DNA from: Thermoanaerobaculia bacterium
GTDB lineage: Bacteria > Acidobacteriota > Thermoanaerobaculia > Gp7-AA8
Direction: 5' to 3'
NCBI GenBank assembly: GCA_017883205.1
Contig: JADGNZ010000024.1
Coordinates: 1-64,000 of the forward strand
DNA length: 64,000 bases
Shown: in pieces, positions 1 through 64,000 of the stretch
How positions within the stretch are numbered: position 1 is the first letter of the stretch
Layout: the number at the start of each line of letters is the position of its first letter
Made by a program: the position numbers and the translations under genes
Notes under the pieces: generated by a model
Database searches by the model: none
What the model was told of the DNA's origin: nothing
What the model saw: the letters and a program-made list of their open reading frames with translations, nothing else

Positions 1-207
1 ATGACCCGTTCCTCCTTGTATGTGGCTCTGTTCCTCTCAAGGGTTCAACCCACGAAAAGGTACATTGAGCGCGCGGGTCACTCCATCTTCTCTACCATCA
101 CTCACCCCTTCGGGGTGCTGGACCATCTGAGCTGGTTGTGCCTCCTTCCCGATTGCAGCGCTTCGCGAAGCACTGATTCGAACCCCAGTGGTGGAAGGGA
201 GAACAAA

Positions 208-372
208 CTACGGCTTTTGCAGCTCGCGCAGAATCTCTTCCAGCAACTCGACCACGCGTTGGTTCTGCGACTCGGTGCGCCGCTGCGAGGCACGTGTCGA
301 TTCCATCCAGGCGTAGCAAAGCCAGCCGATGACGAAGACGGCGACGAGGATCAATACAAAGATGATCGTCAT
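208..372 (-). CDS. Small one-helix membrane protein at the end of the oxidase operon
   Basis: This 54-residue reading frame starts at an ATG 13 bases after the stop of oxidase subunit IV. Residues 2-20 form one hydrophobic helix. The rest is a charged, Glu/Gln/Arg-rich tail that is probably helical and cytoplasmic. Its position as the last gene of the act-cta operon suggests a small accessory or assembly subunit of the oxidase, but that rests on position alone; I do not recognise the family. Nothing gene-like was seen in bases 1-207 downstream of it. Confidence 0.6.
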   Translation of the reverse strand: MTIIFVLILVAVFVIGWLCYAWMESTRASQRRTESQNQRVVELLEEILRELQKP

Positions 373-385
373 CGAAGTAGCGCGC

Positions 386-721
386 TCAATAAATGTTCCA
401 CGCCCGCGTGAGGTAGTCCGCGAACATCAGTACGAAGAGCACTCCAAGCCAGAGGAACGAGGCGATCACGACGACCCAGGTCAGGCGGGGCGAGTGGATG
501 ACGTGCATGAAGAAGAGGATGACCAGGACGGCTTTGATCGTGGCGATGACCAGGGCAATCGGGGTGTTCCACATGCCGAGGTCGAAGCGGGAGGCGGCGA
601 CCGTAAGAACGGTTCCGACAGCGAGGGCGAAGAACACCGTCAGGTAGATCCACATCGGCGTGATGTGGACGTGCGGAGCGTGCTCGGAGTGATTGATTTC
701 GGTCGTGGTCACGTCAGCCAT
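386..721 (-). CDS. ctaF: Cytochrome c oxidase subunit IV
   Basis: A 111-residue inner-membrane protein with three helices (about 22-43, 51-74, 80-104) and the short His-containing N-terminus usual for the bacterial subunit IV (COX4_pro) family. It is a small structural subunit of the heme-copper oxidase. Its ATG overlaps the stop of subunit III by 8 bases, so the two are translationally coupled. The order subunit II, I, III, IV is standard for caa3 operons. Confidence 0.9.
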   Translation of the reverse strand: MADVTTTEINHSEHAPHVHITPMWIYLTVFFALAVGTVLTVAASRFDLGMWNTPIALVIATIKAVLVILFFMHVIHSPRLTWVVVIASFLWLGVLFVLMFADYLTRAWNIY

Positions 722-1422
722 GATGCGCTCCGTGAATGAGGTAGAGGAACGGGAAGAGGAAGATCCAGACGATGTCGACGAAGTGCCAGTAGAGACCCAT
801 GATCTCGACGGGTCCGTAGTACTCGGGTCCGAAGTGACCTTTCCAGGAGCGCCAGATGAACCAGATCAGAAGGCCGGCGCCGATGACCATGTGCAGCGCG
901 TGAAGCCCGGTCAGGCACCAGTAGAAGGTCATGAAGAGCTCGATCTTCGGCACCAGTGCGGGGTTTTGGGGCCATTGGAATGTGAACGCGGCGCCCGGGA
1001 AGAGACCTTCCTGCCAGTGCTTCGTGTATTCGTACATCTTCACGCCGAGGAAGATGGTGCCGAAAAACAGTGTGGCGATGAGCATGTAGACGGTGCCCAT
1101 GCGGCGGCCCATCTGCGCGTTGCGGACTGCGAGCGCCATCGTCAGTGAGCTGATGATCAGGACGATGGTGTTGATCGCGCCGAGCCACCAGATCTGCTGC
1201 GCGGCGCCGATCGCCCACGCCTCGGGATACATGACGCGGTAGATCCAATAGGCCGCAAGCACGCCGCCGAAGAAGAGGATCTCCGTCGAGAGAAACATCC
1301 ACATGCCGAGGGTGGAAGCTTCGTGCTGTTGCCCGAGGTCCTCGAAGTGATGCTGGAGAAACGGGTGATGTTCGTGGTGCTCTTCGACCTGCGGCGCAGG
1401 CGGGGGGCCGCCGAGGGTGACT

Positions 1423-1430
<8 letters not shown>
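714..1430 (-). CDS. ctaE: Cytochrome c oxidase subunit III
   Basis: A 238-residue polytopic protein of the COX3 family. The N-terminus is His-rich, followed by helices containing the family's [13 protein letters not shown]-type first segment and a C-terminal [10 protein letters not shown] segment. It binds the catalytic subunit in the membrane and supports proton uptake and stability of the oxidase. It overlaps ctaD upstream and ctaF downstream by 8 bases each. The length fits the shorter bacterial members. Confidence 0.93.
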
Positions 1431-3074
<1,644 letters not shown>

Positions 3075-3078
<4 letters not shown>

Positions 3079-4118
3079 GGCGTGGCACCTTTGTCTTTTT
3101 GCGGCGGAATGCCTGCGCCCGGTTTGAGCGGCGAGCCGGCGCTGGTGTCCTTCGATGACGGAGTCTCGACCGGAACGACTGCCGTCTTCTGCGTGCCGAG
3201 CGAATGGACATAGGAAACGAGCTTGAGCAGATCGTCTTCGCTGACCTGCCCCTGGAACGTCGGCATGACCGGCGCGAATCCTTTGACGATCTTCGCCTGC
3301 GGATTGAGGATCGACTCGCGGATGTAGTTCTCGTCAGCCGTGACGGTGGCGTTGTTCGACAGCGTGACGGTCGTGCCGTAGAGACCGAGCAGCACCGGCC
3401 CGCGGCCCGTGGCGTCGTTCGTGTGGCAGGTATTGCACGCGTATTTCTGGAACAGCTTTTCGCCCTGCGATGCCAGCGAGCCCTCGGCGCCACCGGCGAG
3501 CCACTTCTGATAATCGACCGGCTCCATCACTTCGACCCAGCCGATCATGCCGGAGTGCTGCGTGCCGCAATACTCGGCGCAGAAGATGTGGAACCGTCCG
3601 GTCTTCGTTGCCTGGAACCACATCGTCTTGTAGCGGTTCGGCAGAACGTCCGACTTCACGCGGAACGCCGGAAAGAACAAGCTATGAATCACATCCTCGG
3701 AGGCCATGGTGATCCGGATCGGACGGCCGACCGGAACGTGCAGCGTGTTGATCTCGCGCTGTCCGCTGGCGTGCTGGAACTTCCACATCCACTGTTTGCC
3801 GGTGGCATAGATGTCGATGGCGTTTTCGGGGACGCGCTGGATCCGGAAGTAGAGCCACGATCCCCATACGAACATGAACATGAAGATGAGGAAGGGAATG
3901 ATGATCCAGGCCGCTTCGAGCGCTTTCGGCGGCTCGTAGTCCTGGGCCAACTGGTTCTCGGATGTGCGGCGGTACTTGATGGCCAGAATGAAAATCACGA
4001 AGAACGTGAGCACCGACACGCCACCACAGACGATGCACATGAACGTCATCAACGCATCGACGCCGGGAGCAACGGTCGAGGCCTGCTCGGGCCACAGCGG
4101 GAAATCGGAAAGCATCAT
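3075..4118 (-). CDS. ctaC: Cytochrome c oxidase subunit II with fused cytochrome c domain
   Basis: A 347-residue protein with two N-terminal helices (about 22-48 and 68-92) and a periplasmic cupredoxin domain holding the CuA site: His145, then Cys180, Cys184, His188 and Met191 in [13 protein letters not shown] class I cytochrome c domain follows, with its heme motif CNTCH at 228-232 and a Met-containing VMPTF segment later. The fusion makes this a caa3 enzyme that can take electrons directly from complex III. The C-terminal tail is Pro/Lys-rich and low in complexity. It overlaps the SCO gene by 4 bases. Confidence 0.95.
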
Positions 4119-4912
4119 CGAGAGTGCTCTTTACGGATCATGATGAGGATGAATCCGGCGAGGCTGAGAATCGTAGCCACGCCGCCAGCGCGGACGAAGT
4201 TCATGGCCGAGCGGCTGTACTTGCCGGTGGCCGGATCGTAGTGATAGCAGAGGAGAAGGATGGCGTCGGTGGCGTTCCCGATCTTCCCTGCCGACGCCTC
4301 GACGAGCGCGAGGCGCAGATCGCGCGCTTTGTACTCGAAGCCGTAGAGGTAGCGCGACACGCGGCCCTGCGGCGTGACGGCGATGAGCACCGCGCCGTGC
4401 GCGAACTGGTCCATCTTGATGTCGTAGGCATACTGAAACCCGGCGGCGCCCGTGAGCTTCTTGATCGCGCTCTCGGGACCCGTCAGAAAGTGCCAGCCGT
4501 TGGCGGCGCCAAAGCGGCCGTAGCGCTTTACGTAGGTTTCCTTCTTCGCCGTGGCCTCCTCGGGCGTGTCGCGCGGATCGACACTGACGGTGATGACGTC
4601 GAACTCTCTCCCGATGTCGAAGCGCAGCTCGGTGAGGCCGTTGGCGATGCCGTCCATGACCATCGGGCAGAGCATGGGGCAGCGGTAGTACATGAAGTTG
4701 AGCAAGACCGGGCGGCCGTGATTGAAGTACTGGCCGAGCCGGACGACGCGGCCGGATTCATCGCGGAGCATCAGATCCATCGGAAGCTGCGCGTTGAGTT
4801 TCTGGTCGATGGCCACTTTGCCGGGTAGTTGCGGCGGGGTGGCGGAGTTGGTCTGTGCGATCGCGGGAAGCGCCGCCATGAGAATCGCGAAGGTGCCGAG
4901 AGCCCACTTCAT
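4115..4912 (-). CDS. SCO1/SenC copper chaperone for the oxidase
   Basis: A 265-residue SCO-family protein that delivers copper to CuA of subunit II. An N-terminal signal segment (1-19) leads into a thioredoxin-like fold. The copper ligands are Cys78 and Cys82 in CPMLCP, and the distal His is His172 in QFAHGAV. A second hydrophobic helix near residues 240-260 anchors the C-terminus, a variant of the usual N-terminal anchor. ATGA overlaps join it to its neighbours on both sides. Its placement directly before ctaC fits its role. Confidence 0.92.
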   Translation of the reverse strand: MKWALGTFAILMAALPAIAQTNSATPPQLPGKVAIDQKLNAQLPMDLMLRDESGRVVRLGQYFNHGRPVLLNFMYYRCPMLCPMVMDGIANGLTELRFDIGREFDVITVSVDPRDTPEEATAKKETYVKRYGRFGAANGWHFLTGPESAIKKLTGAAGFQYAYDIKMDQFAHGAVLIAVTPQGRVSRYLYGFEYKARDLRLALVEASAGKIGNATDAILLLCYHYDPATGKYSRSAMNFVRAGGVATILSLAGFILIMIRKEHSR

Positions 4913-5430
4913 GGCTTCACTCCGGTTTCTGCGCTCGCATGCGGGACTGCTGCCGGCACCGGTTGCGCAGCTGCGGGAACGGCGGCTGCCGCATCGAGGC
5001 GCTGAACTGTGAGCTGTTTGGCCACGTCGATCGGCAGCCGGACGATGCCCTTTTTCTGATCGACCCAGCCGGGCTCGCTCAACATCTTGTCTTGCGCGCT
5101 ACGCATCTCAGTCATATCGGTCACCGGAGTCACAGCATACGGCGGCATCAGCCCCCCTTGGTTCTTCGTCGGGAACGGCTGCAAGCGCGGCGTGGCCGGC
5201 ACCGAGGCATCCGAGGGACGCGTCATCATCGTCAGAGGTTGCGAGGCTTCGTGACGGAAGTGGCGGGCGTAGGCGTGGAACTGGAGATAGACCACGAAGT
5301 ATGTGAGCACCGCGAAGATGACGAAGATCACGACGGACCACAGCAGCGCGCGGGTGTTGACGTCGCTCTCTTCGTGGCGCGTCTCGGGATTGACGATGTC
5401 TTCGTCCTGGTAGTGAGCGTGATCAGCCAT
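4909..5430 (-). CDS. One-helix membrane protein of the act-cta operon, unknown function
   Basis: A 173-residue protein with a charged cytoplasmic N-terminus, one membrane helix at about 28-49, and an exported domain ending in an Ala/Pro-rich tail. The conserved-looking core is the segment near residues 105-140, with TDMTEMRSAQDKML and GWVDQKKGIVRLPID. I believe similar proteins occur beside SCO and alternative complex III genes, but I cannot name a function. It overlaps actF and the SCO gene by short ATG/TGA junctions, so it is very likely co-translated with them. Confidence 0.75.
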   Translation of the reverse strand: MADHAHYQDEDIVNPETRHEESDVNTRALLWSVVIFVIFAVLTYFVVYLQFHAYARHFRHEASQPLTMMTRPSDASVPATPRLQPFPTKNQGGLMPPYAVTPVTDMTEMRSAQDKMLSEPGWVDQKKGIVRLPIDVAKQLTVQRLDAAAAVPAAAQPVPAAVPHASAETGVKP

Positions 5431-6625
5431 TGACCTTCAGCGCTCCTTCCCGAATGGCTTCTTCGACCCACGTCTCGTGAATCGGAATGATGGTCTGTCC
5501 GCGGAGCTGGCCGATGAAAGCCCAGATCCAGACGCCGCCGATGCCGAGCAGCGTCGTGAGGTTCATCCACGACCAGGTGAAATGCTCGCCGTACCACGAT
5601 GGCGCAACGAGCCAGTAGAGGGCCACGTAACGCATCACGATGATGATCACGGCGACGATTGCGATCGTCTTCGGCCGGTCCTTGATCGGACGTATCAGCA
5701 GCAATCCGAACGGCAGGAAGAAGTGGAACATGGCTACGGAGAACGCGACGGCACCCCAAAGTCCGCTCGTGCGGACGAGGAAGTGCGGGATCTCCTCGTG
5801 CAGGTTCGCGTACCAGATCAGGAGGAACTCGGAGAAGGTGGTGTAGGCGTAGAACATGACGAACGCCAGCATGAGGTTGCCGAGGTCGCGCAGGTGCGTC
5901 GGTTTGAGCAAGGAGCCCATCGCTTCGGTATTCACCAGGCGCGTGAGGAAGAACGTGACGAAGGCCAGCGCCGAAAGTGCGCAACCGACGACAAAGGTGA
6001 TGCCGTACATTGTCGAGCTCCACTTCGGCTCAGTCGACATCATCCAGTCGATCGATGCGAAGGTCAGCGTCAGAACGATCATCAGCAACCCGGAGGCTGC
6101 CCACTTGCGGCGCTTGAGCTCCGTGTACGGCGAACGGTCTTGGTAGAAGCTGAGGGACAGAGCGCGAATGCGCCACGCCCAGAGGTTCCAGAGCGCGAAG
6201 TAGAGCGCGGCAAAGGCCAGGAAGCGTTTCCAGTTCAGCCAGCCGAGCTTCTGGCTGACGTTCTCATCGGCCATCGCCCACTGCGTGTTGGACCACGGGT
6301 AGAGGTACTTCATCCCGAGGATGATGGGGATGAAGAAGAGGACCATCCAGAGCATCGTGCGGGCCGCGGCGCCGAGCGGACGGCGGATCATGAGGCCCCA
6401 TTCGCCGCCGGTGACGTATTGCAACATCAGCACAGCCAGCGATCCGGCGACGATCGAGAACCAGAAGAGGAAGCTCGGCAGCCAGGAGCGGAAAAACGTC
6501 TCCTGGTTGATGAAGTATCCGAGCGCGCTGAGGGCCAGTCCGATGATGCCGATGACAAGAGAGGGCATGCGCCACTGGCTGATGCCGGTCGCAGAGGCGT
6601 TGGTTTCAGCCACGCCGGCGCTCAC
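5423..6625 (-). CDS. actF: Alternative complex III subunit ActF (membrane quinol-binding subunit)
   Basis: A 400-residue polytopic membrane protein with about ten helices. It is the second PsrC/NrfD-like quinol-side subunit of alternative complex III, which oxidises menaquinol and passes electrons to cytochrome c or directly to the caa3 oxidase. Recognition rests on its hydrophobic pattern, on segments such as EFLLIWYANLHEEIPHF, and on its place after ActE. The start overlaps the actE stop (ATGA-type). Confidence 0.88.
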   Translation of the reverse strand: MSAGVAETNASATGISQWRMPSLVIGIIGLALSALGYFINQETFFRSWLPSFLFWFSIVAGSLAVLMLQYVTGGEWGLMIRRPLGAAARTMLWMVLFFIPIILGMKYLYPWSNTQWAMADENVSQKLGWLNWKRFLAFAALYFALWNLWAWRIRALSLSFYQDRSPYTELKRRKWAASGLLMIVLTLTFASIDWMMSTEPKWSSTMYGITFVVGCALSALAFVTFFLTRLVNTEAMGSLLKPTHLRDLGNLMLAFVMFYAYTTFSEFLLIWYANLHEEIPHFLVRTSGLWGAVAFSVAMFHFFLPFGLLLIRPIKDRPKTIAIVAVIIIVMRYVALYWLVAPSWYGEHFTWSWMNLTTLLGIGGVWIWAFIGQLRGQTIIPIHETWVEEAIREGALKVNG

Positions 6626-7257
6626 TGTGACACCCCCTGCGTCAGCTTCGCGCGCTGATCTGCCGGCAAATCATTCATGGTTCCGTTCTGGCTCAGTTGC
6701 AGGGCACGAACATAGGCGATGATCGCCCATCGGTCGGCGACGGGAATCTGTACCGCGTACGTGGGCATGGCCCCGAATCCATTGGTCATCACGTCAAAGA
6801 AGTGTCCCGTTTTCGCGTTCCGCAACGCGTCGGTGTGAAACGACGGCGGACGCCGCAGACCGCGCGACGGAATCATGCCGTTGCCGTCGCCGGCGCGGCC
6901 GTGACACACGGAGCAGTAGATGTTGAAACGTTCCTGACCGCGATCCATGACCGCCGCGGTAATCGGGAAGGGGTAGCCATCGCCATCGGCGCCGTTGATT
7001 CTGCCGGTGGCGAGGAAGGTGTCGTTGGCCAGCTCCCCGCGAGCGACAGTTCCGGGGATGCGAGGACGCGCGGACATGCCGTCGGCGAAGAAATCGCTTG
7101 GCTCGAGCGGATCGTATTTGGGTTGGTTGGACATCTTCTGTCTGCAGGAAATCAGAAGGCAGAAGGCAGAAGGCAGAAGGAAAAGCACGAGCGAGCGGCG
7201 CAGTGTCACGCCACTTCTGCCTTCTGCTTTCTGCCTTCTGACTTTACCAAGGAACAT
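6622..7257 (-). CDS. actE: Alternative complex III subunit ActE (lipoprotein monoheme cytochrome c)
   Basis: A 211-residue lipoprotein cytochrome. The heme motif CSVCH is at 115-119 and a likely axial Met lies in [10 protein letters not shown]. The conserved ActE stretches [12 protein letters not shown] and [12 protein letters not shown] follow the lipobox LLISC (Cys38). The start lies inside the last codons of actD. Unusually, the first 38 residues, including the whole hydrophobic core, are encoded by the two arms of an intergenic-type repeat (7152-7242), giving a long basic n-region (1-22). A start at the internal Met42 would lose the signal peptide, so the upstream ATG is preferred. Confidence 0.9.
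7152..7242. repeat. CAGAAGG-type inverted repeat overlapping the actE start
   Basis: The left arm (7152-7180) is built of cagaaggcagaagg units and the right arm (7214-7242) of their reverse complement, with about 33 bases between them. A weaker single arm of the same kind occurs near 45514-45530. Here the repeat lies inside coding sequence and encodes the ActE signal peptide. Confidence 0.8.
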
Positions 7258-7801
7258 CGACGACCTCGCGGGGATGGAGTGCCTCGAGAAACTTCCAGAC
7301 GGTGTCGAGATCGAACTTCGGATCGCGGGCCTGGATGACGAGGAAGAATTTATCGCGCGACGCCTGATCGAAGCGCTTCACGTTGAACACAGGGTGATAC
7401 GGCATCGGCAGGCCGTTGAGCGCGAGCATGCCGAATACCGCTGCGAACGCAGCCATCAGAATCGCGCATTCGAAGGTGATCGGAATCCACGCCGGCCACG
7501 AGTTGAACGGCTTGCCGCCGATGTTGAGCGGATAACTGATCACGTTGGCGTACCAGCACATAAAGAATCCGCCGATGCCGCCAATGATCCCGCCGATCAG
7601 CACGAGGGCCGACATGCTGGACAGGCCGGTCGATTTCATCCCCACCGCTTCGTGCAGGTTGTGGATCGGGAACGGCGAGAAGGCATCCATCTCCGTGTAG
7701 CCGGCGTCACGCGCGGCCTCGGCGGCAGCGGTGAGGTCGGCAGGCGAAGAGAACTCCGCGATGACGCCGTATGTGCCGGTTCTGACTTTGCCGATCGCCA
7801 T
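7244..7801 (-). CDS. actD: Alternative complex III subunit ActD (DUF3341)
   Basis: A 185-residue DUF3341 protein with two central helices near residues 60-80 and 100-120. The N-terminal domain contains the family-typical [15 protein letters not shown] segment, and the C-terminus carries [18 protein letters not shown]. ActD is a peripheral or anchored subunit of alternative complex III with no cofactor. It sits 3 bases after actC and its end overlaps the actE start by 14 bases. Confidence 0.92.
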
Positions 7802-7804
7802 TGC

Positions 7805-9232
7805 TTATGCCTCGTGCCCTTCCGGATGCGCCTGCGCTTCGGGCAGCATCGTCCGCATCTCGAAGATCGAGATCATCGGTAGGAATCGAACGAAGAGGAA
7901 CAGCAGGAAGAAGAAGAGTCCCATCGAGCCGATGAACATCCCCCAGTCCCAGCGGGTGCCGTGATACATGCCCCACGAAGATGGCAGGAAGTCGCGGTGC
8001 AGCGAGGTCGGAATGATGACGAAGCGCTCCAGCCACATGCCGACGTTGACGAACATCGCCACGGCGAACAGGCCTGCGGTCGACGTCCGCATCCGCCGGA
8101 ACCACATCATCTGCGGCGCGACACCGTTGCAGATGATCAGCATCGCGTACATCTTCCAGTACGGGCCGGATACGCGGTTGATCCACATGTAGCGCTCGAA
8201 GTTGTTGCCGCTGTAGTACGCGAAGAACGCTTCCATGCAGTACGAGTAAAAGACGATGAGGCCGGTGGCCAGCATGATCTTGCCCATGTTCTCGAGGTGC
8301 TTCATGGTGATGAAGTCCTCGAGGTGGAACATCTTGCGCGCCGGAATGGCCAGCGTGAGAACCATGGCGAAGCCGGCGTAGACGGCGCCCGCGACAAAGT
8401 AGGGCGGGAAGAACGTGGCGTGCCATCCCGGCAACTGCGCGACCGCAAAGTCGAACGAGACGATGGTGTGGACCGAGAGCACGAGCGGCGTGGAGAGGCC
8501 GGCCAGCAGCAGATACGTCGATTCGTAGCGGAACCAGTGCTTCGCGGAACCGCGCCAGCCGAGGGAGAGCATTCCGTAGATGACGCGGGCGATCTTGCCG
8601 CGGGCGCGGTCGCGCAGCGTGGCCAGGTCAGGAATCAATCCGACGTACCAGAAGAGCGCCGAGACGGTGGCGTACGTCGAGACCGCGAAGACGTCCCACA
8701 TCAGCGGGCTGCGGAACTGGGGCCACAACGTCATCGTGTTGGGATAGGGGAAGAGCCAGAAGTCGTACCACGGCCGACCGGTGTGCAGCGCCGGATAGAG
8801 GCCTGCTGCCGAGACAGCGAAAAGCGTCATCGCTTCCGCGAATCGATTGATCGACGTCCGCCACTCCTGACGCAGCAGCAGCAGAATCGCCGAGATCAGC
8901 GTACCGGCGTGTCCGATGCCGATCCACCAGACGAAGTTGAGGATGTCGAAGCCCCAGCCTATTGGATGGTTGATGCCCCAGATCCCGACGCCGACAAGGA
9001 CCAATTTGCCGATCGTCGCGGTCAGCACCATCACGCCGAAACAGGACGCCGCCAGGCCGACCCACCAGAGGAACGGCATCTTCTTGCGCAGAACGATGGC
9101 GCTGATGTGATCCGTGACCGACGCGAAGGTATGCCCGGGCTCAACCGTCGGAACGGGGATGAAGCGCTCCGGGATCTCCTGGGTGACCGGGCGGATTTCG
9201 TGGGCTGGTGTTTGGTCTGGCATGACTGTCAA
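7805..9232 (-). CDS. actC: Alternative complex III subunit ActC (NrfD/PsrC-like quinol oxidase subunit)
   Basis: A 475-residue NrfD/PsrC-family membrane protein with about ten helices, the main quinol-binding subunit of alternative complex III. Motifs such as WWIGIGHAGTLISAILLLL and the FTYHLPFFDF-like TGRPWYDFW region fit the family. It passes electrons to the iron-sulfur clusters of ActB. It follows actB after a 97-base gap holding a hairpin repeat and precedes actD by 3 bases. Confidence 0.93.
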   Translation of the reverse strand: MTVMPDQTPAHEIRPVTQEIPERFIPVPTVEPGHTFASVTDHISAIVLRKKMPFLWWVGLAASCFGVMVLTATIGKLVLVGVGIWGINHPIGWGFDILNFVWWIGIGHAGTLISAILLLLRQEWRTSINRFAEAMTLFAVSAAGLYPALHTGRPWYDFWLFPYPNTMTLWPQFRSPLMWDVFAVSTYATVSALFWYVGLIPDLATLRDRARGKIARVIYGMLSLGWRGSAKHWFRYESTYLLLAGLSTPLVLSVHTIVSFDFAVAQLPGWHATFFPPYFVAGAVYAGFAMVLTLAIPARKMFHLEDFITMKHLENMGKIMLATGLIVFYSYCMEAFFAYYSGNNFERYMWINRVSGPYWKMYAMLIICNGVAPQMMWFRRMRTSTAGLFAVAMFVNVGMWLERFVIIPTSLHRDFLPSSWGMYHGTRWDWGMFIGSMGLFFFLLFLFVRFLPMISIFEMRTMLPEAQAHPEGHEA

Positions 9233-9240
9233 GAAGGCGT

Positions 9241-9304
9241 TTCACCACAAAGGCACAAAGAGCACAAAGGGATTTCTTTGTGTCCTTTGTGTCTTTGTGG
9301 TGAA
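9241..9304. repeat. CACAAAGGCACAAAG-type inverted repeat between actB and actC
   Basis: The left arm (ttcaccacaaaggcacaaag...) and right arm (...ctttgtgtctttgtggtgaa) are near-perfect inverted copies separated by about 6 bases. The only intergenic gap between actB and actC is filled by this hairpin. It is related in plan, but not in exact sequence, to the CACAGAGAC family at 41.7 and 63.0 kb. Confidence 0.85.
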
Positions 9305-9329
9305 ACGCATTTGAATATTCAACATTTGC

Positions 9330-12300
9330 TTATCCCTTGATTTCCGGGTTGGGATTTCGGATCGCGCCGAGGTAGGTCGTGCGCGGTCTTGTATTCAACT
9401 CAGCCAAGAGCGCGTAATTCGTTGGCTCGGACTTGAGCGCAGCGACCTGGCTCGATGGGTCGTTCATGTCGCCGAAGACGATGGCGTTGGTCGGGCAGGC
9501 CTGCTGGCAGGCGGTGACGATCTCGCCGTCGCGGACACGGCGGCCGCTCTTGCCATCCTTCTCGGCATTGATCTTCGCGGCGTTGATGCGCTGCACGCAG
9601 TAGGTGCACTTCTCCATGACGCCGCGCGTGCGTACAGTGACGTCGGGATTGCGCTGCGCTTTGAGCGCGGGCGTTTCGTAATCGGAATAGTGGAAGAAGT
9701 TGAAGCGCCGCACTTTGTACGGGCAGTTGTTCGAGCAGTAGCGGGTACCGACGCAGCGGTTGTAGGTCATGTCGTTCAGACCCTCGCCGCTGTGCGAGGT
9801 GGCTCCGACTGGGCAGACCGGCTCGCAGGGCGCGCTCTCGCACTGCATGCATGGCACGGGCTGATGGAACACTTCCGGATTCGCGGCGTCGCCCTTGTAG
9901 TACCGGTCGATGCGCAGCCAGTGCATCTCGCGCTCGGCCACGACCTGATCCTTGCCGACGATGGGGATGTTGTTCTCGGACTGACAGGCCACGACGCAAC
10001 CGTTGCAGCCGGTGCAGACCGATGTGTCGATCACCATCGCCCAGGCGTGCGACTTGTACTCGAAGCCCGGGTACATCGACTCCTTGCTCTGCTCCACTTC
10101 GCGCTTGTGATCGCGAACAAAATCGGGCTTGGCAAGGTATTCGGCAAACGTCGCGGAGCGGATGATGCCGCGGTCTTCGCCGACGTCGCTGACGTTGAGA
10201 CTCTGGTGTTCCTGCGTGCAGGCGATCTCGTACGGCCCGTCCGACGTCAGTTCGATCTCCGCACCGCCGCCGCCGTGCAGCGCATCAGCGAAGCGGAACG
10301 GGGTGACATCGACGCCGGCAGTTCCGCCCGAAAGGTGGAACGGCGCGAGCTCCAGCGCGAGCATGCCGCTTACGTCGGCTGATGGAGTGGCCAGCTTGCC
10401 ACCGCGCGTCCGGCCATAGCCGAGAAACATCGTGATCGTGTTGTCGGCATGGCCGGGCACGACCCAGATCGGCGTGCGCAACGTCTTGCCGCGATAACGG
10501 ATGTTCGCGATCAGCGTTTGCTTCTCGTTGACCAGCTCGTCGCGGCGTTTGTCGTCGTAACCGATGGCCACCGCGGTCTTCGGGCTGATCAGCGCGACGT
10601 TCTCCCACGTGATCTTCGTCTGCGGCTTCGGCAACTCCTGCAGCCATCCGTTGTTGGCGAAGCGGCCGTCGTAGATGTTGGGATCGGGCAGGATGCGAAG
10701 TTCGTAAGAAGACGTTGTCGGTTGCCGGTTGTCGGTTGTCCCTGGGACCGCGGGCGTCCCGCCCGCCGTACGTGCTGGCAGCGCTGAGCCTGCGATCACG
10801 CCATCGTTCAGCCACTTCCGCCAGGTGTTGTTGAAGTTCAGCGCGCCGGCTTTCGCTGTCCAATACGCGCGCACGACATCGTAGGGCGACTGGTCCATGC
10901 CGCCGAGGAGCGCACCGAGAAGCTCGTGCGGCGAGCGGCCGTTGTAAAGCGGCGCGATGAGCGGCTGGATGATCGAGATCGTGCCGTCGTGCGCACGGGC
11001 GTCGCTCCACGACTCGAGGTAATGCGTCTCGGGGATGTGCCAGTGCACGTGCATCGAGGTCTCGTCGTAGTAGTGCGAGAGATGCACGCGGAACGGCACG
11101 TTGTCCATCGCCTTGACGAAGGGAAGATCGCCCGGTGCGTCGTACGCAGGATTGCCGCCGATGATGATGAGCGTCTTGACCGCGCCGACGTTCATGTCGG
11201 CGACGAGCTGGCGCAGCGAATCGAGCTGATTGACCGGCGCCACCTCAACCGGATCGGTGATCGTCACGGTCGCGCCGATGTTGCCGAGGGCCTGATTGAT
11301 GACCATAGCGATGGCGTGAACTGCCGGAGGCTGCTCCTCGCCGGCGATGACGATGCTGGTGCCCCGGTTCTTCTGCAGATCGCGGACAACCGCGGCAATC
11401 CAATCGGCATGCTCGGTAGCGCCGGCGTTCGCGCCAACGCCAAGCCCTGCGCCGATCGCCCGTGCGAAGCTCTCTACCTGCGACGGCTTCACCGCCAGAC
11501 GGTGATCGGCGATCGATCCGGTGCCGGTTGGACCCGATTCAATCGCATAAAGACGGTTGATCGATTTCGTTCCTTTCCGGACTCTGCGGCGGTTGGAGAA
11601 ATCGCGCGCATAGCGGAGATGACCCGGTCCACGCTCGAGGAAATCGGAGTCGAGCGCGACGACGACGTTTGCTTTGTCGAAGTGGTAGACGGCATTGGCG
11701 TAGCTGCCAAACGCGAGGCGCATCCCTTCGCGCACGTTGTGTCCGCCGGCGGCTTCCCACTGATGCCATTTCGCGCCCGGGAGCTGCGCGAGCACCTGCT
11801 GGATCTGCGCGCCGAGCGTTGGCGAGGTGACGGACTGCGTGAGGATCCGAAGCCCGGCGCCGTTCGCCGCGCCTGCTTTGAGCTCGGGCTGCAGCGCGGC
11901 CAGAAAATCGCTGTACGTCGAGATCTCGCCGAGGTGGCGCACGACCTGGGAGCGGTCGGGATCGTAAAGGCCGAGGATCGAGGCCTGCATGAACGAATTG
12001 GTCGCACCGAGACTCGACGGATGGTCGGGATTGCCCTCGATCTTCGTCGGGCGTCCCATGTGACTCTCGACGAGCACGCCGTGCGCATAGCCGCTGATCG
12101 TCATCGCCGAGGCGAAGAAGATCGGCTTGCCGGGGATGAGCCCTTCCGGCTGGCGGACGTACGGGACGATCTTCTCCGCGGGACGGTTGCAGGCGGCCAA
12201 ACCGCCGAGCGCCATCGACGCCCCCATCAACTTCACGAAGTCACGCCGGTCGACCCCGCGGTCCAGCGCCAGCGCACCCTGCGGAAACTCCGTCTCGACA

Positions 12301-12404
12301 ACTTGCTCGAAGTCGTCGCGCGAAAGCTCATTCAGGCTGCGCCAGTACTCGCTGCCGATGCGCTTGCGGAAATCCGCGAGGTTCAGTGTTTGTGGGTCTT
12401 TCAT
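9330..12404 (-). CDS. actB: Alternative complex III subunit ActB (molybdopterin-like plus iron-sulfur subunit)
   Basis: A 1024-residue protein. Residues up to about 750 resemble a molybdopterin oxidoreductase domain that in this family has lost its cofactor. The C-terminal part is a four-cluster ferredoxin domain with Cys runs CTGCNGCVVAC, CMQCESAPCEPVC, CSNNC and CTYC...CQQACP. A twin-arginine-like RRDFVKLMGASMALG segment begins near residue 53. Residues around 535-565, with TAGGTPAVPG and TTDNRQPTTS, are encoded by dispersed-repeat DNA and look like an inserted linker. It carries electrons from ActC toward the hemes. Confidence 0.94.
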   Translation of the reverse strand: MKDPQTLNLADFRKRIGSEYWRSLNELSRDDFEQVVETEFPQGALALDRGVDRRDFVKLMGASMALGGLAACNRPAEKIVPYVRQPEGLIPGKPIFFASAMTISGYAHGVLVESHMGRPTKIEGNPDHPSSLGATNSFMQASILGLYDPDRSQVVRHLGEISTYSDFLAALQPELKAGAANGAGLRILTQSVTSPTLGAQIQQVLAQLPGAKWHQWEAAGGHNVREGMRLAFGSYANAVYHFDKANVVVALDSDFLERGPGHLRYARDFSNRRRVRKGTKSINRLYAIESGPTGTGSIADHRLAVKPSQVESFARAIGAGLGVGANAGATEHADWIAAVVRDLQKNRGTSIVIAGEEQPPAVHAIAMVINQALGNIGATVTITDPVEVAPVNQLDSLRQLVADMNVGAVKTLIIIGGNPAYDAPGDLPFVKAMDNVPFRVHLSHYYDETSMHVHWHIPETHYLESWSDARAHDGTISIIQPLIAPLYNGRSPHELLGALLGGMDQSPYDVVRAYWTAKAGALNFNNTWRKWLNDGVIAGSALPARTAGGTPAVPGTTDNRQPTTSSYELRILPDPNIYDGRFANNGWLQELPKPQTKITWENVALISPKTAVAIGYDDKRRDELVNEKQTLIANIRYRGKTLRTPIWVVPGHADNTITMFLGYGRTRGGKLATPSADVSGMLALELAPFHLSGGTAGVDVTPFRFADALHGGGGAEIELTSDGPYEIACTQEHQSLNVSDVGEDRGIIRSATFAEYLAKPDFVRDHKREVEQSKESMYPGFEYKSHAWAMVIDTSVCTGCNGCVVACQSENNIPIVGKDQVVAEREMHWLRIDRYYKGDAANPEVFHQPVPCMQCESAPCEPVCPVGATSHSGEGLNDMTYNRCVGTRYCSNNCPYKVRRFNFFHYSDYETPALKAQRNPDVTVRTRGVMEKCTYCVQRINAAKINAEKDGKSGRRVRDGEIVTACQQACPTNAIVFGDMNDPSSQVAALKSEPTNYALLAELNTRPRTTYLGAIRNPNPEIKG
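10713..10790. repeat. Dispersed-repeat insertion inside actB
   Basis: This stretch joins a GTTGCCGGTTGTCGG-type repeat, also seen near 14138-14165, to a GGGCGTCCCGCCCGCC hairpin. Both are typical of the intergenic repeats here, yet this copy sits in frame inside actB and encodes a Thr/Pro/Gln-rich loop. Confidence 0.6.
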
Positions 12405-12410
12405 GGTTTT

Positions 12411-12551
12411 GTTGGGGTGTGGGGTGTCGGGAGTGGGGGGTGGGAGATGAACCCGCTCCTTCCGCAGCCTTCGCCTCTCCTACGAGAGATCGATTCGCCT
12501 GTGAAGGACATCGTGTTTCTCCTACTCCCCACTCCCCACACCCCACCCCCT
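12411..12551. repeat. GGGGAGTGGGG-type inverted repeat between actA and actB
   Basis: The left arm (12411-12446) is a G-rich run of gggtgtgggg/gggagtgggg units and the right arm (12520-12551) is the C-rich complement. About 73 bases between them contain a second short inversion around ctacgagagatcg. The right arm ends on the stop codon of actA. Confidence 0.8.
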
Positions 12552-13197
12552 AGTAATGACATGTTGAGCACGTGGTCAGCTTCTGAATGTTGTACTCCCG
12601 GACCAGTTTCGGGCCGATGGTTTCCTGCTCCGTGGTGATGTAAGCCATGTTGAACACTTCGTTGCGCGGGCGGACGAATTTCTCCGGCGCGCGGTGACAT
12701 TCCAGGCACCACTCCATCGTCAGCGGCGAGGCCTGGAACGTCAGGGCCATCTTGTCGATGCGGCCGTGGCAGCTCGCGCAGCCGATCCCTTTGTTGACGT
12801 GAATGGAGTGATTGAAATGGACGAAATCAGGCAGACGGTGGACGCGCGACCAGACGATCGGCTTGTTGTTGGCGAAGCTGGCGCGCACCGGCTCGAGCAT
12901 CTCGGCATTCGTCCAGATCTGTGAGTGGCAGTTCATGCAGGTCTGCGTCGGCGGTAGGCCGGCGAAGTTCGAAGTCTCGACCGAGGTGTGACAGTAACGG
13001 CAATCGATGCCGAGTCCGGCTACGTGATGCTGATGGCTGAACGGCACCGGCTGCTCGCGCTCGATCCCCTGATCGGTCGCGTACGGCGACCGCACCACGC
13101 CACCGATCGCCCACAGCACGAAAGCCACGGCAAACACAGCGCCGAAGATCGTGACGCGGGCGAGAGTATTGGTGCTGCGGTGGAAAATCTGAGCCAT
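12550..13197 (-). CDS. actA: Alternative complex III subunit ActA (pentaheme cytochrome c)
   Basis: A 215-residue protein with one N-terminal helix (about 15-33) and five heme motifs: CRYCH (66-70), CMNCH (87-91), CASCH (140-144), CLECH (164-168) and CSTCH (210-214). Extra His residues in FSHQHH and FVHFNHSIHV are candidate distal ligands. It receives electrons from ActB and feeds the monoheme subunit or the oxidase. It is the first gene of the operon, with a promoter-like sequence about 110 bases upstream. The five hemes depend on the Ccm system at 22-29.6 kb. Confidence 0.95.
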   Translation of the reverse strand: MAQIFHRSTNTLARVTIFGAVFAVAFVLWAIGGVVRSPYATDQGIEREQPVPFSHQHHVAGLGIDCRYCHTSVETSNFAGLPPTQTCMNCHSQIWTNAEMLEPVRASFANNKPIVWSRVHRLPDFVHFNHSIHVNKGIGCASCHGRIDKMALTFQASPLTMEWCLECHRAPEKFVRPRNEVFNMAYITTEQETIGPKLVREYNIQKLTTCSTCHY

Positions 13198-13303
13198 CTA
13201 CAGGCTGCTACCGTCCGGGATTCGGGTGTCGTGAGTCGTGAAACAGAAAGGCGGGGAGCAAGCGCCACAGCGGATGGCCGCGCTTCCGCGCGAAACGGCG
13301 GCG

Positions 13304-13331
13304 ATCATATCCAAAATTTGCGGTGACGCAA
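13304..13331 (-). promoter_or_regulatory. actAp: Candidate sigma-70-type promoter of the act-cta operon
   Basis: On the minus strand TTGCGT (13331-13326) is followed after 16 bases by TATGAT (13309-13304). The spacer is AT-rich in an otherwise GC-rich region, and the site lies about 107 bases upstream of the actA start. This is a sequence match only. Confidence 0.45.
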
Positions 13332-13351
13332 GACACACGGTTCAGTGCGGG

Positions 13352-13522
13352 GCAATTGACAATTGCCAATGGACAATTGACAACGGCGGGAGATCAGAGA
13401 CTCAGAGAGCAGGGGCGATGGAGCAGCGGCGTCAGCGGTATCTCCCGTCTTGATCTCCAAGCCTCTGGCCGCGACGCCGTCACCGCTCGTTGTCAATTGT
13501 CCATTGTCAATTGTCAATTGCC
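13352..13522. repeat. CAATTGACAATTG-type paired inverted repeat
   Basis: The left arm (13352-13385) and right arm (13488-13522) are built of caattgacaattg / caattgtcaattg units and can pair over about 34 bases, with roughly 100 bases between them. The same family appears at 33366-33392, 34085-34100 and 58869-59004. The stop codon of the DUF502 gene lies within the right arm. Confidence 0.8.
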
Positions 13523-14067
13523 TTCGTGCTCACCGCCCGCGACACCCCTCCCGACACGACCAGCGCCATGATGCTGGCGCTGTCGACGGCCACCCGCTCC
13601 ACGCGATCCCGATGCACCAGCAGCAGCGTGCCGGCCATGCTGTATGAGAACGGGAGATAGACCGCTACCTGCCCGGGAAGCGAGAGGAACTCGAGATCAT
13701 CCTGCGTGATGAATCCCAGCGTCCGCACCCCCTCGGTAATCATCACCGTGACCGGCTGATCGAAACGCTTCTTGTCGCCGACGAACGCCTCCAGGAGATC
13801 CTTGATCGATGCATAGATCAGCCGCACGAGCGGCGCCCGCGTGAAGAGCGTTTCGGTGAGGTTGAGAAACTTGCGAACGAAGAAGTTCGACGCCAGCGCA
13901 CCGATGGCGATGATGGCTACGATCGTGATCGCGAACCCCGCTCCCGGCGTCGGCAGATTCAGCAGACGGTCGATCCGCATAAACGCCTCGTAGATCAGAT
14001 AGAGCGTCAGCGCGATCGGTACGACGATGATGAGGCCACGAAGAAAGTTCTTGATGAGCCAGTTCAT
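13507..14067 (-). CDS. DUF502 family membrane protein
   Basis: A 186-residue DUF502 protein with two N-terminal helices (about 9-30 and 45-65), then a soluble domain with family-typical IYASIKDLLEAF and GFITQDDLEF segments. The function is unknown; members are inner-membrane proteins of many bacteria. The last five residues (KAIDN) and the stop codon come from the caattg repeat, so the natural C-terminus may have been replaced when the repeat arrived. Confidence 0.85.
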   Translation of the reverse strand: MNWLIKNFLRGLIIVVPIALTLYLIYEAFMRIDRLLNLPTPGAGFAITIVAIIAIGALASNFFVRKFLNLTETLFTRAPLVRLIYASIKDLLEAFVGDKKRFDQPVTVMITEGVRTLGFITQDDLEFLSLPGQVAVYLPFSYSMAGTLLLVHRDRVERVAVDSASIMALVVSGGVSRAVSTKAIDN

Positions 14068-14083
14068 GGAGCCATGGTAGTTC

Positions 14084-14233
14084 GGGGGTGGGGAGTGGGG
14101 GGTAGGGAGTGGGAGTAGAACCGGTCTCCCGACTCTCGATTACCGACAACCGACAATCGACAACCGGAAGGCGCCCAACAACCAACTTATCGAAAGACAA
14201 CTCCCACACCCCACACCCCACACCCCACTCCCT
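14084..14233. repeat. GGGGAGTGGGG-type paired inverted repeat
   Basis: A G-rich arm (14084-14122) and C-rich arm (14203-14233) enclose a ccgacaaccgacaatcgac run. The repeats fill the gap between the divergent DUF502 and sigma factor genes, so any promoter for either gene lies inside or next to the hairpin. Confidence 0.75.
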
Positions 14234-14260
14234 GGATCAGCTAAACTCACCACATCTCCC

Positions 14261-14653
14261 ATGCTCGATCGCCAGGCCATTGCCGACCTGTACGACCGTC
14301 ACGCCTCGCGGCTGTATGCGCTTGCGCTACGCATTACCGGTGATCGCGACGCGGCCGCCGATGCGCTCGCCGACGCGTTCGATGCGCTGGGCAGGAATGA
14401 CGAGGTCCGCGATCCCGAGACCTTTCTCGTCCGGGCCACCCGGGACTATGCCCTGGCCCGACAAACCCAAAAGCGGCCGGCAGCCGTAGTACCAACAGCG
14501 GCGACTCCTCGCCAGATGGTCGAGGACGCCTGGTACGGCATGACAGTGAGCGATCTGGCAACGGTTTACAGAATCTCGGAAGCGGACGTCCGCGGGATGT
14601 TGCGCGCTGGAATGAGCGAGTTACGCAGCCAGTTAGCGGCAGGGACACAATGA
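14261..14653 (+). CDS. Short ECF-type RNA polymerase sigma factor
   Basis: A 130-residue protein with a sigma region 2-like segment (residues 1-50, YDRHASRLYALALRITGD...AADALADAF) and a C-terminal region 4-like helix-turn-helix (about 85-125, VSDLATVYRISEADVRGMLRAG). It is shorter than most ECF factors because the linker and part of region 2 are reduced. The next gene overlaps it by 4 bases and encodes a ChrR-like cupin, the usual arrangement of a sigma factor with its anti-sigma factor. Confidence 0.75.
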   Translation: MLDRQAIADLYDRHASRLYALALRITGDRDAAADALADAFDALGRNDEVRDPETFLVRATRDYALARQTQKRPAAVVPTAATPRQMVEDAWYGMTVSDLATVYRISEADVRGMLRAGMSELRSQLAAGTQ

Positions 14654-15102
14654 CGGAAACGCTCTCAATCGAAGATCTCAACCTGCTCGATGCCGTGGTC
14701 GCCTCAACGATCGAGCCGGTCGATCCGCCTGCCGCACTCCGCGCCCGCATTCTGGCCGCCGCGCGCGACACGCCGCAGAACACGCGCACCGTTCGCGAGA
14801 ACGAGGGGCGCTGGCTTCGTCTCGTGCCCGGCGTAACGATGAAAGAGCTGTCCGTCGATGAAACCCGAGGCACGGCGACGCTCCTGATGACCTTCGCTCC
14901 CGGCGCGCACCTTGCCGGACACGATCATCACGGCCCCGAAGACTCCTTCGTCATCAGCGGAAGCTGCCGCATCGGATCGACGTACCTCAACAAGGGCGAC
15001 TTCCATCACGCCGACGGCGGCACGCACCACGGCGAGATCGTGAGCGACGATGGCTGCGTGCTCCTGCTCGTCATCGACCGCACGGATTACATGGCAGCGT
15101 AA
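14650..15102 (+). CDS. ChrR-like cupin anti-sigma factor
   Basis: A 150-residue protein with a helical N-terminus (1-45) and a cupin domain (about 60-148). The metal-binding pattern is HDHHGPEDSFVISG followed by a later His cluster (FHHADGGTHH), matching the cupin-like domain of ChrR-type zinc anti-sigma factors. The N-terminal zinc site of classical ChrR (His/Cys cluster) is not visible, so metal may be bound only in the cupin. It overlaps the sigma gene by 4 bases and probably controls it in response to an oxidative or small-molecule signal. Confidence 0.75.
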   Translation: MTETLSIEDLNLLDAVVASTIEPVDPPAALRARILAAARDTPQNTRTVRENEGRWLRLVPGVTMKELSVDETRGTATLLMTFAPGAHLAGHDHHGPEDSFVISGSCRIGSTYLNKGDFHHADGGTHHGEIVSDDGCVLLLVIDRTDYMAA

Positions 15103-15110
15103 ACCCTTCT

Positions 15111-15185
15111 CTCGCGACGCCGCGAAGAAGAAAGAACGCTAACTCGCTCCTCAACACGCTCCTTCGCGTCTTCGCGTCTTCGCGT
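15111..15185. repeat. GCGAAGACGCGAAG-type inverted repeat
   Basis: The left arm (ctcgcgacgccgcgaagaag) pairs imperfectly with the right arm (cttcgcgtcttcgcgtcttc). The right arm runs into the 3' end of the minus-strand kinase gene and encodes its last residues, HAKTRRREGAC. Confidence 0.65.
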
Positions 15186-15717
15186 GAATCCCTTCAATCA
15201 CCTTCTCTGCCGCCGCAAACCGCGCATCCCAGTCGCCGCGAATTGCGACGAAATGCGCACCGTACGCAGCCAGCGTCGTGGAGAACTCGCCGTGCAGCGC
15301 CGCGCGTGTAGCCGCCGAATCGCGCACCGCATCGGCAGCCCACGGGATATCGATGTCCGTCAGAAGATAGAGATCAGCCTTCCGCGCCCGGGCTTCGCGC
15401 CCGATCCACTCCGGACATTGACCGTAATAATGCCCGCTGTAAACGACCGTGCTGACGAGATCCGTGTCAAGGATGATCAGACTGTCGTATGCGGCTGCGT
15501 CCTCCAGCGCCATCTGTCCCAGGGCGATGGGAACGACATCCTCGAAGGTCAGCAGCCGGTCCGCACGCAGCGCATACTCGCGCGCGAACTCAGGGACCCA
15601 CGGAACATCGAACCTCACCGCAAGCCGCTCCGCAAGCGTCGTCTTGCCCGAGCACTCCGGCCCGATCAAACAGACGCGTGCGCGGTGCGGCGCCAATCGA
15701 GAAGCCCTTTCACGCAA
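15151..15717 (-). CDS. NadR-like P-loop kinase, probably thiamine (or nicotinamide riboside) kinase
   Basis: A 188-residue P-loop protein of the NadR C-terminal/AAA_28 type. The Walker A motif GPECSGKT is at 19-26, and the PEFAREYA and LDTDLVSTVVYSGHYYG segments are typical of ribosylnicotinamide kinases. It is the third gene of a TPP-riboswitch operon, overlapping the PnuC-like permease, so the likely substrate is thiamine taken up by that permease and trapped by phosphorylation. Nicotinamide riboside remains the alternative. The last 11 residues are repeat-encoded. Confidence 0.75.
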   Translation of the reverse strand: MRERASRLAPHRARVCLIGPECSGKTTLAERLAVRFDVPWVPEFAREYALRADRLLTFEDVVPIALGQMALEDAAAYDSLIILDTDLVSTVVYSGHYYGQCPEWIGREARARKADLYLLTDIDIPWAADAVRDSAATRAALHGEFSTTLAAYGAHFVAIRGDWDARFAAAEKVIEGIHAKTRRREGAC

Positions 15718-16238
15718 AGAACGACGAAGAAGGCGTAAAGCCCGGCGGTGAGGTACAGCTTCTGATCGATAAACATGAAAACATAGATCACGTCGACGAT
15801 CGCCCAGATCAACCAGTTCTCCACGATCTTCGTGTTCAGCATGAACTGTCCGACGATGCTGAACGCGGTCGTCACCGCATCCCAGATCGGCAGCGAGGCG
15901 TCATGTGACGTTGCCCGCAGCAGCCAGAAGAATCCGACCGTGAGAAGGACGCCGATCGACATCAGAATGGTCCACATCTTCGACGATGCACGCGTGATCT
16001 TCAGCTCGGTCTTGTTCTCGCCGCCGTGCAGCCACTCGTACCAGCCGTGAATCGAGAGCGCGAAGTAGACGAGCTGCAGGCCCGCATTCAGATAGAGATG
16101 CGAACGCCAGAAAACGACGAGGTAGAGCAGGACGCTGGCGATGCCGGTCGGCCACGTCCAGATGTTCTCCTTCACCGCCAGCCAGACGTTCGCCAGCGTG
16201 AAAATGACCGCGGCGATCTCGAGTGGCGTGAAGGTCAA
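15666..16238 (-). CDS. pnuT: PnuC-family vitamin permease, probably thiamine (PnuT-type)
   Basis: A 190-residue membrane protein with about seven helices and the PnuC-family motifs WTWPTGIASVLLYLVVFW, HGWYEWLHGG and NWLIWAIVDVIYVFMF. I place the start at a TTG that overlaps the receptor's TGA stop (TTGA); sequence further upstream in frame only shadows the receptor. PnuC proteins passively carry nicotinamide riboside, and a thiamine-specific branch (PnuT) is known under TPP riboswitches. The operon context favours thiamine. Confidence 0.85.
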   Translation of the reverse strand: MTFTPLEIAAVIFTLANVWLAVKENIWTWPTGIASVLLYLVVFWRSHLYLNAGLQLVYFALSIHGWYEWLHGGENKTELKITRASSKMWTILMSIGVLLTVGFFWLLRATSHDASLPIWDAVTTAFSIVGQFMLNTKIVENWLIWAIVDVIYVFMFIDQKLYLTAGLYAFFVVLCVKGLLDWRRTAHASV

Positions 16239-18478
16239 CGCCGGAAATCTACCATCACCACGGCGTTCCGCGTGGCCTGCGGGTAGTAGTAGGAGATGCC
16301 GCTGATCGTCTTTTCGGGAGTGAGAAAGAGATAGCTGTAGCCGCTCGGGAAGACGCGCTTGTCGTTGAGGACGTTGTTGATCTGCACGCGCAACGTGGTA
16401 TCGCGAGAGAGGCGGATCGCCGCGTTCGCATCGATCGTTGAGAATGCCGGTGCGACGAAGGAGGCGTTGTTCGTGTTGTCGAGATAGGAGCGTCCGACAT
16501 GGCGTCCGGTCACGCCGAGGGTGAGCGACGACGATGCCATGTACTCGATCGACTGATTGACGATCATCGTCGGTGTCAGCACAGGGTTGACGTCGTGATA
16601 CGTGATGGGCTCGCTGCCGGTGATGTTTCCCGCCGCATCGTAGACATCGTAGAACTGCGTCCAGGTGTGGATGCGGTTGCGGCTGATGCTGGCGTTCCCG
16701 CGCAGATGCAACTTCGGCATCGCCTGCCACCCATACTCCATCTCGATTCCTCGGCGATAACTGCGATCGACGTTGCGACGCAGCAGGAGTCCGATGTCGG
16801 ACAGCTCGCCGGTGGATGCGATCTCGTGGCGAAACTCCATCGCGTAGACGTTCGCGCTGACGGTCAGCGGTCCGCGATGGGCATCCCATCCCGCTTCGAG
16901 ATCGACGACACGCTCGGGGCGCACTGCGCGCAGATCGTGTGCAAACGAGACATTGTCCTCGCCTTGAAAGAGATCGTTGCGCGTCGGCTCGCGCGTGGAG
17001 ATACCCGCCGAGGCGTAGACGCCGGTGGATGGAGAAAGGTCGTAGCGAGCGCCGAGCTTGGGATTGAAAAACGTCCAGCGGATTGGCGCGATGGCGACGT
17101 CGCCATGGTAGTGAAAGTTGGTCGTGCGAAGCTGCGCATCGGAGTAGAGATGCCACGAGCCCTCGTCGTAGCGCAGCTTGGCGAAGGCGTTGGCTTCCCC
17201 CTTCGTGCCGTAGTTCGAATAGAGACGCGCGCCTCCCGAGTCGAGCGTGTGGGTGCGCTGGAACTCGTTCACGTGCAGACCGTAGTTGGCGGTCCACGGG
17301 CCGTGCGTGGTACTCAACGTCACCATCGAGCCGACGAGCAGACCATCGAGACCGTACTGATCGCCGGACAGCCGGTACCAGCCGTAGCCACGCTGATAGA
17401 ACGCGGAGGCCGTCATGTTCGTCTGCGGCGAAAGAGCGCGCAGATACTGCAACTGCGCGAGGTCGTAGCCGAAGCTGTCGCGGTCCTGGGGGCCGAGCGG
17501 ATTGGCGCGCAGGTTTGTCGCCAGCGTGTCTGCGTCGGCCGCGTCAAACGATTGCTGCGTCCACTCGTGCGCGGTGAATCCGGTCAGCTTGAGTTGCGAG
17601 TTGTCATTTTGTTTCGCCGCGCTGACGAAGAGGTTGTGGCCGCGAAATCCCGACGACTCCCGAAATCCATCCGACTGATCCGCCGAAAGCCGCGCATAAA
17701 ACGCATAGCCACCCGGCAGGGCGCCCGACTGGTACCCGACAGTGGCGTTCTTCGTCCCGAACGATCCAACGCCAACCTCGGCGCTCGTCGACGACGCAGG
17801 CGCCAGCGCTATCGATTCGAAATTGATCGAGCCGCCGAAGGCCGGCGAGCCGACCGTCGATGTCCCGACGCCGCGCTGCACCTGAACCGATTGCAGCGAC
17901 CGCGCGAGGTCCGGGAAGTCCGCAAAGTACGTCCCCATATCCTCGGAATCGGCGAGCGGAACGCCATCCAGCGTGAAGTTGAGCCGCGTCGGACTGATCC
18001 CGCGCAAGGTGATGTACGAGTACCCCGAGCCTCCAATGCCGGATTCGGTGTACGTGTCGATCGACGGCGTATCGCGCAACAGGAGCGGGATGTCCTGCCC
18101 GTAGTAATCGCGCTCGATGGTCCCGCGGTCGACATCGCTCTTCGTCACCGGCGTCTGCGCTTCCGCGCGAATCCCGCTGACGACGATGTTCTCTGCGAGG
18201 CCGGGCCGCAGCGTGATGACAACTTCCGCATCCGTGCTTGCCGGAGTCGCCATCGCCTGGAATCCGCTGCGCGTGACGATGAGCGTGTACTTCCCTGCCG
18301 GAACATCGAGCGCGAAGCGGCCCTCGATATCGGTCGTCGCCGTGCGATATCCCTCGACCGCCACAGTCGCCGCGTCGATCGGCTTTCCATCAACGCCCCG
18401 AACGACACCTTTCAACGCAGCGGCAGAAACAAGAACCGGAAGAAAGAGGAGAAAGAAAACAACGCGAACAACCCTCAT
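16235..18478 (-). CDS. TonB-dependent outer-membrane receptor under TPP riboswitch control
   Basis: A 747-residue receptor with a signal peptide (1-19), a carboxypeptidase-regulatory-like domain (about 20-95), a plug domain (about 105-215, with PLLLRDTPSIDTYTESG and LNFTLDGVPLADSEDMG) and a 22-strand-type barrel to the C-terminus. It imports a scarce nutrient across the outer membrane using TonB energy. The TPP riboswitch ending about 12 bases before its ATG and the downstream PnuC and kinase genes point to thiamine or a phosphorylated form. Length and domain order are normal. Confidence 0.92.
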   Translation of the reverse strand: MRVVRVVFFLLFLPVLVSAAALKGVVRGVDGKPIDAATVAVEGYRTATTDIEGRFALDVPAGKYTLIVTRSGFQAMATPASTDAEVVITLRPGLAENIVVSGIRAEAQTPVTKSDVDRGTIERDYYGQDIPLLLRDTPSIDTYTESGIGGSGYSYITLRGISPTRLNFTLDGVPLADSEDMGTYFADFPDLARSLQSVQVQRGVGTSTVGSPAFGGSINFESIALAPASSTSAEVGVGSFGTKNATVGYQSGALPGGYAFYARLSADQSDGFRESSGFRGHNLFVSAAKQNDNSQLKLTGFTAHEWTQQSFDAADADTLATNLRANPLGPQDRDSFGYDLAQLQYLRALSPQTNMTASAFYQRGYGWYRLSGDQYGLDGLLVGSMVTLSTTHGPWTANYGLHVNEFQRTHTLDSGGARLYSNYGTKGEANAFAKLRYDEGSWHLYSDAQLRTTNFHYHGDVAIAPIRWTFFNPKLGARYDLSPSTGVYASAGISTREPTRNDLFQGEDNVSFAHDLRAVRPERVVDLEAGWDAHRGPLTVSANVYAMEFRHEIASTGELSDIGLLLRRNVDRSYRRGIEMEYGWQAMPKLHLRGNASISRNRIHTWTQFYDVYDAAGNITGSEPITYHDVNPVLTPTMIVNQSIEYMASSSLTLGVTGRHVGRSYLDNTNNASFVAPAFSTIDANAAIRLSRDTTLRVQINNVLNDKRVFPSGYSYLFLTPEKTISGISYYYPQATRNAVVMVDFRR

Positions 18479-18490
18479 GATGGCTCCGAT

Positions 18491-18568
18491 GCCTTTCCCT
18501 ACGCCGGTCCAAACCGGATCAGGTTCCAGGGTGTGATCTCAGGCCGTGGTTGCGGCCACCCCTAGGCT
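18491..18568 (-). ncRNA. TPP riboswitch (THI element)
   Basis: Read on the minus strand, the conserved parts appear in order: CTAGGGGTGGCC, CTGAGATCACACCC, the signature GAACCTGATCCGG, and ACCGGCGTAGGGAAAGG. This matches the THI-box consensus closely, including the pyrimidine-sensing CTGAGA bulge. It ends within about 12 bases of the receptor ATG, so control is probably by hiding the ribosome binding site when TPP is bound. Confidence 0.95.
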
Positions 18569-18592
18569 TCGGTGCGGATGGTACTACGACTG

Positions 18593-18662
18593 GTTTCACG
18601 CGGAGGCGCGGAGACACGGAGAAGTCAAACTCCGCGTCCTCCGCGTCTCCGCGTGAAACGGT
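18593..18662. repeat. TTTCACGCGGAG-type inverted repeat
   Basis: The left arm (tttcacgcggaggcgcggagacacggag) and right arm (ctccgcgtcctccgcgtctccgcgtgaaa) form a long hairpin just upstream of the TPP riboswitch. A second copy of the family is at 42544-42619. Confidence 0.85.
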
Positions 18663-18666
18663 TTTC

Positions 18667-21103
18667 CTACCGGCTTGCTCTTCGTCGCGGACTGGTAACC
18701 CCGACCTCAGATAGCCCGCGCGCGTTGAACGCAAGCACTCGCACCGACGGCGGGCCGGTGATGACGACTGATCGCTCGTTGGCCGCGGCCGTGGCGATGA
18801 CAGTTCCGTTGTCCCAGTAGTCAGTGTTAGAGCGCACCACCACAAAACCAGCGACATCACCTCCATCGCTTTGCCAGCTCACGGTGATAGTAGGCGCAAT
18901 TACGATGGTAGTAGACGCAGTTGTCGTTACCGATACGCCGTAGGGCGCAGAAGGCAGCGGCGGCAGCGAATCGAGATCCGCCTCCGCGTAGGCTCGCAGC
19001 CGCGCAGGCTCGCCGGGAGTCGGAGATTCCGAGGCCACGATCACGCTCTCGCCTGAAGCATTGGAGGCAATCGCCGGCGTTACCTGGCGATCGGGAACGC
19101 CGCTCGCGGTCACCCGGCGATCGGGAAATGCGGACGTGCTCACGCGCGCCGACGTGATCCACCAGGTCGAGCCGTTGCCGTATCGCCACGCCGCAATGTA
19201 ATCCTGACCATTCCACGTCACGCTGCTCGACGTTGGTGCGAACCATTGAAAGAGTGGAATGGCAGGACCGATCTGCAAGGTCGTATCCGTAACGACGATC
19301 CGCCGCGTGGCCACCTCAGAAACAAGGGTAGTCGGTGGGCGATGATCATAAATCACCAGAAAATCGTGGTCGCTGGCAGCGAGGTGGGCATCCATGAAAT
19401 TGACAAAAAAGAACCCAGCCTGTCCGAAAAGTTCTCCGTCAGCAGCAAGCGTGTAGAAACCAATCGAGCTCCTCAAGTCCTGGCAGTCGCAGAAACGCGC
19501 ATCAGTGGTGGACATGAACAGATACCGTTGCCCATCCCAGGCCACTTTGGGAGGGCCATAATCCAGCGTCACTTGCGCGCGTTCCGTAATGACGCCCGTT
19601 GTAAGTACTGTGGCCGCATTCTGTCCTGGCCCACTCCAGACCACGTAGAACCCCCGGCCGTTCCAAACGACCGCCTGATCGGAGATTTGGCCGCTGCCAA
19701 TGACGAAGGACGAGGCTTCCGCACTGCCAGCGATGATCCGTCTGCCGCGAATATTGCCGTTGTCTTCCCAGACGGCAAGGCAAATCGAGCCGGCGCACGC
19801 GACGTTGTGATGAGCTCCGGTTGCGTCAAGGGACAAGCTTCGGGGAAGCTCGGGAGGTTCGACGGGACCAAGATCGGTTTGTTGTGCATCGATCGGAACC
19901 GCTGACCGGCTGACACGCGCTACGTTGAATGAATGGCTCTGCCCGACCTCCTCCTCCCATCCGGTCAGGAAGTCGACTCCGTCAGAAGCAAGCACAGGAG
20001 CCGTCTGCACCGAGGGCGTCACCGACAGCACCTCGCCCGCGCCGTTCAAGGGCGCATTGCCGGTTGTCAGGGCGAAACCGACGTTGCCTCGATCCTCGGT
20101 TCGCCCGGCGGCGTACACAACGCCGTCGTGGGTCGCGGCGCTGCTGACACCGGCATCGAACGTCAGGGGATTACCGAGCGGCATGCCGAGGGGGTCGAGA
20201 CGTTGGGCGATTGAGCCAAAGGCGTTTCTGCGGATGTGCAGATAGGAATCGCCCGTCCAGATGAGTGAGCTCTCCGATCCCGGTTCCAGCTCGACGGATC
20301 TCGTGTTCAGCACGGTCCCGTCCCCCGACAACGCGATGAACATCCCGAGCGTCGCGACGAGGATTCCGCTTCCGTCAGTCGCGGCAACCACATCCTGCAA
20401 TGACCTCGTCGTGGCGATCAGCCGTTTGGGAACGACGACGCGGCCGGTCTTGTCCAATCGCAGGAAGTACGTTCCACTCGCCTCGGTCGTAAACGTGACG
20501 TAGTCATCTCCAAATGGCGTTGCCGTCTGCAGCGCCTGATCACCCAAGAGGATCGGCGGCCCGATTGCCGCGCCTTCAATGGAAGTGAGTTGCGCACGCG
20601 TCTCTGTCGGCGACGAAAGCGGGCCGTTCGTGTGGTACGTGAAAAGCACCGTTCGGCCATTCGTATGAACGTGAAGGAATTCAGTCGTAAGGCCCGTCGC
20701 GCAGAACGACGCCTGCGCCCGAGACGACCGAACTATGCAAGCCGCTCGCGGTTTGCCACATCACAAGGTAATCAGAGCCAAACGCAGTGAGATCGACCAA
20801 CTCCGCGGCCATCGGCAACAGCCGGAACGAGGCCTGCGCTGTTCTGTGGCCGCCAGCATCTGCGACCGATCCATAAATGAACTTGCCAGTAGTGCCTGTA
20901 TACGTAGGATTCGAGTCGATCGTCCAAAGCGTGAGAAACGTGTCGCCGTTCGTGGCGACGAGGGGATCGCGGACAGCGTAGGACGTCGGGCCAAAGGCTG
21001 GCGCTGTAACGTCGTGACCTGACGATGCATAAGCAGCCAGGGTCGAAAGCAGCGCGATGACCGCCAGCAGCCGGATGCGAATCATCGAATTCGAAGGGGA
21101 CAT
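18667..21103 (-). pseudogene. Secreted fibronectin-like protein, interrupted by a frameshift
   Basis: Two minus-strand frames belong together. The first (start at 21103 or 21085) has a signal peptide ending near AYAS and runs to a TGA at 20681. The second, in another frame, is open from about 20700 to 18667 (over 660 residues) and continues the same beta-rich, low-Cys style, ending in a fibronectin type III-like domain (TITVSWQSDGGDVAGFVVVRS). A single-base indel near 20690-20705 would rejoin them. It could be a real mutation, a programmed shift or a sequencing error. The function is unknown; it looks extracellular. Confidence 0.7.
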
Positions 21104-21263
21104 GAGGAATGCTGTACGCGCCTTGGAGGGAAGAAGCAAGCGGGGCAGGGAGTGTCGCGACGTACCGGAAAGGCGGCCAAGGGTTAGGTTCCATGACCTG
21201 GACTGCCTCGCCTCGCGCGCGCTTGTTGTTGGACGGCAGACCTCGCAGGGGTAAGATCGACGC

Positions 21264-21499
21264 ATGTCCAAGGCTGACCAGGCGGTGTTCGCTGAGGCAC
21301 TCCGCCTCGAACCGGAAACGCGCGCCGAGCTCGCTGCGGAACTTCTCGCGAGCCTGGATGGTCCGCAGATCCCGGCACCGAAGCAGCTTGGGATATCGAG
21401 ATCGAGCGCCGAATCGCTGCGATTGAAGCGGGAACGGCCCAACTCGAATCCTGGTCAGTAGTGAAGCGGCGGATCGAGCGAGAGATCCTCGGCCGGTAA
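21264..21499 (+). pseudogene. Addiction-module antitoxin gene with a one-base deletion
   Basis: The first frame reads LEPETRAELAAELLASLDGP, typical of the putative addiction module component family (TIGR02574). After that point the family sequence continues in another frame: TEAAWDIEIERRIAAIEAG, ending at a TAA at 21497-21499. Restoring one G in ccg-cag (to ccg-gca-gat-ccc) gives an unbroken frame of 78 codons. Without it the product is 65 residues with a wrong C-terminus. No partner toxin of the RelE/ParE type follows. Confidence 0.8.
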
Positions 21500-21504
21500 G
21501 ACCG

Positions 21505-21620
21505 AAATTCCTCCTGCGAAAGGAAATATCCTCCTGCAGAGGAAAATCTCCTCCTGCAGAGGAAAATATCCTCTTGCGAAGGAAAATATCCTCCTCCAGA
21601 ACACTTTAGTGGTCTTCGAG
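21505..21620. repeat. Array of 20-bp AGGAAAATATCCTCCTGCAG units
   Basis: Four to five consecutive units of about 20 bases (consensus aggaaaatatcctcctgcag) start near 21520, and degenerate pieces continue to about 21760. Each unit contains the near-palindrome AGGAAAATATCCT and the CTGCAG palindrome. It follows the broken antitoxin gene and lies in no recognisable gene, although a frame stays open through it on the minus strand (21455-21991). Confidence 0.75.
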
Positions 21621-21719
21621 AGGAGATTTTGACTCCTGCAGAGGACATCGCGCCTCCCTCGGAAGCAGAAAATGCTCCGAAAGAGCGAAATTTGCCTCCA
21701 GAGGAGCGTCCGGGCCGCT

Positions 21720-21870
21720 GACGCGAAAGGAAAATATCCTTCGCAAGAGGATATTTTCCTCTGCTGTTGCCAAAATTGCTCTATAGCCAAAGGACTTCTC
21801 CTCTGCTGTTGCCAAAATTGGTTATAGGCAAAGGATTTCTCCTCCGCTGTTGCCAAAAATTGCTTTATTC
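21720..21870. repeat. Array of about 42-bp GTTGCCAAAATTG units
   Basis: Three tandem copies, 41-42 bases apart, share ctgctgttgccaaaattg followed by a variable atagccaaagg and ttctcct. The last copy is cut short. They are preceded by the hairpin-like aggaaaatatccttcgcaagaggatattttcct at 21727-21760, which links this array to the 20-bp array beside it. Confidence 0.75.
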
Positions 21871-22023
21871 GGAAGCCATCGGCGATGCAAGAGTTTCCAG
21901 AATTGGCCCTAACGAAGCAGATGATGTTCCAGGCAAGGATCGCCGCAAGGTTGCACCCCGCAGTTCTGATCCTCTGGTGACCCTTCGCCATTCGCCCGAT
22001 CAGCGCTCCCCCACGACTCTTCC

Positions 22024-23409
22024 CTACTTCAACACCAACGCCACCTTCCCCCCGTTCGTCGCCACGCCGTCCTGAATCGCGTGAGGGTCGGAGGGGTTTT
22101 TGGTCATGGCGTCGCCGTCGGAGTCGAGGCGGGCTTCGATGCGGATGCTGGCGGGGAGTGGCTGGCCCATCATCGAGTCGGCGATGGTCAGGTCGATCTC
22201 GAGCGGGAAGGTGGGAGACATGATGCGCTTGACAGCCGCAGGCGGACCGGCAGTCTCGCCGGCGCCTCGGGCGATGATGAAGAGCACGGCGTTGGGCGAG
22301 GATTTCGCGGAACGGTCGAGCGTCAGCGTCAGGTGGACCGAGGGGCCGCCCGCGGCGGGAGCGGCACCTGGCGACGCGGCGGATTGTGCGGCGGCCATTG
22401 GCGACGACGCGGGTTGCGAGCCGTCGGGATTCGGGAGGGTTGGATGATTGGCTGGCATCGCTGCCGGCGGCGCGTTCTTCATCTGCTCTTTCATCCGCAC
22501 CAGGACTTCATCGAGCTTCTCTTTCTGATCGGGATGGCGGCGGCCGGCCTCAGCGATCAGCCCTTCCGCTTCGCTGGTCTTGCCGCGCTGCATGTTGGCC
22601 CAGGCCAGCGCGACGTAGGCGTCGGTGAGATCGGGATCGGACTTGATGGCGCGTTGCAGCATGTCCACCGCGCCGTCGCCCTGGCCCATCGAGACGCGTA
22701 CGAGCGCCTGATACGTCAGCGCGCGGGCATCGTTCGGAGCGCGCTTGAGCACGTAGGCCGTGTGCTCGAAGACCTTCATGAGGTTCTCGCGCTCGAGGTA
22801 GGCCTTGGCCAACTCGTCGCGCATCCCAAGGTTATCGGGTGATTTCGCGAGGTCCGCTTCGGCCTGCTGCATCGCGGGGTCAGGCTGTTGCGGCGATGCC
22901 TGCTGCGGCGCGGAGCTCGTCATCGGCGCGCCGCCGCCGGTCATGCTCTCCGTTCGCGGTGTCGCTTTCTCCGTGACGAACCAGGCAATGCCACCGAGCA
23001 CCGCGATCGATGCGAGGCCCCAGAGGAAACCGCGGATCGTGGCGGCTCGGGTTGCTGCAGCGATCTCGGCAGCAGACAAACGTAGGTCGGACTCTCCAGT
23101 CCGACTATCTTCGGCCGAGGGTCGGACTGGAGAGTCCGACCTACGTTTCGTTGTCGTCAATTTGTCCGCGTGCACATCCAGTTTGCGCAGCACATCGGCG
23201 GTCTCGCGCTCCAGGCGTCGCTGTTCTTCCTGGCTACCGCCCATTTCCTTCTGCTCGCGAAGTTGCTGGAGAAGCGCGTCGCGCTTTGCTTCCAGATCGC
23301 GGCGCTCCAGGTCGGGCTTCGACGCGCGGCCTTTCATCCCGTACCAGAACATGAAGCCGACGATGAGGCCGGACAGGATCATCCCGCCGGCGCTGACCCA
23401 ATCCGTCAT
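22024..23409 (-). CDS. ccmI: CcmI/CycH-type cytochrome c maturation protein with TPR domain
   Basis: A 461-residue protein with an N-terminal helix (5-25), a coiled-coil-like charged stretch (30-85), a second helix (about 125-148), TPR repeats (about 190-310) and a C-terminal beta domain like that of CycH (365-461). CcmI presents apocytochrome c to the heme ligase. Residues 88-111 (RRSDSPVRPSAEDSRTGESD) are encoded by a hairpin repeat inserted in the linker between the two helices. It overlaps ccmH by 4 bases. Confidence 0.85.
   Translation of the reverse strand: MTDWVSAGGMILSGLIVGFMFWYGMKGRASKPDLERRDLEAKRDALLQQLREQKEMGGSQEEQRRLERETADVLRKLDVHADKLTTTKRRSDSPVRPSAEDSRTGESDLRLSAAEIAAATRAATIRGFLWGLASIAVLGGIAWFVTEKATPRTESMTGGGAPMTSSAPQQASPQQPDPAMQQAEADLAKSPDNLGMRDELAKAYLERENLMKVFEHTAYVLKRAPNDARALTYQALVRVSMGQGDGAVDMLQRAIKSDPDLTDAYVALAWANMQRGKTSEAEGLIAEAGRRHPDQKEKLDEVLVRMKEQMKNAPPAAMPANHPTLPNPDGSQPASSPMAAAQSAASPGAAPAAGGPSVHLTLTLDRSAKSSPNAVLFIIARGAGETAGPPAAVKRIMSPTFPLEIDLTIADSMMGQPLPASIRIEARLDSDGDAMTKNPSDPHAIQDGVATNGGKVALVLK
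23078..23148. repeat. GTAGGTCGGACTCTCC hairpin inside ccmI
   Basis: A 71-base element with perfect 28-base arms (aaacgtaggtcggactctcc... and its complement) around a 15-base loop. In other genomes this type of sequence is usually intergenic and REP-like (general knowledge). Here it is inside an open frame, in the CcmI linker. Confidence 0.85.
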
Positions 23410-23909
23410 GATTTCTCCACCATCTCGCGGACCCGCGCCAGATACGGATCATCGATTACTTCCGAAGTCGCTTCCGGCACAGCCGCTGCTCCAGCCGCCG
23501 GCACAGGCGTCTTCTCGAGTCTCTTTGCTTTCGTCACGACGATCACGAATCCGATCGCCAGGACCAGAACCGGCAGCAGCCACACCAGCGCGTTGACGCC
23601 CTGAAACTTCGGTTTGAGCAGCACGAACTGGCCGTACGACTTCTCGAAGTAGCTGAGAACCTGCTCCCTCGTGTAGCCGCGCGAAAGAAGCTCGCGCGCC
23701 TGTTCGCGCATGTTAGCCGCCATGATCGAAGGGGAGTCGCCGATGGCAAGCCCCTGACAAACGGGGCAGCGCAGCTCGGACGAAAGCTCCATCGTGCGGC
23801 GTTCGAGCTGGGCGCCCGCGAGCGGCGGTCCCTGAGGCGGGCCGAGAACCTGGGCAGCGTCAGGAACTTTGATTTGGAGCAGCGCAATCAGAAAGAACGT
23901 AGCGATCAT
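23406..23909 (-). CDS. ccmH: CcmH cytochrome c maturation thiol protein
   Basis: A 167-residue CcmH (CcmH/CycL/NrfF) protein with a signal segment, the redox motif RCPVCQG near residue 51, the conserved GYTREQVLSYFEKSYGQFVL segment and a C-terminal anchor helix (about 112-132). It keeps the heme-binding cysteines of apocytochrome c reduced. It overlaps ccmG and ccmI by 4 bases each. Confidence 0.93.
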   Translation of the reverse strand: MIATFFLIALLQIKVPDAAQVLGPPQGPPLAGAQLERRTMELSSELRCPVCQGLAIGDSPSIMAANMREQARELLSRGYTREQVLSYFEKSYGQFVLLKPKFQGVNALVWLLPVLVLAIGFVIVVTKAKRLEKTPVPAAGAAAVPEATSEVIDDPYLARVREMVEKS

Positions 23910-24424
23910 CGCATTGCCTTTGCCAGCTCGGCCTGTAGCGCCTCGGTCGTCAGAGGACCTTCGAACTTGGCCATGATCTTCCCTTCCGGATTGATGAAGA
24001 ACGTCTCCGGAACGCCGCCGACGCCGTACGCGATCGCAGTCTTCCCTTGCGCGTCGAGCAACGTCGGATAGGCCGTACCGCGCTCGGCGAGGAAGCGCAT
24101 GATTTTGTCTTCGTCGTCATTGAAAACGACGCCCACGAACTGCACGCCAGGTTGAAGGTTGCGCGCGTTGGCGACGAGCGTCGGGTGCTCCTCGTAACAC
24201 GGGCCGCACCACGTTGCCCAGAAGTTGAGGACGACCGGCTTCCCGCGCAGTTTCTCGATGTCCACCATCTCGCCCGTGCCGACGGCCTTCAGCGAGAACG
24301 GCGGGGCCGGACGTCCGACGAGCGGCGAATCGATATGCGCAGGATCCTTGCCCAGACCTGCGAACAGGATGAAGACGATCGCGGCAACGATGACGATGCC
24401 GACGATGAGGACTGTGCGGTTCAT
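23906..24424 (-). CDS. ccmG: CcmG/DsbE thiol:disulfide reductase
   Basis: A 172-residue membrane-anchored thioredoxin-like protein with an N-terminal helix (4-24), the active site WCGPC in FWATWCGPCYEEHP, and the cis-Pro loop GVPETFFI typical of CcmG. It reduces CcmH and apocytochrome in the periplasm. Short overlaps with ccmF and ccmH indicate one transcript. Confidence 0.94.
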   Translation of the reverse strand: MNRTVLIVGIVIVAAIVFILFAGLGKDPAHIDSPLVGRPAPPFSLKAVGTGEMVDIEKLRGKPVVLNFWATWCGPCYEEHPTLVANARNLQPGVQFVGVVFNDDEDKIMRFLAERGTAYPTLLDAQGKTAIAYGVGGVPETFFINPEGKIMAKFEGPLTTEALQAELAKAMR

Positions 24425-26415
24425 GCCGGGACCTCATCGCCTGCGGCTTCTGCCGGCACCGGCGACACGACGTATGCGCGCCGCCGCGACGGAATCAGCG
24501 CGATCAGTCCGCCGATGCCCATCATGATGACGGATCCCCAGATCCAGCCGACCATCGGCATGTTGATGATCAGCACCCCAGCCTGGTCGCCTTGCAGATT
24601 CATGATCGAGATGTAGTAGTCGCCTGTGATGGTCGAGTAAACCGCGGGCGTGCCGATCGGCTCGCGCATCGCCGCGTACTGGTTCATGCGCGGCTCCATC
24701 GTCGTCACCTGCGCACCGTTCTTCGAGAGGTTGAAACGGGCGATGGTCGATTGACGATGCGGTTCAGCGCGCTCTTCGCTGCCGGTGTACGTGACCGTGT
24801 AACCGGCGAACGTCGTGCTCTGTCCGCGCGTCAGCGTCACTTCCTGCTGCGTGCGCATCGTGCTGCTGACGGCGATGGCGACGAAGACAATGACCGCGCC
24901 GGCGTGCACGATGTATCCGCCGAAACGGCGCCGCCCGCGGCGGAGTTGCGCGTCGACGAGCGCGGGACCGATGGCGTCACCGCGTTTGACTCGTTGCCGG
25001 AACGGCAGCCACATCTGCGCCATCGTCACGTGTGCCGCGTAGCCGCCGAACAGCAGCGTGAGCACGGTCCAGACGTTGCGGACGCCGAGAGCGAGACCGA
25101 TGGCCATCACGATCGCGCCCGTGATCAGCGGCGGGAGTAGCGCGCGCAGAATTTCCTTCTTCGAGGCCTTCCCCCACGGCAGCGCAGGACCGACGCCGAT
25201 GAGAAACAGGAGCGCAGTTCCAACCGGAACCACCATTGCGTCGAAATACGGACGGCCGACGCTCATCTGCTTCCCTTTGACCGCTTCGACGATGAGCGGG
25301 AAGCACGTACCGACGAGCACCGTGAACGTGAGGACAACAAAGAAGAGATTGTTGACGAGGAACATCCCCTCGCGGCTCACAGCGCTATCGAGTTTCCCAT
25401 CGGCTTCCAGCGAATCGATGCGGAATGAGAGCAGCACGACCGAGAAGACCAGCACGGCGGCGAGGAAGATCAGGATCGTCGGTCCGATCGAGCTCTGCGT
25501 GAACGAGTGAACGGAGTTGAAGACGCCCGAGCGCGTCATGAACGTGCCAAGAATCGTCAGGAGGAAACTGGCCTGGACCAGCGTGACCGTCCACCCCTTC
25601 AGCACACCGCGGCGCTCCATGACGATCGCCGAGTGCAGCGCTGCGGTCGCGGTCAGCCACGGCAGCAGCGACGCGTTCTCGACCGGATCCCAGGCCCAGT
25701 AGCCGCCCCATCCGAGAACTTCGTACGCCCACCAGCCGCCGAGCATGATGGCGATCGTCAGAAAGACCCAGGGCAACAGCAGTGATGCGCGAAGTGGCCG
25801 CAGGAAGGATTGTCCGAGCCTGCCCCGCAACAACGCGGCGATGGCGAAACCGAACGGAATGGTCATCCCGACATAGCCGAGGTAGAGCATCGGCGGGTGG
25901 ATGATCATCAGTAGATGGTTTTGCAGCAGCGGATTCGGGCCGGGGCCGTCAAGCGGCGGGTTGGCCACCGTCAGGAACGGATTGGCTGGGCCGGCGATCA
26001 GAAAACTGAAGAACGCGCCGACCGAGAGCCAGGTGCCGATCGCGTACGGCATGTACTCCTGGTGATCGTTGCGGTTGATCCAGGTCGTCGCGGCTATATA
26101 GATGCCGAGGATGAAGCCCCAGAAGAGGATGGAGCCTTCGAGCGAGGACCAGAGGCTGACGATCGTCACCCAGAGCGGCACCTGCGTCGAGCCGACGTGC
26201 GAGACGTACTCGACGCTGAAATCGTGCGTGATGAGGGCGTACTCCATCACGCCGGTCGCCGCAAGCATCAGCGCCGCAAACAGATAGGCGAAGCGTTGCG
26301 ACCAGCGCAACCCTTCCGGAGAACGCTTGCTGCCGGCGGCGTAGGCGATGAATGCGCCGGTCGTCGCGACGAGCACGGAAGCCAGAATGAGGAAACGTCC
26401 GAGTGTTGGAATCAT
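24421..26415 (-). CDS. ccmF: CcmF heme lyase subunit
   Basis: A 664-residue membrane protein with about 15 helices. It carries the WWD tryptophan-rich signature (WGGYWAWDPVENASLLPWL) near residues 235-255 and the conserved LLMIIHPPMLYLGYVG region. CcmF moves heme from CcmE to apocytochrome c. The length is normal. A 222-base gap with no gene separates it from ccmE; that gap ends in a cttcgcccccttcggcagctcagg fragment resembling other dispersed repeats. Confidence 0.95.
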   Translation of the reverse strand: MIPTLGRFLILASVLVATTGAFIAYAAGSKRSPEGLRWSQRFAYLFAALMLAATGVMEYALITHDFSVEYVSHVGSTQVPLWVTIVSLWSSLEGSILFWGFILGIYIAATTWINRNDHQEYMPYAIGTWLSVGAFFSFLIAGPANPFLTVANPPLDGPGPNPLLQNHLLMIIHPPMLYLGYVGMTIPFGFAIAALLRGRLGQSFLRPLRASLLLPWVFLTIAIMLGGWWAYEVLGWGGYWAWDPVENASLLPWLTATAALHSAIVMERRGVLKGWTVTLVQASFLLTILGTFMTRSGVFNSVHSFTQSSIGPTILIFLAAVLVFSVVLLSFRIDSLEADGKLDSAVSREGMFLVNNLFFVVLTFTVLVGTCFPLIVEAVKGKQMSVGRPYFDAMVVPVGTALLFLIGVGPALPWGKASKKEILRALLPPLITGAIVMAIGLALGVRNVWTVLTLLFGGYAAHVTMAQMWLPFRQRVKRGDAIGPALVDAQLRRGRRRFGGYIVHAGAVIVFVAIAVSSTMRTQQEVTLTRGQSTTFAGYTVTYTGSEERAEPHRQSTIARFNLSKNGAQVTTMEPRMNQYAAMREPIGTPAVYSTITGDYYISIMNLQGDQAGVLIINMPMVGWIWGSVIMMGIGGLIALIPSRRRAYVVSPVPAEAAGDEVPA

Positions 26416-26637
26416 GTTGTCGTCAGTTGGCCCTAGCCGGTAACCATTGGTCGGTGTCAGTCATCACATGAGTCGTGTGCGTTGGTACGTATTCTTTGCG
26501 CGTCGTTCTGAGACTGCCGGAGACTAGCTCCTCCGCCTGTCACTGGCGAAGGACCTGGATGCGACGTACGAGGCATGCGTCGTCATTAAGATTCTTCGCC
26601 CCCTTCGGCAGCTCAGGATGACGTCTCCCCGGGAAGC

Positions 26638-27144
26638 CTAATCCTTCAAACCTTCCGTACTCCGCATCAACTTCTGCAGTTCCTTTTTGTCGATCGCGTG
26701 CCCCGCTTTCGGCGCGCGGTATTCGTTGTTATGCGAGACCATCAGCCGGTTGCACTGAAAGTAGCCGGCGCGCGTCATCGTCCCTTCGACCACGACACCG
26801 ATGTTCTCCCGGAACATCTGCGGGGGAACGCCCGACGACTTCACGTGCACGATTCCTGTGGCGTCCTTGACGTCGAACTCCAGTCCCGAGGCACCGTTGC
26901 GGCCCTGAACCGAATGCGGTGCCACCATCCCGCCGAGCCGGATCGTCGCACCGTAGGCTTTGTCGCCGGCGGCGTGCAGGTCGGTCGGCGTCCAGTAGTA
27001 GACGAGGTTCTTGCTGATCCCGCCGAGCGTGATCACGAGAAACGCTGCGGCGGCAATGACGAGCGCACCGGCCATGAACCAGCGCGATTTGCGCCGCAAG
27101 GCAGCGCTCGCAGTAGGCATCCCTTCATTGGTCGTTTCCTTCAT
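26638..27144 (-). CDS. ccmE: CcmE heme chaperone
   Basis: A 168-residue protein with one N-terminal helix (about 22-44) and an OB-fold domain. The heme-binding region reads SHNNEYRAP, giving the HxxxY pattern of CcmE. I chose the ATG at 27144 because it overlaps the ccmD stop (ATGA) and has GGAGG upstream; the longer frame only shadows ccmD. CcmE holds heme covalently between CcmC and CcmF. Confidence 0.93.
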   Translation of the reverse strand: MKETTNEGMPTASAALRRKSRWFMAGALVIAAAAFLVITLGGISKNLVYYWTPTDLHAAGDKAYGATIRLGGMVAPHSVQGRNGASGLEFDVKDATGIVHVKSSGVPPQMFRENIGVVVEGTMTRAGYFQCNRLMVSHNNEYRAPKAGHAIDKKELQKLMRSTEGLKD

Positions 27145-27269
27145 CGATCCTCCGATTCTTTCGCGAGCTCGGCGCGCAACCGGATGATCACCGATACGCC
27201 GTAAATCGCCAGTACTAACGCCGTCAGTGAATACGCGGCGACGACGAAGTTCCATCCGCCCGGGATCAC
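27141..27269 (-). CDS. ccmD: CcmD, small heme-exporter accessory protein
   Basis: A 42-residue frame starting with GTG, which overlaps the ccmC stop (GTGA) and itself ends on the ccmE start (ATGA). It has one helix (about residues 8-31, FVVAAYSLTALVLAIYGVSV) preceded by PGGW and followed by the charged tail RLRAELAKESEDR, the usual CcmD design. It helps release heme-loaded CcmE from the CcmABC complex. Its size makes it easy to miss. Confidence 0.9.
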   Translation of the reverse strand: MIPGGWNFVVAAYSLTALVLAIYGVSVIIRLRAELAKESEDR

Positions 27270-27970
27270 GCCGTCACCTCCGCAGCATTCGGCGGCGGCG
27301 CAAGCTCATGCTTCAACCGCAGCGATCCGACGCGCGCCCGCAACATGATGAATGCCGTCATCAGAAAGAGGATACCGAACGCGTTCATCCGCAGCGGCAA
27401 CCAGAACTGACGCGAAACCGTGGCCGGGCTCGACTGCAGTTGATGCAGCGAGTTCCACCAGCGCACCGAGTAATAAACGATGGGGACATCGGCGTAGGCG
27501 ATGATCGTTGCGACCGCCGACCAGATGGCACGCCGCGCAGGATCTTCGACGAACTTCCGAAGCGCCAGGATGCCGAGAAACGCGAAGAGCAGAACCGCCG
27601 TCGTCGTCAGCCGCGGATCCCAGTCCCACCAGACGCCCCAGGTCGGCTTGGCCCAGATCGAGCCCTGGCAGCAGAGAAGAAACGCCAGGACGACGCCGAC
27701 CTCGATGGCCGCCTCCATCCGCGCGTCCCACTTCCAATCCGAGCTGAAGAGGAAGACGAGAGCGCTGACAAACGCGAAGGTCATCGCCAGCAGCGCGTTC
27801 CAGGCGGTCGGCACATGCACGTACATGATCCGCTGCACCTGCCCCATCAACGCCTCGGGCGGCGCGACGAAAAGACCGACGTAGGAACCGATCGCCAGGC
27901 AGACGATTCCGAGCCCCAGGAGAATCCAGGGCAACGCCGGAAACCTGTTGTTACTCGCAGTAGCGCTCAT
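27266..27970 (-). CDS. ccmC: CcmC heme-handling membrane protein
   Basis: A 234-residue, six-helix protein with the WWD motif GVWWDWDPRLTTT and His residues flanking it (YVHVPTAW and near the C-terminal half), which hold heme for transfer to CcmE. The start at 27970 lies 5 bases after the ccmB stop; a longer frame would run back into ccmB. It belongs to System I maturation. Confidence 0.94.
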   Translation of the reverse strand: MSATASNNRFPALPWILLGLGIVCLAIGSYVGLFVAPPEALMGQVQRIMYVHVPTAWNALLAMTFAFVSALVFLFSSDWKWDARMEAAIEVGVVLAFLLCCQGSIWAKPTWGVWWDWDPRLTTTAVLLFAFLGILALRKFVEDPARRAIWSAVATIIAYADVPIVYYSVRWWNSLHQLQSSPATVSRQFWLPLRMNAFGILFLMTAFIMLRARVGSLRLKHELAPPPNAAEVTA

Positions 27971-27975
27971 AAACC

Positions 27976-28632
27976 TCACTCTTCGACGACCTTGTGGAAA
28001 AGAAGTCCACAAAGAGACCAATAAATTGCATCAAACGCGAAGAGAAGCACAAGCCATGATTTTCCCTGATTCATGGGGTCGCCGAGAATGATCAGCGAGG
28101 TGGCCTTGACCGACGCGAGAAGCGCCGGAACGATCAGCGGAAACAGGAGCAGCGGCAGCAGCGTCTGCTTCGAGCGAACCTGGGCTGTCATCGCAGCGTA
28201 AAGCGTCCCGGGAGCCGACAGCCCCGCCGCGCCGAGCGCGATGACGAGGATGAGCGAGAGGATGCGCGTCGTGCCGGCATCGTAGAGCACGACCATCACC
28301 GGAACGAGGGCGACGCCGAGAAACATGAGCTGCAGCCAGTTCGCGATCGCCTTGCCGTAGTAAAGCGCCCGCGGGCTGGCCGGAAGCAGGAGCAGCCCTT
28401 CCATCGCGCGATTCTCCATCTCCGCATGAAAGCTCTCCGCGAGAGTCAGTGTCGACGAGAGCAGAAGCCCCAGCCAAAGAAAGCCCGCCGAGAATTTCCG
28501 CAACGCCTCAGCATCGGGCCCGACCGCAAAACTGAACAAGAGGAGCGCGGCCGCGCCAAAGACGAAGATCGCCATGAGCTGCGCCTTGCTTCGCCACTGA
28601 AGAAGAAGTTCTTTGCGAAGGGCGGCGATCAA
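27976..28632 (-). CDS. ccmB: CcmB heme exporter permease
   Basis: A 218-residue, six-helix ABC permease of the CcmB family, with the typical LALAESFHAEMENRAMEGLLLLPASPRALYYGK stretch near residues 63-95 (given here in part from the sequence). Together with CcmA and CcmC it releases holo-CcmE. A 319-base gap filled with repeats separates it from ccmA, which is unusual because these two are normally adjacent. Confidence 0.93.
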   Translation of the reverse strand: MIAALRKELLLQWRSKAQLMAIFVFGAAALLLFSFAVGPDAEALRKFSAGFLWLGLLLSSTLTLAESFHAEMENRAMEGLLLLPASPRALYYGKAIANWLQLMFLGVALVPVMVVLYDAGTTRILSLILVIALGAAGLSAPGTLYAAMTAQVRSKQTLLPLLLFPLIVPALLASVKATSLIILGDPMNQGKSWLVLLFAFDAIYWSLCGLLFHKVVEE

Positions 28633-28665
28633 GCGAGCACCTTGTGGTAATGGAGTTCGAACCTG

Positions 28666-28882
28666 AGACCCCTCATCCGGCCTTCGGCCACCTTCTCCCC
28701 ACTGCGGTGGGGAGAAGGGGCTCGATTGGGGGTTCGGGCGGTGTGATTGAGAGGGGCTCGATTGAGAGTTCGGGCGAGATCCGCACTCAGGAACTCAAAC
28801 CCCTCGCCCAACCCCCCCATCGAGCGCCTTCTCCCCCCGCGCTTCTTGCGGGGGGAGAAGGTGGCGAAGCCGGATGAGGGGG
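28666..28882. repeat. CTTCTCCCC hairpin pair between ccmA and ccmB
   Basis: Two hairpins (ccttctccccactgcggtggggagaagg and gccttctccccccgc...gcggggggagaagg) flank a copy of a tcgattgggggttcgggcg sequence and end in gccggatgagggg. The same family makes up the duplicated region at 56.6-57.1 kb. The 28633-28951 gap contains nothing else I can recognise. Confidence 0.8.
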
Positions 28883-28951
28883 GCGTTGCTGATTGGCTTT
28901 CACATTGAAGGAGCTCGAGTGAGACGTCTGCACTCAGCGCGAAGAGAGAAG

Positions 28952-29623
28952 TCATCGTCCCGCCACCTCGCTCGCCTTCCCCCGCCACACCACCCGCCCG
29001 CTATCGAGCAGCAGCGCTTCGTCGGCGAGACTTGACGCGCGGGGAAGCTGGTGCGTGGCGATCACGACGGTTGCTCCGCCGGCTTTGAGCTCATGCACGA
29101 CATCATCGACCAGCGCGAAGCCCTCGGGATCGAGCTGGCCGTAAGGCTCGTCGAGAAAGACGACGCGCGGCTCCTGCAGCAGCACACGAGCGAATGACAG
29201 CCGCTTGCGCATGCCGGCCGAAAACGTGGCCACGGGATCATCGGCGCGGCGGCCGAGGGCCACGCGTTCGAGCAGGGCGGGGATGCCGGATCGCGAGCGC
29301 CCGAGGTGATCGGCGGCGATGGCCAGGTTCTCGTGGGCGGTAAGCGAGTCGTAGAGATAGGACGAATGGCTGAGAAGCGCGACAAGCCGGCGAACGTCTT
29401 CGCGCTCGCGAACGAGATCGAAACCGCCGATGGTCGCCGAGCCCGCGTCGGGACGGATCGCCGTCGAAAGCGTGCGGAGCAAGGTCGACTTCCCCGAGCC
29501 GTTCGGGCCAGCCACCATCATCACGCTTCCTGCGGCCAGGGAGAACGACACGTCTGCGAGGGCCCACCGCCTCCCGTAGCGGCGGGCGAGATTGTGTGCG
29601 TCAATTCCGGGAGAAGGTTCCAT
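28952..29623 (-). CDS. ccmA: CcmA ABC transporter ATPase
   Basis: A 223-residue ATPase with Walker A GPNGSGKST, the signature region FSAGMRKRLSFAR and Walker B VVFLDEPYGQLD. The start at 29623 gives a normal CcmA length; the longer frame has no family similarity. ATP hydrolysis by CcmA drives release of heme-CcmE. It is the first gene of the minus-strand ccm set and is divergent from the HEAT-cyclophilin gene 80 bases away. Confidence 0.9.
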   Translation of the reverse strand: MEPSPGIDAHNLARRYGRRWALADVSFSLAAGSVMMVAGPNGSGKSTLLRTLSTAIRPDAGSATIGGFDLVREREDVRRLVALLSHSSYLYDSLTAHENLAIAADHLGRSRSGIPALLERVALGRRADDPVATFSAGMRKRLSFARVLLQEPRVVFLDEPYGQLDPEGFALVDDVVHELKAGGATVVIATHQLPRASSLADEALLLDSGRVVWRGKASEVAGR

Positions 29624-29703
29624 GCAGCGCGCAGTCTGTGTCAGGTTCGCGCGTGTGGCAAGCATGCTCGCGAAGAGGAGCCGCGGCGCTATCATCCCTC
29701 GCG

Positions 29704-31746
29704 ATGCGCACAACCGCACTCGTCCTCCTGTTCCTCGGCGTAGCCTGCACGACCGCCACTCCGCCCCCTGCGCCGCAACCCGCCCCGCCGCCCGCTCCTC
29801 CGTCCGCTCACGGCTTCACGATCGAGGAAGAGGTGCACGTGCTGCAGTTGGAAGACCGGCGGGAGTACGACGAGGCGTTCACCAACGCCTGGCTCGCCAA
29901 CCCCAATGCACTGCACCGCGCGCGGATAGCCTTGGCGCTGGGCCGGATCGGACCGCACACGTTTGTCGACACGAACGGCAACGGCGTGCGCGACGCAGGA
30001 GAACGCCAGGCCGGTGTCGCACAGCTCGTGGCTCTCGTCAACGATCCTGATGCGAACGTTCGCGCTACCGCTGCATTCGCCCTCGGACAGATCGGCGACG
30101 CCACCTCGGTCGATGCGCTCCTCCAGTTCGCCGCCGATCACGATGGCGACGTTGCTGGTGAGGCAGTCGAAGCGCTGTCCAAGCTCGCGGCGCACGTTCC
30201 CCTTCCGCGCTACGCCGCGTTCACCGGCGCGCAAATCCCGGAAGGCATCCGCGCGCGCGCCGTCCGCTTCCTCTTCCGATTCAAGTCCGACGAAGCATCG
30301 GCGATCGCCGCCGATCTGCTGGCTTCGCCCTCGCCGCGCATTCGCGAAGAGGCCACCTACGCGCTGGCGCGCCGCGCCTATGCCGGCGCGCGGCCGCGCC
30401 TGGAGCTCCTCGTCAACGAGCCAAGTCACCAGACGCGCGCCAACGTCATGTCCGCCCTCGGCAGGATCGGATCGCCGGAGTCGCTTCCTCTCCTGATCGA
30501 CGCGTTGCGCGATCAACATCCCTGGGTGCGCACGAATGCAGTCGTCGCCATCAGCCGCGTCGCTGCAAAAGATAGGAAGTCGATCGAGCGGCCGCAACTC
30601 GCCAGCGACGCGAAGCGGGTGATGGAATTGCTCGACGATCCTGACCCCGGCACGCGCGCCTCAGCTATCGATACACTGGGTTACTACGCAGCGCGCGACG
30701 ACGCCGCGCGTAAACGGCTGCTCGACGTCGCTGCAAACGGCTCGCGATGGGACCGCGAGATCGCCGCCGGTGCGATCGCCAAGAACCTCGGCGACGAAAC
30801 ACTGTTGCCGGCAGATCTCACCGGCTGGGCCAAAGTGCGCGTGCTCGAAGCGGCCACGCCAATCTCCGACACCGTCCGCGCAAGCTACGCCCGCGATTCG
30901 GAAACGCTCGTGCGCGCGCAGGCGCTGGGGACGATCGCCGACGACAAAGTCGACGCCAATCTGCCGATGATTCGCAAGGCGCTCGACGACCCCGACGTCA
31001 TCGTCCGCGGCTACGCGATCGGCGCCTTCGCGAAATCACATGACCCGAACAAGGTGGAGACGCTGCAGAGCGCAGAACGGCGCGCTCGACGCGACGAGCA
31101 GAACGACGCACGCCTCGCGGCGATCAGCGCGCTGTCGGAGATCGACTACCCGGAGCGGGGGGCCGTTCTTCACGCCTGGCTCGCCGATGCCGATCCAGTC
31201 GTGCGGCGCATCGCTGCAGACGCGATCGAGCAGAAGCTCAAGATGCCGCGGCCGCAGTTCACGCCGCTGCCGGTCACGCGCAACGACTACACGCAGATCG
31301 TCGAGTGGTCGCGGCAACCGCACACCGCGTCGATCCACATGACCCGCGGGATCATTCAGATCGCGCTTCTCACGCAGGACGCTCCGATCACGACCTGGAA
31401 CTTTGCAAAACTGGCGCGGGCGAAGTACTTCGATGACAGCTCGTTCATGCGCGTCGTCCCCAACTTCGTCATCCAGGGCGGCGATCCTCGCAACGACATG
31501 GAAGGCAGTCCGGGCTACACCATCCGCGACGAGATCAACCTTCAGAAGTACACGCGGGCCGCGGTCGGCATGGCGCTCTCCGGCCCCGATACCGGCGGCT
31601 CGCAGTTCTTCATCACCCACTCGCCGCAGCCGCACCTGGACGGTGGCTACACGATCTTCGGCCGCGTCATCGCCAGCATGACCGCCGTCGTCGACCCGAC
31701 CGAGCGGGGCGACAAAGTGGAGACGATCGCGATCGACGAGAAGTAA
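29704..31746 (+). CDS. Lipoprotein with HEAT repeats and a C-terminal cyclophilin domain
   Basis: A 680-residue exported protein. The signal peptide ends in the lipobox GVAC (Cys15) and is followed by a Pro/Ala-rich linker. HEAT-like repeats span about residues 45-500 (for example NVRATAAFALGQIGDATSVDALL). A cyclophilin-type peptidyl-prolyl isomerase domain covers about 530-675, with VPNFVIQGGDP and GGSQFFITHSPQPHLDGGYTIFG. It probably folds or scaffolds proteins in the periplasm. The ATG at 29704 was chosen because it begins the signal peptide. Confidence 0.9.
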   Translation: MRTTALVLLFLGVACTTATPPPAPQPAPPPAPPSAHGFTIEEEVHVLQLEDRREYDEAFTNAWLANPNALHRARIALALGRIGPHTFVDTNGNGVRDAGERQAGVAQLVALVNDPDANVRATAAFALGQIGDATSVDALLQFAADHDGDVAGEAVEALSKLAAHVPLPRYAAFTGAQIPEGIRARAVRFLFRFKSDEASAIAADLLASPSPRIREEATYALARRAYAGARPRLELLVNEPSHQTRANVMSALGRIGSPESLPLLIDALRDQHPWVRTNAVVAISRVAAKDRKSIERPQLASDAKRVMELLDDPDPGTRASAIDTLGYYAARDDAARKRLLDVAANGSRWDREIAAGAIAKNLGDETLLPADLTGWAKVRVLEAATPISDTVRASYARDSETLVRAQALGTIADDKVDANLPMIRKALDDPDVIVRGYAIGAFAKSHDPNKVETLQSAERRARRDEQNDARLAAISALSEIDYPERGAVLHAWLADADPVVRRIAADAIEQKLKMPRPQFTPLPVTRNDYTQIVEWSRQPHTASIHMTRGIIQIALLTQDAPITTWNFAKLARAKYFDDSSFMRVVPNFVIQGGDPRNDMEGSPGYTIRDEINLQKYTRAAVGMALSGPDTGGSQFFITHSPQPHLDGGYTIFGRVIASMTAVVDPTERGDKVETIAIDEK

Positions 31747-31759
31747 CCATGGGACGGTA

Positions 31760-31996
31760 ATGCCGCAAGCACAACGTCACTACACCATCGACGAGTACTT
31801 CGCAGTTGAAGCGATGTCGCCGGTTCGTAACGAGTATTTTGACGGCGAGATCCTGGCGATGCCTGGCGGATCACCGAACCACAACCGGATCTCCAGAAAC
31901 GTTCTTCTGGCGCTCGAGCCGAACCTGCGCGACGGCCGGTACGAACCGCTTGGGCCGGATACCCGAATCCTCACGGCCTGCGGACTCTATACGTAG
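31760..31996 (+). pseudogene. Truncated Uma2-family nuclease-like gene
   Basis: The 78-residue frame matches the N-terminal half of Uma2 (DUF820) proteins: YTIDEYFAVEAMSPVRNEYFDGEILAMPGGSPNHNRIS and a later GPDTRILTACGLYT. Family members are about 190 residues long and would go on with a YPDV-type segment, but a TAG stops the frame right after GLYT. The next 230 bases hold a large hairpin instead. It is therefore probably a remnant. It starts 13 bases after the HEAT-cyclophilin gene. Confidence 0.75.
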
Positions 31997-32068
31997 CACA
32001 TGCCACACGCCTCGTAAATTGAGATTGCCCGGGTGGAAGTGGGTGGGGTACGGCAGTGGCGCGGAGTA

Positions 32069-32190
32069 GGCGGCGAGGACGCCGCCTGGCCAGCCGGCGG
32101 GACGCCAGCGTTCCGCCGGCACAAAAGCACGCCTCATGCGGATGGAACGCTGGCGTCCTCGCCGGCTGGCTCGGCGGCGTCTCGCCGCCG
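32069..32190. repeat. Large GGCGGCGAGGACGCC hairpin element
   Basis: About 46-base arms (ggcggcgaggacgccgcctgg... and ...ggctcggcggcgtctcgccgcc) enclose a 28-base loop. The arms contain the sub-motif gacgccagcgttcc. It follows the truncated Uma2 gene and may have broken it. Confidence 0.85.
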
Positions 32191-32227
32191 TTACCGCGGC
32201 ACGATCGTGATTGAGATCCCTCGCCAC

Positions 32228-32398
32228 CTACTCCGCCGGCCGTTTCGCGATCAGCCAGCCGATCAGGAAGAAGGCGCCGCCGATGAACAGCAGGCGCACT
32301 TCCAGCGATACGTTGCCCTTCAGCAGACCGGTGAGTAGACCGATCGGAAGGATGATCATGCCGATGAGCATGAAGAGGCGGCCGAGGAGCGCGGACAT
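32228..32398 (-). CDS. Small two-helix membrane protein
   Basis: A 56-residue protein with hydrophobic helices at about 5-26 and 34-51 joined by a short loop (LKGNVSLEV), ending in AKRPAE. Codon use is coding-like. I do not recognise the family. It is divergent from the dehydrogenase gene 42 bases away. Confidence 0.6.
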   Translation of the reverse strand: MSALLGRLFMLIGMIILPIGLLTGLLKGNVSLEVRLLFIGGAFFLIGWLIAKRPAE

Positions 32399-32440
32399 CG
32401 GTGAAGTGTAACCGCCCGCTGCGCTGCTACAGTTCGCGGC

Positions 32441-33358
32441 GTGAAGCCTGTTGTCGTCCTCACGGCGCAGTACCCCGCCGTCGTCCGCGAGATCCTGGCC
32501 GGCCTCTGCGACTTCGTCGAGCATCCCTCCGAACAGGGGCGCTCGGACGACGACATGATCACGATTCTGAGCGAGGCGGATGCGGCCATCACCGTGCTCA
32601 GCGATCCGCTCACGCGGAACGTCCTCGAAGCAAATCCCGGCTTGCACATGATCGCGAACTATGCGGTCGGCTACAACAACGTCGACCTCCAGGCCGCACG
32701 CGAGCTGGGAGTCACCGTCACCAACACTCCCGGCGTGCTCACGGAAGCGACCGCGGACCTGACGATGGGACTCATCCTGGCGGTGATGCGGCGCATCGTC
32801 GAAGGCGACCGCGAAGTGCGCGCCACCGGCCGATGCGTCTGGGAGCCTCTCCATCTCCTCGGCAGCGGGCTCACGGGCAAGCGGCTGGGGATCATCGGTA
32901 TGGGCCGAATCGGCAACGCGGTGGCAACGCGTGCTCAGGCGTTCGAGATGGAGGTCATCGGCGTCCGCCGCGACGAGTCTCTCGACGAGCTTCTCGCGAC
33001 GAGCGACATCGTGACGATCCACGCGCCGTTAACAGGCCAGACCCATCACATGCTGAATGCGGCTACGCTCCGCGCGATGAAGCGCGGCGCATTCCTGGTC
33101 AACACCGCACGCGGGCCGCTCGTCGACGAAACGGCTCTCTGCGACGCGCTCGACGACGGCCACCTCGCGGGCGCCGGCCTCGATGTGTACGAGGACGAGC
33201 CCTCCGTCAGTCCGCGCCTGATCGCGATGCCGAACGTCGTCCTCTTGCCGCACATCGGCTCGGCGACCCACGAAACCCGAAACGCCATGGCCCGCATCGC
33301 GGCAACGGATGTGGCTCTTTTCTTGCGCGGACTGAAACCGCAGAACATCATCACCTGA
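32441..33358 (+). CDS. D-2-hydroxyacid dehydrogenase (glyoxylate/hydroxypyruvate reductase type)
   Basis: A 305-residue NAD(P)-dependent dehydrogenase. The nucleotide-binding GMGRIG is at 153-158, with catalytic Arg224 (NTARGPLVDE), Glu253 (YEDEP) and His271 (LPHIGSATHETR). Segments NYAVGYNNVD and NTPGVLTEATADLTMG fit the glyoxylate/hydroxypyruvate reductase branch. It probably reduces a 2-oxoacid in the cytoplasm. It is a little shorter at the N-terminus than the usual 320 residues but complete in motifs. Confidence 0.88.
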   Translation: MKPVVVLTAQYPAVVREILAGLCDFVEHPSEQGRSDDDMITILSEADAAITVLSDPLTRNVLEANPGLHMIANYAVGYNNVDLQAARELGVTVTNTPGVLTEATADLTMGLILAVMRRIVEGDREVRATGRCVWEPLHLLGSGLTGKRLGIIGMGRIGNAVATRAQAFEMEVIGVRRDESLDELLATSDIVTIHAPLTGQTHHMLNAATLRAMKRGAFLVNTARGPLVDETALCDALDDGHLAGAGLDVYEDEPSVSPRLIAMPNVVLLPHIGSATHETRNAMARIAATDVALFLRGLKPQNIIT

Positions 33359-33361
33359 CGC

Positions 33362-33396
33362 GGAGTTGACAATTGACAATGGACAATTGACAACGA
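33362..33396. repeat. CAATTGACAATGG repeat arm
   Basis: A single arm (gttgacaattgacaatggacaattgacaac) of the caattg family lies right after the dehydrogenase stop codon. A short partial arm of opposite sense is at 34085-34100. Confidence 0.7.
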
Positions 33397-33456
33397 AGGC
33401 GGCCTGCCGAATCCGTGGTTGGCGTTGTCCGTCGTCCAGTGAGCGAGCGAACGATC

Positions 33457-34011
33457 ATGACCATCCTCAACCGTGCTGAATCCTTTCTCGTCATCGTCGA
33501 TGTGCAGGAGAAGCTCATGCCGGTCATCGACGACCACCAGAACGTGGAGCGCAACCTCGACCGCCTCGTCCGCGGAGGCCACGTTCTCGACATCCGCGCC
33601 ATCGTCACCGAGCAATACACCAAAGGACTCGGCCACACCGTGCCGCTGGTCCGCACCGCGCTCGAAGCGACGTTCGGCTATGAGCCGATCGAGAAGTCGA
33701 CGTTCTCAGCGTTCGGTTGCGGCGAGTTCGTCGCCGTCATCCGCAATCTGCACCGGAAACAAGCCATCGTCGCCGGCATCGAGACACACGTCTGCGTTTA
33801 CCAGACCGTCCGCGATCTTCTCGCGAACGGATTCGACGTCACCGTCATCGCCGACGCCGTCTCATCCCGCACACCCGCCAATCGCGAGATCGCCCTCCGT
33901 CGCATGGTCAGCGACGGCGCCAAACTGAGCTCGACGGAGATGGTGCTGTTCGAGCTGACCGGCGTGTCGGGGACAGACGAGTTCCGGGAAGTCGCCCGCT
34001 TGGTTCGGTGA
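33457..34011 (+). CDS. Isochorismatase-family cysteine hydrolase
   Basis: A 184-residue protein with the family's catalytic triad visible: Asp15 (VDVQEKLM), Lys80 (EKSTFSAF) and Cys113 (GIETHVCVYQT), plus the cis-peptide region before the Cys. Members hydrolyse amides or isochorismate; this YcaC-like branch has no agreed substrate. The ATG at 33457 is preferred over one 14 codons upstream because similarity begins there. Confidence 0.85.
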   Translation: MTILNRAESFLVIVDVQEKLMPVIDDHQNVERNLDRLVRGGHVLDIRAIVTEQYTKGLGHTVPLVRTALEATFGYEPIEKSTFSAFGCGEFVAVIRNLHRKQAIVAGIETHVCVYQTVRDLLANGFDVTVIADAVSSRTPANREIALRRMVSDGAKLSSTEMVLFELTGVSGTDEFREVARLVR

Positions 34012-34020
34012 ACACGGAAC

Positions 34021-34062
34021 GATCGGACCGATCGGTCTCATCGGTCCGATCGGTCCGATCTC
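34021..34062. repeat. GATCGGACCGATCGG palindromic repeat
   Basis: Repeated GGTCCGATC/GATCGGACC units form a nearly perfect palindrome of about 40 bases after the isochorismatase gene. It may act as a terminator-like stem but lacks a T-run. Confidence 0.6.
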
Positions 34063-34114
34063 TGGTCGCTAAACCGCTACCCGTTATCAATTGTCAATTA
34101 TCATCCCCGGCGGC

Positions 34115-34504
34115 ATGCCCGACCTCGTCACCCTCTTTCAGGCGCTCAGCGATCCGACGCGGCTCCGGCTTTTGAGCTTGATGGCGGCGGGTGATGTCTG
34201 CGTCTGCTATTTCGTCGAGATCCTCGATGAGACGCAGCCGAAGATCTCGCGGCATCTCGCGTATCTGCGGCGAGCCGGACTGGTATCAGCGCGGCGCGAG
34301 GGCAAGTGGGTGCACTACGGCCTGGTGAAACCGTCCGATCCCGCGGCGGCAGCAGTCTTCGAGACCGTTCTCGAAGTCATCACCAACGACCGCCGGATGC
34401 AGCGCGACCGCGCCGCGCTGGAGAAGGTCTGTTGCGCCGTCCGGCTGCCCGCCGCGTTGCAGAACGCGCCGAAGCCAGCTCTCGTGAAGGCGCGGACGAA
34501 CTGA
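34115..34504 (+). CDS. ArsR-family transcriptional regulator
   Basis: A 129-residue winged helix-turn-helix regulator (LFQALSDPTRLRLLSLM, recognition helix around QPKISRHLAYLRRAGLV, wing REGKWVHYGL). CVCYF lies where ArsR proteins carry the ELCVCDL metal-binding cysteines, and a CC pair lies near the C-terminus, so arsenic or another thiophilic ligand is possible. The ATG at 34115 is favoured over an upstream TTG that sits in a repeat. Its stop overlaps the permease start (TGATG), so it likely controls that gene. Confidence 0.88.
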   Translation: MPDLVTLFQALSDPTRLRLLSLMAAGDVCVCYFVEILDETQPKISRHLAYLRRAGLVSARREGKWVHYGLVKPSDPAAAAVFETVLEVITNDRRMQRDRAALEKVCCAVRLPAALQNAPKPALVKARTN

Positions 34505-35226
34505 TGCTGGCGGCGGTCCTCATCGCCATCGCGGCGTTCTTCGCCGGTGCGGTGTCGGCTGTGGCCGGCTTCGGCATCGGCAGCATTCTCACGCCGCTTC
34601 TCGGATTGACGATCGGCGTCAAACTGGCGGTGGCTGCCGCCGCAATCCCGCACTTCATCGGCAACGCACTCCGTCTCTGGACGCTGCGCGACAAAGTCGA
34701 CAAACACGTGCTCAAGACATTCGGCCTGATGAGCGGCGCCGGCGCGCTGGCGGGCGCGCTGCTGTACGCTGCCGTGGCAACCAGCGCCCTGAAACTCGTC
34801 TTCGCCATCGTGCTGATCATCGTCGGAGCATTTGGAGTTACAGGCTGGAGCGATCACCTCCGCTTCGGCCGCCGCGGAGCCTGGCTCGCGGGCGGCGTTT
34901 CCGGACTGCTGGGCGGACTCGTCGGCAACCAAGGAGGCATCCGCGCGGCGGCGATGCTGGCGCTCGACGTGCGCAAAGAGGTCTTCGTCGCCACAGCCGT
35001 CGCGATCGCCCTCGTCGTCGATGGCGCACGCCTGCCGGTTTACGCGTTCAGCACGGGACGCCAGCTCCTGACCGTCTGGCCGATGCTTGTCGGCGCCAGC
35101 GTCGCCGTCATGCTCGGCACCTTTTTCGGCAAATCTCTCCTCGGGCGCGTGCCGGAGAGCGTCTTTCGCCGCCTCGTCGCGGCCCTTTTGATCGCCCTCG
35201 GCGTGGCCATGCTCGTTTCGCGATGA
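34504..35226 (+). CDS. TauE/SafE-family permease
   Basis: A 240-residue, seven- to eight-helix protein of the TauE/SafE (DUF81) family, which exports sulfite, sulfoacetate or related anions. It begins in an ATG overlapping the ArsR stop. The AVSAVAGFGIGSILTPLLG first-helix segment and the GGVSGLLGGLVGNQGG repeat of it in the second half show the family's internal duplication. The substrate is not determined. Confidence 0.85.
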   Translation: MLAAVLIAIAAFFAGAVSAVAGFGIGSILTPLLGLTIGVKLAVAAAAIPHFIGNALRLWTLRDKVDKHVLKTFGLMSGAGALAGALLYAAVATSALKLVFAIVLIIVGAFGVTGWSDHLRFGRRGAWLAGGVSGLLGGLVGNQGGIRAAAMLALDVRKEVFVATAVAIALVVDGARLPVYAFSTGRQLLTVWPMLVGASVAVMLGTFFGKSLLGRVPESVFRRLVAALLIALGVAMLVSR

Positions 35227-35291
35227 AATTCGCAGCACCGTGACCGCTGTCATCACGGATGACTCCCGGTCGTCGTTACGATCGTCAACCG

Positions 35292-37688
35292 ATGCGCGCT
35301 GCCACCCGAATTGCTTTCATTGCTCTCACCGCTCTCAGCCTTGCGGCGAGCAGCGCCAGCGCCGCGACATTCCTCGTCCCGCCGGATCGCACGCTCGTCA
35401 CTGCTTCGAGAGCGATCGTCGTCGCGACTGCCGGGGAGTCGCACGGACGTCGGGCTCCCGGCGGATGGATCGAGACCGTGACGGAGCTGCACGTGGACGA
35501 GGCAATCAAGGGCGCGATCGGCACCGGCGATACGGTTCACGTCACCGAGCTCGGTGGTTCCGTCGGGGAGATCAGCTACATCGTCGCCGGCAGTCCGAAG
35601 TACGCGCCGGGCCAGCAGGTGCTGCTCTTTCTGGAGACGAACGATCGCGGCGAATGGGTGGCGAAGAACATGGTGGTAGGGAAGTTCACGCCGGCTCAGG
35701 ACACGAGCGGACGACGGCTCCTTCTGCGTGAGGCGGGCGAGATCGTGGGCTGGAACGTCGACGGCTCACCGCATCACGAGCCGGTGCGGTTGGAAACCGA
35801 GTTCCTGCGCTTCGTTCGCGCGGTTGCGCAGGGGCGTGACGCGGCGGAGGACTACATCGTCAGCGATCCGAAACCGTTGCGGAAGAGCGTCATCAGCGAA
35901 GCGGCGGCATCGGCATTCACGCCAAGTGGATATCTGCTGCAAGGCCCGGGAGGCATGGGTATCCGCTGGCCGGTCTTCCCCAACTCCGTCATTTTTCTCA
36001 GCCACGGCACGCAGCCGGGCGCTTTGAACGGCGGCATCACGGCGATGCAACGCGCCTTCGCGGCGTGGACCAACGACCCCGGCTCCAACATCGTCTACGG
36101 ATATGGCGGTACGACGCCGATCGCCAGCACCGGCTTCGGCTCGAACGTCAACGACGGCGTGAACACCGTGCAGTTCAACGATCCTGCGAATGAGATTCCC
36201 GGCTCGTTCACGCCGACCAACGGCGCCACGCTCGCCATCGGCGGCGCGTGGACAGGAAGCGCCACGCATCAGGCGAACGGCGAGCAGTACTACTCGATCG
36301 TCGAAGCCGACCTCGTCGTGCAGAACGGCATCACCGGCCCGGGACTGACCGGCAATGGATTCGATCACGTCCTCACGCACGAGCTCGGGCACACGCTCGG
36401 GCTGCGCCACTCCGACAAGAACGCTGCCGATACGTCCAGCTGTGCCGCGCCGCTCGATTGCTCGACGACCGCGATCATGGACTCCAGCGTCGCCTTCGAC
36501 TCCGACCCGATCGGTTCGACGCTGCAAGCCTGGGACATTGCCGCGATCGATGCCGTGTACGGCTCCGGCGTGGTCACGCCGCCTGCGTGCAATCCTCCGC
36601 GGATCAATGCGCAACCGGCTCCGACGATCGACGTCGGTGCTACTGCCGTCACCTTCTCCGTAACCGCCTCGGGTGACACACCGCTTCAATACCAGTGGTA
36701 CACAGGCACCAAAGGAAACACGAATGCGCCGATCACAGGCGCGACGTCGTCGAGCTTCACCGTCAAACCGATAGTGACCACCGGCTACTGGGTTCGCATC
36801 ACGAATGGATGCGATCCTCCCGCGGACAGCATCACCGTCTACGCGATCGTCAACAGTTGCCCGCCGGTCACGATCGCTTCCCTGTCAGGCGATGTCACGA
36901 TTTTCGAAGGGAAGTCGACACCGCTCGCGATTGCTGCCAGCGGCGGAACCGTTTCGTATCAGTGGTACGCCGGCCCGAGCGGCACGACGACGTCGCCGAT
37001 CCCCAATGCAACCGGCACGACGCTGACGGTTTCGCCCGCCCAGACGACCAGCTACTGGGTGCGGGCATCGAACACGTGCGGATCAAGCGTCGATAGCAGC
37101 ACGGTCACGGTCACCGTCGTCCCATGCACCGCGCCGAAGGTCGTCGTGCAACCGGCAAGCGGCAATATCGTCACCGGCAACGGGACGACTCTCTTCGCGG
37201 CAGTCACCGGCACGCTGCCGATCTCCTACCAGTGGTACGAGGGGACGTTCCCTGACACGACGCATCCAGCCAACAGCGGCACGTCGGCGACGCTGGCCGT
37301 GCCGTCGCTCTTCGCCTCCACTTCGTACTGGCTGCACGTATCGAGCGTGTGCGGCGAGGCCGACAGCACCACCGCGCGGCTCACGACCGTATCGACCTGC
37401 ACGCCTCCATCGATCGCCGTGCAACCGCAAAATCAGAGCGTGACATCGGGATCGACTGCAATCGTCTCGGTCAGCGCGACCGGATCATCACTCTCCTATC
37501 AGTGGTACCAGGGTGGGTTCCTCGATTTCACCCACCCCCTCGGCGGCAACGCTCCCTCGGTGCTGACGCCCGCGATCACCGCAACGGCGCAGTTCTGGGT
37601 ACGCATCACCAGCCCCTGCGGCAACGTCGACAGCACGGTCGCAACCGTGTCCGTCGCCGTGCAGCCGCGGCGAAGGGCGGCGAGGTAG
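35292..37688 (+). CDS. Secreted matrixin-like metalloprotease with Ig-like repeats
   Basis: A 798-residue exported protein with a signal peptide (1-24), a pro-region, and a metzincin zinc site HELGHTLGLRH beginning near residue 363. After the protease domain come four Ig-like repeats (about 435-795), each carrying a YQWYxG motif and a YWVRxS/T segment with paired Cys. It probably degrades or binds extracellular polymer. The start at 35292 begins the signal sequence. A repeat array follows immediately. Confidence 0.85.
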   Translation: MRAATRIAFIALTALSLAASSASAATFLVPPDRTLVTASRAIVVATAGESHGRRAPGGWIETVTELHVDEAIKGAIGTGDTVHVTELGGSVGEISYIVAGSPKYAPGQQVLLFLETNDRGEWVAKNMVVGKFTPAQDTSGRRLLLREAGEIVGWNVDGSPHHEPVRLETEFLRFVRAVAQGRDAAEDYIVSDPKPLRKSVISEAAASAFTPSGYLLQGPGGMGIRWPVFPNSVIFLSHGTQPGALNGGITAMQRAFAAWTNDPGSNIVYGYGGTTPIASTGFGSNVNDGVNTVQFNDPANEIPGSFTPTNGATLAIGGAWTGSATHQANGEQYYSIVEADLVVQNGITGPGLTGNGFDHVLTHELGHTLGLRHSDKNAADTSSCAAPLDCSTTAIMDSSVAFDSDPIGSTLQAWDIAAIDAVYGSGVVTPPACNPPRINAQPAPTIDVGATAVTFSVTASGDTPLQYQWYTGTKGNTNAPITGATSSSFTVKPIVTTGYWVRITNGCDPPADSITVYAIVNSCPPVTIASLSGDVTIFEGKSTPLAIAASGGTVSYQWYAGPSGTTTSPIPNATGTTLTVSPAQTTSYWVRASNTCGSSVDSSTVTVTVVPCTAPKVVVQPASGNIVTGNGTTLFAAVTGTLPISYQWYEGTFPDTTHPANSGTSATLAVPSLFASTSYWLHVSSVCGEADSTTARLTTVSTCTPPSIAVQPQNQSVTSGSTAIVSVSATGSSLSYQWYQGGFLDFTHPLGGNAPSVLTPAITATAQFWVRITSPCGNVDSTVATVSVAVQPRRRAAR

Positions 37689-37703
37689 CAAGGGTACGCA
37701 TCG

Positions 37704-38195
37704 AGCCATCGACGATGCGTTTTGAACCGTCGACGGTGCGTTTTGATCCATCGATGCTGCTATTTCATCCATCGACGGTGCTTTTTCATCCATCGACGGT
37801 ACGTTTTGATCCATCGATGGCTCGTTTTGAACCAACGACGGTACGTTTTGATCCGACGATGGTTCGTTTTGAACCAACGACGGTACGTTTTGATCCAACG
37901 ACGGTGCTTTTTGAACCAACGATGGTTTGTTTTGATCCAACGATGGTTCGTTTTGATCCGACGATGGTTCGTTTTGAACCAACGACGGTACGTTTTGAAC
38001 CAACGACGGTACGTTTTGATCCAACGACGGTGCTTTTTGAACCAACGATGGTGCTTTTTGAACCATCAACGGTTCTTTTCGGCCAACGACGGTGCTTTTT
38101 GAACCATCGATGGTTCTTTTCGGCCCCCGACGGTGCTTTTTGAACCATCGACGGTTCTTTTCGGCCATCAACGGCTCTTTTCGGCCATCGATGGT
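37704..38195. repeat. Array of about 24 CCATCGACGG units with 20-21 bp period
   Basis: A core of type CCAWCGAYGG (perfect palindrome ccatcgatgg in some units) recurs from 37704 to 38183, with 9-11 bases of T-rich spacer (gttttgatcc, gctttttgaa, ttcttttcgg). Spacing is exactly 21 in the first units I counted and 20 at several places near the end. Frames on both strands stay open through most of it because of the period. It fills the gap between the protease and the ABC-F gene. Confidence 0.9.
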
Positions 38196-38255
38196 GCTTT
38201 TGACCCACCCGGCACCACACTCCGACCCCCGACCCCCGACACGCGACCCCGAAAC

Positions 38256-39887
38256 CTACGTATGCACGCCCGGCGCTTCGTGGCCGCTGTCGCTGACGTA
38301 CTCGACGTAGGAGCCTCCGAACACGCGTGGGGCGGCGCCGCGTTCTTCGGGCAGTTCGAGCACGCGATTGGAGAGGCCGCGAAGGAACATGCGGTCGTGC
38401 GAGACGAAGAGCATCGTGCCTTCGAAATCGTGAAGCGCTTCGACGAGCATTTCTTTCGTGGCCAGGTCCAGATGGTTCGTCGGCTCGTCGAGCACGAGGA
38501 AGTTCGGCGGATCGAGGAGCATCCGGGCGAGCACGAGGCGTGAACGCTCGCCGCCGGAGAGCGAGCGGATCTTCTTCTCCACCTCGTCGCCGGAGAACTG
38601 GAACGCGCCGAGGAGACTGCGGAGCGTGCCGATCGACTCGAGCGGAAAGTCTTTCTGGATCTGCTCCCACACCGTGAGATTCGGATCGAGCACGTCGAAG
38701 GCCTGCTGGGAGAAGTAGCCCATCTTCAGCGATGCGCCGAGGCGTACGTTGCCGCCGTCCGGCTCGACCGCGCCCGAGACCATCTTCAGCAGCGTCGACT
38801 TGCCGGCGCCGTTCTTTCCCATCACGCACCAGCGCTCGCCGCGGCGGATGAGGAAATCGAAGTCCTCGTAGATGGAGCGCTTGCCGTACGCCTTCGAGAC
38901 ATCCTTGAGCGTGACGACGTCGTCGCCCGAGCGGGACGGTCTGCGGAAATCGAACTTCATCGTCTTCCGCTTCTTCGGTGGCTCGAGCTTCTCGATTTTG
39001 TCGAGCGCCTTCACGCGGCTCTGCACCTGCGCCGCTTTGGCCGCGTGCGCAGCGAAGCGGTCGATGAAGCGCTGCTCCTTGGCCAGCATCGACTGCTGCC
39101 GTGCGTAGGCGGCCTCGCGGTTGGTCTCGCGGATGGCCCGCTCCCGCTCGTAGAACTCGTAGTTGCCGGAGTAGGTGACGAGATCGCCCTCGTCGATCTC
39201 AACGATTTTCGTGACCACGCGGTTCATGAACTCGCGGTCGTGCGAGGTCATGAGTAGCGAGCCTTCGTATCGCTTGAGGAAGTCTTCGAGCCAGATGATC
39301 GACTCGATGTCGAGATGGTTGGTCGGCTCGTCCATCAGCAGGACATCTGGCCTGCCGAGGAGGACTTTGCCCATGGCCACGCGCATCTTCCAGCCGCCGC
39401 TGAGTGCACCGACATCGCCGTCGATGCGGTCGTCCTCGAAACCGAGACCGTGAAGAACTTCGCGAGCACGCGCTTCGAGCTCGTATCCGCCGAGGTGCGA
39501 GTAGTCTTCCTGGACGTGGCCGAAGCGGTCGAGGATCTTGTCCATTTCATCGAGCCGGTCGTGATCGGACATCGCGTTCTGCAGCGCTTCGAGCTCGTGG
39601 TGAAGGTCGCCGAGGCGGCCGCTGCCGGCGATCGCTTCGTCGAGAACGGAGCGGCCGGACATCTCTTCGATGTCCTGGCGGAAGTAGCCGATGGTGATTT
39701 TCTTTGGAACGGAGACGTCGCCGTCATCGGCCGATTCCTCGCCGACGATCATGCGAAAGAGGGTCGTTTTGCCGGAGCCGTTCGGCCCGACCAGTCCGGC
39801 GCGCTCACCGGGATTGAGCTGAAACGAGGCGTCCACAAAGACGAGCTGCCGGCCGTACTGCTTGGAGATTTTGCTGAGGCTGATCAT
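38256..39887 (-). CDS. ABC-F family ATPase (ribosome-associated)
   Basis: A 543-residue protein with two ABC domains and no membrane segments. The first has Walker A GPNGSGKT (34-41), LSGGWKMRVA and LLMDEPTNHLD; the second has GKNGAGKST, LSGGERSRLVLAR and LVLDEPTNHLD. The linker (residues about 240-300) is rich in Arg/Lys. ABC-F proteins act on the ribosome exit site or on antibiotic release. The start at 39887 is the usual MISLSKISKQYG position. Confidence 0.93.
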   Translation of the reverse strand: MISLSKISKQYGRQLVFVDASFQLNPGERAGLVGPNGSGKTTLFRMIVGEESADDGDVSVPKKITIGYFRQDIEEMSGRSVLDEAIAGSGRLGDLHHELEALQNAMSDHDRLDEMDKILDRFGHVQEDYSHLGGYELEARAREVLHGLGFEDDRIDGDVGALSGGWKMRVAMGKVLLGRPDVLLMDEPTNHLDIESIIWLEDFLKRYEGSLLMTSHDREFMNRVVTKIVEIDEGDLVTYSGNYEFYERERAIRETNREAAYARQQSMLAKEQRFIDRFAAHAAKAAQVQSRVKALDKIEKLEPPKKRKTMKFDFRRPSRSGDDVVTLKDVSKAYGKRSIYEDFDFLIRRGERWCVMGKNGAGKSTLLKMVSGAVEPDGGNVRLGASLKMGYFSQQAFDVLDPNLTVWEQIQKDFPLESIGTLRSLLGAFQFSGDEVEKKIRSLSGGERSRLVLARMLLDPPNFLVLDEPTNHLDLATKEMLVEALHDFEGTMLFVSHDRMFLRGLSNRVLELPEERGAAPRVFGGSYVEYVSDSGHEAPGVHT

Positions 39888-39954
39888 GAGCGTGGAGACA
39901 ACGCGGGAGGCTGGGGCAGCATTTCGGATGCCGCGCCGCGAAAACAAAAGCTGA

Positions 39955-39985
39955 ACCACAGAGGCACTGAGGACACAGAGGTGAG
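39955..39985. repeat. CACAGAGGCACTGAGG repeat arm
   Basis: A single arm (aaccacagaggcactgaggacacagagg) of the family found as full hairpins at 41.7 and 63.0 kb lies upstream of the ABC-F gene. No matching second arm is nearby. Confidence 0.6.
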
Positions 39986-39987
39986 AT

Positions 39988-40236
39988 TCAGCGTCGCCGG
40001 TGAAGGATCCTGCATCCTCGCGCGCCGACAGCATCGCGGCGGACGCTGACCTTCCCTTCGATGTCGATCCGATAGCGGTAGATCGCGGCATCGAGGTCCG
40101 GCGGCACCGCGATACGCGGCACGACACGCCGGATCGCGGCCACGCGCAGCACGGGTGCCTCGGCGGGACCGGGCTCGAGCATGAGCGTCGCGCTCAGAAC
40201 GGCAGCACGGAGAGGGGCGTTGGGGTCGGAAGGCAT
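39988..40236 (-). CDS. Possible small protein of unknown function
   Basis: An 82-residue frame with C/G-rich third codon positions and a balanced composition (MPSDPNAPLRAAVLSATLML...). Its 3' end runs into a repeat arm. I do not recognise it, and it could be a chance frame in a gap of about 550 bases between the ABC-F gene and the cyclic-nucleotide gene. Confidence 0.3.
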   Translation of the reverse strand: MPSDPNAPLRAAVLSATLMLEPGPAEAPVLRVAAIRRVVPRIAVPPDLDAAIYRYRIDIEGKVSVRRDAVGARGCRILHRRR

Positions 40237-40439
40237 TCGGGGAGCAAAAACCGCGCTGACGGGTCGGCATTCCGGGCGGCTGCGCGTGAGTCCGGCTGGC
40301 GCTCATATGTTGTCGTCACGATCCCTCCGCCCAGCGGTCATCACCTGCGCTGCTCCGCAATCCGGATGTCCCGCCACTCGGCTACGATTGCCGGCGATGA
40401 GCCCGGGCGATCATTCCGGGCATCGCAGGAGCTGACACG

Positions 40440-40793
40440 ATGGCAGTATTCGAGTTGTTGCGACGGGAGCCGGATGTCCGAACGTTTCGCGCGGGCGAGA
40501 CGGTGTTCGCCGAGGGCGATGCCGGCGACTGCATGTTCGCCGTGATCGATGGAGAGGTCGCGATTCAGAAGAATGGGATCGTGCTCGAACGTGTCGGCGT
40601 CGGTGGAATCTTCGGCGAGATGGCCCTGATCGATCAATCGCCGCGAAGCGCCACCGCAGTCGCCGCAATCGACTGCAGCATCGCCGCAGTGGGCCAGAAG
40701 CGCTTCACATTCCTCGTGCAGCAGACTCCCTACTTCGCGCTCGAGATCATGCATGTGCTCGCGGAGAGGCTGCGCCGGAACTCGGCGAGCTGA
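40440..40793 (+). CDS. Stand-alone cyclic nucleotide-binding domain protein
   Basis: A 117-residue single cNMP-binding domain. The phosphate-binding cassette reads GGIFGEMALIDQSPRSATA, with the Glu60/Arg69 pair that contacts cyclic nucleotides, and GEVAIQKNG lies before it. No helix-turn-helix or enzyme domain follows, so it may act as a regulatory subunit. Confidence 0.85.
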   Translation: MAVFELLRREPDVRTFRAGETVFAEGDAGDCMFAVIDGEVAIQKNGIVLERVGVGGIFGEMALIDQSPRSATAVAAIDCSIAAVGQKRFTFLVQQTPYFALEIMHVLAERLRRNSAS

Positions 40794-40922
40794 ACGTAAA
40801 ATTTGTAACTTTCTTGGACGGAGGAGTTAATCGCCGCGGATCAGCGTCTTAGTGCGATGCAGGGCCGCATCACTGCCTCGCGCCGCAATGAAACATTCTG
40901 ATCCAGAAGGCGTCCAACGCTC

Positions 40923-41663
40923 ATGACTTCTGCCACTTTCCATGCTTCGAAGATGACCGCTGTTCTCCGCGCGTTCCTCTGTCTTTCCGTCGTACTCCTC
41001 GTCGCTGTAAACGTCGACGCGCAATCGCAACGACAAGCGCGTCCGAACGGCCCGGGAACCGGCATCCCCGACGATGACCTCGTGCCCTGGAAGTTCGTCG
41101 AGAAGGGCGCAGCGATCGAGAAAGCATCCTTGACGCTCTACTGGCTGCCGGCGTCGCAGAAAGAGATGGAGCGCTCCGAGCTGCTGGGCTCGCGTGCGCT
41201 CATCCAGGCCGGCCTGCGCTGCGTCGGCTTTCGAATCGTCGATGCCGGCGACGCCGCCACCATCAAGCTCCTCGACGCAACCGGAAAGGTACCGACGGCG
41301 CTCCTCGTCAACAATCAGGGAGTGGTCGTCCGCCGCCTCGAAAACGCTCGCGGCTCGCTTCCTCGCGCCGCCGTCGAGCGCATGGTGCACGACGAGCTGG
41401 CCGCCCGCGACGAGGCGATGTATCGCGCCATGAGCGACGCCCGCAAGCACGCCACCGCAGGCGAGAAAGACGCTGCGGTCACGCTGTACAAATCAGTATG
41501 GGACGACCGCTGCTTCTTTCCGCTGGCAGGCCTCGAAGCGCAACGCTCGTTGAAGACTCTCGGCGTCGAAGTGCACGAGGTCCCCGGAACGATCGCCGTC
41601 GATCCGCAGCTCAAGCAGCCGTCACTGACAGTGAAACCTGGCAACACTGATCGCAAACACTAA
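40923..41663 (+). CDS. Secreted protein of unknown function, thioredoxin-like in style
   Basis: A 246-residue protein with a signal peptide ending near VDAQ (a second start at 40953 would shorten the n-region by 10). The middle part (about 65-140) has an alternating beta-alpha pattern, with LTLYWLPASQKEMERSELLG and VPTALLVNNQGVVVRRLE reminiscent of a thioredoxin fold, but there is no CxxC motif. A helical C-terminal part has a possible TPR-like hairpin. No function is proposed. Confidence 0.7.
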   Translation: MTSATFHASKMTAVLRAFLCLSVVLLVAVNVDAQSQRQARPNGPGTGIPDDDLVPWKFVEKGAAIEKASLTLYWLPASQKEMERSELLGSRALIQAGLRCVGFRIVDAGDAATIKLLDATGKVPTALLVNNQGVVVRRLENARGSLPRAAVERMVHDELAARDEAMYRAMSDARKHATAGEKDAAVTLYKSVWDDRCFFPLAGLEAQRSLKTLGVEVHEVPGTIAVDPQLKQPSLTVKPGNTDRKH

Positions 41664-41670
41664 AAGCAGA

Positions 41671-41730
41671 TCACCACAGAGACACTGAGAGCACAGAGAA
41701 ATCCTCTGAGTCCTCTGTGTCTCTGTGGTT
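41671..41730. repeat. CACAGAGACACTGAGAG inverted repeat
   Basis: The left arm (accacagagacactgagagcacagag) and right arm (ctctgagtcctctgtgtctctgtggt) form a hairpin between convergent genes and could serve as a terminator for both. A near-identical copy is at 62969-63026. Confidence 0.85.
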
Positions 41731-41740
41731 CAAATCAAAA

Positions 41741-42514
41741 TCACTCAGGCGTGATGTACGCCGCCGAAATCCCGCCATCGACGAGGAACGACGTTCCGGT
41801 GACGAAGGATGACTCGTCGCTGGCCAGGAAGAGCGCTGCGTTGGCCATCTCCTCGGCACGCGCAAAGCGTCCCATCGGGATGTGCACGAGGCGGCGGTTG
41901 CGGCGGGCCGGATCGGAGAGAAGCTTCGCCAGCAACGGCGTCTCGACCGGCCCCGGGCAGAGCGAGTTCGCGCGGATGTTCTTCCGTGCGAATTCGACTG
42001 CGATCTCGCGCGTCATCGCCAGCACGCCACCCTTGCTCGCCGTGTAGGCGATCTGCGGTGCGGCAGCGCCCATGATGGCGACGAACGAGGCGGTGTTGAT
42101 GATCGAGCCGCCGCCGGCGCGGAGCAGCGCGGGGACGGCGTACTGGCATCCGAGGAAAACGCCTTTGAGATTGACGTTGATGACCATGTCCCAGATCGCC
42201 TCGGAGGTATTGGTCACCGAGTCGTCGTCGGGATGGAAGACGCCCGCATTGTTGAAAACGACGTTCAGCGTTCCGTAGCTCTCCTCCGCAAAGCGCACCA
42301 TCGCTTCGGCGTCTTTCGCTTTGGAGACATCAGCCGCAAATGCCTTCGCATCGCCCCCCGCTTTGTGAATCTCATCCACAGTCGCCTCGGCTGTATCGAG
42401 TTTCAGATCGACGACGACGACTTTCGCGCCCTCCTTGGCGAATAAGAGGCACGACGCTTTACCGATTCCGGAACCACCGCCTGTGATGAGAGCTACTTTG
42501 TCTGCGAGGCGCAT
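41741..42514 (-). CDS. Short-chain dehydrogenase/reductase
   Basis: A 257-residue classical SDR with TGGGSGIG (11-18) for cofactor, NNAG near 88-91 and the catalytic Ser143, Tyr157 and Lys161. Asp36 after the second strand (VVVDLK) suggests NAD rather than NADP. It is the last gene of a minus-strand cluster with the glutamine-synthetase-like and aldehyde dehydrogenase genes, so it may act on an intermediate of the same pathway. Confidence 0.88.
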   Translation of the reverse strand: MRLADKVALITGGGSGIGKASCLLFAKEGAKVVVVDLKLDTAEATVDEIHKAGGDAKAFAADVSKAKDAEAMVRFAEESYGTLNVVFNNAGVFHPDDDSVTNTSEAIWDMVINVNLKGVFLGCQYAVPALLRAGGGSIINTASFVAIMGAAAPQIAYTASKGGVLAMTREIAVEFARKNIRANSLCPGPVETPLLAKLLSDPARRNRRLVHIPMGRFARAEEMANAALFLASDESSFVTGTSFLVDGGISAAYITPE

Positions 42515-42543
42515 GTTTTCTCCGTAACTTCCGAGCTCGGGAC

Positions 42544-42619
42544 GGTTTCACGCGGAGACGCGGAGTACGCGGGGAGAGACGAAACGCTCCGCGCCCTCCG
42601 CGTCTCCGCGTGAAACCGC
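42544..42619. repeat. TTTCACGCGGAG-type inverted repeat
   Basis: Arms of the family seen at 18593-18662 (tttcacgcggagacgcggag and ctccgcgtctccgcgtgaaa) form a hairpin between the SDR and glutamine-synthetase-like genes. Confidence 0.85.
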
Positions 42620-42629
42620 CTCTTCAAAT

Positions 42630-44009
42630 TCACGCCATTTCAAAATACCGCCGCCTTTCCCAGTCGGTGACGACGGCGTCGAACTTCCTCTGTTCGGTGC
42701 GGAAGAAGTGCAAGTAATGATCGACGACGTTTTCGCCGAATACGTCGCGTGCCCATGCGCTCTCGGCCAGCGCTGCAATCGATTCGTTCAGTGAGTGCGG
42801 CATGTGCGGCAGGTCTGACGCCGCTTTGTAGACGTCGCCTTCAAATGCCGGCGGCGGCTCGATGTGATTGGCGACCCCGTCGAGCCCCGCCGCGATGGCT
42901 GCGGCAAACGCGAGATAGACATTCGCGTCGGCACCGGGAGCACGGCATTCGATTCGTAGTGACGGGCCGTGGCCGACGATGCGGAATCCCGCCGTGCGAT
43001 TGTCGAAGCTCCAGGCAATGCCGGTCGGCGCGAACGAGCCGGCCACATAACGCTTGTACGATGACGGATACGGCGCAAAGAACGCGAACAGCTCGCGGAT
43101 GTGCTTCATCCATCCGCCGAGGAACCATCGGAAGGTGTTGGAGCAGTGAATGGAGCCGAGGTTCTCGTCACCTGCGAACTGCGGCTTCTTTCCGGTCTCG
43201 TCCCACAGCGACATGTGAATGTGGCAGGACGATCCGGCGTAACGCTCATCCCACTTGGCCATGAAGGTGATGGCGTGGCCCTGCTGCCAGGCAATCTCCT
43301 TCGCGGCATGTTTGTAGATCGAGTGCCGGTCGGCCATCTCCAGCGCCTCGGCATACCGCAATCCGATCTCCTGCTGCCCCGGTCCCCACTCGCCTTTCGA
43401 CGATTCGACCGGCACTCCTGAGCGCTCGAGGTGCGAGCGGATCGCGCCGATGACGTGCTCTTCCTTCGTCCCTTGCAGGATGTGGTAATCCTCGATCACG
43501 CGGCCGATCGGCGTGGCATTGATGAAGCCTTTTTCGGCAACGGTCTCGTAGGAATCCTTAAAGACATAGAGCTCCAGCTCCGACGCGGCCATGGTCGAGA
43601 AGCCCATCTCCGCGGCGCGTTTGAGCTGATGACGCAACATGCTGCGCGGCGCGACCGGAACAAGCTCATGCGCCTTTTCCTGATAAACGTCGCAGAGCAC
43701 GAGCGCCGTCTTCGGAAGCCACGAAGCGATGCGCAGCGTGTTGAAGTCGGGGATGGGCCGGAAGTCGCCGTAACCCTTCGCCCACGACGTGAAGGCGTAA
43801 CCGGGAACCGGGTCCATGTCCATGTCGCAGGCGAGGAGGTAATCGCAGGCGTGCATGCCGTGCGGCAGAACCTCGTCGATGAAGAAGCGGCCCGTGATGC
43901 GCTTACCGACGAGCCGTCCGTACATGTCGGGAAACGCGGCGATGACGGTATCGATCTCGTCATCAGTGACGAGGCGTTTGAGTTTGTCGGTGTCGATTCG
44001 GTCTGGCAT
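42630..44009 (-). CDS. Glutamine synthetase-like gamma-glutamyl ligase (PuuA/GlnA3 type)
   Basis: A 459-residue member of the glutamine synthetase fold. Metal and ATP site segments are present: ASELELYVF, GPGQQEIGLRYAEAL, the GSSCHIHMSLWD loop, and NRTAGFRIVG...RIECRAPGADAN. The spacing and the N-terminal MYGRLVGKRI segment fit the branch that glutamylates amines (putrescine and other polyamines) rather than ammonia assimilation. The next gene upstream encodes an aldehyde dehydrogenase, as in gamma-glutamyl polyamine breakdown. The start at 44009 excludes repeat-derived codons. Confidence 0.85.
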   Translation of the reverse strand: MPDRIDTDKLKRLVTDDEIDTVIAAFPDMYGRLVGKRITGRFFIDEVLPHGMHACDYLLACDMDMDPVPGYAFTSWAKGYGDFRPIPDFNTLRIASWLPKTALVLCDVYQEKAHELVPVAPRSMLRHQLKRAAEMGFSTMAASELELYVFKDSYETVAEKGFINATPIGRVIEDYHILQGTKEEHVIGAIRSHLERSGVPVESSKGEWGPGQQEIGLRYAEALEMADRHSIYKHAAKEIAWQQGHAITFMAKWDERYAGSSCHIHMSLWDETGKKPQFAGDENLGSIHCSNTFRWFLGGWMKHIRELFAFFAPYPSSYKRYVAGSFAPTGIAWSFDNRTAGFRIVGHGPSLRIECRAPGADANVYLAFAAAIAAGLDGVANHIEPPPAFEGDVYKAASDLPHMPHSLNESIAALAESAWARDVFGENVVDHYLHFFRTEQRKFDAVVTDWERRRYFEMA

Positions 44010-44020
44010 GATTCCTTCGC

Positions 44021-44099
44021 GGGGGTCGTTTGTCGGGGGTCGGGAGTCGGAGCGATGCATTCACCTTCTACGACCCCCGACCCCCGACAACCGACTCCC
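44021..44099. repeat. GGGGGTCGGGAGTCGG inverted repeat
   Basis: The G-rich left arm (gggggtcgtttgtcgggggtcgggagtcgg) and C-rich right arm (cgacccccgacccccgacaaccgactccc) lie between the glutamine-synthetase-like gene and the aldehyde dehydrogenase gene. Related repeats are at 14.1, 58.0 and 59.8-60.1 kb. Confidence 0.85.
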
Positions 44100-44100
44100 T

Positions 44101-45477
44101 TCAACTCACATCAATGTAAACCGTCTTCCACTCCGTGTACGCATCTAGTGCAGCGAGACCGAGCTCGCGTCCGATGCCGCTTTGCTTCACGCCTCCGAAT
44201 GGCGCTTCGAGATGCACACTGCTGCCGGAGTTGATGGAGATGTTGCCGGTCTCGAAGGCACGGGCCACGCGCAACGCGCGCGATCCGTCGCGTGTCCAGA
44301 TCGAACCGGAGAGCCCGTAGATCGAGTCGTTCGCCATCCTCACGCCGTCCTCCTCGGAATCGAACGGCATGACGGCGACGACAGGACCGAAGATCTCCTC
44401 GCGCGCGATCTTCATCTCCGGCTTCACATCGACGAAAACCGTCGGATCGAGGTACGTTCCGGCGCCTTCGCGAGCCTTGCCGCCGGCCGCGAGCGTCGCC
44501 CCCTCCGCGCGCCCTGCGTCGATGTACGACATCACGCGCTCGCGATGCGACCGCGTCACGAGCGGTCCCATCTCCGTGGCATCGGCAAGCGGATCGCCGA
44601 CGATCACCTTCTCGAACGCATCGGTGAGCGCCTGCACGAAGCGGTCGTGAATCGAGCGCTGCACAAGGATACGGCTCCGCGCACAGCAATCCTGCCCAGC
44701 GTTGCCGAGCGATGACGAAACCGCCGAGGCAACCGCGCGATCGAAATCGCAATCGTCGAAGATGAGATTGGCCGACTTGCCCCCGAGCTCGAGGCTGACG
44801 CGCTTGATGTCGCGCGCGCCAAGCTCCATCACGCGTCGTCCGATTTCGGTCGAGCCGGTGAATGCGAGTTTGCGGACGAGCGGATGCGTGAGGATAGCCT
44901 CGCCGGCGACCGATCCCGGCCCCGTCAAAACCGTGAAGACGCCCTCGGGCATCCCCGCTTCGAGCGCCAGCTCGGCAAGCCGCAGCGCCGTCATCGGCGT
45001 CTGCTCGGCCGGCTTGAGCACGACCGTGTTTCCCATCGCCAGCGCTGGCGACGATTTCCACGCAGTGATCGCGATGGGGAAGTTCCAGGGAACGATGATG
45101 CCGCAGACGCCGACCGGCTCGCGAAACGTCATCAGCACGCCAGGCGCCGCGCCCGGGATGGTCTGCCCGCCGATCTTGTTCGTCGCGCCGGCGTAGTATT
45201 CGAAGCAGTTGGCGGCGAGAGCAACCTCATCGCGCGAATCGCGGATCGGCTTGCCGACGTTGCGCGACTCCAGCTTCGCCAGCTCGTCGGCGTTGTCGCG
45301 AATGAGCTGCGAGAGCCGCATGAGGATACGTCCTCGGTCGCGCGTATTGATCGCACACCACGCCGGAAAAGCCGACGCGGCACGCCGGACGACGCGATCG
45401 GCATCGTCGGCGGTCGCTCGCGGGACGGAGGCAAGCGTTCCCCCGGTCGCCGGCTCGATCAGCTTGAAATCGGACAC
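44101..45477 (-). CDS. NAD(P)-dependent aldehyde dehydrogenase
   Basis: A 458-residue ALDH with the oxyanion Asn132 (PWNFP), the general base Glu230 (LELGGKSANL) and the catalytic Cys264 (GQDCCARSR). It is somewhat shorter at the N-terminus than the common 480-500 residues. With the glutamyl ligase and SDR it suggests oxidation of a gamma-glutamyl-aminoaldehyde or similar product, as PuuC does, but the substrate is inferred from neighbours only. Confidence 0.9.
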   Translation of the reverse strand: MSDFKLIEPATGGTLASVPRATADDADRVVRRAASAFPAWCAINTRDRGRILMRLSQLIRDNADELAKLESRNVGKPIRDSRDEVALAANCFEYYAGATNKIGGQTIPGAAPGVLMTFREPVGVCGIIVPWNFPIAITAWKSSPALAMGNTVVLKPAEQTPMTALRLAELALEAGMPEGVFTVLTGPGSVAGEAILTHPLVRKLAFTGSTEIGRRVMELGARDIKRVSLELGGKSANLIFDDCDFDRAVASAVSSSLGNAGQDCCARSRILVQRSIHDRFVQALTDAFEKVIVGDPLADATEMGPLVTRSHRERVMSYIDAGRAEGATLAAGGKAREGAGTYLDPTVFVDVKPEMKIAREEIFGPVVAVMPFDSEEDGVRMANDSIYGLSGSIWTRDGSRALRVARAFETGNISINSGSSVHLEAPFGGVKQSGIGRELGLAALDAYTEWKTVYIDVS

Positions 45478-45486
45478 GCGATCAGG

Positions 45487-45700
45487 CTAGTGCAAAAACC
45501 AAGCGCAGGGGGAAGGCAGAAAGCTGAAAGCACACCGCCGCGACTTCGCAACAATGCCGAGCACGCCAAGGACGATGCCCACCAGTCCCAGGAAGACTCC
45601 AAACGCCGAGCCAGATGGCGACGCGAACAACCGTTTGCGGCGCTCTACGCCAGATCGGAACGCTCCCCAGACTGGCCAAGCCTTCTCGACGCCTAGCGGA
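45487..45700 (-). CDS. Possible small membrane protein, last cassette of the integron-like cluster
   Basis: A frame of about 70 residues lies just beyond attC site 45709-45807 in the reading direction of the cassettes. It has one clear helix (SAFGVFLGLVGIVLGVLGIV) after a basic stretch. The start codon is not clear, and the last residues come from a ggcagaaagctgaaag repeat. It may be a decayed cassette gene or a chance frame. Confidence 0.3.
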
Positions 45701-45708
45701 TAGTGTCC

Positions 45709-45807
45709 GCCCAACGCCCAGCGCTCAGCCGCCGGAACCGCACACGCTACTGTCGCACCCACCATGCCGGTGTGGCGGTTCCGGTCGGAAGGAGCGCAGA
45801 GTTAGGC
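45709..45807 (-). other. attC site (integron recombination site)
   Basis: The ends are the conserved cores GCCCAAC (45709-45715) and GTTAGGC (45801-45807). The arms between them pair imperfectly (agccgccggaaccgcacacgc with gtgtggcggttccggtcgg). The stop codon of the adjacent minus-strand gene lies in the outer core, the usual cassette design. Confidence 0.85.
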
Positions 45808-46575
45808 CACTGGTTGCTCAAAGAATGCCTTCAACGCGTACATTCGACGCGCAAGTCTTTCAAAGACTCGTAGGGCCGTAAAGCAGTCATCACGGTCAAA
45901 CTTTCGTCCAGTGGGGTGTCCAGCATCGTTTCGTGAAGCACGCAGCAGGTCGAGTACAGAACTCAGATGAATGTCCAGCCCATCGCGATCCTGCGACGGA
46001 ATGCGCGACTTCAGCTCTTCAATCTTCTTTCGAAACTCTCGAAAGCGATCGACATAGTTCGCCCTCGGGTTATCAAGAAGCTTGCGTAGCTTGGCTGCGG
46101 GTGGCCCGGCCCATGCGACGAACGCCTCGGCCACATCGATGAACATCGATTCTGCCGCCACACCTAGCATCGCGGTGCAGGCGAGGTACGCGCGGTAGTA
46201 ATACGTCTTCACCGCCTCATCGATGTATAGCCGGGTCGTGTCAGAGATGCCGGGTGCTGACACAAACAGCCGACGCAGGTATCCGGCTGGGTCATCAGGG
46301 TTGGCGTCATCGTCTTTCGCGGCCGCAACGCCGGCCTCGGTGAGGCGGAGATTCCAGTTCTCCGGTGCGCTCTGATCAAGGTCGATGTATGCGAGGCCCT
46401 GCGCCGCGAGCGACCAGTACGCCGCCATGATTTCATGGCGCTTCGGTTGATCCGCCGGCGGAGCCAGTGATCTGACGTGTTCGGCAAGATAGTGCTGACC
46501 CCATCCCAGACGTGAGTCGACATCGCGGCTCATCAGTGCCTTGAGGAGAAGCGATTGGAGTTCGTCCGATTTCAT
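45802..46575 (-). CDS. Integron cassette protein with a HEPN/DUF4145-like C-terminal domain
   Basis: A 257-residue protein. The all-helical C-terminal half (about 105-250) ends with LLRASRNDAGHPTG, which fits the RNxxxH (Rx4H) active-site pattern of HEPN RNases and the DUF4145 family. The N-terminal part is helical with a DPAGYLRRLF join. HEPN proteins often act in RNA cleavage, toxin or phage-defence systems; none of that is shown here. The stop codon is inside the attC core. Confidence 0.6.
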   Translation of the reverse strand: MKSDELQSLLLKALMSRDVDSRLGWGQHYLAEHVRSLAPPADQPKRHEIMAAYWSLAAQGLAYIDLDQSAPENWNLRLTEAGVAAAKDDDANPDDPAGYLRRLFVSAPGISDTTRLYIDEAVKTYYYRAYLACTAMLGVAAESMFIDVAEAFVAWAGPPAAKLRKLLDNPRANYVDRFREFRKKIEELKSRIPSQDRDGLDIHLSSVLDLLRASRNDAGHPTGRKFDRDDCFTALRVFERLARRMYALKAFFEQPVA

Positions 46576-46662
46576 GGCTTCGTCGAATCTGTCGATGGAT
46601 CGAGAGAGTAGTGGCGAACGGCGGGGCGAGACAACCGAATCTGGGATGCTTACGCTTTGATG

Positions 46663-46770
46663 GCCTAACGTTTGAAGCTCACCGGCGCGGACCGGCGACG
46701 CGAAAGAGTATACCTGTCGGAATACAGCGGCTCGCCGGTTCGCGTTCGGTGCAGCGCCTATGAGTTAGCC
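46663..46770 (-). other. attC site (integron recombination site)
   Basis: Cores GCCTAAC (46663-46669) and GTTAGCC (46764-46770) enclose arms tcaccggcgcggaccggcgacgcg and cgccggttcgcgttcggtgcagcgcc, with an unpaired cgaaagagtata middle. It is very similar to the site at 50900-51004. Confidence 0.88.
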
Positions 46771-46798
46771 GGGCATGGCCAGTGCTGCATGATCACCC

Positions 46799-47719
46799 TC
46801 AAAGCGCTCTCGCAGACAAAAGGTATGACAATGGGTGGTCGCGGCGCAAATTCGCCAAGCCATACGCTCGACGTCTGAGATAAAGGCTCAAATTGCCGAT
46901 CTCGACCGCGGCACCAACAGCGGATGCAGCAATGGCCTCGTGCACGCCACCGAACGATAATGACGCTAACGAGGCCACGGCGGATGTTGCGAGAACCTTA
47001 GAGTTCAGGATCATTGTGATGCTGGAATCTATAGTCTCGAACTCCCAATCTCGCGCGACATTGGCAAAGCCCTCCAACCGAGACAGGAGGTCGTCGCGAA
47101 TTTCATCCAATGAACGATGCGAATAGGTATCAGAAAACAACCGCAGTAATCGTCTAAACGCTAACGTCGCTTTCTTGTCTCGACGAAATTCTACGATTTT
47201 CTCCCACGACACACGATTAACGTCGACCAGCGACATGCCTGTCAATGTGATCGCGACCGACTCTTCATTACCAGTATCGAGCGCGGGGGATCCCTCAGAC
47301 GGCAATAAGACCGGCGTGGCTGTTAGACCGTGACGCTCGCTGAACTCCGCTGCGGCGGCGATGAAATCACCTGAAACTGGATGCCGGCGTTGACGGCGAC
47401 GCTGCTGAACCCTGGGAAAGTCGTTGATTGCCTTTGCGATGACGGTCTGGACCTCATGGTGGAGGTCTTCACGACCGAACGTATGTACCATCTGTTCGAG
47501 GATAACCGATATCGCTACATCGGCTCTCAGGTTCTCAAGTTCGACGAGAGCATCTCGGCCAAGGTCTGGCGGCAGAATATCGGAGAGCTCGAATTCTAAG
47601 CGCATACTTTGTTCTTCAAGCTGGACATCAGGGAAGAACGGGATAACGTAGTCAAAGAACAAGGCTGCCTGTTTTGCAGTGAAGTCGAAACAGCGAACTA
47701 TGGTCGGAGCGGCACGCAT
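46799..47719 (-). CDS. Integron cassette protein of unknown function
   Basis: A 306-residue protein, mostly helical and soluble in its first two thirds. A mildly hydrophobic Ala/Ser-rich stretch (about 245-285, SAVASLASLSFGGVHEAIAASAV) lies before a basic C-terminus. No family was recognised. Base composition is lower in GC than the chromosome genes, in keeping with transfer. It is followed by the attC at 46663-46770. Confidence 0.65.
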   Translation of the reverse strand: MRAAPTIVRCFDFTAKQAALFFDYVIPFFPDVQLEEQSMRLEFELSDILPPDLGRDALVELENLRADVAISVILEQMVHTFGREDLHHEVQTVIAKAINDFPRVQQRRRQRRHPVSGDFIAAAAEFSERHGLTATPVLLPSEGSPALDTGNEESVAITLTGMSLVDVNRVSWEKIVEFRRDKKATLAFRRLLRLFSDTYSHRSLDEIRDDLLSRLEGFANVARDWEFETIDSSITMILNSKVLATSAVASLASLSFGGVHEAIAASAVGAAVEIGNLSLYLRRRAYGLANLRRDHPLSYLLSARAL

Positions 47720-47767
47720 GCTTTGTCTGCCTTTAATGCGATCTTAACCTATCAGGTCTGAGGAGTT

Positions 47768-48061
47768 TCAGACGCCGTTTCCCTTGTACATGAAGAGCCC
47801 GATCAGGCGCCAGAATGCATCTTCCTTAAGGTCTCCGAACTCGCTCCAGGTTGTCGGCCTGGCAACCGTTGGTACATGAAGCCAATCGAGAAGATTTGGA
47901 CTGTTGTCGCGGGCCTGGACGCTGAACGTCCTGCGGTGGAGGGTCAGGTTCCAGCTGCCACCGCCAGGGGACCCTCCTGGCTTCCACGACATCTCGCCAC
48001 CGGCGGACGAGAGGAGCTTGCGCAATGCGTCGTAGGCGGGGAGCTTTGGCTCTTCATGCAC
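47768..48061 (-). CDS. Small integron cassette protein of unknown function
   Basis: A 97-residue soluble protein with a Gly/Pro/Ser-rich loop near residues 27-36 (KPGGSPGGGSWNL) and several Trp. It shares a cassette with the 306-residue protein, since no attC lies in the 48 bases between them. No family was recognised. Its start lies about 100 bases from a degenerate attC. Confidence 0.6.
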   Translation of the reverse strand: MHEEPKLPAYDALRKLLSSAGGEMSWKPGGSPGGGSWNLTLHRRTFSVQARDNSPNLLDWLHVPTVARPTTWSEFGDLKEDAFWRLIGLFMYKGNGV

Positions 48062-48164
48062 TGTCGTTTCCCTCCCGGGAGGAGTTTCGGAGACTTGCGA
48101 TACGCGGCAAGTCTATTCGGATTAGGTCTAGCCCCGGCCGCCAGGGGCGGATGTTCCGCGCGCC

Positions 48165-48267
48165 GCCCAACGGCTCTTGCGGTTCACCCGCGCGAACCGC
48201 GACGCGCTGAATTGTACTCTCGCGATGCAGCAACGCAGCGGTTCGTGTCGGCTGCAACGGCGTAACC
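48165..48267 (-). other. Degenerate attC site
   Basis: It begins with the core GCCCAAC (48165-48171) and has arms gcggttcacccgcgcgaaccgcgacgcg and cgcagcggttcgtgtcggctgcaacg. The expected GTTRRRY core at the far end is altered to gtaacc. A GGGTCACACC element starts within a few bases of that end. Confidence 0.65.
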
Positions 48268-48270
48268 TGG

Positions 48271-48348
48271 AGTGCCAGAGGGGTCACACCTTCGGTCGTT
48301 CGGCTGACGACGATCAAACGCTATGTTTCAATCGGAGTCTTCTCCGCG
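48271..48348. repeat. AGTGCCAGAGGGGTCACACC element, copy 1
   Basis: About 76 bases nearly identical to 51006-51085 (AGTGCCAGAGGGGTCACACCTTCGG through gttcggctgacga and caatcggagtcttctcc). A second shared piece, gtgagggcacacgtccgcctg, follows at about 48441. The matching CGAAGGTGTGACCC end is not present here, so this copy is incomplete. The rest of 48348-48493 shows no gene. Confidence 0.8.
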
Positions 48349-48493
48349 ATGGCGACATCGTGGCCAGTGGCCGGCCAATGATGAGGTCATATTGGACGGA
48401 GTTTCCTGCCGCGAGCGGCGTTCTACGACCGTCGTGACGCGTGAGGGCACACGTCCGCCTGATCCGTCATGGAAGAGCGCAAATCCGCCGGTT

Positions 48494-48964
48494 TCAGCCG
48501 CGAAGCGCGGCCAGTGCTTGGTCGTGTTGGTCGAGAAGAATGGTGTTGTCAGCGAACGCCATCGCGCATCGACTGATCAGATGGGAAATGTGTCCCTCGC
48601 TTCGCAGTCGGAGGGACGCTGCGATCGAGCGGAGCGTGACCCAGCCCTCGTGCCATCCCAGCCAGGCCACCAGGCTTCGCAGAATATGGCCTTGCGTGTG
48701 ACGAATGGTTTCGACCGTCTCGCCGGCCGCTTTCGCTACCGCCGCCATGACCTGATGCATCTTTGGCCGGCCCACTCCCCGCTGCACTTGCGGATGATCC
48801 GTCGAGCGGATCCTGCTCTCCACCTGTGCGCGCATCGTCTTGCACCATTCCTCGGCGCCGAGGTAGAGCTGATTGGTCAGCTTGTCCCAAAGGCGATCCT
48901 CGCAGCCGATCTTCGCCAGAACGCCCTTTGGGAATGGAGGGCTGGGGCTAAGGCGCTTTGGCAT
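48494..48964 (-). pseudogene. REP-associated tyrosine transposase (RAYT), C-terminal fragment
   Basis: About 156 residues match only the C-terminal part of RAYT proteins: the LWDKLTNQLYLGAEEWCKTM segment and a DnaA-like helix-turn-helix (LVAWLGWHEGWVTLRSIAASLRLRSEGHISHLISR). The catalytic Y1 domain with its HxH motif and Tyr is missing. The first 16 residues come from unrelated upstream sequence. RAYTs mobilise REP-like hairpins, and this remnant lies about 140 bases from such an element. Confidence 0.75.
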
Positions 48965-48983
48965 GGGGTAGAATCTCTGGCGC

Positions 48984-49220
48984 GTGGACTTCGAGATCAT
49001 CGGGGAGATCACCGAGATCGAGGCTATCGCGATTGGGAGGCGCATTCGAGTTCTTCGTGAGCTCACAAAACGATATGGCAAAGGTCGCTGGCGCAAACTC
49101 AAAGGCAACGCACTCGTACGCCTCTTCCCGGAAGGCGGAGTCAGGCGGGCGGAGCTCCACTGGTTCGAGGCGCACGGCATTGGGCGCAAGCGCATCAAGA
49201 TCAAGGCCTACCTTGACTAA
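48984..49220 (+). CDS. Small conserved hypothetical protein
   Basis: A 78-residue basic protein (MDFEIIGEITEIEAIAIG... RYGKGRWRKLKGNALVRL... ELHWFEAHGIGRKRIKIK). I recall similar small proteins of this pattern in several bacteria, without a known function. It is on the plus strand, opposite to the cassettes, and its stop overlaps the next gene's likely TTG start. Confidence 0.65.
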   Translation: MDFEIIGEITEIEAIAIGRRIRVLRELTKRYGKGRWRKLKGNALVRLFPEGGVRRAELHWFEAHGIGRKRIKIKAYLD

Positions 49221-49455
49221 CGGTGGGTCCCGACCTCGCTTCGTCGTGTGCGTCGACCCGGGTGCCAACGATGACCTCCAGGCTCGCCGCATCTATCGCG
49301 TTCTGCCGGACCCCTCAGCCGCGCGCAGCCGCTACGTCCGCGTCATCGACGACTCCGGCGAGGACTACTTGTACCCGGAGCGCCTCTTCCTACCCGTACA
49401 TCTGTCGTCGGCGGTCCGGGACGTCCTGAGCCAGCTCAGCACAGAGGACGTCTAA
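49213..49455 (+). CDS. Small hypothetical protein
   Basis: An 80-residue protein if the TTG at 49213 is the start (an in-frame GTG lies about 11 codons on). It reads RFVVCVDPGANDDLQARRIYRVLPDP...YVRVIDDSGEDYLYPERLFLPV, a short beta-rich pattern seen in small proteins of unknown function. It overlaps the previous gene by 8 bases and probably forms an operon with it. Confidence 0.5.
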   Translation: MTNGGSRPRFVVCVDPGANDDLQARRIYRVLPDPSAARSRYVRVIDDSGEDYLYPERLFLPVHLSSAVRDVLSQLSTEDV

Positions 49456-49508
49456 CCCGTCGTTGCAGCCAGAACTCTCGGAAACACCGGGTAGAGTTTG
49501 CCGATGCG

Positions 49509-49706
49509 GTGAGCGCACTCGAGGACGATGATGCTTTGACGTTTCCGGATGACGACAGCGACGAAGAGGATCGTTTCGTAACCCTCGGCACCGATCTTTT
49601 GGGAAGGATCCTTGTCGTGGTCTACACATGGCGAGGCGATACGGTCCGACTCATTTCAGCGCGAAAGGCAACGCCACGAGAGCGAAGGCAGTACGGAGAG
49701 CGATGA
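49509..49706 (+). pseudogene. brnT: BrnT-like toxin, N-terminus missing or decayed
   Basis: The 65-residue frame from a GTG carries the BrnT core (DALTFPDDDSDEEDRFVTLG...GRILVVVYTWRGDTVRLISARKATPRERRQY). Upstream in the same frame RKHRVEFADAV matches the preceding BrnT segment, but no start codon is available before the GTG and the first strand (usually FEWDPxK) is gone. BrnT is an RNase toxin. The stop overlaps the brnA start by 4 bases (ATGA). Confidence 0.75.
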
Positions 49707-49966
49707 TGAGACCTGAATATGACTTTTCGAAGGCAAAGCGCGGGGCGGTCATCCCAGCGGAGAGAGGAAAAACCAGGATCACGATCAGGTTGGATTCCGA
49801 CATTGTCGATTGGTTCCGTGATCAGGTGAATCAAGCAGGCGGCGGAAATTACCAGACACTGCTGAACAGCGCTCTCCGTGAGTACGTGCGCGAGCGGAAG
49901 GAACCGATCGAGAAGACCTTGCGGCGTGTGATCCGCGAGGAATTGAAGAAGCGCGGCGCAGCGTAG
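49703..49966 (+). CDS. brnA: BrnA-type antitoxin
   Basis: An 87-residue protein with the BrnA signature EYDFSKAKRGAVIP, GKTRITIRLDSDIVDWF and GGGNYQTLLNSALREYV. The ribbon-helix-helix part binds DNA and, with BrnT, represses its own promoter. The start at 49703 overlaps brnT. With a probably inactive toxin it may be an orphan. Confidence 0.85.
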   Translation: MMRPEYDFSKAKRGAVIPAERGKTRITIRLDSDIVDWFRDQVNQAGGGNYQTLLNSALREYVRERKEPIEKTLRRVIREELKKRGAA

Positions 49967-50010
49967 CGTTCGTGCGGCCCAACGGCCCTGCGAGAGCGAG
50001 GGTGCCAGAG

Positions 50011-50332
50011 GGGTCACACCTTCGGTCGTTCGGCTGACGACGATCAAACGCTAGAAGATCGACCATTGGGTCACACCTTGGGTCTTCGAGCGCCTCCTCG
50101 AACGCGGGCATAAATTGCGCAGTTTCATTGACTTGCCTTAGGTGTGCCGGAAAGACATCGCCGCGCGCTCAGGCTTGAATTCGTACCTAAGTCGTTGCAA
50201 ACGCGTCGATTCTCCGCGGAGTCGCCTCTTCGCAGGGACGGTGTTGTCATTGGATCCGAGGCCGTAAGTCAATCCGGCACTGCAACTTGCGCGAAAATGA
50301 CCCGGAACGACCGAAGTACGAAGGTGTGACCC
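50011..50332. mobile_element. GGGTCACACC element, copy 2 (322 bp, possible MITE)
   Basis: The ends are the 14-base inverted repeats gggtcacaccttcg (50011-50024) and cgaaggtgtgaccc (50319-50332), and an extra gggtcacacc lies inside at 50068. The first 50 bases match the copies at 48281 and 51016. No open reading frame of note lies within. It begins 28 bases after a GCCCAAC core (49977-49983). Confidence 0.7.
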
Positions 50333-50336
50333 CACT

Positions 50337-50377
50337 TGCGGAACCGCAACGGACTCAGTCCGCTGGAAGCGGAAGTT
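50337..50377 (-). other. Half attC site next to the GGGTCACACC element
   Basis: The sequence gcggaaccgcaacggac...gaagcggaagttaggt ends in the core GTTAGGT (50371-50377) and looks like the right half of an attC whose left half was displaced by the element at 50011-50332. It follows the stop of the membrane-protein cassette gene. Confidence 0.5.
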
Positions 50378-50385
50378 AGGTTGCA

Positions 50386-50895
50386 TCACAGGAACCGCGT
50401 CCCCCACCAATACATCGAGGCTCCGAGGACCCCGCAGACTGCCCGAACCCATCGTACATGCTCAGCCTCGATAAAGCGACGGAGAACCAACGTCCGAGCG
50501 GCTGCTGTAAGCACGAGAACTACAGCAGAACCCGTCTCCGCGAATTGCGTCGCCCGCCGCACTATGCCATTGCCCTGGTCGAGTAACAAGAAGAGCAAGT
50601 CCACAATGATAACCATAGGCGCTAGCGATACCAATGGCTCTTGCGAGAAACGAAGATACTGCTTAAGCCAAAGCTTAAGTGTCTCCATTCCGTCTCCGAG
50701 AAAGCCCACCGCGAAGATCGTACCGCCAACTAACTGCAACAAGACTCCCGCTAGCGTGTATACGGCGCCCGTGCGGGAACCTAGACCAAGAGCCACAAGC
50801 ACGCTGACTAGGAGCGCGCCAAACCACACGTGCGCCCACTGCGGCGAGCCTAGATCATTGGTCCTGCGAACGCTCAACGGTGCGATTCTCGGCAC
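50386..50895 (-). CDS. Integron cassette membrane protein, unknown function
   Basis: A 169-residue protein with about five helices (for example WFGALLVSVLVALGLGS and VIIVDLLFLLLDQG). No family was recognised. AT content is above the chromosome average in places. It lies between a half attC and a full attC, so it is a cassette gene read on the minus strand. Confidence 0.6.
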   Translation of the reverse strand: MPRIAPLSVRRTNDLGSPQWAHVWFGALLVSVLVALGLGSRTGAVYTLAGVLLQLVGGTIFAVGFLGDGMETLKLWLKQYLRFSQEPLVSLAPMVIIVDLLFLLLDQGNGIVRRATQFAETGSAVVLVLTAAARTLVLRRFIEAEHVRWVRAVCGVLGASMYWWGTRFL

Positions 50896-50899
50896 GACA

Positions 50900-51004
50900 A
50901 CTTAACGTTCAAAGCTCACCGGCGCGAACCGGCGACGCGAAGAGTATAGCCCCAGGAACGCAGCAGCACGCCGGTTCGCGTCCGGTGCAGCGCCGAAGTT
51001 GCGG
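50900..51004 (-). other. attC site (integron recombination site)
   Basis: It starts with ACTTAAC (50900-50906) and shares most of its arms with the site at 46663-46770 (tcaccggcgcgaaccggcgacgcg; cgccggttcgcgtccggtgcagcgcc). The far core reads GTTGCGG, a departure from consensus. A GGGTCACACC element follows directly. Confidence 0.75.
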
Positions 51005-51015
51005 GAGTGCCAGAG

Positions 51016-51188
51016 GGGTCACACCTTCGGTGGTTCGGCTGACGAGTATCAAACGCTATGTTTCAATCGGAGTCTTCTCCCGTGAGGGCACACGTCCGCC
51101 TGGGCTGGCAAACTCCTCGGAATGGAAGATCGCGCTACGATGCGTAGAGAGAGTCTGAGGCAGGACCCGCCGAGCGAAGGTGTGACCC
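51016..51188. mobile_element. GGGTCACACC element, copy 3 (173 bp, possible MITE)
   Basis: A non-coding element with perfect 14-base terminal inverted repeats, gggtcacaccttcg (51016-51029) and cgaaggtgtgaccc (51175-51188). It shares about 76 bases at its left end with 48271-48348. It lies between a complete attC and the remaining half of another (about 51196-51237, core GTTAGCC). Confidence 0.75.
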
Positions 51189-51274
51189 TACCGTGTCGTC
51201 TCAGCGGACCGCGTCGGCTGCAACCGCTGAGTTAGCCGGCCGTTCGACGCAGACGTTGTGAACGAACCACGGTT

Positions 51275-52063
51275 TTATCCGCTGACGGCAAGATGAGATG
51301 CGGCGGCGGCAGACAAGGAGATTGGCTGTGGGTCTGGCTCTGGCTCATCCGATAAATCGATCCTGAACCTATCGGCGCTCTGCGGGTTGTAGGTTAGAAC
51401 ATGAGGCGTGCGAAATCGGCGCTTGCGTTCGAAGTCGGTGTAGATGAGAACGAAGCGAGCCATCTCGCGGGACTCTTCCGGTGCAGTGCGACCGACGGCG
51501 GCAGCATCGAGTCGTTCGTAAGCGGCACTAAGCCTCGCCTTCAACATGAACGAATCGAACGGTGATGATTCATGTGTGGTCCAAGGCTTCCCGTCCTCCA
51601 AGAGTTCAGGTAAGAAAGCGTCTGACTCCTCAGCGACAGGCGATCGACGCACACGTATTGCGTAGGGTGTGAGCGGAATGGCGATATCAGCAATGACATT
51701 AACCGCCACCGAGGTGCTGAAGTTCTCGATGAGAAAGTAGGCGACGTCACCGCGATTACGTTCTCGTTCGTGAACCACCGAGAGCTTGAGACGTGGTCGG
51801 CTCGCCGCGAGTTGCTGTTCTGCCGCGAGACGCCTATTGTATTCCTCAAGCCAGACGGTAAAGCAGGCCACGACGAGCCCAACCAGCAGCAATCCAAGGT
51901 AGTACCACAGAGCGATCGATTTTCCACTCGCCCGCTCATAAACGTTGAGCAGAGCGCCAACGATGAGACTGCTGCTGAGGATGGCTCGCCAGTGACGAAT
52001 CAGCGCGAACAGAAACTCGCCAAAGGTATCGATGGCGTTGGTGATCTTCGCCGGAAGGGGCAT
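51275..52063 (-). CDS. Integron cassette protein with N-terminal membrane anchor
   Basis: A 262-residue protein with two helices near the N-terminus (about 25-45 and 53-72), a short coiled-coil-like EEYNRRLAAEQQLAA, then a soluble beta-rich domain of about 170 residues. No family was recognised. It ends 38 bases before the half attC core at 51231-51237. Confidence 0.6.
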   Translation of the reverse strand: MPLPAKITNAIDTFGEFLFALIRHWRAILSSSLIVGALLNVYERASGKSIALWYYLGLLLVGLVVACFTVWLEEYNRRLAAEQQLAASRPRLKLSVVHERERNRGDVAYFLIENFSTSVAVNVIADIAIPLTPYAIRVRRSPVAEESDAFLPELLEDGKPWTTHESSPFDSFMLKARLSAAYERLDAAAVGRTAPEESREMARFVLIYTDFERKRRFRTPHVLTYNPQSADRFRIDLSDEPEPDPQPISLSAAAASHLAVSG

Positions 52064-52131
52064 TCGTTTGCGTAAGCTCCTCGCCGAGACGTTGAGTATT
52101 CTAACTCAGCAAGCACCGCTTGGCCCGGTCC

Positions 52132-52237
52132 GGCTAACGGGCCTGCGCTTCAGCCGCGTGGCCCGCGACGCGAAATAGTAGCGCACTTGGGAGGCACCAA
52201 CGCAGCGGGCCATGTCGGCTGGAAGCGCGAGTTAGAC
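52132..52237 (-). other. attC site (integron recombination site)
   Basis: Cores GGCTAAC (52132-52138) and GTTAGAC (52231-52237) enclose arms ttcagccgcgtggcccgcgacgcg and cgcagcgggccatgtcggctggaagcgc with the cgaaatagtag middle common to the other sites. Confidence 0.85.
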
Positions 52238-52313
52238 GGCCACTCATGCCAGCAGCGCTACAAGCGACCAATTCGTATTCCAGGTTGGGCGGCCGAGACG
52301 CCAAACGCAACAA

Positions 52314-52715
52314 CTAAAGCTCGAACGAGGTCTTCTTAACGTCTGTCAGCGTGTCCGCTTCTTCCAAACTGCCCTTGATGCCCTTCCAAACGTCAAGATA
52401 CTGTGCTTGAACCGTGTCGCGCTCATGACTTGTAGCGGTGTAGAAGTTCTGAGAATAGGATCCGTTCCTGGCCAGAGCATCCAGTATCCACTTCGCTCGG
52501 ACCAAACCAAGCCCACGCCCTTCGCTGCCGGGCACGAAGGCATCGTATTCAAAGAAGATTGCATCCGTCCAATTGTTCAGTTTCGCGAGCCGCCGAAAAC
52601 GCTCGCATTCCTGAGGATCGAGTGACATGGTGACTTCAAGGACAAATCTGTTTGTCGAACCGCTGAAAAGGCCCTTCTTGAACTGATCTGTCGATTGCTT
52701 AATATCAACCTTCAT
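52314..52715 (-). CDS. Integron cassette protein of unknown function
   Basis: A 133-residue soluble protein (MKVDIKQSTDQFKKGLFSG...). The start at 52715 has AGGGAGG upstream. It mixes strands and helices with several aromatic residues (FFEYDAFVPGSEGRGLG). No family was recognised. The attC at 52132-52237 follows it in reading direction. Confidence 0.6.
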   Translation of the reverse strand: MKVDIKQSTDQFKKGLFSGSTNRFVLEVTMSLDPQECERFRRLAKLNNWTDAIFFEYDAFVPGSEGRGLGLVRAKWILDALARNGSYSQNFYTATSHERDTVQAQYLDVWKGIKGSLEEADTLTDVKKTSFEL

Positions 52716-52778
52716 TGTGCCTCCCTGCTTCTGAATATGGGGGTCCTGCCGGTTATGTGGTGACGGCGACACTGATGC

Positions 52779-52922
52779 CTAACGCATTTTGATGACGGCG
52801 GCGCCGCAGCGCCTGCATTTGCCTCCATTGGTACAGCCCCAAGCAAAATGCACGCGACAGCTACGACAATAGTAGACCGCTTCCGTGATGCGTTTCCCGC
52901 ACCATGCACAGATAACTGTCAT
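52779..52922 (-). CDS. 47-residue zinc-ribbon protein, cassette gene
   Basis: A short frame with seven Cys in paired motifs: CAWC near the start, CRSC at 19-22, then C30 and CRRC at 36-39. This suggests two zinc-ribbon knuckles. The stop codon TAG lies inside a GTTAGGC core-like heptamer (52777-52783). It is probably a real small cassette gene; the role could be RNA or DNA binding, but that is not shown. Confidence 0.6.
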   Translation of the reverse strand: MTVICAWCGKRITEAVYYCRSCRVHFAWGCTNGGKCRRCGAAVIKMR

Positions 52923-53077
52923 GCTATTAATAACACCCTCCGCGTGTCCCGAGCAATCGGATCTCCGGTAGCGCAGGCTCTGTCGTCGGCAACCGAATGC
53001 ATGTGAGGGAGCCCGGATTTATGGAACGAGACCACAGGCAGGGAGCAGAAGTCAAGCGCGTGAACGGTCCTTCCGCC

Positions 53078-53174
53078 GCCTAACGTTGTTATTGAGCCCC
53101 AGGCCCCTTCGCCACCGAAAAACCTGGTGTGACGGATATCGGGTGATGGGGCTTGGTGCGGCGTGGATCGTAAC
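53078..53174 (-). other. attC-like site, degenerate
   Basis: It begins with GCCTAAC (53078-53084) and contains inverted gagccccaggcccc / ggggcttgg. The other end reads gtaac rather than GTTRRRY. It marks the last cassette-like boundary before the 21-bp array. Confidence 0.45.
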
Positions 53175-53407
53175 ATGCGGCTGTCGAATGGGTTGGCTCA
53201 CTGCGGCTGTGGTCATGGCGCGGTTATCGGTCGGGTCGTGACGGCGAATCTTCCGTCGCGCTGCCCAGCGCATCGAGAGGGCGATGAAATTTCGTTTGCG
53301 GGAATAACCGAGGCCAGTTGCGGCACGACTTCGTCGATTCTGGCCAGTTTTCTACCAAAATCGGGTGATTCCGACCCTCCGACGGCCCCTTGGTCGATTT
53401 CAAATTT

Positions 53408-53734
53408 GAGTACCGACTCAAAAAATATGAGTACGGACTCAAAAAACATGAGTACCGACTCACCGGATTTGAGTACGGACTCACCGAACTTGAGTACGGA
53501 TTCAAAAAATGTGAGTACCGACTCAAAAGATGTGAGTACCGACTCAAACGTTATGAGTCCGGACTCACCAAGTTTGAGTACCGACTCACGCGATGTGAAT
53601 ACGGACTCACACGATGTGAGTACGGACTCACCGGACATGAGTACGGACTCAGATGACGTGAGTACCGACTCGAGAAGTGTGAGTACCGACTCATCGGTCT
53701 CGAGTCCGGACTCGAAAAACCTGACTCCGCACTC
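53408..53734. repeat. Array of 16 GAGTACSGACTC units at exactly 21 bp
   Basis: The 12-base near-palindrome GAGTACCGACTC / GAGTACGGACTC (perfect form GAGTCCGGACTC) starts at 53408 and recurs every 21 bases through 53723, 16 units in all. The nine bases between cores vary (aaaaaatat, accggattt, acgcgatgt and others). Because 21 is a multiple of 3, several frames stay open, giving heptad patterns such as STDSKNM; I do not take these as proteins. Confidence 0.95.
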
Positions 53735-53841
53735 ACGGGACGAGGATGGCGACGCGGTTCGCGGTTGCCCGGACGTCAACGTTGCCGGTCTCGAAGGTGC
53801 GTGATCGCTTCGTGACGGCCGTTTACCGCTTCCCTGCTCGG

Positions 53842-54240
53842 CGGTGAGTCATCCGTTGCCGCGGGCAACGACTCTCGCATCTTCGCGATGAGGCAACCCG
53901 GCAACCTCGCAAAACGGCGAGCCGGAACCGCGAATCCGCAACTCCCGAAATCAGTCCCGTAACCTTCCGACGGGCTGCTGCGTCTCACATTCAGAGCACG
54001 GCCATCAGCGCGTCGCTGATGGCCACTACCTGGATCGTCGTACGTGAAAAACGCAGGAGAAAGCTATGGACGACAAGCGGAGCCGCCAACCTCATCCCTC
54101 GGTGCGGCAATCCGCTCCCGGCACCGCGAAGAGCCGGGACCCGGAAAACCACCAAAACAACTTTCTGCCGGGCTGATGCGTCATACATCCAGAGCACCGA
54201 AGTTCCCGGCCGGCAGCGTGTCGCTGACGGCCAGTAAACA
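53842..54240. repeat. Imperfect tandem duplication of about 200 bp
   Basis: Two diverged copies share an order of motifs: a gccggaaccgcgaa-like part, then gacgggctgctgcgtctcacattcagagcacgg against gccgggctgatgcgtcatacatccagagcaccg, then gcgtcgctgatggccactacctgg against gtgtcgctgacggccagtaaacag. No gene fits either copy. It leads up to the 249-residue gene. Between 52923 and 54306 I see only this, the 21-bp array and the attC-like site. Confidence 0.55.
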
Positions 54241-54306
54241 GTCGAAGTACCCGAACATCCAGACCCACGCGGGTAAGGGCGCGTGGCTATGAGATCCGGA
54301 GATGTT

Positions 54307-55056
54307 ATGAGACAACGCAACCAAAGCAGCAGTCCTTCTTCCACCTCGGGCAAGCGCGTTCGTAGCGACACGAGCGCAGGCAAGCGTGGCCGCTCGGTTC
54401 AGGCCCGCAAGCCGTCCGCCCGGGACGCCGTCGCATCCCCCGGCCCTTCCACGCCGCCGGCTGATATGTCCCCCGAGGAGCAAGCCGCCGCACTCATGGC
54501 CAAGCTCGATGAGTTCCAGGCACTGATGCCCGAGTTCCAGCATCACGATCCGAACGACATCCGCCGCGTGGCCGGGGTCGCTCGCTTCGCCGCCGACCTG
54601 GTGGTGCCGACCATCGCCCTGGTGACGTCCTTTCCACCCGCCGCCGACCGGAACCTCTTCGACACTGAAGCGAACCAGTTGCGGGTGCGTGCCTTTGACG
54701 CACTGGGGCCGGTCGTGCAGCGTCTCAACGCTCTCGCCGCCGGAGTGCAGTTCACCCGCCACAACGGAATGGGCGAGGCGGGATCCCAGAGTCTCGACGT
54801 GTTCACCTGGGGCAAGTCGTATTCGAAGCGGCCCGATGCCGCCGCCCTCCGCCCGTACGTCGCCACGATGTCGAAGGTTGTGAAGAAGGTGCTCAACCGC
54901 CGCAAGCGGAAGGCATCACCACCCCCCGCCCCCGCGCAGTTGCCCCCCGGTGCACAGGGTCTCCTCGCTTCAAACTTCGTCCCTTCCAAGCCCGCCGCTG
55001 AAGAGGTCTATCCCGACTACTTCAACGAGGCGTTGGATCGGGCTACGAAGAAGTAA
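54307..55056 (+). CDS. Hypothetical protein of unknown function
   Basis: A 249-residue soluble protein. The first 55 residues are basic and Ser-rich (low complexity). A helical core (about 60-200) includes PEEQAAALMAKLDEFQALMPEFQ and FDTEANQLRVRAFDALGPVVQRLN, and the tail is Pro-rich. The start at 54307 follows a GGAGAT site. No family was recognised. A terminator follows. Confidence 0.65.
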   Translation: MRQRNQSSSPSSTSGKRVRSDTSAGKRGRSVQARKPSARDAVASPGPSTPPADMSPEEQAAALMAKLDEFQALMPEFQHHDPNDIRRVAGVARFAADLVVPTIALVTSFPPAADRNLFDTEANQLRVRAFDALGPVVQRLNALAAGVQFTRHNGMGEAGSQSLDVFTWGKSYSKRPDAAALRPYVATMSKVVKKVLNRRKRKASPPPAPAQLPPGAQGLLASNFVPSKPAAEEVYPDYFNEALDRATKK

Positions 55057-55072
55057 TTCGTCGTTGTTGTTG

Positions 55073-55115
55073 GCCGCCGCCCCTCGTCCGGTGCTCTCGG
55101 GGGGCGGCGGTTTTT
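55073..55115 (+). terminator. Rho-independent terminator
   Basis: A GC-rich stem (gccgccgcccc...ggggggcggcgg) is followed by TTTTT, 17 bases after the stop of the hypothetical gene. Confidence 0.8.
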
Positions 55116-55118
55116 GGG

Positions 55119-55203
55119 GGTCAGGTCTAAAGTCTAAAGTGCCGAAGACGATCGTCGCTAAGGCGATCAGGCCCATTCGGCACTTTAGACTTTAGACCTG
55201 ACC
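55119..55203. repeat. GGTCAGGTCTAAAGTC hairpin flanked by 24-bp direct repeats
   Basis: Perfect 27-base arms (ggtcaggtctaaagtctaaagtgccga and complement) enclose a 31-base loop. Directly on both sides lies the same 24-base sequence tgctctcggggggcggcggttttt (55092-55115 and 55211-55234), part of the terminator. Confidence 0.9.
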
Positions 55204-55322
55204 CAAACGTTGCTCTCGGGGGGCGGCGGTTTTTTTGTGTCAAGTGGATCACGTTGAAACGTCGGCTCGATCACGCTGACTGCCAGCAAGAATATGGAAT
55301 CATGCACGAGGAGGTTCCTCTC

Positions 55323-56567
55323 ATGTTCAAGCAACCCGTCCGGCTTGCGTCCCTGTTTCTTCTCATGGCAACACCACTCTTTTCGCAGGTCCTGACGATC
55401 GGTCCCGGCTTTTCCGGCACCCCGAACTCGAGCGATAGCGCCACTGCGGCGGTGCGAACCGACATCGATCTCGTTTCGCCCGCGAGTGCAACCGGAACGG
55501 TGAGCTCGGTACACGTCTACTGGTCCACCATCGGCTGCACGAACGCGCTGAAGATCAAGTTCTTCCGCCGCAGCGGCAACACGCTGACGATGACGGCCGA
55601 GCGCGGGCCCTTCTCCACGTCCACGTCCAGCACTGACAATACGTTTGCGATGTCGCCGGTGGTACCCGTGCAGCAGGGAGATCTCATCGGCGTTGCCCGG
55701 GTGGCGAATTGCGGCAATGCCGGGACCTTCTTCGGCTTTCCGTCCGCCGGCAATGTGGTGTTCAGCTCGGACGTGACGGGGAGCGTCGACATCACCACCG
55801 GTTTCCTTTCCGGCTCTCCGCTCGCGCTCGGGGGCACTGGGACGGCCACGGAGCAGATTCGAGGGATCATTCCGGTGGTCGGCTCTCAGGCCGGAAGCAA
55901 CGGCTCGAACTTCAAGACCTCGCTGCAGCTCCTTTTCGGTGCACCGGGGTCGACCGGCTCGATCACGGGCAAGCTCGTTTTCCATCCGGCCAGCACCAGC
56001 GGCAGTTCCTCTGATCCGACGGTGACGTACACCGTTGGTGCGGGACAGGTATTTACCTATCCCGACATCGTGGCCACATTCGGCCGCTCCGGACTGGGAA
56101 GCGTCGACCTCATCACCGCGGCGGGCGCCACGAAGCCGGTGATCATCACCCGGGTCTACAACGACGCCGGGACGTTAGGCACCGCGGGGCTGACCGAGGA
56201 CACCATCGACCCGGCGGATACGCGTGTCATCAACACTGGGTTCACGGCCTTCCTGGTCACGCCGACCGATCCCACGAAGACGCGGTTCAACATCGGCGTC
56301 CGCACCGGCTTTTCGGGAGCGACGCTGACGGCGGTTCTGCGCGACACCAACGGCACGACTTTGAAGACCGTCACGAAGACCTACCTGCCGAACTGGTTCG
56401 AACAGGCCGGTTCGGACACGTTCTTCACCGGAACGGCGATCGGCCCCAATCAATCGATCGCCATCACCGTCTCGTCCGGCAGCGCGATCGTGTACGGATC
56501 GACGACCGACGACATCACCAACGATCCAAACATCCAGTTTGCGGTGGCGCTGTTCGGGATTGCATAG
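55323..56567 (+). CDS. Secreted beta-rich protein of unknown function
   Basis: A 414-residue exported protein with a signal peptide (1-22, ending in LFSQ) and two beta-rich halves of Ser/Thr/Gly-rich sequence (for example VSSVHVYWSTIGCTNALKIKFFRR and IGVRTGFSGATLTAVLRDTNG). The second half looks like an Ig- or FN3-type fold. The start at 55323 has GAGGAGG upstream. No family was recognised. Confidence 0.75.
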   Translation: MFKQPVRLASLFLLMATPLFSQVLTIGPGFSGTPNSSDSATAAVRTDIDLVSPASATGTVSSVHVYWSTIGCTNALKIKFFRRSGNTLTMTAERGPFSTSTSSTDNTFAMSPVVPVQQGDLIGVARVANCGNAGTFFGFPSAGNVVFSSDVTGSVDITTGFLSGSPLALGGTGTATEQIRGIIPVVGSQAGSNGSNFKTSLQLLFGAPGSTGSITGKLVFHPASTSGSSSDPTVTYTVGAGQVFTYPDIVATFGRSGLGSVDLITAAGATKPVIITRVYNDAGTLGTAGLTEDTIDPADTRVINTGFTAFLVTPTDPTKTRFNIGVRTGFSGATLTAVLRDTNGTTLKTVTKTYLPNWFEQAGSDTFFTGTAIGPNQSIAITVSSGSAIVYGSTTDDITNDPNIQFAVALFGIA

Positions 56568-56575
56568 GCCGCGTT

Positions 56576-57090
56576 TTTCACATTCTCATCCCGCCTCTTT
56601 CAATCGAGCGCCTTCTCCCCATCGCTTTTCAGATGGGGAGAAGGTGGCCGAAGGCCGGATGAGGGGCCGTCATACGCGAGCGGCATCCTTACGAACCCGG
56701 CATTGAATGAAGATCGCGCAGGCTGCAAATCCCCCCTCATCCGCCTTCGGCACCTTCTCCCCCCGCAAAAAGCGCAGGGGGAGAAGGCGCTCGATTGGGG
56801 GTTCGGGCGCGAGGGCGTGACGACGCCGTCATCTACAGGTCGACGACCGACAACACGATTTCTCACGTTCCTGTCCCGCCTCTTCAATCGAGCGCCTTCT
56901 CCCCATCGCTTTTCAGATGGGGAGAAGGTGGCCGAAGGCCGGATGAGGGGCCGTCAGACACGAGCGGCATTCTTACGAACCCGGCATTGAATGAAGATCG
57001 CGTAAGCTTCAAATCCCCCCTCATCCGGCTTCGCCACCTTCTCCCCCCGCAAAAAGCGCGGGGGGAGAAGGCGCTCGATTGTTGGTTTGA
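56576..57090. repeat. Two tandem copies of a 285-bp repeat with CTTCTCCCC hairpins
   Basis: Copy 1 (about 56576-56860) and copy 2 (from about 56861) share a tcaatcgagcgccttctccccatcg hairpin, ggccggatgaggggccgtca, an aacccggcattgaatgaagatcgcg stretch and a second ccttctccccccgcaaaaagcgc hairpin. The same hairpins lie at 28.7 kb. No gene is seen in 56568-57119. Confidence 0.85.
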
Positions 57091-57119
57091 GGTGAAACGT
57101 GAACGCGCCTGAAACCCGA

Positions 57120-57980
57120 TCAGTCGGGAGCCGGCAGATCCATGGCCGGCTCCCCCGCCAGGGTGTGGCCGGCGATTGCGGCGAGGACGACTAGCGCTCC
57201 GGCGATCGCGAATCCCGATGGCTTCTCGCCGAGGAAGAGAAAGACCCAGACCGGATTCGACACCGGCTCCAGCATTCCGGTGAGTGAGGCCTGCGTGGCA
57301 GTGACGAACGCCAGGCCGCGCACGAAAAGGACGTAGGCGATGGCGATCTGGAAGATGCCGAGGAACGCCAGCACGGCGAAGGAGCGCGGCGTGAGCGCCA
57401 GATCGTGCGCGACGAACGGCAGCACCGCCAGCGCGCAGACGACGTTCCCCCACGTCACCGCTGCCTGCGCGGCACGTTGTTCACGGCGCAGCACGAGGAT
57501 CAACGACGCGAAGAAGACCGAGGAGAGGAGGGCCATGGCGTTGCCGGCCATGCCGTGCGCTTCGAAACGGCCGACAAAGAAGAGAGCCATTCCTGAAAAG
57601 GCAACTGTGATTGCGACGGCATCGCGAGTGCGCATCGGCTCGCGAACGACCAGCGGCGAGAAGAGCAGGACCCAGACCACGCCGGCGTACTGCAGAAAAA
57701 TCGCGTTTGCCGCCGTCGTCCATTTCGTGGCGATGACGAATGACGTGAGACATGCGCCATAACTGAAGATAGCGATGACGAACGCAGTCGTCGATGTCCA
57801 TTGCCGCCGCGCCCAGACGCCGCGCCCGAGGAAAAGCATCAGGGCGACGGCGGCGAAGAGGGAGCGGTAGAAGGTCACCTTGAGGGCGGAGTCTGCGATC
57901 GCTTTGATGCCGATACCGCCCGTCGACCAGAGCAGCGCCGCGGCGGCGATCAGGAGAATCCCTTTGCGGCGCGGGTCCAT
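57120..57980 (-). CDS. EamA/DMT-family transporter
   Basis: A 286-residue, ten-helix protein of the drug/metabolite transporter superfamily with two EamA repeats (about 10-135 and 150-275). Typical features are LLWSTGGIGIKAI in the first helix and TATQASLTGMLEPVSNPVWVFLFLGEKPS near the ninth. It exports an amino acid or other small metabolite, not specified by the sequence. Confidence 0.88.
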   Translation of the reverse strand: MDPRRKGILLIAAAALLWSTGGIGIKAIADSALKVTFYRSLFAAVALMLFLGRGVWARRQWTSTTAFVIAIFSYGACLTSFVIATKWTTAANAIFLQYAGVVWVLLFSPLVVREPMRTRDAVAITVAFSGMALFFVGRFEAHGMAGNAMALLSSVFFASLILVLRREQRAAQAAVTWGNVVCALAVLPFVAHDLALTPRSFAVLAFLGIFQIAIAYVLFVRGLAFVTATQASLTGMLEPVSNPVWVFLFLGEKPSGFAIAGALVVLAAIAGHTLAGEPAMDLPAPD

Positions 57981-57998
57981 GAAGGCGGGATTCTATGC

Positions 57999-58143
57999 GG
58001 GTGTCGGTTGTCGGGGGTCGGGGGTCGGAGAAGGAAACGTGCTCAGTGCGAGATCACGGGCAGGGTTGCAGATCGGAGATAAGAGATCAGAGACTAGCAG
58101 CGAAGAGAATCGGGCTTGCTCCGAGCCCCGACTCCCGACTCCC
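57999..58143. repeat. GGGGGTCGGGG paired inverted repeat
   Basis: The G-rich arm (57999-58029) and C-rich arm (58121-58143) enclose a further agatcagagactagcag part. It belongs to the family at 14.1, 44.0 and 59.8 kb. The gap 57981-58239 holds only this and a terminator. Confidence 0.75.
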
Positions 58144-58187
58144 TCATGGGAGATCCCTGCGGTGAGCACGAAGACGATCAAAGACAA

Positions 58188-58213
58188 ATGCGCCAGGCAA
58201 CTGCCTGGCGCAT
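58188..58213 (-). terminator. Terminator-like hairpin after the DJ-1/PfpI gene
   Basis: A perfect 12-base stem (atgcgccaggca / tgcctggcgcat) with a 2-base loop lies 27 bases beyond the stop, followed on the minus strand by TTTGTCTTTG, a weak T-rich tail. Confidence 0.65.
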
Positions 58214-58239
58214 GAGGCGAAAATGTCGCTGTCAGTTCA

Positions 58240-58833
58240 TCACTGACGAACGCCGAGCTCTTCACGGTTCTCGGCACGCCGCGCATTCGCGGGCTTCACC
58301 TCCGTGAGGGCCTGGAGCATCTCCTTGTTGAACGCGGGAAGGTCGTCCGGCTTGCGGCTGCTGACGAGATTGCGGTCGCGGACGACTTCGCGGTCCTGCC
58401 AGTCCGCACCGGCGTTGCGCATGTCGTCCTGCAGTGTGGGCCATGCAGTGATGCGGCGGCCCTTGACGAGCCCCGACGAAATGAGCAGCCATCCGCCGTG
58501 ACAGATGACAGCGATCGGTTTGCCGGCCCGATCCATGTCCTGCACGAACTGCTGTGCGCGTTTCTCGATGCGCAGCGCATCACCGTTGATGACTCCGCCG
58601 GGAAGGACGAGGGCATCGAAGTCGGACGCGTTCGCCTGCGTCAGCGGAAGGTCGACGCTGAGTTTGTCCGCTTTGTCGTGATGCTTGAAGCCCTGGACGA
58701 CGCCGTCTTTCGGCGACACGAGCACGGTCGCCGCGCCCGCTTTGTCCAGTGCCTCCCGCGGGCTCGTCAGCTCGATCTCCTCGAAGCCGTCGGTCACGAG
58801 GATTGCGACACGTTTACCACTAAGGTTAGTCAT
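58240..58833 (-). CDS. DJ-1/PfpI family protein (protease or deglycase-like)
   Basis: A 197-residue protein with the nucleophile elbow AVICHGGWLL (Cys111, His112), and Glu in DGFEEIEL as the third member of the site. It matches the PfpI/YhbO branch, reported as glycation repair or protease-like stress proteins. I chose the start MTNLSGKRVAIL; codons upstream are from caattg repeats. Confidence 0.88.
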   Translation of the reverse strand: MTNLSGKRVAILVTDGFEEIELTSPREALDKAGAATVLVSPKDGVVQGFKHHDKADKLSVDLPLTQANASDFDALVLPGGVINGDALRIEKRAQQFVQDMDRAGKPIAVICHGGWLLISSGLVKGRRITAWPTLQDDMRNAGADWQDREVVRDRNLVSSRKPDDLPAFNKEMLQALTEVKPANARRAENREELGVRQ

Positions 58834-58868
58834 GTGTTTTACCTCCGGCATCGAGGCATGCAAGAAGG

Positions 58869-59004
58869 GGGCACTCAGCAATTGATAATGGACAATTGAT
58901 AATGGACAATTGACAATTGACAACGAACAGACGCGGTCCACGATCCACGTGAGACAGGCATGCGTTGGTGTTCGTTGTCAATTGTCAATTATCAATTGTC
59001 AATT
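58869..59004. repeat. CAATTGATAATGG paired inverted repeat
   Basis: The left arm (58869-58923, caattgataatggacaattgacaattgac) and right arm (58972-59004, ttgtcaattgtcaattatcaattgtcaattg) pair over more than 30 bases. It lies between the DJ-1/PfpI gene and the next minus-strand gene. Confidence 0.8.
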
Positions 59005-59013
59005 GCCTCTCCG

Positions 59014-59319
59014 CTAGGCTCGATTCACAAGGCGGCGTGCGAAGTACACGGCGCCGCCTGCTCCGACCAGCGCGACGACGACGACGAGAACCGTTGCCGT
59101 CGTCGAGAAGAGGAACGGGTAGCGGACGCGGTTGAGGACGAGGATTGCGGCGACGATCACGAAGAGCGCCACGCGGACGGCGTAGAGGACGGCGGGCGAG
59201 CGGCTGGCGCGGATCGTGTCGCTCCAGATGAGCCAGAGCATGACCGTGAGCGCGGCGATGGCCATGCCGGTTGGCGGAATCATCGGCAGCGCGCGGCTGC
59301 CAGCGACGACAGGAATCAT
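59014..59319 (-). CDS. Small membrane protein of unknown function
   Basis: A 101-residue protein with three hydrophobic helices (about 18-35, 45-62 and 70-92). The ATG at 59319 overlaps the stop of the BFD-like gene (ATGA), so I prefer it to a start 5 codons upstream. No family was recognised. Confidence 0.65.
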   Translation of the reverse strand: MIPVVAGSRALPMIPPTGMAIAALTVMLWLIWSDTIRASRSPAVLYAVRVALFVIVAAILVLNRVRYPFLFSTTATVLVVVVALVGAGGAVYFARRLVNRA

Positions 59320-59603
59320 TTCTTGCGGATCCACCAGGCATCGGGCGACGCGGCAGGTTTCGGGGGCGGCTGCGAGAGCTTCGAAGGCGGCGCGTGCTCG
59401 TCGAGCATCTCCTGCACTTCAGGCGTGCAACTCCCGCCGCAGTGACCGGTTGTAGCAGTGGTACAAGCCGCGATCTGCGTGAGCGTGCACGCCCCTCGCC
59501 GGATGGCCCGCTCGATCGTCCTGTATTTGATGTTGTTGCAACGGCAGACGGTTCTCAGGCCGCGGATCGCGGGATGTGGCGGCTGCTCGTCATTTCCGTC
59601 CAT
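59316..59603 (-). CDS. BFD-like [2Fe-2S]-binding protein
   Basis: A 95-residue protein with a bacterioferritin-associated-ferredoxin-type cluster motif: VCRCNN near residue 20 and HCGGSC about 35 residues later (a C-x-C ... C-x3-C spacing, slightly wider than the usual CxxC). The tail is Pro-rich. Such domains pass electrons in iron release or to oxidoreductases. It overlaps the next gene by 4 bases. Confidence 0.8.
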   Translation of the reverse strand: MDGNDEQPPHPAIRGLRTVCRCNNIKYRTIERAIRRGACTLTQIAACTTATTGHCGGSCTPEVQEMLDEHAPPSKLSQPPPKPAASPDAWWIRKK

Positions 59604-59828
59604 TGCGAGGTGGGTTAACCGGATCGCGCAGCGGCGGCTTCCCGGCTGGCACTCCACTGAAGAGAGACCGCCCGGGCTTGCCGATCGACGGCCGCGGCCG
59701 CGCCGGCACCGTAGCGGCAGCCGACAAGGGGAGCGACAACCGCGGTAGTTTCCGCGAGAGCGAGAACGTCCCGACAGAAGCGGATCGTGGCTTTCCGATG
59801 CGGGCCGAGCGCATGTGGCTAGTTTACC

Positions 59829-60084
59829 GCAGGCGCGGGGGTCGCGGGTCGGGGGTCGGGGGTCGGAGCGGGGTGTGGGGAGTGGGGAGTGGGGAGTGGG
59901 GAGTGGGGAGTGGGGAGTGGGGAGTGGGAGCGGCAAGCTCCCGATCCGCCGTTCTGATCTCTCGCGCCCTGATCTCTTTGACTCCTCTCTCGAACAGCAA
60001 CGCGCCACTGCCACTGCTCCGACTCCCGACCCCCGACTCCCGACTCCCACTCCCCGCTCCGACCCCCGACAACCGACCCCCGCA
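59829..60084. repeat. GGGGAGTGGGG direct and inverted repeat block
   Basis: About seven direct copies of gtggggag (59876-59929), preceded by gggtcgggggtcgg units, face a C-rich block (60019-60084, ctcccgacccccgactccc...). The arms are about 90 bases apart. It lies between divergent genes. Apart from this, 59604-60116 shows no gene. Confidence 0.8.
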
Positions 60085-60116
60085 CCAGACATAGAATTGA
60101 TCGAGGAGACTCAACC

Positions 60117-61160
60117 CTGACCGACACCGCATCCTCGGAAAACGACGAATCCAGGCCGCTGAAGCTGCGCATCCTGCGCGTCACTCCCATCGTCGTGATC
60201 CTTGGGCTGCTCGTTCATCTGCTGCTGCCGCGCATCGACACGATCACCGAATCGTTGAAAACACTTCGCTCGCTGGCGCCATGGGCGATTGCGATCGCGG
60301 CGCTGATGGAGTCTCTCAGCTACGTGGCCAACGGCGCGCTGCTCCAGTCGATCGTCACCTTGAGCGGTGGCCGCATCACCCTTCGCCGTGCCGCGGTGAT
60401 CGAGATCGGTGCGGCAACCGTTGCGCTCGTTGCCGCCGGTGCGCTGGGATTCGGCGCGGCAATCTACAAATGGACGCGCGACAGCGGCGTCTCGGGAAAC
60501 ACCGCGATGCTGACCAGTTGGCTGCCCTCCATGTTCGATGCGGCCAGCCTGATTCTCTTTGCCCTCATTGGCGGCGTCGAGCTGCTTTTCTTTCACAGAC
60601 TCTCGCGCGTGACGAGCTCCGCGCTCATCATCGTGGTGTCGCTGCTGACGTTCGTCATCGTCAGCACAATCGTTCTGCTGGCACGGCACGATTGGATGAT
60701 GGCGACGGCCTCGCGCACTTCCCGGCTCGTGAAGCGCTTCCGGCCAAAATGGAGCGATGCCGGATTGATGCGAGGAGCGAAGGGCGCGGCCAAAACATGG
60801 CGGCAGTTGCAGCACGGTGGCTGGATCAGGCCGTTCGTTTGTTCGTTGATGAATCTGATCTTCGACCTGCTCTGTCTCCGCTACGCGTTCCTCGCCGCCG
60901 GACAACCGCTTCGCCTCTCGCTCCTGCTGGCCGGCTACGGCGTGCCGCTCCTCCTCGGGCGCGCAAGCTTCATTCCCGGTGGCGTCGCCGTGGTCGAAGT
61001 AGCCATGGCCGCACTTTTCGGAGGACTCGGCGTCCCCGCGAATGCCGCCGTCATCGCCGTCCTCACCTACCGCCTGCTCTCGTTCTGGCTGCCGGCGCTG
61101 ATCGGAATCCCGATCGCGGCGACGTTGCAGGCACATCGACGGGAAGAGACGGCGAAGTGA
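60117..61160 (+). CDS. Flippase-like membrane protein of the LPG synthase (UPF0104) family
   Basis: A 347-residue, eight-helix protein resembling the membrane domain of lysylphosphatidylglycerol synthases (for example FIPGGVAVVEVAMAALFGGLGV and TYRLLSFWLPALIG). It may transport lipids or lipid-linked sugars. No ATG begins it. A CTG at 60117 has GAGGAG 8 bases upstream, and a GTG at 60195 would give a 321-residue protein without the charged N-terminus. I favour the former, but the start is unsure. Confidence 0.8.
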   Translation: MTDTASSENDESRPLKLRILRVTPIVVILGLLVHLLLPRIDTITESLKTLRSLAPWAIAIAALMESLSYVANGALLQSIVTLSGGRITLRRAAVIEIGAATVALVAAGALGFGAAIYKWTRDSGVSGNTAMLTSWLPSMFDAASLILFALIGGVELLFFHRLSRVTSSALIIVVSLLTFVIVSTIVLLARHDWMMATASRTSRLVKRFRPKWSDAGLMRGAKGAAKTWRQLQHGGWIRPFVCSLMNLIFDLLCLRYAFLAAGQPLRLSLLLAGYGVPLLLGRASFIPGGVAVVEVAMAALFGGLGVPANAAVIAVLTYRLLSFWLPALIGIPIAATLQAHRREETAK

Positions 61161-61173
61161 TGATGGAAACACG

Positions 61174-61203
61174 AAAAAGGCCGGCCCCATGGCCGGCCTT
61201 TTT
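61174..61203. terminator. Bidirectional rho-independent terminator
   Basis: A perfect stem (aaaaaggccggcc / ggccggccttttt) with a ccat loop lies between convergent genes and has T-runs on both strands. Confidence 0.9.
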
Positions 61204-61233
61204 CTCGATCGATTGCACTGCACTGTTCGTTCG

Positions 61234-62139
61234 TTAGCCGACACTGTCAACGCGATAGGCTGCGAAGACGTTGCCTTGAATCCACTGACCGGAGAGCGTG
61301 ACGTAGTCGCCGCGGCCGAGCTGGGCACCGCCGGCCTCGCGCATGTCGACTTCGAACAGCCGGCCGGTTGACGCGTCGCGAAGGGTCAGCATTCCGCTCT
61401 GATAATCGACCTGCTGCACGACACCACGGACGTAACCCTGGTCATATCCGTAGCCGCTGCTCGCGGGCCAGCTCACGGCGTCGATACCGAAGACACCGCC
61501 GCGGTAGATGCCGCCGAGGCTGAGCGAAACGCCGACGCGCAAATCGCGTGCTCGGTTTCCAAAACGCGACTCCGGAATCCAGTAACTGCCGCTGTCGAGA
61601 TTGACGCGATAGCCATCTCGTTCGCGGTTGAACGACTGGACGCGGCCGCTGATGTTGGCGCGCTGATTCTCGCGATAGGTGTTCGCCTGATCGACGCGGC
61701 CGCGTGACTGATAAGCGTTGTCCCGCGACTGATTGGTGTTGCGGTAGCCGTTCTGCTCGTTGCGCTGCTCGGTATACGCTGGCTGCGCGGCGACCGGCGC
61801 GACGTTCACCTGCTGCTGTCCGTTCCGCTGCTGGTAGTTCGTCCGGCCCGCGTTCTGCTGGTTACGCTGCGCCGCATACGTTGGCTGCGCGACTACCGGC
61901 GCCACATTCACCTGCTGCTCTCCATTCCGGCGCTGGTAGCCTGTCCGGTCCGCGCCGCGCTGATTGGTCTGCACCTGCGTCTGTGCGTTCTGCCGGTGAC
62001 GGTTTTGGCCGTCGTGGCTTTGCCCGTCGCCATTCCCGTCACGATTCCATTGCCCAGCCGCAAAGGCCGGCGTTGATGCGAGCACTAAGGACAACACGCC
62101 CGCTCCTGCCCACTTCACTGCTGCTCTTCCTGCGTTCAT
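61234..62139 (-). CDS. Secreted Gln/Asn-rich protein with an internal repeat
   Basis: A 301-residue exported protein. The signal peptide (1-25) ends in ASTPAFA. Residues about 28-170 are Gln/Asn/Arg-rich and contain a tandem repeat (QQVNVAPVVAQPTYAAQRNQQN / QQVNVAPVAAQPAYTEQRNEQN, split here for length). The C-terminal 130 residues form two OB-like beta domains (GRVQSFNRERDGYRVNLDSG and GVVQQVDYQSGMLTLRDAST). RBS GAGGAGG precedes the ATG at 62139. Confidence 0.75.
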   Translation of the reverse strand: MNAGRAAVKWAGAGVLSLVLASTPAFAAGQWNRDGNGDGQSHDGQNRHRQNAQTQVQTNQRGADRTGYQRRNGEQQVNVAPVVAQPTYAAQRNQQNAGRTNYQQRNGQQQVNVAPVAAQPAYTEQRNEQNGYRNTNQSRDNAYQSRGRVDQANTYRENQRANISGRVQSFNRERDGYRVNLDSGSYWIPESRFGNRARDLRVGVSLSLGGIYRGGVFGIDAVSWPASSGYGYDQGYVRGVVQQVDYQSGMLTLRDASTGRLFEVDMREAGGAQLGRGDYVTLSGQWIQGNVFAAYRVDSVG

Positions 62140-62239
62140 TTTGTTCCTCCTCATTACGCATAAGGAGACAAGACGGCGAGGAGAGAACTTTCGCCAAAAA
62201 CGCGAACGGCGCGCTGGTGTCACGAGCTGCACCGGCACG

Positions 62240-62692
62240 TCATGAAGTGTTGCCGGGCGGGCCCGTTCCGGCGGCCAGAAAGGCCGTCATGGCGCGCTCG
62301 ATCGTTTGAAAATCACGCTCTTCGATCGCGAACAATCCCCGGCGAAAGACGAAGCCCCAACTCTTCTTGTTGCGGATGAAGTCGAGCGATTCGATGAGAG
62401 GACGGATCGGCGTCTCCTGGCTCGTGGCGAACAAAACCTTCCGCCGCCACGGTTGAAAGTCGGGTGTCATCTCGACCTGGAACGGCGCGTCGTCGGCAAT
62501 GGTGCCGATCGCCGTGAAGGCTTGCAGCGGCGCGCCGCCGTCGAGCTCGGTGCGCGGCGAATAGAAGACGATGCGGTCGCCGCTCGCCATCCTCTTCAGT
62601 CCGACGGCCTTTCCGTGTCCGGCCTGGGTGAAGCCGCCGTCCACGCCGCGCTGTACGTGATCGCGAGAAACGGTATTGACCCAATAGCGCAT
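62240..62692 (-). CDS. EVE-domain protein
   Basis: A 150-residue protein matching the EVE domain (UPF0310): MRYWVNTVSRDHVQRGVDGGFTQAGHGK, GDRIVFYSPR and RPLIESLDFIRNKKSWGFVFRRG. EVE domains bind modified nucleotides or bases in nucleic acid. It is a single-domain version that could act in RNA modification reading or stress. Confidence 0.9.
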   Translation of the reverse strand: MRYWVNTVSRDHVQRGVDGGFTQAGHGKAVGLKRMASGDRIVFYSPRTELDGGAPLQAFTAIGTIADDAPFQVEMTPDFQPWRRKVLFATSQETPIRPLIESLDFIRNKKSWGFVFRRGLFAIEERDFQTIERAMTAFLAAGTGPPGNTS

Positions 62693-62699
62693 GGCCGCC

Positions 62700-62885
62700 T
62701 CAATGCTCGTGCCGGGAGCGACGTTGCTGCCGCGATGACGCCACCATGGCCGCTGCGCAATCAGGGCAGCCGGCGATCACGCGCGTGAGGATTTCCGCCA
62801 ACTCGTCGGGGATGTCTTCCGAGATCATGATCTTCCCGCCTGCCTTCTCGATCTGCGCTTTCAACTTCTTCATCTTCGCGTTCAT
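62700..62885 (-). CDS. Small hypothetical protein
   Basis: A 61-residue protein (MNAKMKKLKAQIEKAGGKIMISEDIPDELAEIL...) with a strong RBS (AGGAGG) and an amphipathic N-terminus; a CPDC pair lies near residue 42. Its stop lies a few bases before the EVE gene, so they may be co-transcribed. No family was recognised. Confidence 0.65.
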   Translation of the reverse strand: MNAKMKKLKAQIEKAGGKIMISEDIPDELAEILTRVIAGCPDCAAAMVASSRQQRRSRHEH

Positions 62886-62968
62886 GGAACACCTCCTGAC
62901 ACCGAGGTTCCCTCGGAACGCGACGAAGCGCAAATCTTCTACATGGAGTGGAATTGTTAAGAACCAAG

Positions 62969-63026
62969 CACCACAGAGACACTGAGAGCACAGAGGTTTC
63001 TCTGTGACCTCTGTGCCTCTGTGGTT
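62969..63026. repeat. CACAGAGACACTGAGAG inverted repeat
   Basis: A second full hairpin of the family at 41671-41730 (accacagagacactgagagcacagagg / cctctgtgcctctgtggt). Confidence 0.85.
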
Positions 63027-63051
63027 AAGCCTTTTCCTCTCGGCAAAACAG

Positions 63052-64000
63052 CTACTCGTACCGCAGCGCCTGAATCGGATTCATCGCTGCCGCTTTCCGC
63101 GCAGGGTAGAAACCGAAGAAGACGCCGACTGCGCCGGAGAAGCCGATCGAGATGATCATGATGACCGGCGAGATCACGGTTTCCCAGCCGGTGAAATGGC
63201 CGAGAACCTTTGCGCCGATGTAACCGACAAGGAGGCCGATGGCGCCGCCGATCACGCCCATCACGATGCTCTCCACGAGAAACTGCGTGAGGACATCGGA
63301 GCCACGTGCGCCGATGGCCAGACGAATACCGATCTCGCGCGTCCGCTCCGTCACCGACACGAGCATGATGTTCATGATGCCGATGCCGCCGACGAGCAGC
63401 GAGATCGATGCGATGGCGGCCATCAGCATCGTCATGACGTCCGTGCTGCTCGCGGCAGCGTCGGCCAGCTCGTTCTGGTTCTTGACGGTGAAATCGTCGT
63501 CGTCACCCTGGGTAAGCTTGTGGGACTCGCGCACGAGGGCTCGCACCTCGTCCTGGGCCGCCGGAATGTCCTGCTGCGACGCGGCACTGGCGATGATCTG
63601 CGGAATGCGAGCCCTTCCCGACAGTCGCGATGACGCGGTCGTATACGGCACGAGGATGACGTCGTCCGAGTCAGTCCCGGCCGCGGTCTGGCCTTTCGGC
63701 GAAAGAACTCCGACGACGGTGAACGGCACCTTCCCGATCTGCACTTCCTGCCCCACCGGATCGCTGTTAGGGAAAAGGCGTTGCGCGACGGTCCGCCCGA
63801 GGACCGCAACGGTGTGCGCGCTGCGAACGTCGTCCGGTCCGAAGAATGCGCCGTCCGAGGTCGTCCAGTTGCGAATGGTCTGGTAGTCGATGTCGACACC
63901 ATTGATCGAGGTGCGCCAGTTCCCCGACGGCGCGACGACCTGCATCCTGGTGGCGACGACCGGCGAGATCGCAGTCACGTACTGTGCTTCATTGCGGATC
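63052..64000 (-). CDS. MacB-type ABC transporter permease, N-terminus beyond the window
   Basis: At least 316 residues of a MacB/FtsX-type permease: a periplasmic core with SPVVATRMQVV and ARIPQIIASA segments, then three helices. The first is followed by the TERTREIGIRLAIGA loop, and the protein ends in GFYPARKAAAMNPIQALRYE, the usual end of this family. The frame is open to the window edge, so the first helix and possibly a fused ATPase lie outside. It exports peptides, lipoproteins or drugs. Confidence 0.9.
   Translation of the reverse strand, partial: IRNEAQYVTAISPVVATRMQVVAPSGNWRTSINGVDIDYQTIRNWTTSDGAFFGPDDVRSAHTVAVLGRTVAQRLFPNSDPVGQEVQIGKVPFTVVGVLSPKGQTAAGTDSDDVILVPYTTASSRLSGRARIPQIIASAASQQDIPAAQDEVRALVRESHKLTQGDDDDFTVKNQNELADAAASSTDVMTMLMAAIASISLLVGGIGIMNIMLVSVTERTREIGIRLAIGARGSDVLTQFLVESIVMGVIGGAIGLLVGYIGAKVLGHFTGWETVISPVIMIISIGFSGAVGVFFGFYPARKAAAMNPIQALRYE

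Follow-up and report, generated by a model that had tools for sequence, protein, structure and literature searches.

Iteron-Rep and parS-ParB systems, like other cooperative arrays, place short sites at helical spacing beside the gene of their binder, with further sites in trans. Satellite-like arrays are thought to be few in bacterial genomes, and one-protein-one-site families are few outside restriction enzymes and transcription factors. REPs are palindromes of 20-40 bp, single or paired and tagged GTAG/CGTC, and the RAYT protein is a tyrosine HUH transposase (PMC3733652). In type III toxin-antitoxin systems, the repeats are pseudoknot RNAs, with a terminator and the gene of an endoribonuclease downstream (PMC5086642). 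The soil bacterium considered here carries, by estimate, about 250 arrays that share a period but differ widely in code, and they are partnered with proteins of a family to which library and fold searches gave no match.

Here, we have analysed a 64,000-nucleotide stretch of DNA from a Thermoanaerobaculia bacterium (the window), in which the initial annotation had described about 24 CCAWCGAYGG units with T-rich linkers filling the gap between a protease gene and an ABC-F gene. The features at this site are as follows.

35259-37688, plus strand: M57-like peptidase (Peptidase_M57) with Ig_7 domains, left neighbour (context only)
37706-38205, no strand assigned: array of the CC core family, classed as solitary, 24 units, period 21 or 20
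37349-38143, plus strand: spurious, non-genic open reading frame that translates the array into heptads; frame unconserved in other copies
37786-38829, minus strand: spurious, non-genic open reading frame across the array; extends over the ABC-F gene in a different frame
38256-39887, minus strand: ABC-F ATPase, right neighbour (context only)

A core-based count gave the 24 units at 37706-38205, each with a CCRWCGAYGG core and then a linker with a T-tract, and TRF reported a period of 21, 21.5 copies and a score of 438. The annotated period of about 21 bp with a few 20-base steps near the end was recovered as 19 steps of 21 bp and 4 of 20 bp, the latter clustered at the right end. The core is indeed unrelated to that of a second array at 53.4 kb, and the two periods are equal. 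The array occupies a convergent gap between the stop of the peptidase at 37688 (+) and that of the ABC-F gene at 38256 (-), and Rfam finds no RNA family in it. The window's only Rfam match is a TPP riboswitch at 18478-18573 (-).

Long open frames run through the array on both strands, and the annotation's warning that they would mislead gene callers into heptad-repeat proteins is borne out by the two spurious frames listed above. These open frames are the one point in favour of a heptad-repeat protein, to which we give practically no credence. The frames are broken by 20-bp steps, in the reported array and in its relatives; stops lie in differing frames and are scattered differently among the other copies of the CC core family, so that no open frame is conserved; and arrays sit in gaps between called genes. 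Site variability, compared across the CC core copies, showed no codon phase (0.64/0.60/0.77 bits). Since the 20-bp steps break the frames, stops differ among copies and codon phase is absent, we take the 37.7-kb array to be non-coding.

The annotation had also suspected other cores with the same period, and there are dozens of them in this genome and its relatives. In a de novo survey of 678 kb of unselected sequence, about a tenth of the draft genome and with gene calls from a simple hexamer caller, we found 27 non-coding arrays with units of 20-22 bp (or a doubled or tripled unit), from which a genome-wide total of about 250 arrays of period 20-22 is estimated by scaling. The pooled steps of the first 45 arrays were 21 bp (456 times), 22 bp (69), 20 bp (64) and all others (28). 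Their cores are mostly unrelated, and include TGAGT-N4-ACTCA, AGAT-N4-ATCT, AGTTC-N7-GAACT, TGATCCGGATCA and CAACAAAAATTTTGTTG, among others. Convergent, tandem and divergent gaps harbour arrays roughly as intergenic space is distributed, with no orientation preference beyond that. No account of these arrays emerged from a literature search that mostly covered papers available without subscription.

The same 678 kb held 12 heptamer arrays and 2 others with at least three copies. Heptanucleotide repeats (7/14 bp) of various units, often near gene ends, also occur in the window at 7153-7180, 13490-13520, 14203-14232, 58879-58923, 59836-59928 and 60019-60082. Two short arrays at 21504-21868 (20-bp and 42-bp units, CCTCCTGCAAAGG) may be a decayed array and match no gene-linked array. 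A called gene contains a 102-bp coding duplication at 61749-61954.

The second array of the window lies beside a gene of the protein family that we consider its partner. The features of this locus are as follows.

53282-53852, plus strand: dispersed element (array with conserved flanks), about 570 bp, bounds approximate
53402-53693, plus strand: second window array, with TGAGT-N4-ACTCA cores at period 21; its linked gene begins at 54307
53961-53985, plus strand: possible ECF-sigma-type promoter, AACCTT-N14-CGTCT, with a second at about 54159-54183
54307-55056, plus strand: family gene, 249 aa, all-alpha with disordered tails, partner of the 53.4-kb array

The TGAGT element, of which the 53.4-kb array is the middle, has six copies here and two in the congener G002 (MAG Chersky.31_28, Thermoanaerobaculia). 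Another dispersed repeat, at 53130-53283, abuts it and recurs about eight times in G002 and twice more here; a short inverted repeat element (...GAGTTTGGACAAAAGTGTGAGAAAGCGGGCTAAT) occurs near TGAGT element ends (L157, L159, L030) and array elements, and is diverged in G002. The AACCTT-N14-CGTCT motif precedes 7 of 66 family members and 0.9% of random windows, a weak association that is mainly found in one subfamily (window 53961 and 54159, L238, L242, L256, L257, L266, L016). As it occurs in only these seven members, we rejected a common ECF-like promoter for the whole family.

The family proteins have about 180-270 residues and are all-alpha, with 46 matches in this genome and 36 in G002. 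The family was previously unnamed and is recognised by no library or fold search that we used: searches of Pfam, NCBIfam, PHROGs and PADLOC gave nothing beyond single weak matches, and PDB sequences gave none. With 50 members as queries, no Pfam match rose above chance. The PADLOC models gave three single-member matches only (E 0.007-0.02). AlphaFold models were all-alpha (mean pLDDT 83 and 80, pTM 0.55-0.59), with a helix of more than 50 residues and disordered tails; they matched no fold in the PDB, and one model compared with viral structures matched none. Plasmid, phage and viral collections contained no relatives of the window protein at 54307-55056. One column is invariant (P45) and one nearly invariant among 50 members, in which no catalytic signature or conserved catalytic residue was found.

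Arrays occur where the family occurs. Members are present in 5 of 148 genomes of the class (three congeners, G009 and G016) and in 2 of 297 genomes drawn from the phylum, namely the window's genome and G009. Arrays were found at 27 per 678 kb in this genome, 10 per 300 kb in G002, 1 per 100 kb in the congener G001 and 4 per 88 kb in G009, which belongs to another genus. In the two congeners (sparsely in G001) and in G009, the arrays are of the 21-bp type with different cores. Class-mates without family members, counted together with the one-member genome G016, yielded no such array in 544 kb; G016 itself showed none in 80 kb. Among 78 other loci (1.23 Mb, nearly all Acidobacteriota), two arrays were counted as 20-22 bp.

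Genes and arrays are linked with a consistent polarity. The array AGATCGCGATCT is present in both this genome and G002 and is followed by homologous genes; relatives of these genes follow the 53.4-kb array of the window and, in G002, an array whose core is GCATCGATCC. With linkage defined as a 20-22-bp-type array within 1.5 kb upstream (gap 0-1.4 kb), 53 of the 62 members having at least 900 bp upstream were linked, a count in which the positives of G001 and G016 are due to one and the same short repeat, which may be coding. Downstream arrays were found in 2 of 64, and random 1.5-kb windows contained an array in 7.9%. All members inspected in G009 follow the upstream rule. Contigs of both drafts often end just upstream of a family gene (L244, L246, L249, L250, L278), and the arrays probably cause these assembly breaks.

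By BLAST, the gene-linked arrays fall into about 31 core groups, which have unrelated cores and all have units of 20-22 bp. Site sequence tracks protein sequence: cores are alike in 11 of 16 pairs of proteins at least 70% identical, and similarity is gone below about 65% (Mantel p 0.0005). The exception is the pair L273/L276, whose proteins are 82% identical with unrelated cores. Comparison of same-core with different-core protein pairs gave no localised signal of specificity residues.

Dyad symmetry was significant (p<=0.05) in 36 of 54 gene-linked arrays when tested unit by unit against column shuffles, and in 28 of 44 non-redundant cores (combined p 7e-26). This unit-based test is the decisive one; consensus-based palindrome and hairpin tests on all arrays are underpowered. 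The term 'palindromic', as the reported array had been called, describes gene-linked arrays generally but only in part the core to which it was applied. The CC core is a partial palindrome (CC..GG) in which pair 3-8 is A-C in 112 and pair 4-7 is A-A in 53 of 183 family units, and a hairpin test on the window consensus was not significant (p=0.80).

Dyad half-sites are conserved above their surroundings, weakly so in the CC core of the reported array. In the eight copies of the TGAGT element, sites differ at 7-10% in the arms, 21% in the centre, 33% in the linker and 26-48% in the flanks; because a consensus served to delimit the arms, the contrast is partly ascertainment, and the flanks of the same copies are the fair reference. 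Arm mismatches were G-U in 79 cases versus A-C in 110, with no strand bias to G-U. An RNA hairpin maintained by G-U wobble, which was suggestive in the TGAGT family alone and reversed elsewhere, was rejected on these totals.

The reported array has its gene-bearing kin elsewhere in the genome. A DNA search of the whole genome (6.37 Mb in 105 contigs) placed the CC core family at about 15 more loci (E down to 1e-148), and because of this recurrence the array must be considered far beyond chance expectation. Conservation in this family is strongest at CCA.CGAYGGT and a nearly invariant TTTT tract. Searching other genomes, as the annotation had advised, gave no CC core locus in 60 relatives, and arrays of the same period with other cores were found. 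Over 428 and 382 nt, the 37.7-kb array shares 74-75% identity with gene-linked arrays on contigs C16 and C20, whose partners are two closely related family genes (L026:8675-9250 and L028:8909-9481); for a third member of the clade, encoded on C76, the 3 kb upstream contain no array. No family gene lies near 37.7 kb, and the sole one in the window, at 54307-55056, belongs to the TGAGT clade. From this absence and the match to the C16 and C20 arrays, we conclude on sequence grounds that the 37.7-kb array is a solitary, gene-less copy, with gene-bearing loci of its core family on those two contigs. More broadly, when 41 own arrays, gene-linked ones among them, were compared with the sampled gene-linked arrays, 26 had a match. 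The other 15 had none, some of these rows being short heptamer-type arrays, and for some cores no partner gene was located.

Between congeners, the slots examined differ. The ABC-F orthologues of G001 and G002 have no 21-bp array at the 3' end. In G001, a heptanucleotide repeat stands at that end, where this genome bears its array. In the post-enolase slot, our genome's array has no counterpart in G002, where the gap is about 29 bp. The arrays at C1:255761, C1:61542, C11:2368 and C1:287413 likewise have no counterpart array at the orthologous G002/G001 slots, and at C1:216157 and C1:279895 both species have arrays with unrelated cores. Given this presence/absence and replacement at the slots examined, array positions turn over fast, and any single solitary array is dispensable.

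We propose that each gene with its array forms a module of a DNA-binding protein and its sites, and that at 37.7 kb such a site array stands alone, a reading that we favour with some confidence. It draws on linkage and polarity, phyletic co-occurrence, a common period with unrelated cores, core conservation and the solitary arrays, all of which are observed; from them we infer binding, oligomerisation and function. In a module, a small all-helical protein would be encoded downstream of its array, at a distance of 0-1.4 kb; the array would consist of about 10-28 copies of a core that is usually dyad-symmetric, private to the protein subfamily, and spaced at two helical turns. The protein, probably dimeric, would bind its own core, and the 21-bp spacing would align all bound proteins along a single face of the DNA, allowing cooperative binding or oligomerisation. 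The gene-linked array would then regulate its gene or nucleate assembly, and the 37.7-kb array, like other solitary ones, would be a target in trans that anchors, loops, silences or insulates intergenic DNA. Candidate functions are autoregulation, looping between solitary and gene-linked arrays, silencing and selfish maintenance. As the period is two turns and the cores are private, unrelated, dyad and conserved in their arms, a DNA-binding protein with cooperative sites on the same face would be the simplest account. An enzyme and an RNA target are disfavoured by the absence of conserved catalytic residues and of a sense-strand preference for G-U, since a lack of bias of G-U over A-C is expected of a DNA target and not of a sense RNA. 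Against the module stand the lack of a recognised DNA-binding fold in the family, the L273/L276 pair, which a strict one-protein-one-core code has to explain, the poor palindrome of the 37.7-kb core, the 15 of 41 unmatched own arrays and the fast turnover.

It is conceivable, if unlikely, that array and gene are instead selfish composite elements without host function, mobile or driven by gene conversion, with solitary arrays as non-autonomous (MITE-/REP-like) copies and a period that would reflect the copying machinery. Arrays do lie within dispersed elements with conserved flanks (TGAGT, 6+2 copies), are present, absent or replaced between congeners, and belong to many core families scattered genome-wide. 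However, the protein has neither a transposase, nuclease or recombinase signature nor conserved catalytic residues, the TGAGT element inspected by eye has no terminal inverted repeats or target duplications, and its array arms are more constrained than the rest of it.

An RNA-protein module of the type III kind, in which the repeat RNA binds or neutralises the downstream protein and solitary arrays are decoys, would account for the order of repeat array and small gene (polarity 53/62) and for a repeat private to a protein subfamily. It seems improbable to us, since the one locus inspected for an intrinsic terminator between array and gene, window 53690-54320, has none, the gap reaches 1.4 kb, the all-alpha protein has no ToxN match or conserved catalytic residues, the sense-strand arms show no G-U bias, and helical-turn spacing is left unexplained. 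Least credible among readings that leave the array non-coding is that of ordinary REP/BIME-type or terminator-like extragenic palindromes guarding mRNA ends, which we hold to be very improbable. The repeats are extragenic and the 37.7-kb array is in a convergent gap, but gap types follow intergenic space, and exact 21-bp tandem spacing with private cores is unlike REPs (PMC3733652). With no orientation preference and no terminator-like sites in 37660-38280, a terminator or REP-like function at 3' ends was rejected.

Returning to the module reading, we consider it an even call whether the whole is a lineage-specific, self-diversifying DNA-addressing system, with a few dozen paralogues of a new fold per genome whose codes outpace their proteins. 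Each paralogue would have its own array of 21-bp period as operator or nucleation site, and private solitary arrays chromosome-wide. If binding is confirmed, dozens of natural protein/site pairs would be available from which specificity, cooperative spacing and insulation between paralogues could be read directly, and the system could represent a novel form of bacterial chromatin or of selfish DNA.

Among known systems, CRISPR (24-48 bp repeats with unique spacers) does not fit a 21-bp period with 7-bp linkers that are common to units and copies, and the three single-member PADLOC matches (E 0.007-0.02) do not make the family a known anti-phage defence family. The closest analogues, REP-RAYT and type III toxin-antitoxin, differ from the modules in defining features that we compared. 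Like REP-RAYT systems (REPtrons), the arrays are dispersed extragenic palindromic repeats of several families per genome with a protein gene near some copies; unlike them, they are long head-to-tail arrays at a fixed two-turn spacing, with 20-22 bp units and dozens of cores that have no common tag, and the all-alpha family has no HUH motifs and no match to a HUH tyrosine transposase. Type III toxin-antitoxin systems (ToxIN, CptIN, TenpIN) share a tandem array upstream of a small gene (53 of 62) and a repeat private to the protein family, but here the cores are DNA-like dyads at 21-bp spacing, the gap is often hundreds of base pairs, many arrays are solitary, and the protein is all-alpha, with neither the terminator nor a ToxN/CptN/TenpN-like endoribonuclease found. 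Heptanucleotide short tandem repeats (PMC4692102) are also lineage-specific and intergenic, and 7-bp arrays occur in this genome too; the arrays differ from them in 21-bp units without visible 7-bp repetition, in dyad cores and in partner proteins. Compared with iteron-Rep and parS-ParB, there is no Rep/ParB homology, one genome carries an estimated 250 or so arrays with dozens of site sequences, and the protein family is confined to a few Acidobacteriota; what the modules would share with those systems, if the proteins bind as we propose, is a set of helically spaced sites adjoining the partner gene, with others in trans.

Follow-up and report, generated by a model that had tools for sequence, protein, structure and literature searches.

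Geometry and conservation of array A

What keeps a row of short palindromes in register over more than a dozen copies in a bacterial chromosome, and what might such a row serve? The question is raised by array A on the forward strand of a Thermoanaerobaculia genome, at positions 53407–53742 of the window (the whole 64,000-nucleotide stretch analysed here), where 16 units of 21 bp each combine a core, TGAGT-ACSG-ACTCA, with a 7-bp variable linker. The original prediction of sixteen palindromic units at an exact 21-bp spacing is confirmed, as the step runs with zero slips from the first unit at 53407 (core at 53408) to the sixteenth at 53722 (core at 53723). The exact 12-mer GAGTACSGACTC occurs in 11 of the 16 units and the remaining five are variants, two of which form the perfect palindrome GAGTCCGGACTC; the last unit is degenerate. 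Tandem Repeats Finder scores the array at up to 273, and an Rfam scan found no RNA family matching it. Over the 132 units of eight array A copies, conservation amounts to 87–99% at the ten arm positions, 50–91% at the four central positions and 44–74% at the seven linker positions, leaving the arms TGAGT/ACTCA near-invariant while the centre and linkers drift.

Array A is part of a larger dispersed element. Its left flank (53285–53406, forward strand, GGAATAAC...CCAAAATC...TCGATTTCAAATT) is conserved in a six-copy alignment of the dispersed copies, as well as in those of the genus-mate G002 (Thermoanaerobaculia assembly Chersky.31_28), and its right flank (53743–53860, forward strand, GAGGATGGCGACGCGGTT...GTGCGTGATCGCTTCGTGACG) is likewise conserved in dispersed copies. 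The array with some 120 bp of flank on each side occurs six times in the genome and twice in G002, the five further near-full copies in the genome being 77–86% identical across the array (best E=1.7e-108). The unit-by-unit alignment of the copies shows that duplication involved entire elements, not the renewed copying of individual units. Orphan arrays (those with no linked gene) arise through such dispersal of an array together with its flanks, which the original prediction had not foreseen. A hairpin element with arms GCCCGCTTTCTCACAC / GTGTGAGAAA.GCGGGC (loci L002, L003 and L186), which adjoins two array A copies and is also found in the G002 gap beside an ABC-F gene, represents another dispersed repeat.

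One of the G002 copies lies upstream of that genome's closest relative (69% identical) of the gene following array A, and the two loci are therefore treated as likely orthologs. Each of the two arrays comprises 16 units, and they differ at 6.9% of arm, 27% of central and 38% of linker positions, in keeping with the proposal that selection acts on the core while linkers vary. This pattern bears directly on a neutral origin, by which functionless 21-bp arrays would arise through palindrome-favoured slippage. The genome is indeed also rich in 7-bp tandem arrays, and some 21-bp arrays are almost homogeneous, but the conservation of arms relative to linkers, the retention of 16 units without a slip across genus-level divergence, and the 5′-only linkage to particular gene families across phyla (see below) make a neutral minisatellite quite improbable.

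A genome-wide class of two-turn arrays

A survey of 864 kb on five contigs, amounting to 14% of the 6.37-Mb genome (105 contigs), found 41 arrays, 38 of them with a period of 20–22 bp, which extrapolates to about 280 arrays in the genome. Spacings between neighbouring cores number 464 at 21 bp, 36 at 22 bp and 33 at 20 bp, and the 11 spacings at 18 bp and six at 24 bp come from two other arrays. The two-turn spacing originally proposed is supported by these counts, with almost nothing at 18 or 24 bp; the exactness of 21 bp holds for array A, and in the wider class 20- and 22-bp spacings also occur. Tested against column shuffles, 22 of the 41 arrays have a palindromic consensus unit (p<0.05), and about half are not significant individually. 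Cores differ widely from array to array (e.g., AGATCGCGATCT, GTCCGGAC, GATCCGGATC, CCATCGATGG, TCCAGATTCTGGA, GGAACTAAATAGTTC), and in a few arrays two types of core take turns, with a 42-bp period. By gene calls from the analysis's own caller the arrays are intergenic, the few overlaps being with low-scoring ORFs inside repeats; they occupy roughly 13% of the surveyed intergenic bases, and lie in 12 convergent versus four divergent gaps (118 and 117 such gaps being available). The abundance of arrays beyond array A defeats one of the two refuting conditions set originally, that no similar arrays occur elsewhere in this or related genomes. In relatives, partial samples contain many 21–22 bp arrays in G002 and G009, and few or none of comparable length in G001, G010, G012, G018 and G019.

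Orphan arrays outnumber the gene-linked ones. Array B (37706–38205), a 20–21 bp palindrome array with core CCATCGAYGG, is an orphan filling a convergent gap, with about 12 substantial copies in the genome; in both genus-mates, where synteny was established on the ABC-F side, no array B stands next to the orthologous ABC-F gene. Two short arrays at 21504–21868, with periods of 20 bp and about 42 bp and AAGGAnnnTCCT-like cores, are probably degenerate orphans. Orphan arrays, then, seem to turn over. Such behaviour, the excess of orphans and the whole-element copies with common flanks at six sites would all suit a selfish dispersed repeat, in which array and flanks would together be mobile but non-autonomous, with the linked gene as mobiliser or passenger, as for REP/RAYT. 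This reading is nevertheless unlikely, considering that neither array-linked protein family carries a nuclease or transposase signature, that just one of eight examined Y1_Tnp (RAYT-type) loci lies near a 21-bp array (15 matches in the genome; contigs L177–L184 examined), and that the likely orthologous arrays retain their 16 units and conserved arms. The Y1_Tnp matches at L177 and L180 are accompanied by other repeats of 37–38 bp, palindromic or tandem, and the one at L180 also by a 21-bp array.

Two other features of the region were recorded in passing. Tandem arrays of 7 bp, of which 36 occur in 864 kb of the genome, are found in the window at 7153–7180, 13490–13520, 14203–14232, 58879–58923, 58975–59005 and 59836–60082, with units CAGAAGG, TTGTCAA, CCCACAC, CAATTGA, CGGGGGT, GGAGTGG and CCGACCC. 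A TPP riboswitch (18478–18573, reverse strand) directly upstream of a TonB-dependent receptor-like gene (16235–18478, reverse strand) suggests thiamine-related uptake.

A multi-copy gene family directly downstream

The gene following array A (54307–55056, forward strand) begins at an ATG (54307) preceded by GGAG, within a frame open from a GTG at 54283. Its product is basic (pI 10.3), and was modelled as an all-helical protein (core pLDDT about 90–96) with one 53-residue helix and a basic, disordered N-terminal tail; the model has no PDB or viral fold match, and the sequence belongs to no Pfam or NCBIfam family, its only PHROG match being marginal and of unknown function. Between array and gene, at 54000–54240, lie two diverged copies of the gene's upstream region (CGTCGCTGATGGCC / CGTCGCTGACGGCC), both of them preceded by a CATCCAGAGCAC-like stretch, resembling a truncated duplicate of the gene start.

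Family matches number 35 in the window's own genome (G000), 28 in G002, six in G009 and two in G001, with none in 17 other relatives, and across a broader set of 396 Acidobacteriota genomes the family is limited to G000, G002 and G009 plus one weak match. Contigs end at several of the members, a probable effect of arrays interrupting the assembly. Linkage to arrays is strictly one-sided. For 43 family genes the sequence extends 1.5 kb or more upstream. An array lies in that 1.5-kb interval 5′ of 35 of them, and 3′ of not a single one, compared with 57 (5′) and 79 (3′) of 734 other genes (Fisher p=3.6e-28 for 5′ linkage); the remaining eight of the 43 have no detected array. This pairing with a multi-copy gene family directly downstream had not been foreseen when the palindromes were first proposed as sites for a dimeric protein.

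The family-linked arrays carry many different cores. Protein similarity correlates with core similarity (Mantel r=0.59, permutation p=5e-4, N=38; in a second test r=0.30, N=24, p=5e-4), such that cores tend to be alike above roughly 45% protein identity and are unrelated below it. Close paralogs accordingly have similar cores and distant paralogs unrelated ones, and gene-less array copies are scattered between genes. Recent co-duplication accounts for part of this correlation, and may account for it alone.

DNA dyads, RNA hairpins or codons

Palindromes upstream of a gene may act as DNA or as RNA, and the distinction can be sought in the symmetry itself. The two base pairs nearest the centre of a core played no part in placing that centre, and no RNA hairpin could form them; across 37 distinct even-centred cores they are complementary in 54% and 59% of cases versus about 27% expected (the cores are not strictly independent, and p-values are approximate). 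Mismatched arm pairs in 64 gene-linked arrays, read on the gene strand, comprise 98 G-U versus 153 A-C pairs, with no enrichment of G-U. Both observations favour DNA symmetry over RNA hairpins. Covariation of arm positions within arrays is weak, with 45 complementary double changes versus 26 expected and a shuffle maximum of 39, and is not decisive, neighbouring units being related.

The central pairs and the G-U counts weigh against an RNA-level system, in which the array would be transcribed as a chain of hairpins and bound or processed by the downstream protein, as at type III toxin-antitoxin loci or guide-RNA arrays. Some features do speak for it: the array lies directly 5′ of the gene at every locus where it is found, the repeats could fold into short hairpins, and type III loci share the order of parts and co-evolving repeats (PMC5086642). 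However, a hairpin leaves the palindromic central pairs and the lack of a G-U preference unaccounted for, terminator-like sites separate array and gene at only six of 63 loci, and no toxin-like or Nop fold was found in the linked proteins. A system acting through RNA is consequently doubtful, and the arrays are better regarded as DNA dyads, in agreement with the original prediction.

A third option, that array A encodes a heptad-repeat protein, arises from a single frame (53163–53804) that remains open through the array and reads [LMV]STDSxN heptads, 21 bp being seven codons. The pattern of change does not resemble codon-level selection. Third-codon positions in the arms are as conserved as the other codon positions, and most of the changes in the T and D codons replace the amino acid (T to P, R, L, M; D to Y, G, H). 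Within the array copy G2b, one 20-bp unit breaks the frame, yet the cores that follow are intact, and no reading frame would keep the 20- and 22-bp spacings included in the class. On these grounds the coding explanation was rejected, and it now seems scarcely credible.

The same layout in other phyla

Scanning for the pattern GAGT....ACTC at 21 bp, designed on the arms of array A, located arrays in Planctomycetaceae, Tannerella, Lysinibacillus, Saccharomonospora and others. Since the pattern was chosen from array A, the common core is a selection effect, and it is the geometry that constitutes the finding. The Firmicutes examples are Lysinibacillus L053 and L048, and those of Actinobacteria are Saccharomonospora L050, L052, L058, L067–L072 and L075, with several loci per genome.

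Directly downstream of the Tannerella array is the gene for a different small protein, which has 19 paralogs in that genome, seven in a Tannerellaceae genome and three in a Planctomycetaceae genome. The model (mean pLDDT 93) has an N-terminal three-helix domain and, after it, a fibronectin type III (FN3) domain, and the family's charge is near neutral. Homology with the helical family was rejected, profile comparison by hhalign giving a probability of 0.5%. No DNA-binding fold was recognised in the models of either family, and searches of plasmid and phage proteins returned no match to the array-linked proteins. At all 27 loci of the three-helix/FN3 family having at least 150 bp of upstream DNA, a 20–22 bp array, or one at its dimer period, is found 5′ of the gene, and at none of them 3′. 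The pairing was further probed by two blind tests. In one further Bacteroidota genome the family profile matched nine genes, all nine with an array 5′. A profile of these nine then matched nine small proteins in Acidobacteriota via the N-terminal domain, five with an array and four without a detected one, as opposed to none of 21 controls matched through FN3 only (Fisher p=9e-4). The pairing of gene and array is thus present in at least three phyla, Acidobacteriota, Bacteroidota and Planctomycetota.

Comparison with known systems

Plasmid iterons are helically phased repeats of about 20 bp situated directly upstream of the gene for the Rep protein that binds them. The placing of helically phased repeats 5′ of a gene is seen here as well, but the present arrays are chromosomal, palindromic rather than direct repeats, and distributed over 10–35 paralogous loci per genome with different cores, while their proteins are unrelated to Rep as far as Pfam shows and lack a plasmid or phage match. 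CRISPR arrays combine repeats of about 25–36 nt with unique spacers that are roughly as long, and cas genes usually accompany them. That array A is no CRISPR had been asserted from the start, and its geometry bears this out and led to rejection: a 12–14 bp core and a 7–9 bp linker make up the 21-bp period, and linkers are common to several copies.

Type III toxin-antitoxin loci contain 2.8–5.5 copies of 34–36 nt repeats, a terminator before the gene, and an endoribonuclease toxin (PMC5086642). They resemble the present loci in that tandem repeats immediately precede the gene for a small protein, and in that related proteins go with related repeats, and differ in that the repeats here are of 21 bp in 5–27 copies, rarely with a terminator, and precede helical or FN3 proteins. 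No ToxN/CptN/TenpN-like endoribonuclease was detected by Pfam, NCBIfam or PADLOC, nor did the helical and FN3 models match such a fold in the PDB; given this and the scarcity of terminator-like sites, a type III assignment was rejected. TIGR-Tas arrays have 8–12 nt repeats and 9-nt variable spacers, some of them as stem-loop arrays, with a single adjoining protein gene; two repeats (edge and loop) alternate, and they bear box C/D motifs and are accompanied by a Nop-domain Tas protein (PMC12045711). The 12+9 nt geometry seen here recalls them, but array A has one palindromic core without strict alternation and arrays occur 5′ only. A search of the whole genome for PF01798 (Nop) gave no matches, the same search being positive in four archaeal controls, and in the absence of a Nop protein or a fold match TIGR-Tas was likewise rejected.

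REP/BIME elements are high-copy intergenic palindromes of 20–40 bp in one or a few sequence families, partly in arrays and some gene-linked (PMC3733652, PMC2817692). High-copy intergenic palindromes, some beside a protein gene, are common to both, but uniform 21-bp phasing, dozens of cores and other linked gene families set the present class apart. Association with RAYT was rejected on the scarcity of arrays near the eight Y1_Tnp loci examined and because the linked family is not Y1_Tnp.

A proposed two-part chromosomal system

The explanation that accommodates most of these observations, offered tentatively, is a chromosomal system in two parts, with array A as its cis half and with palindromes bound by a dimeric factor, probably the downstream protein. 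It draws upon the geometry, the conservation pattern, the strict 5′ linkage, the spread across phyla and the DNA-type symmetry. A dimeric DNA-binding factor would bind each palindrome, the simplest candidate being the product of the gene directly downstream. With a spacing of two turns, every site would face the same way on the helix, which would allow bound dimers to touch and assemble cooperatively, and the resulting nucleoprotein array may control the downstream gene. At orphan arrays, the same assembly might mark or organise other places in the genome. The original interpretation is supported in part, and the nucleoid or partition role that it suggested is putative. Gene and array would duplicate together and diverge in specificity as one unit.

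A broader version of this two-part reading, plausible though somewhat less likely, is that the arrays represent an undescribed class that at least two unrelated protein families, across at least three phyla, have reached convergently. Up to 35 paralogs per genome would each read their own palindrome code through two-turn-phased arrays, and hundreds of arrays would form a genome-wide nucleoprotein network. A literature search retrieved no 21-bp palindrome arrays linked to a gene family; most subscription journals were outside its scope, so that a prior description may exist, and the two-part gene-array system is apparently undescribed.

Even if they are selfish, the arrays are an unrecorded kind of repeat with an unusually strict geometry. 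With some 13% of the surveyed intergenic bases taken up by them, they would form a major and as yet unnamed component of chromosome organisation in these bacteria. Should the two-part explanation be true, the co-diversified pairs of protein and palindrome would amount to a natural library of orthogonal DNA-recognition pairs, and if the pairing holds, many uncharacterised multi-copy proteins would gain a concrete and testable partner in the array directly upstream.
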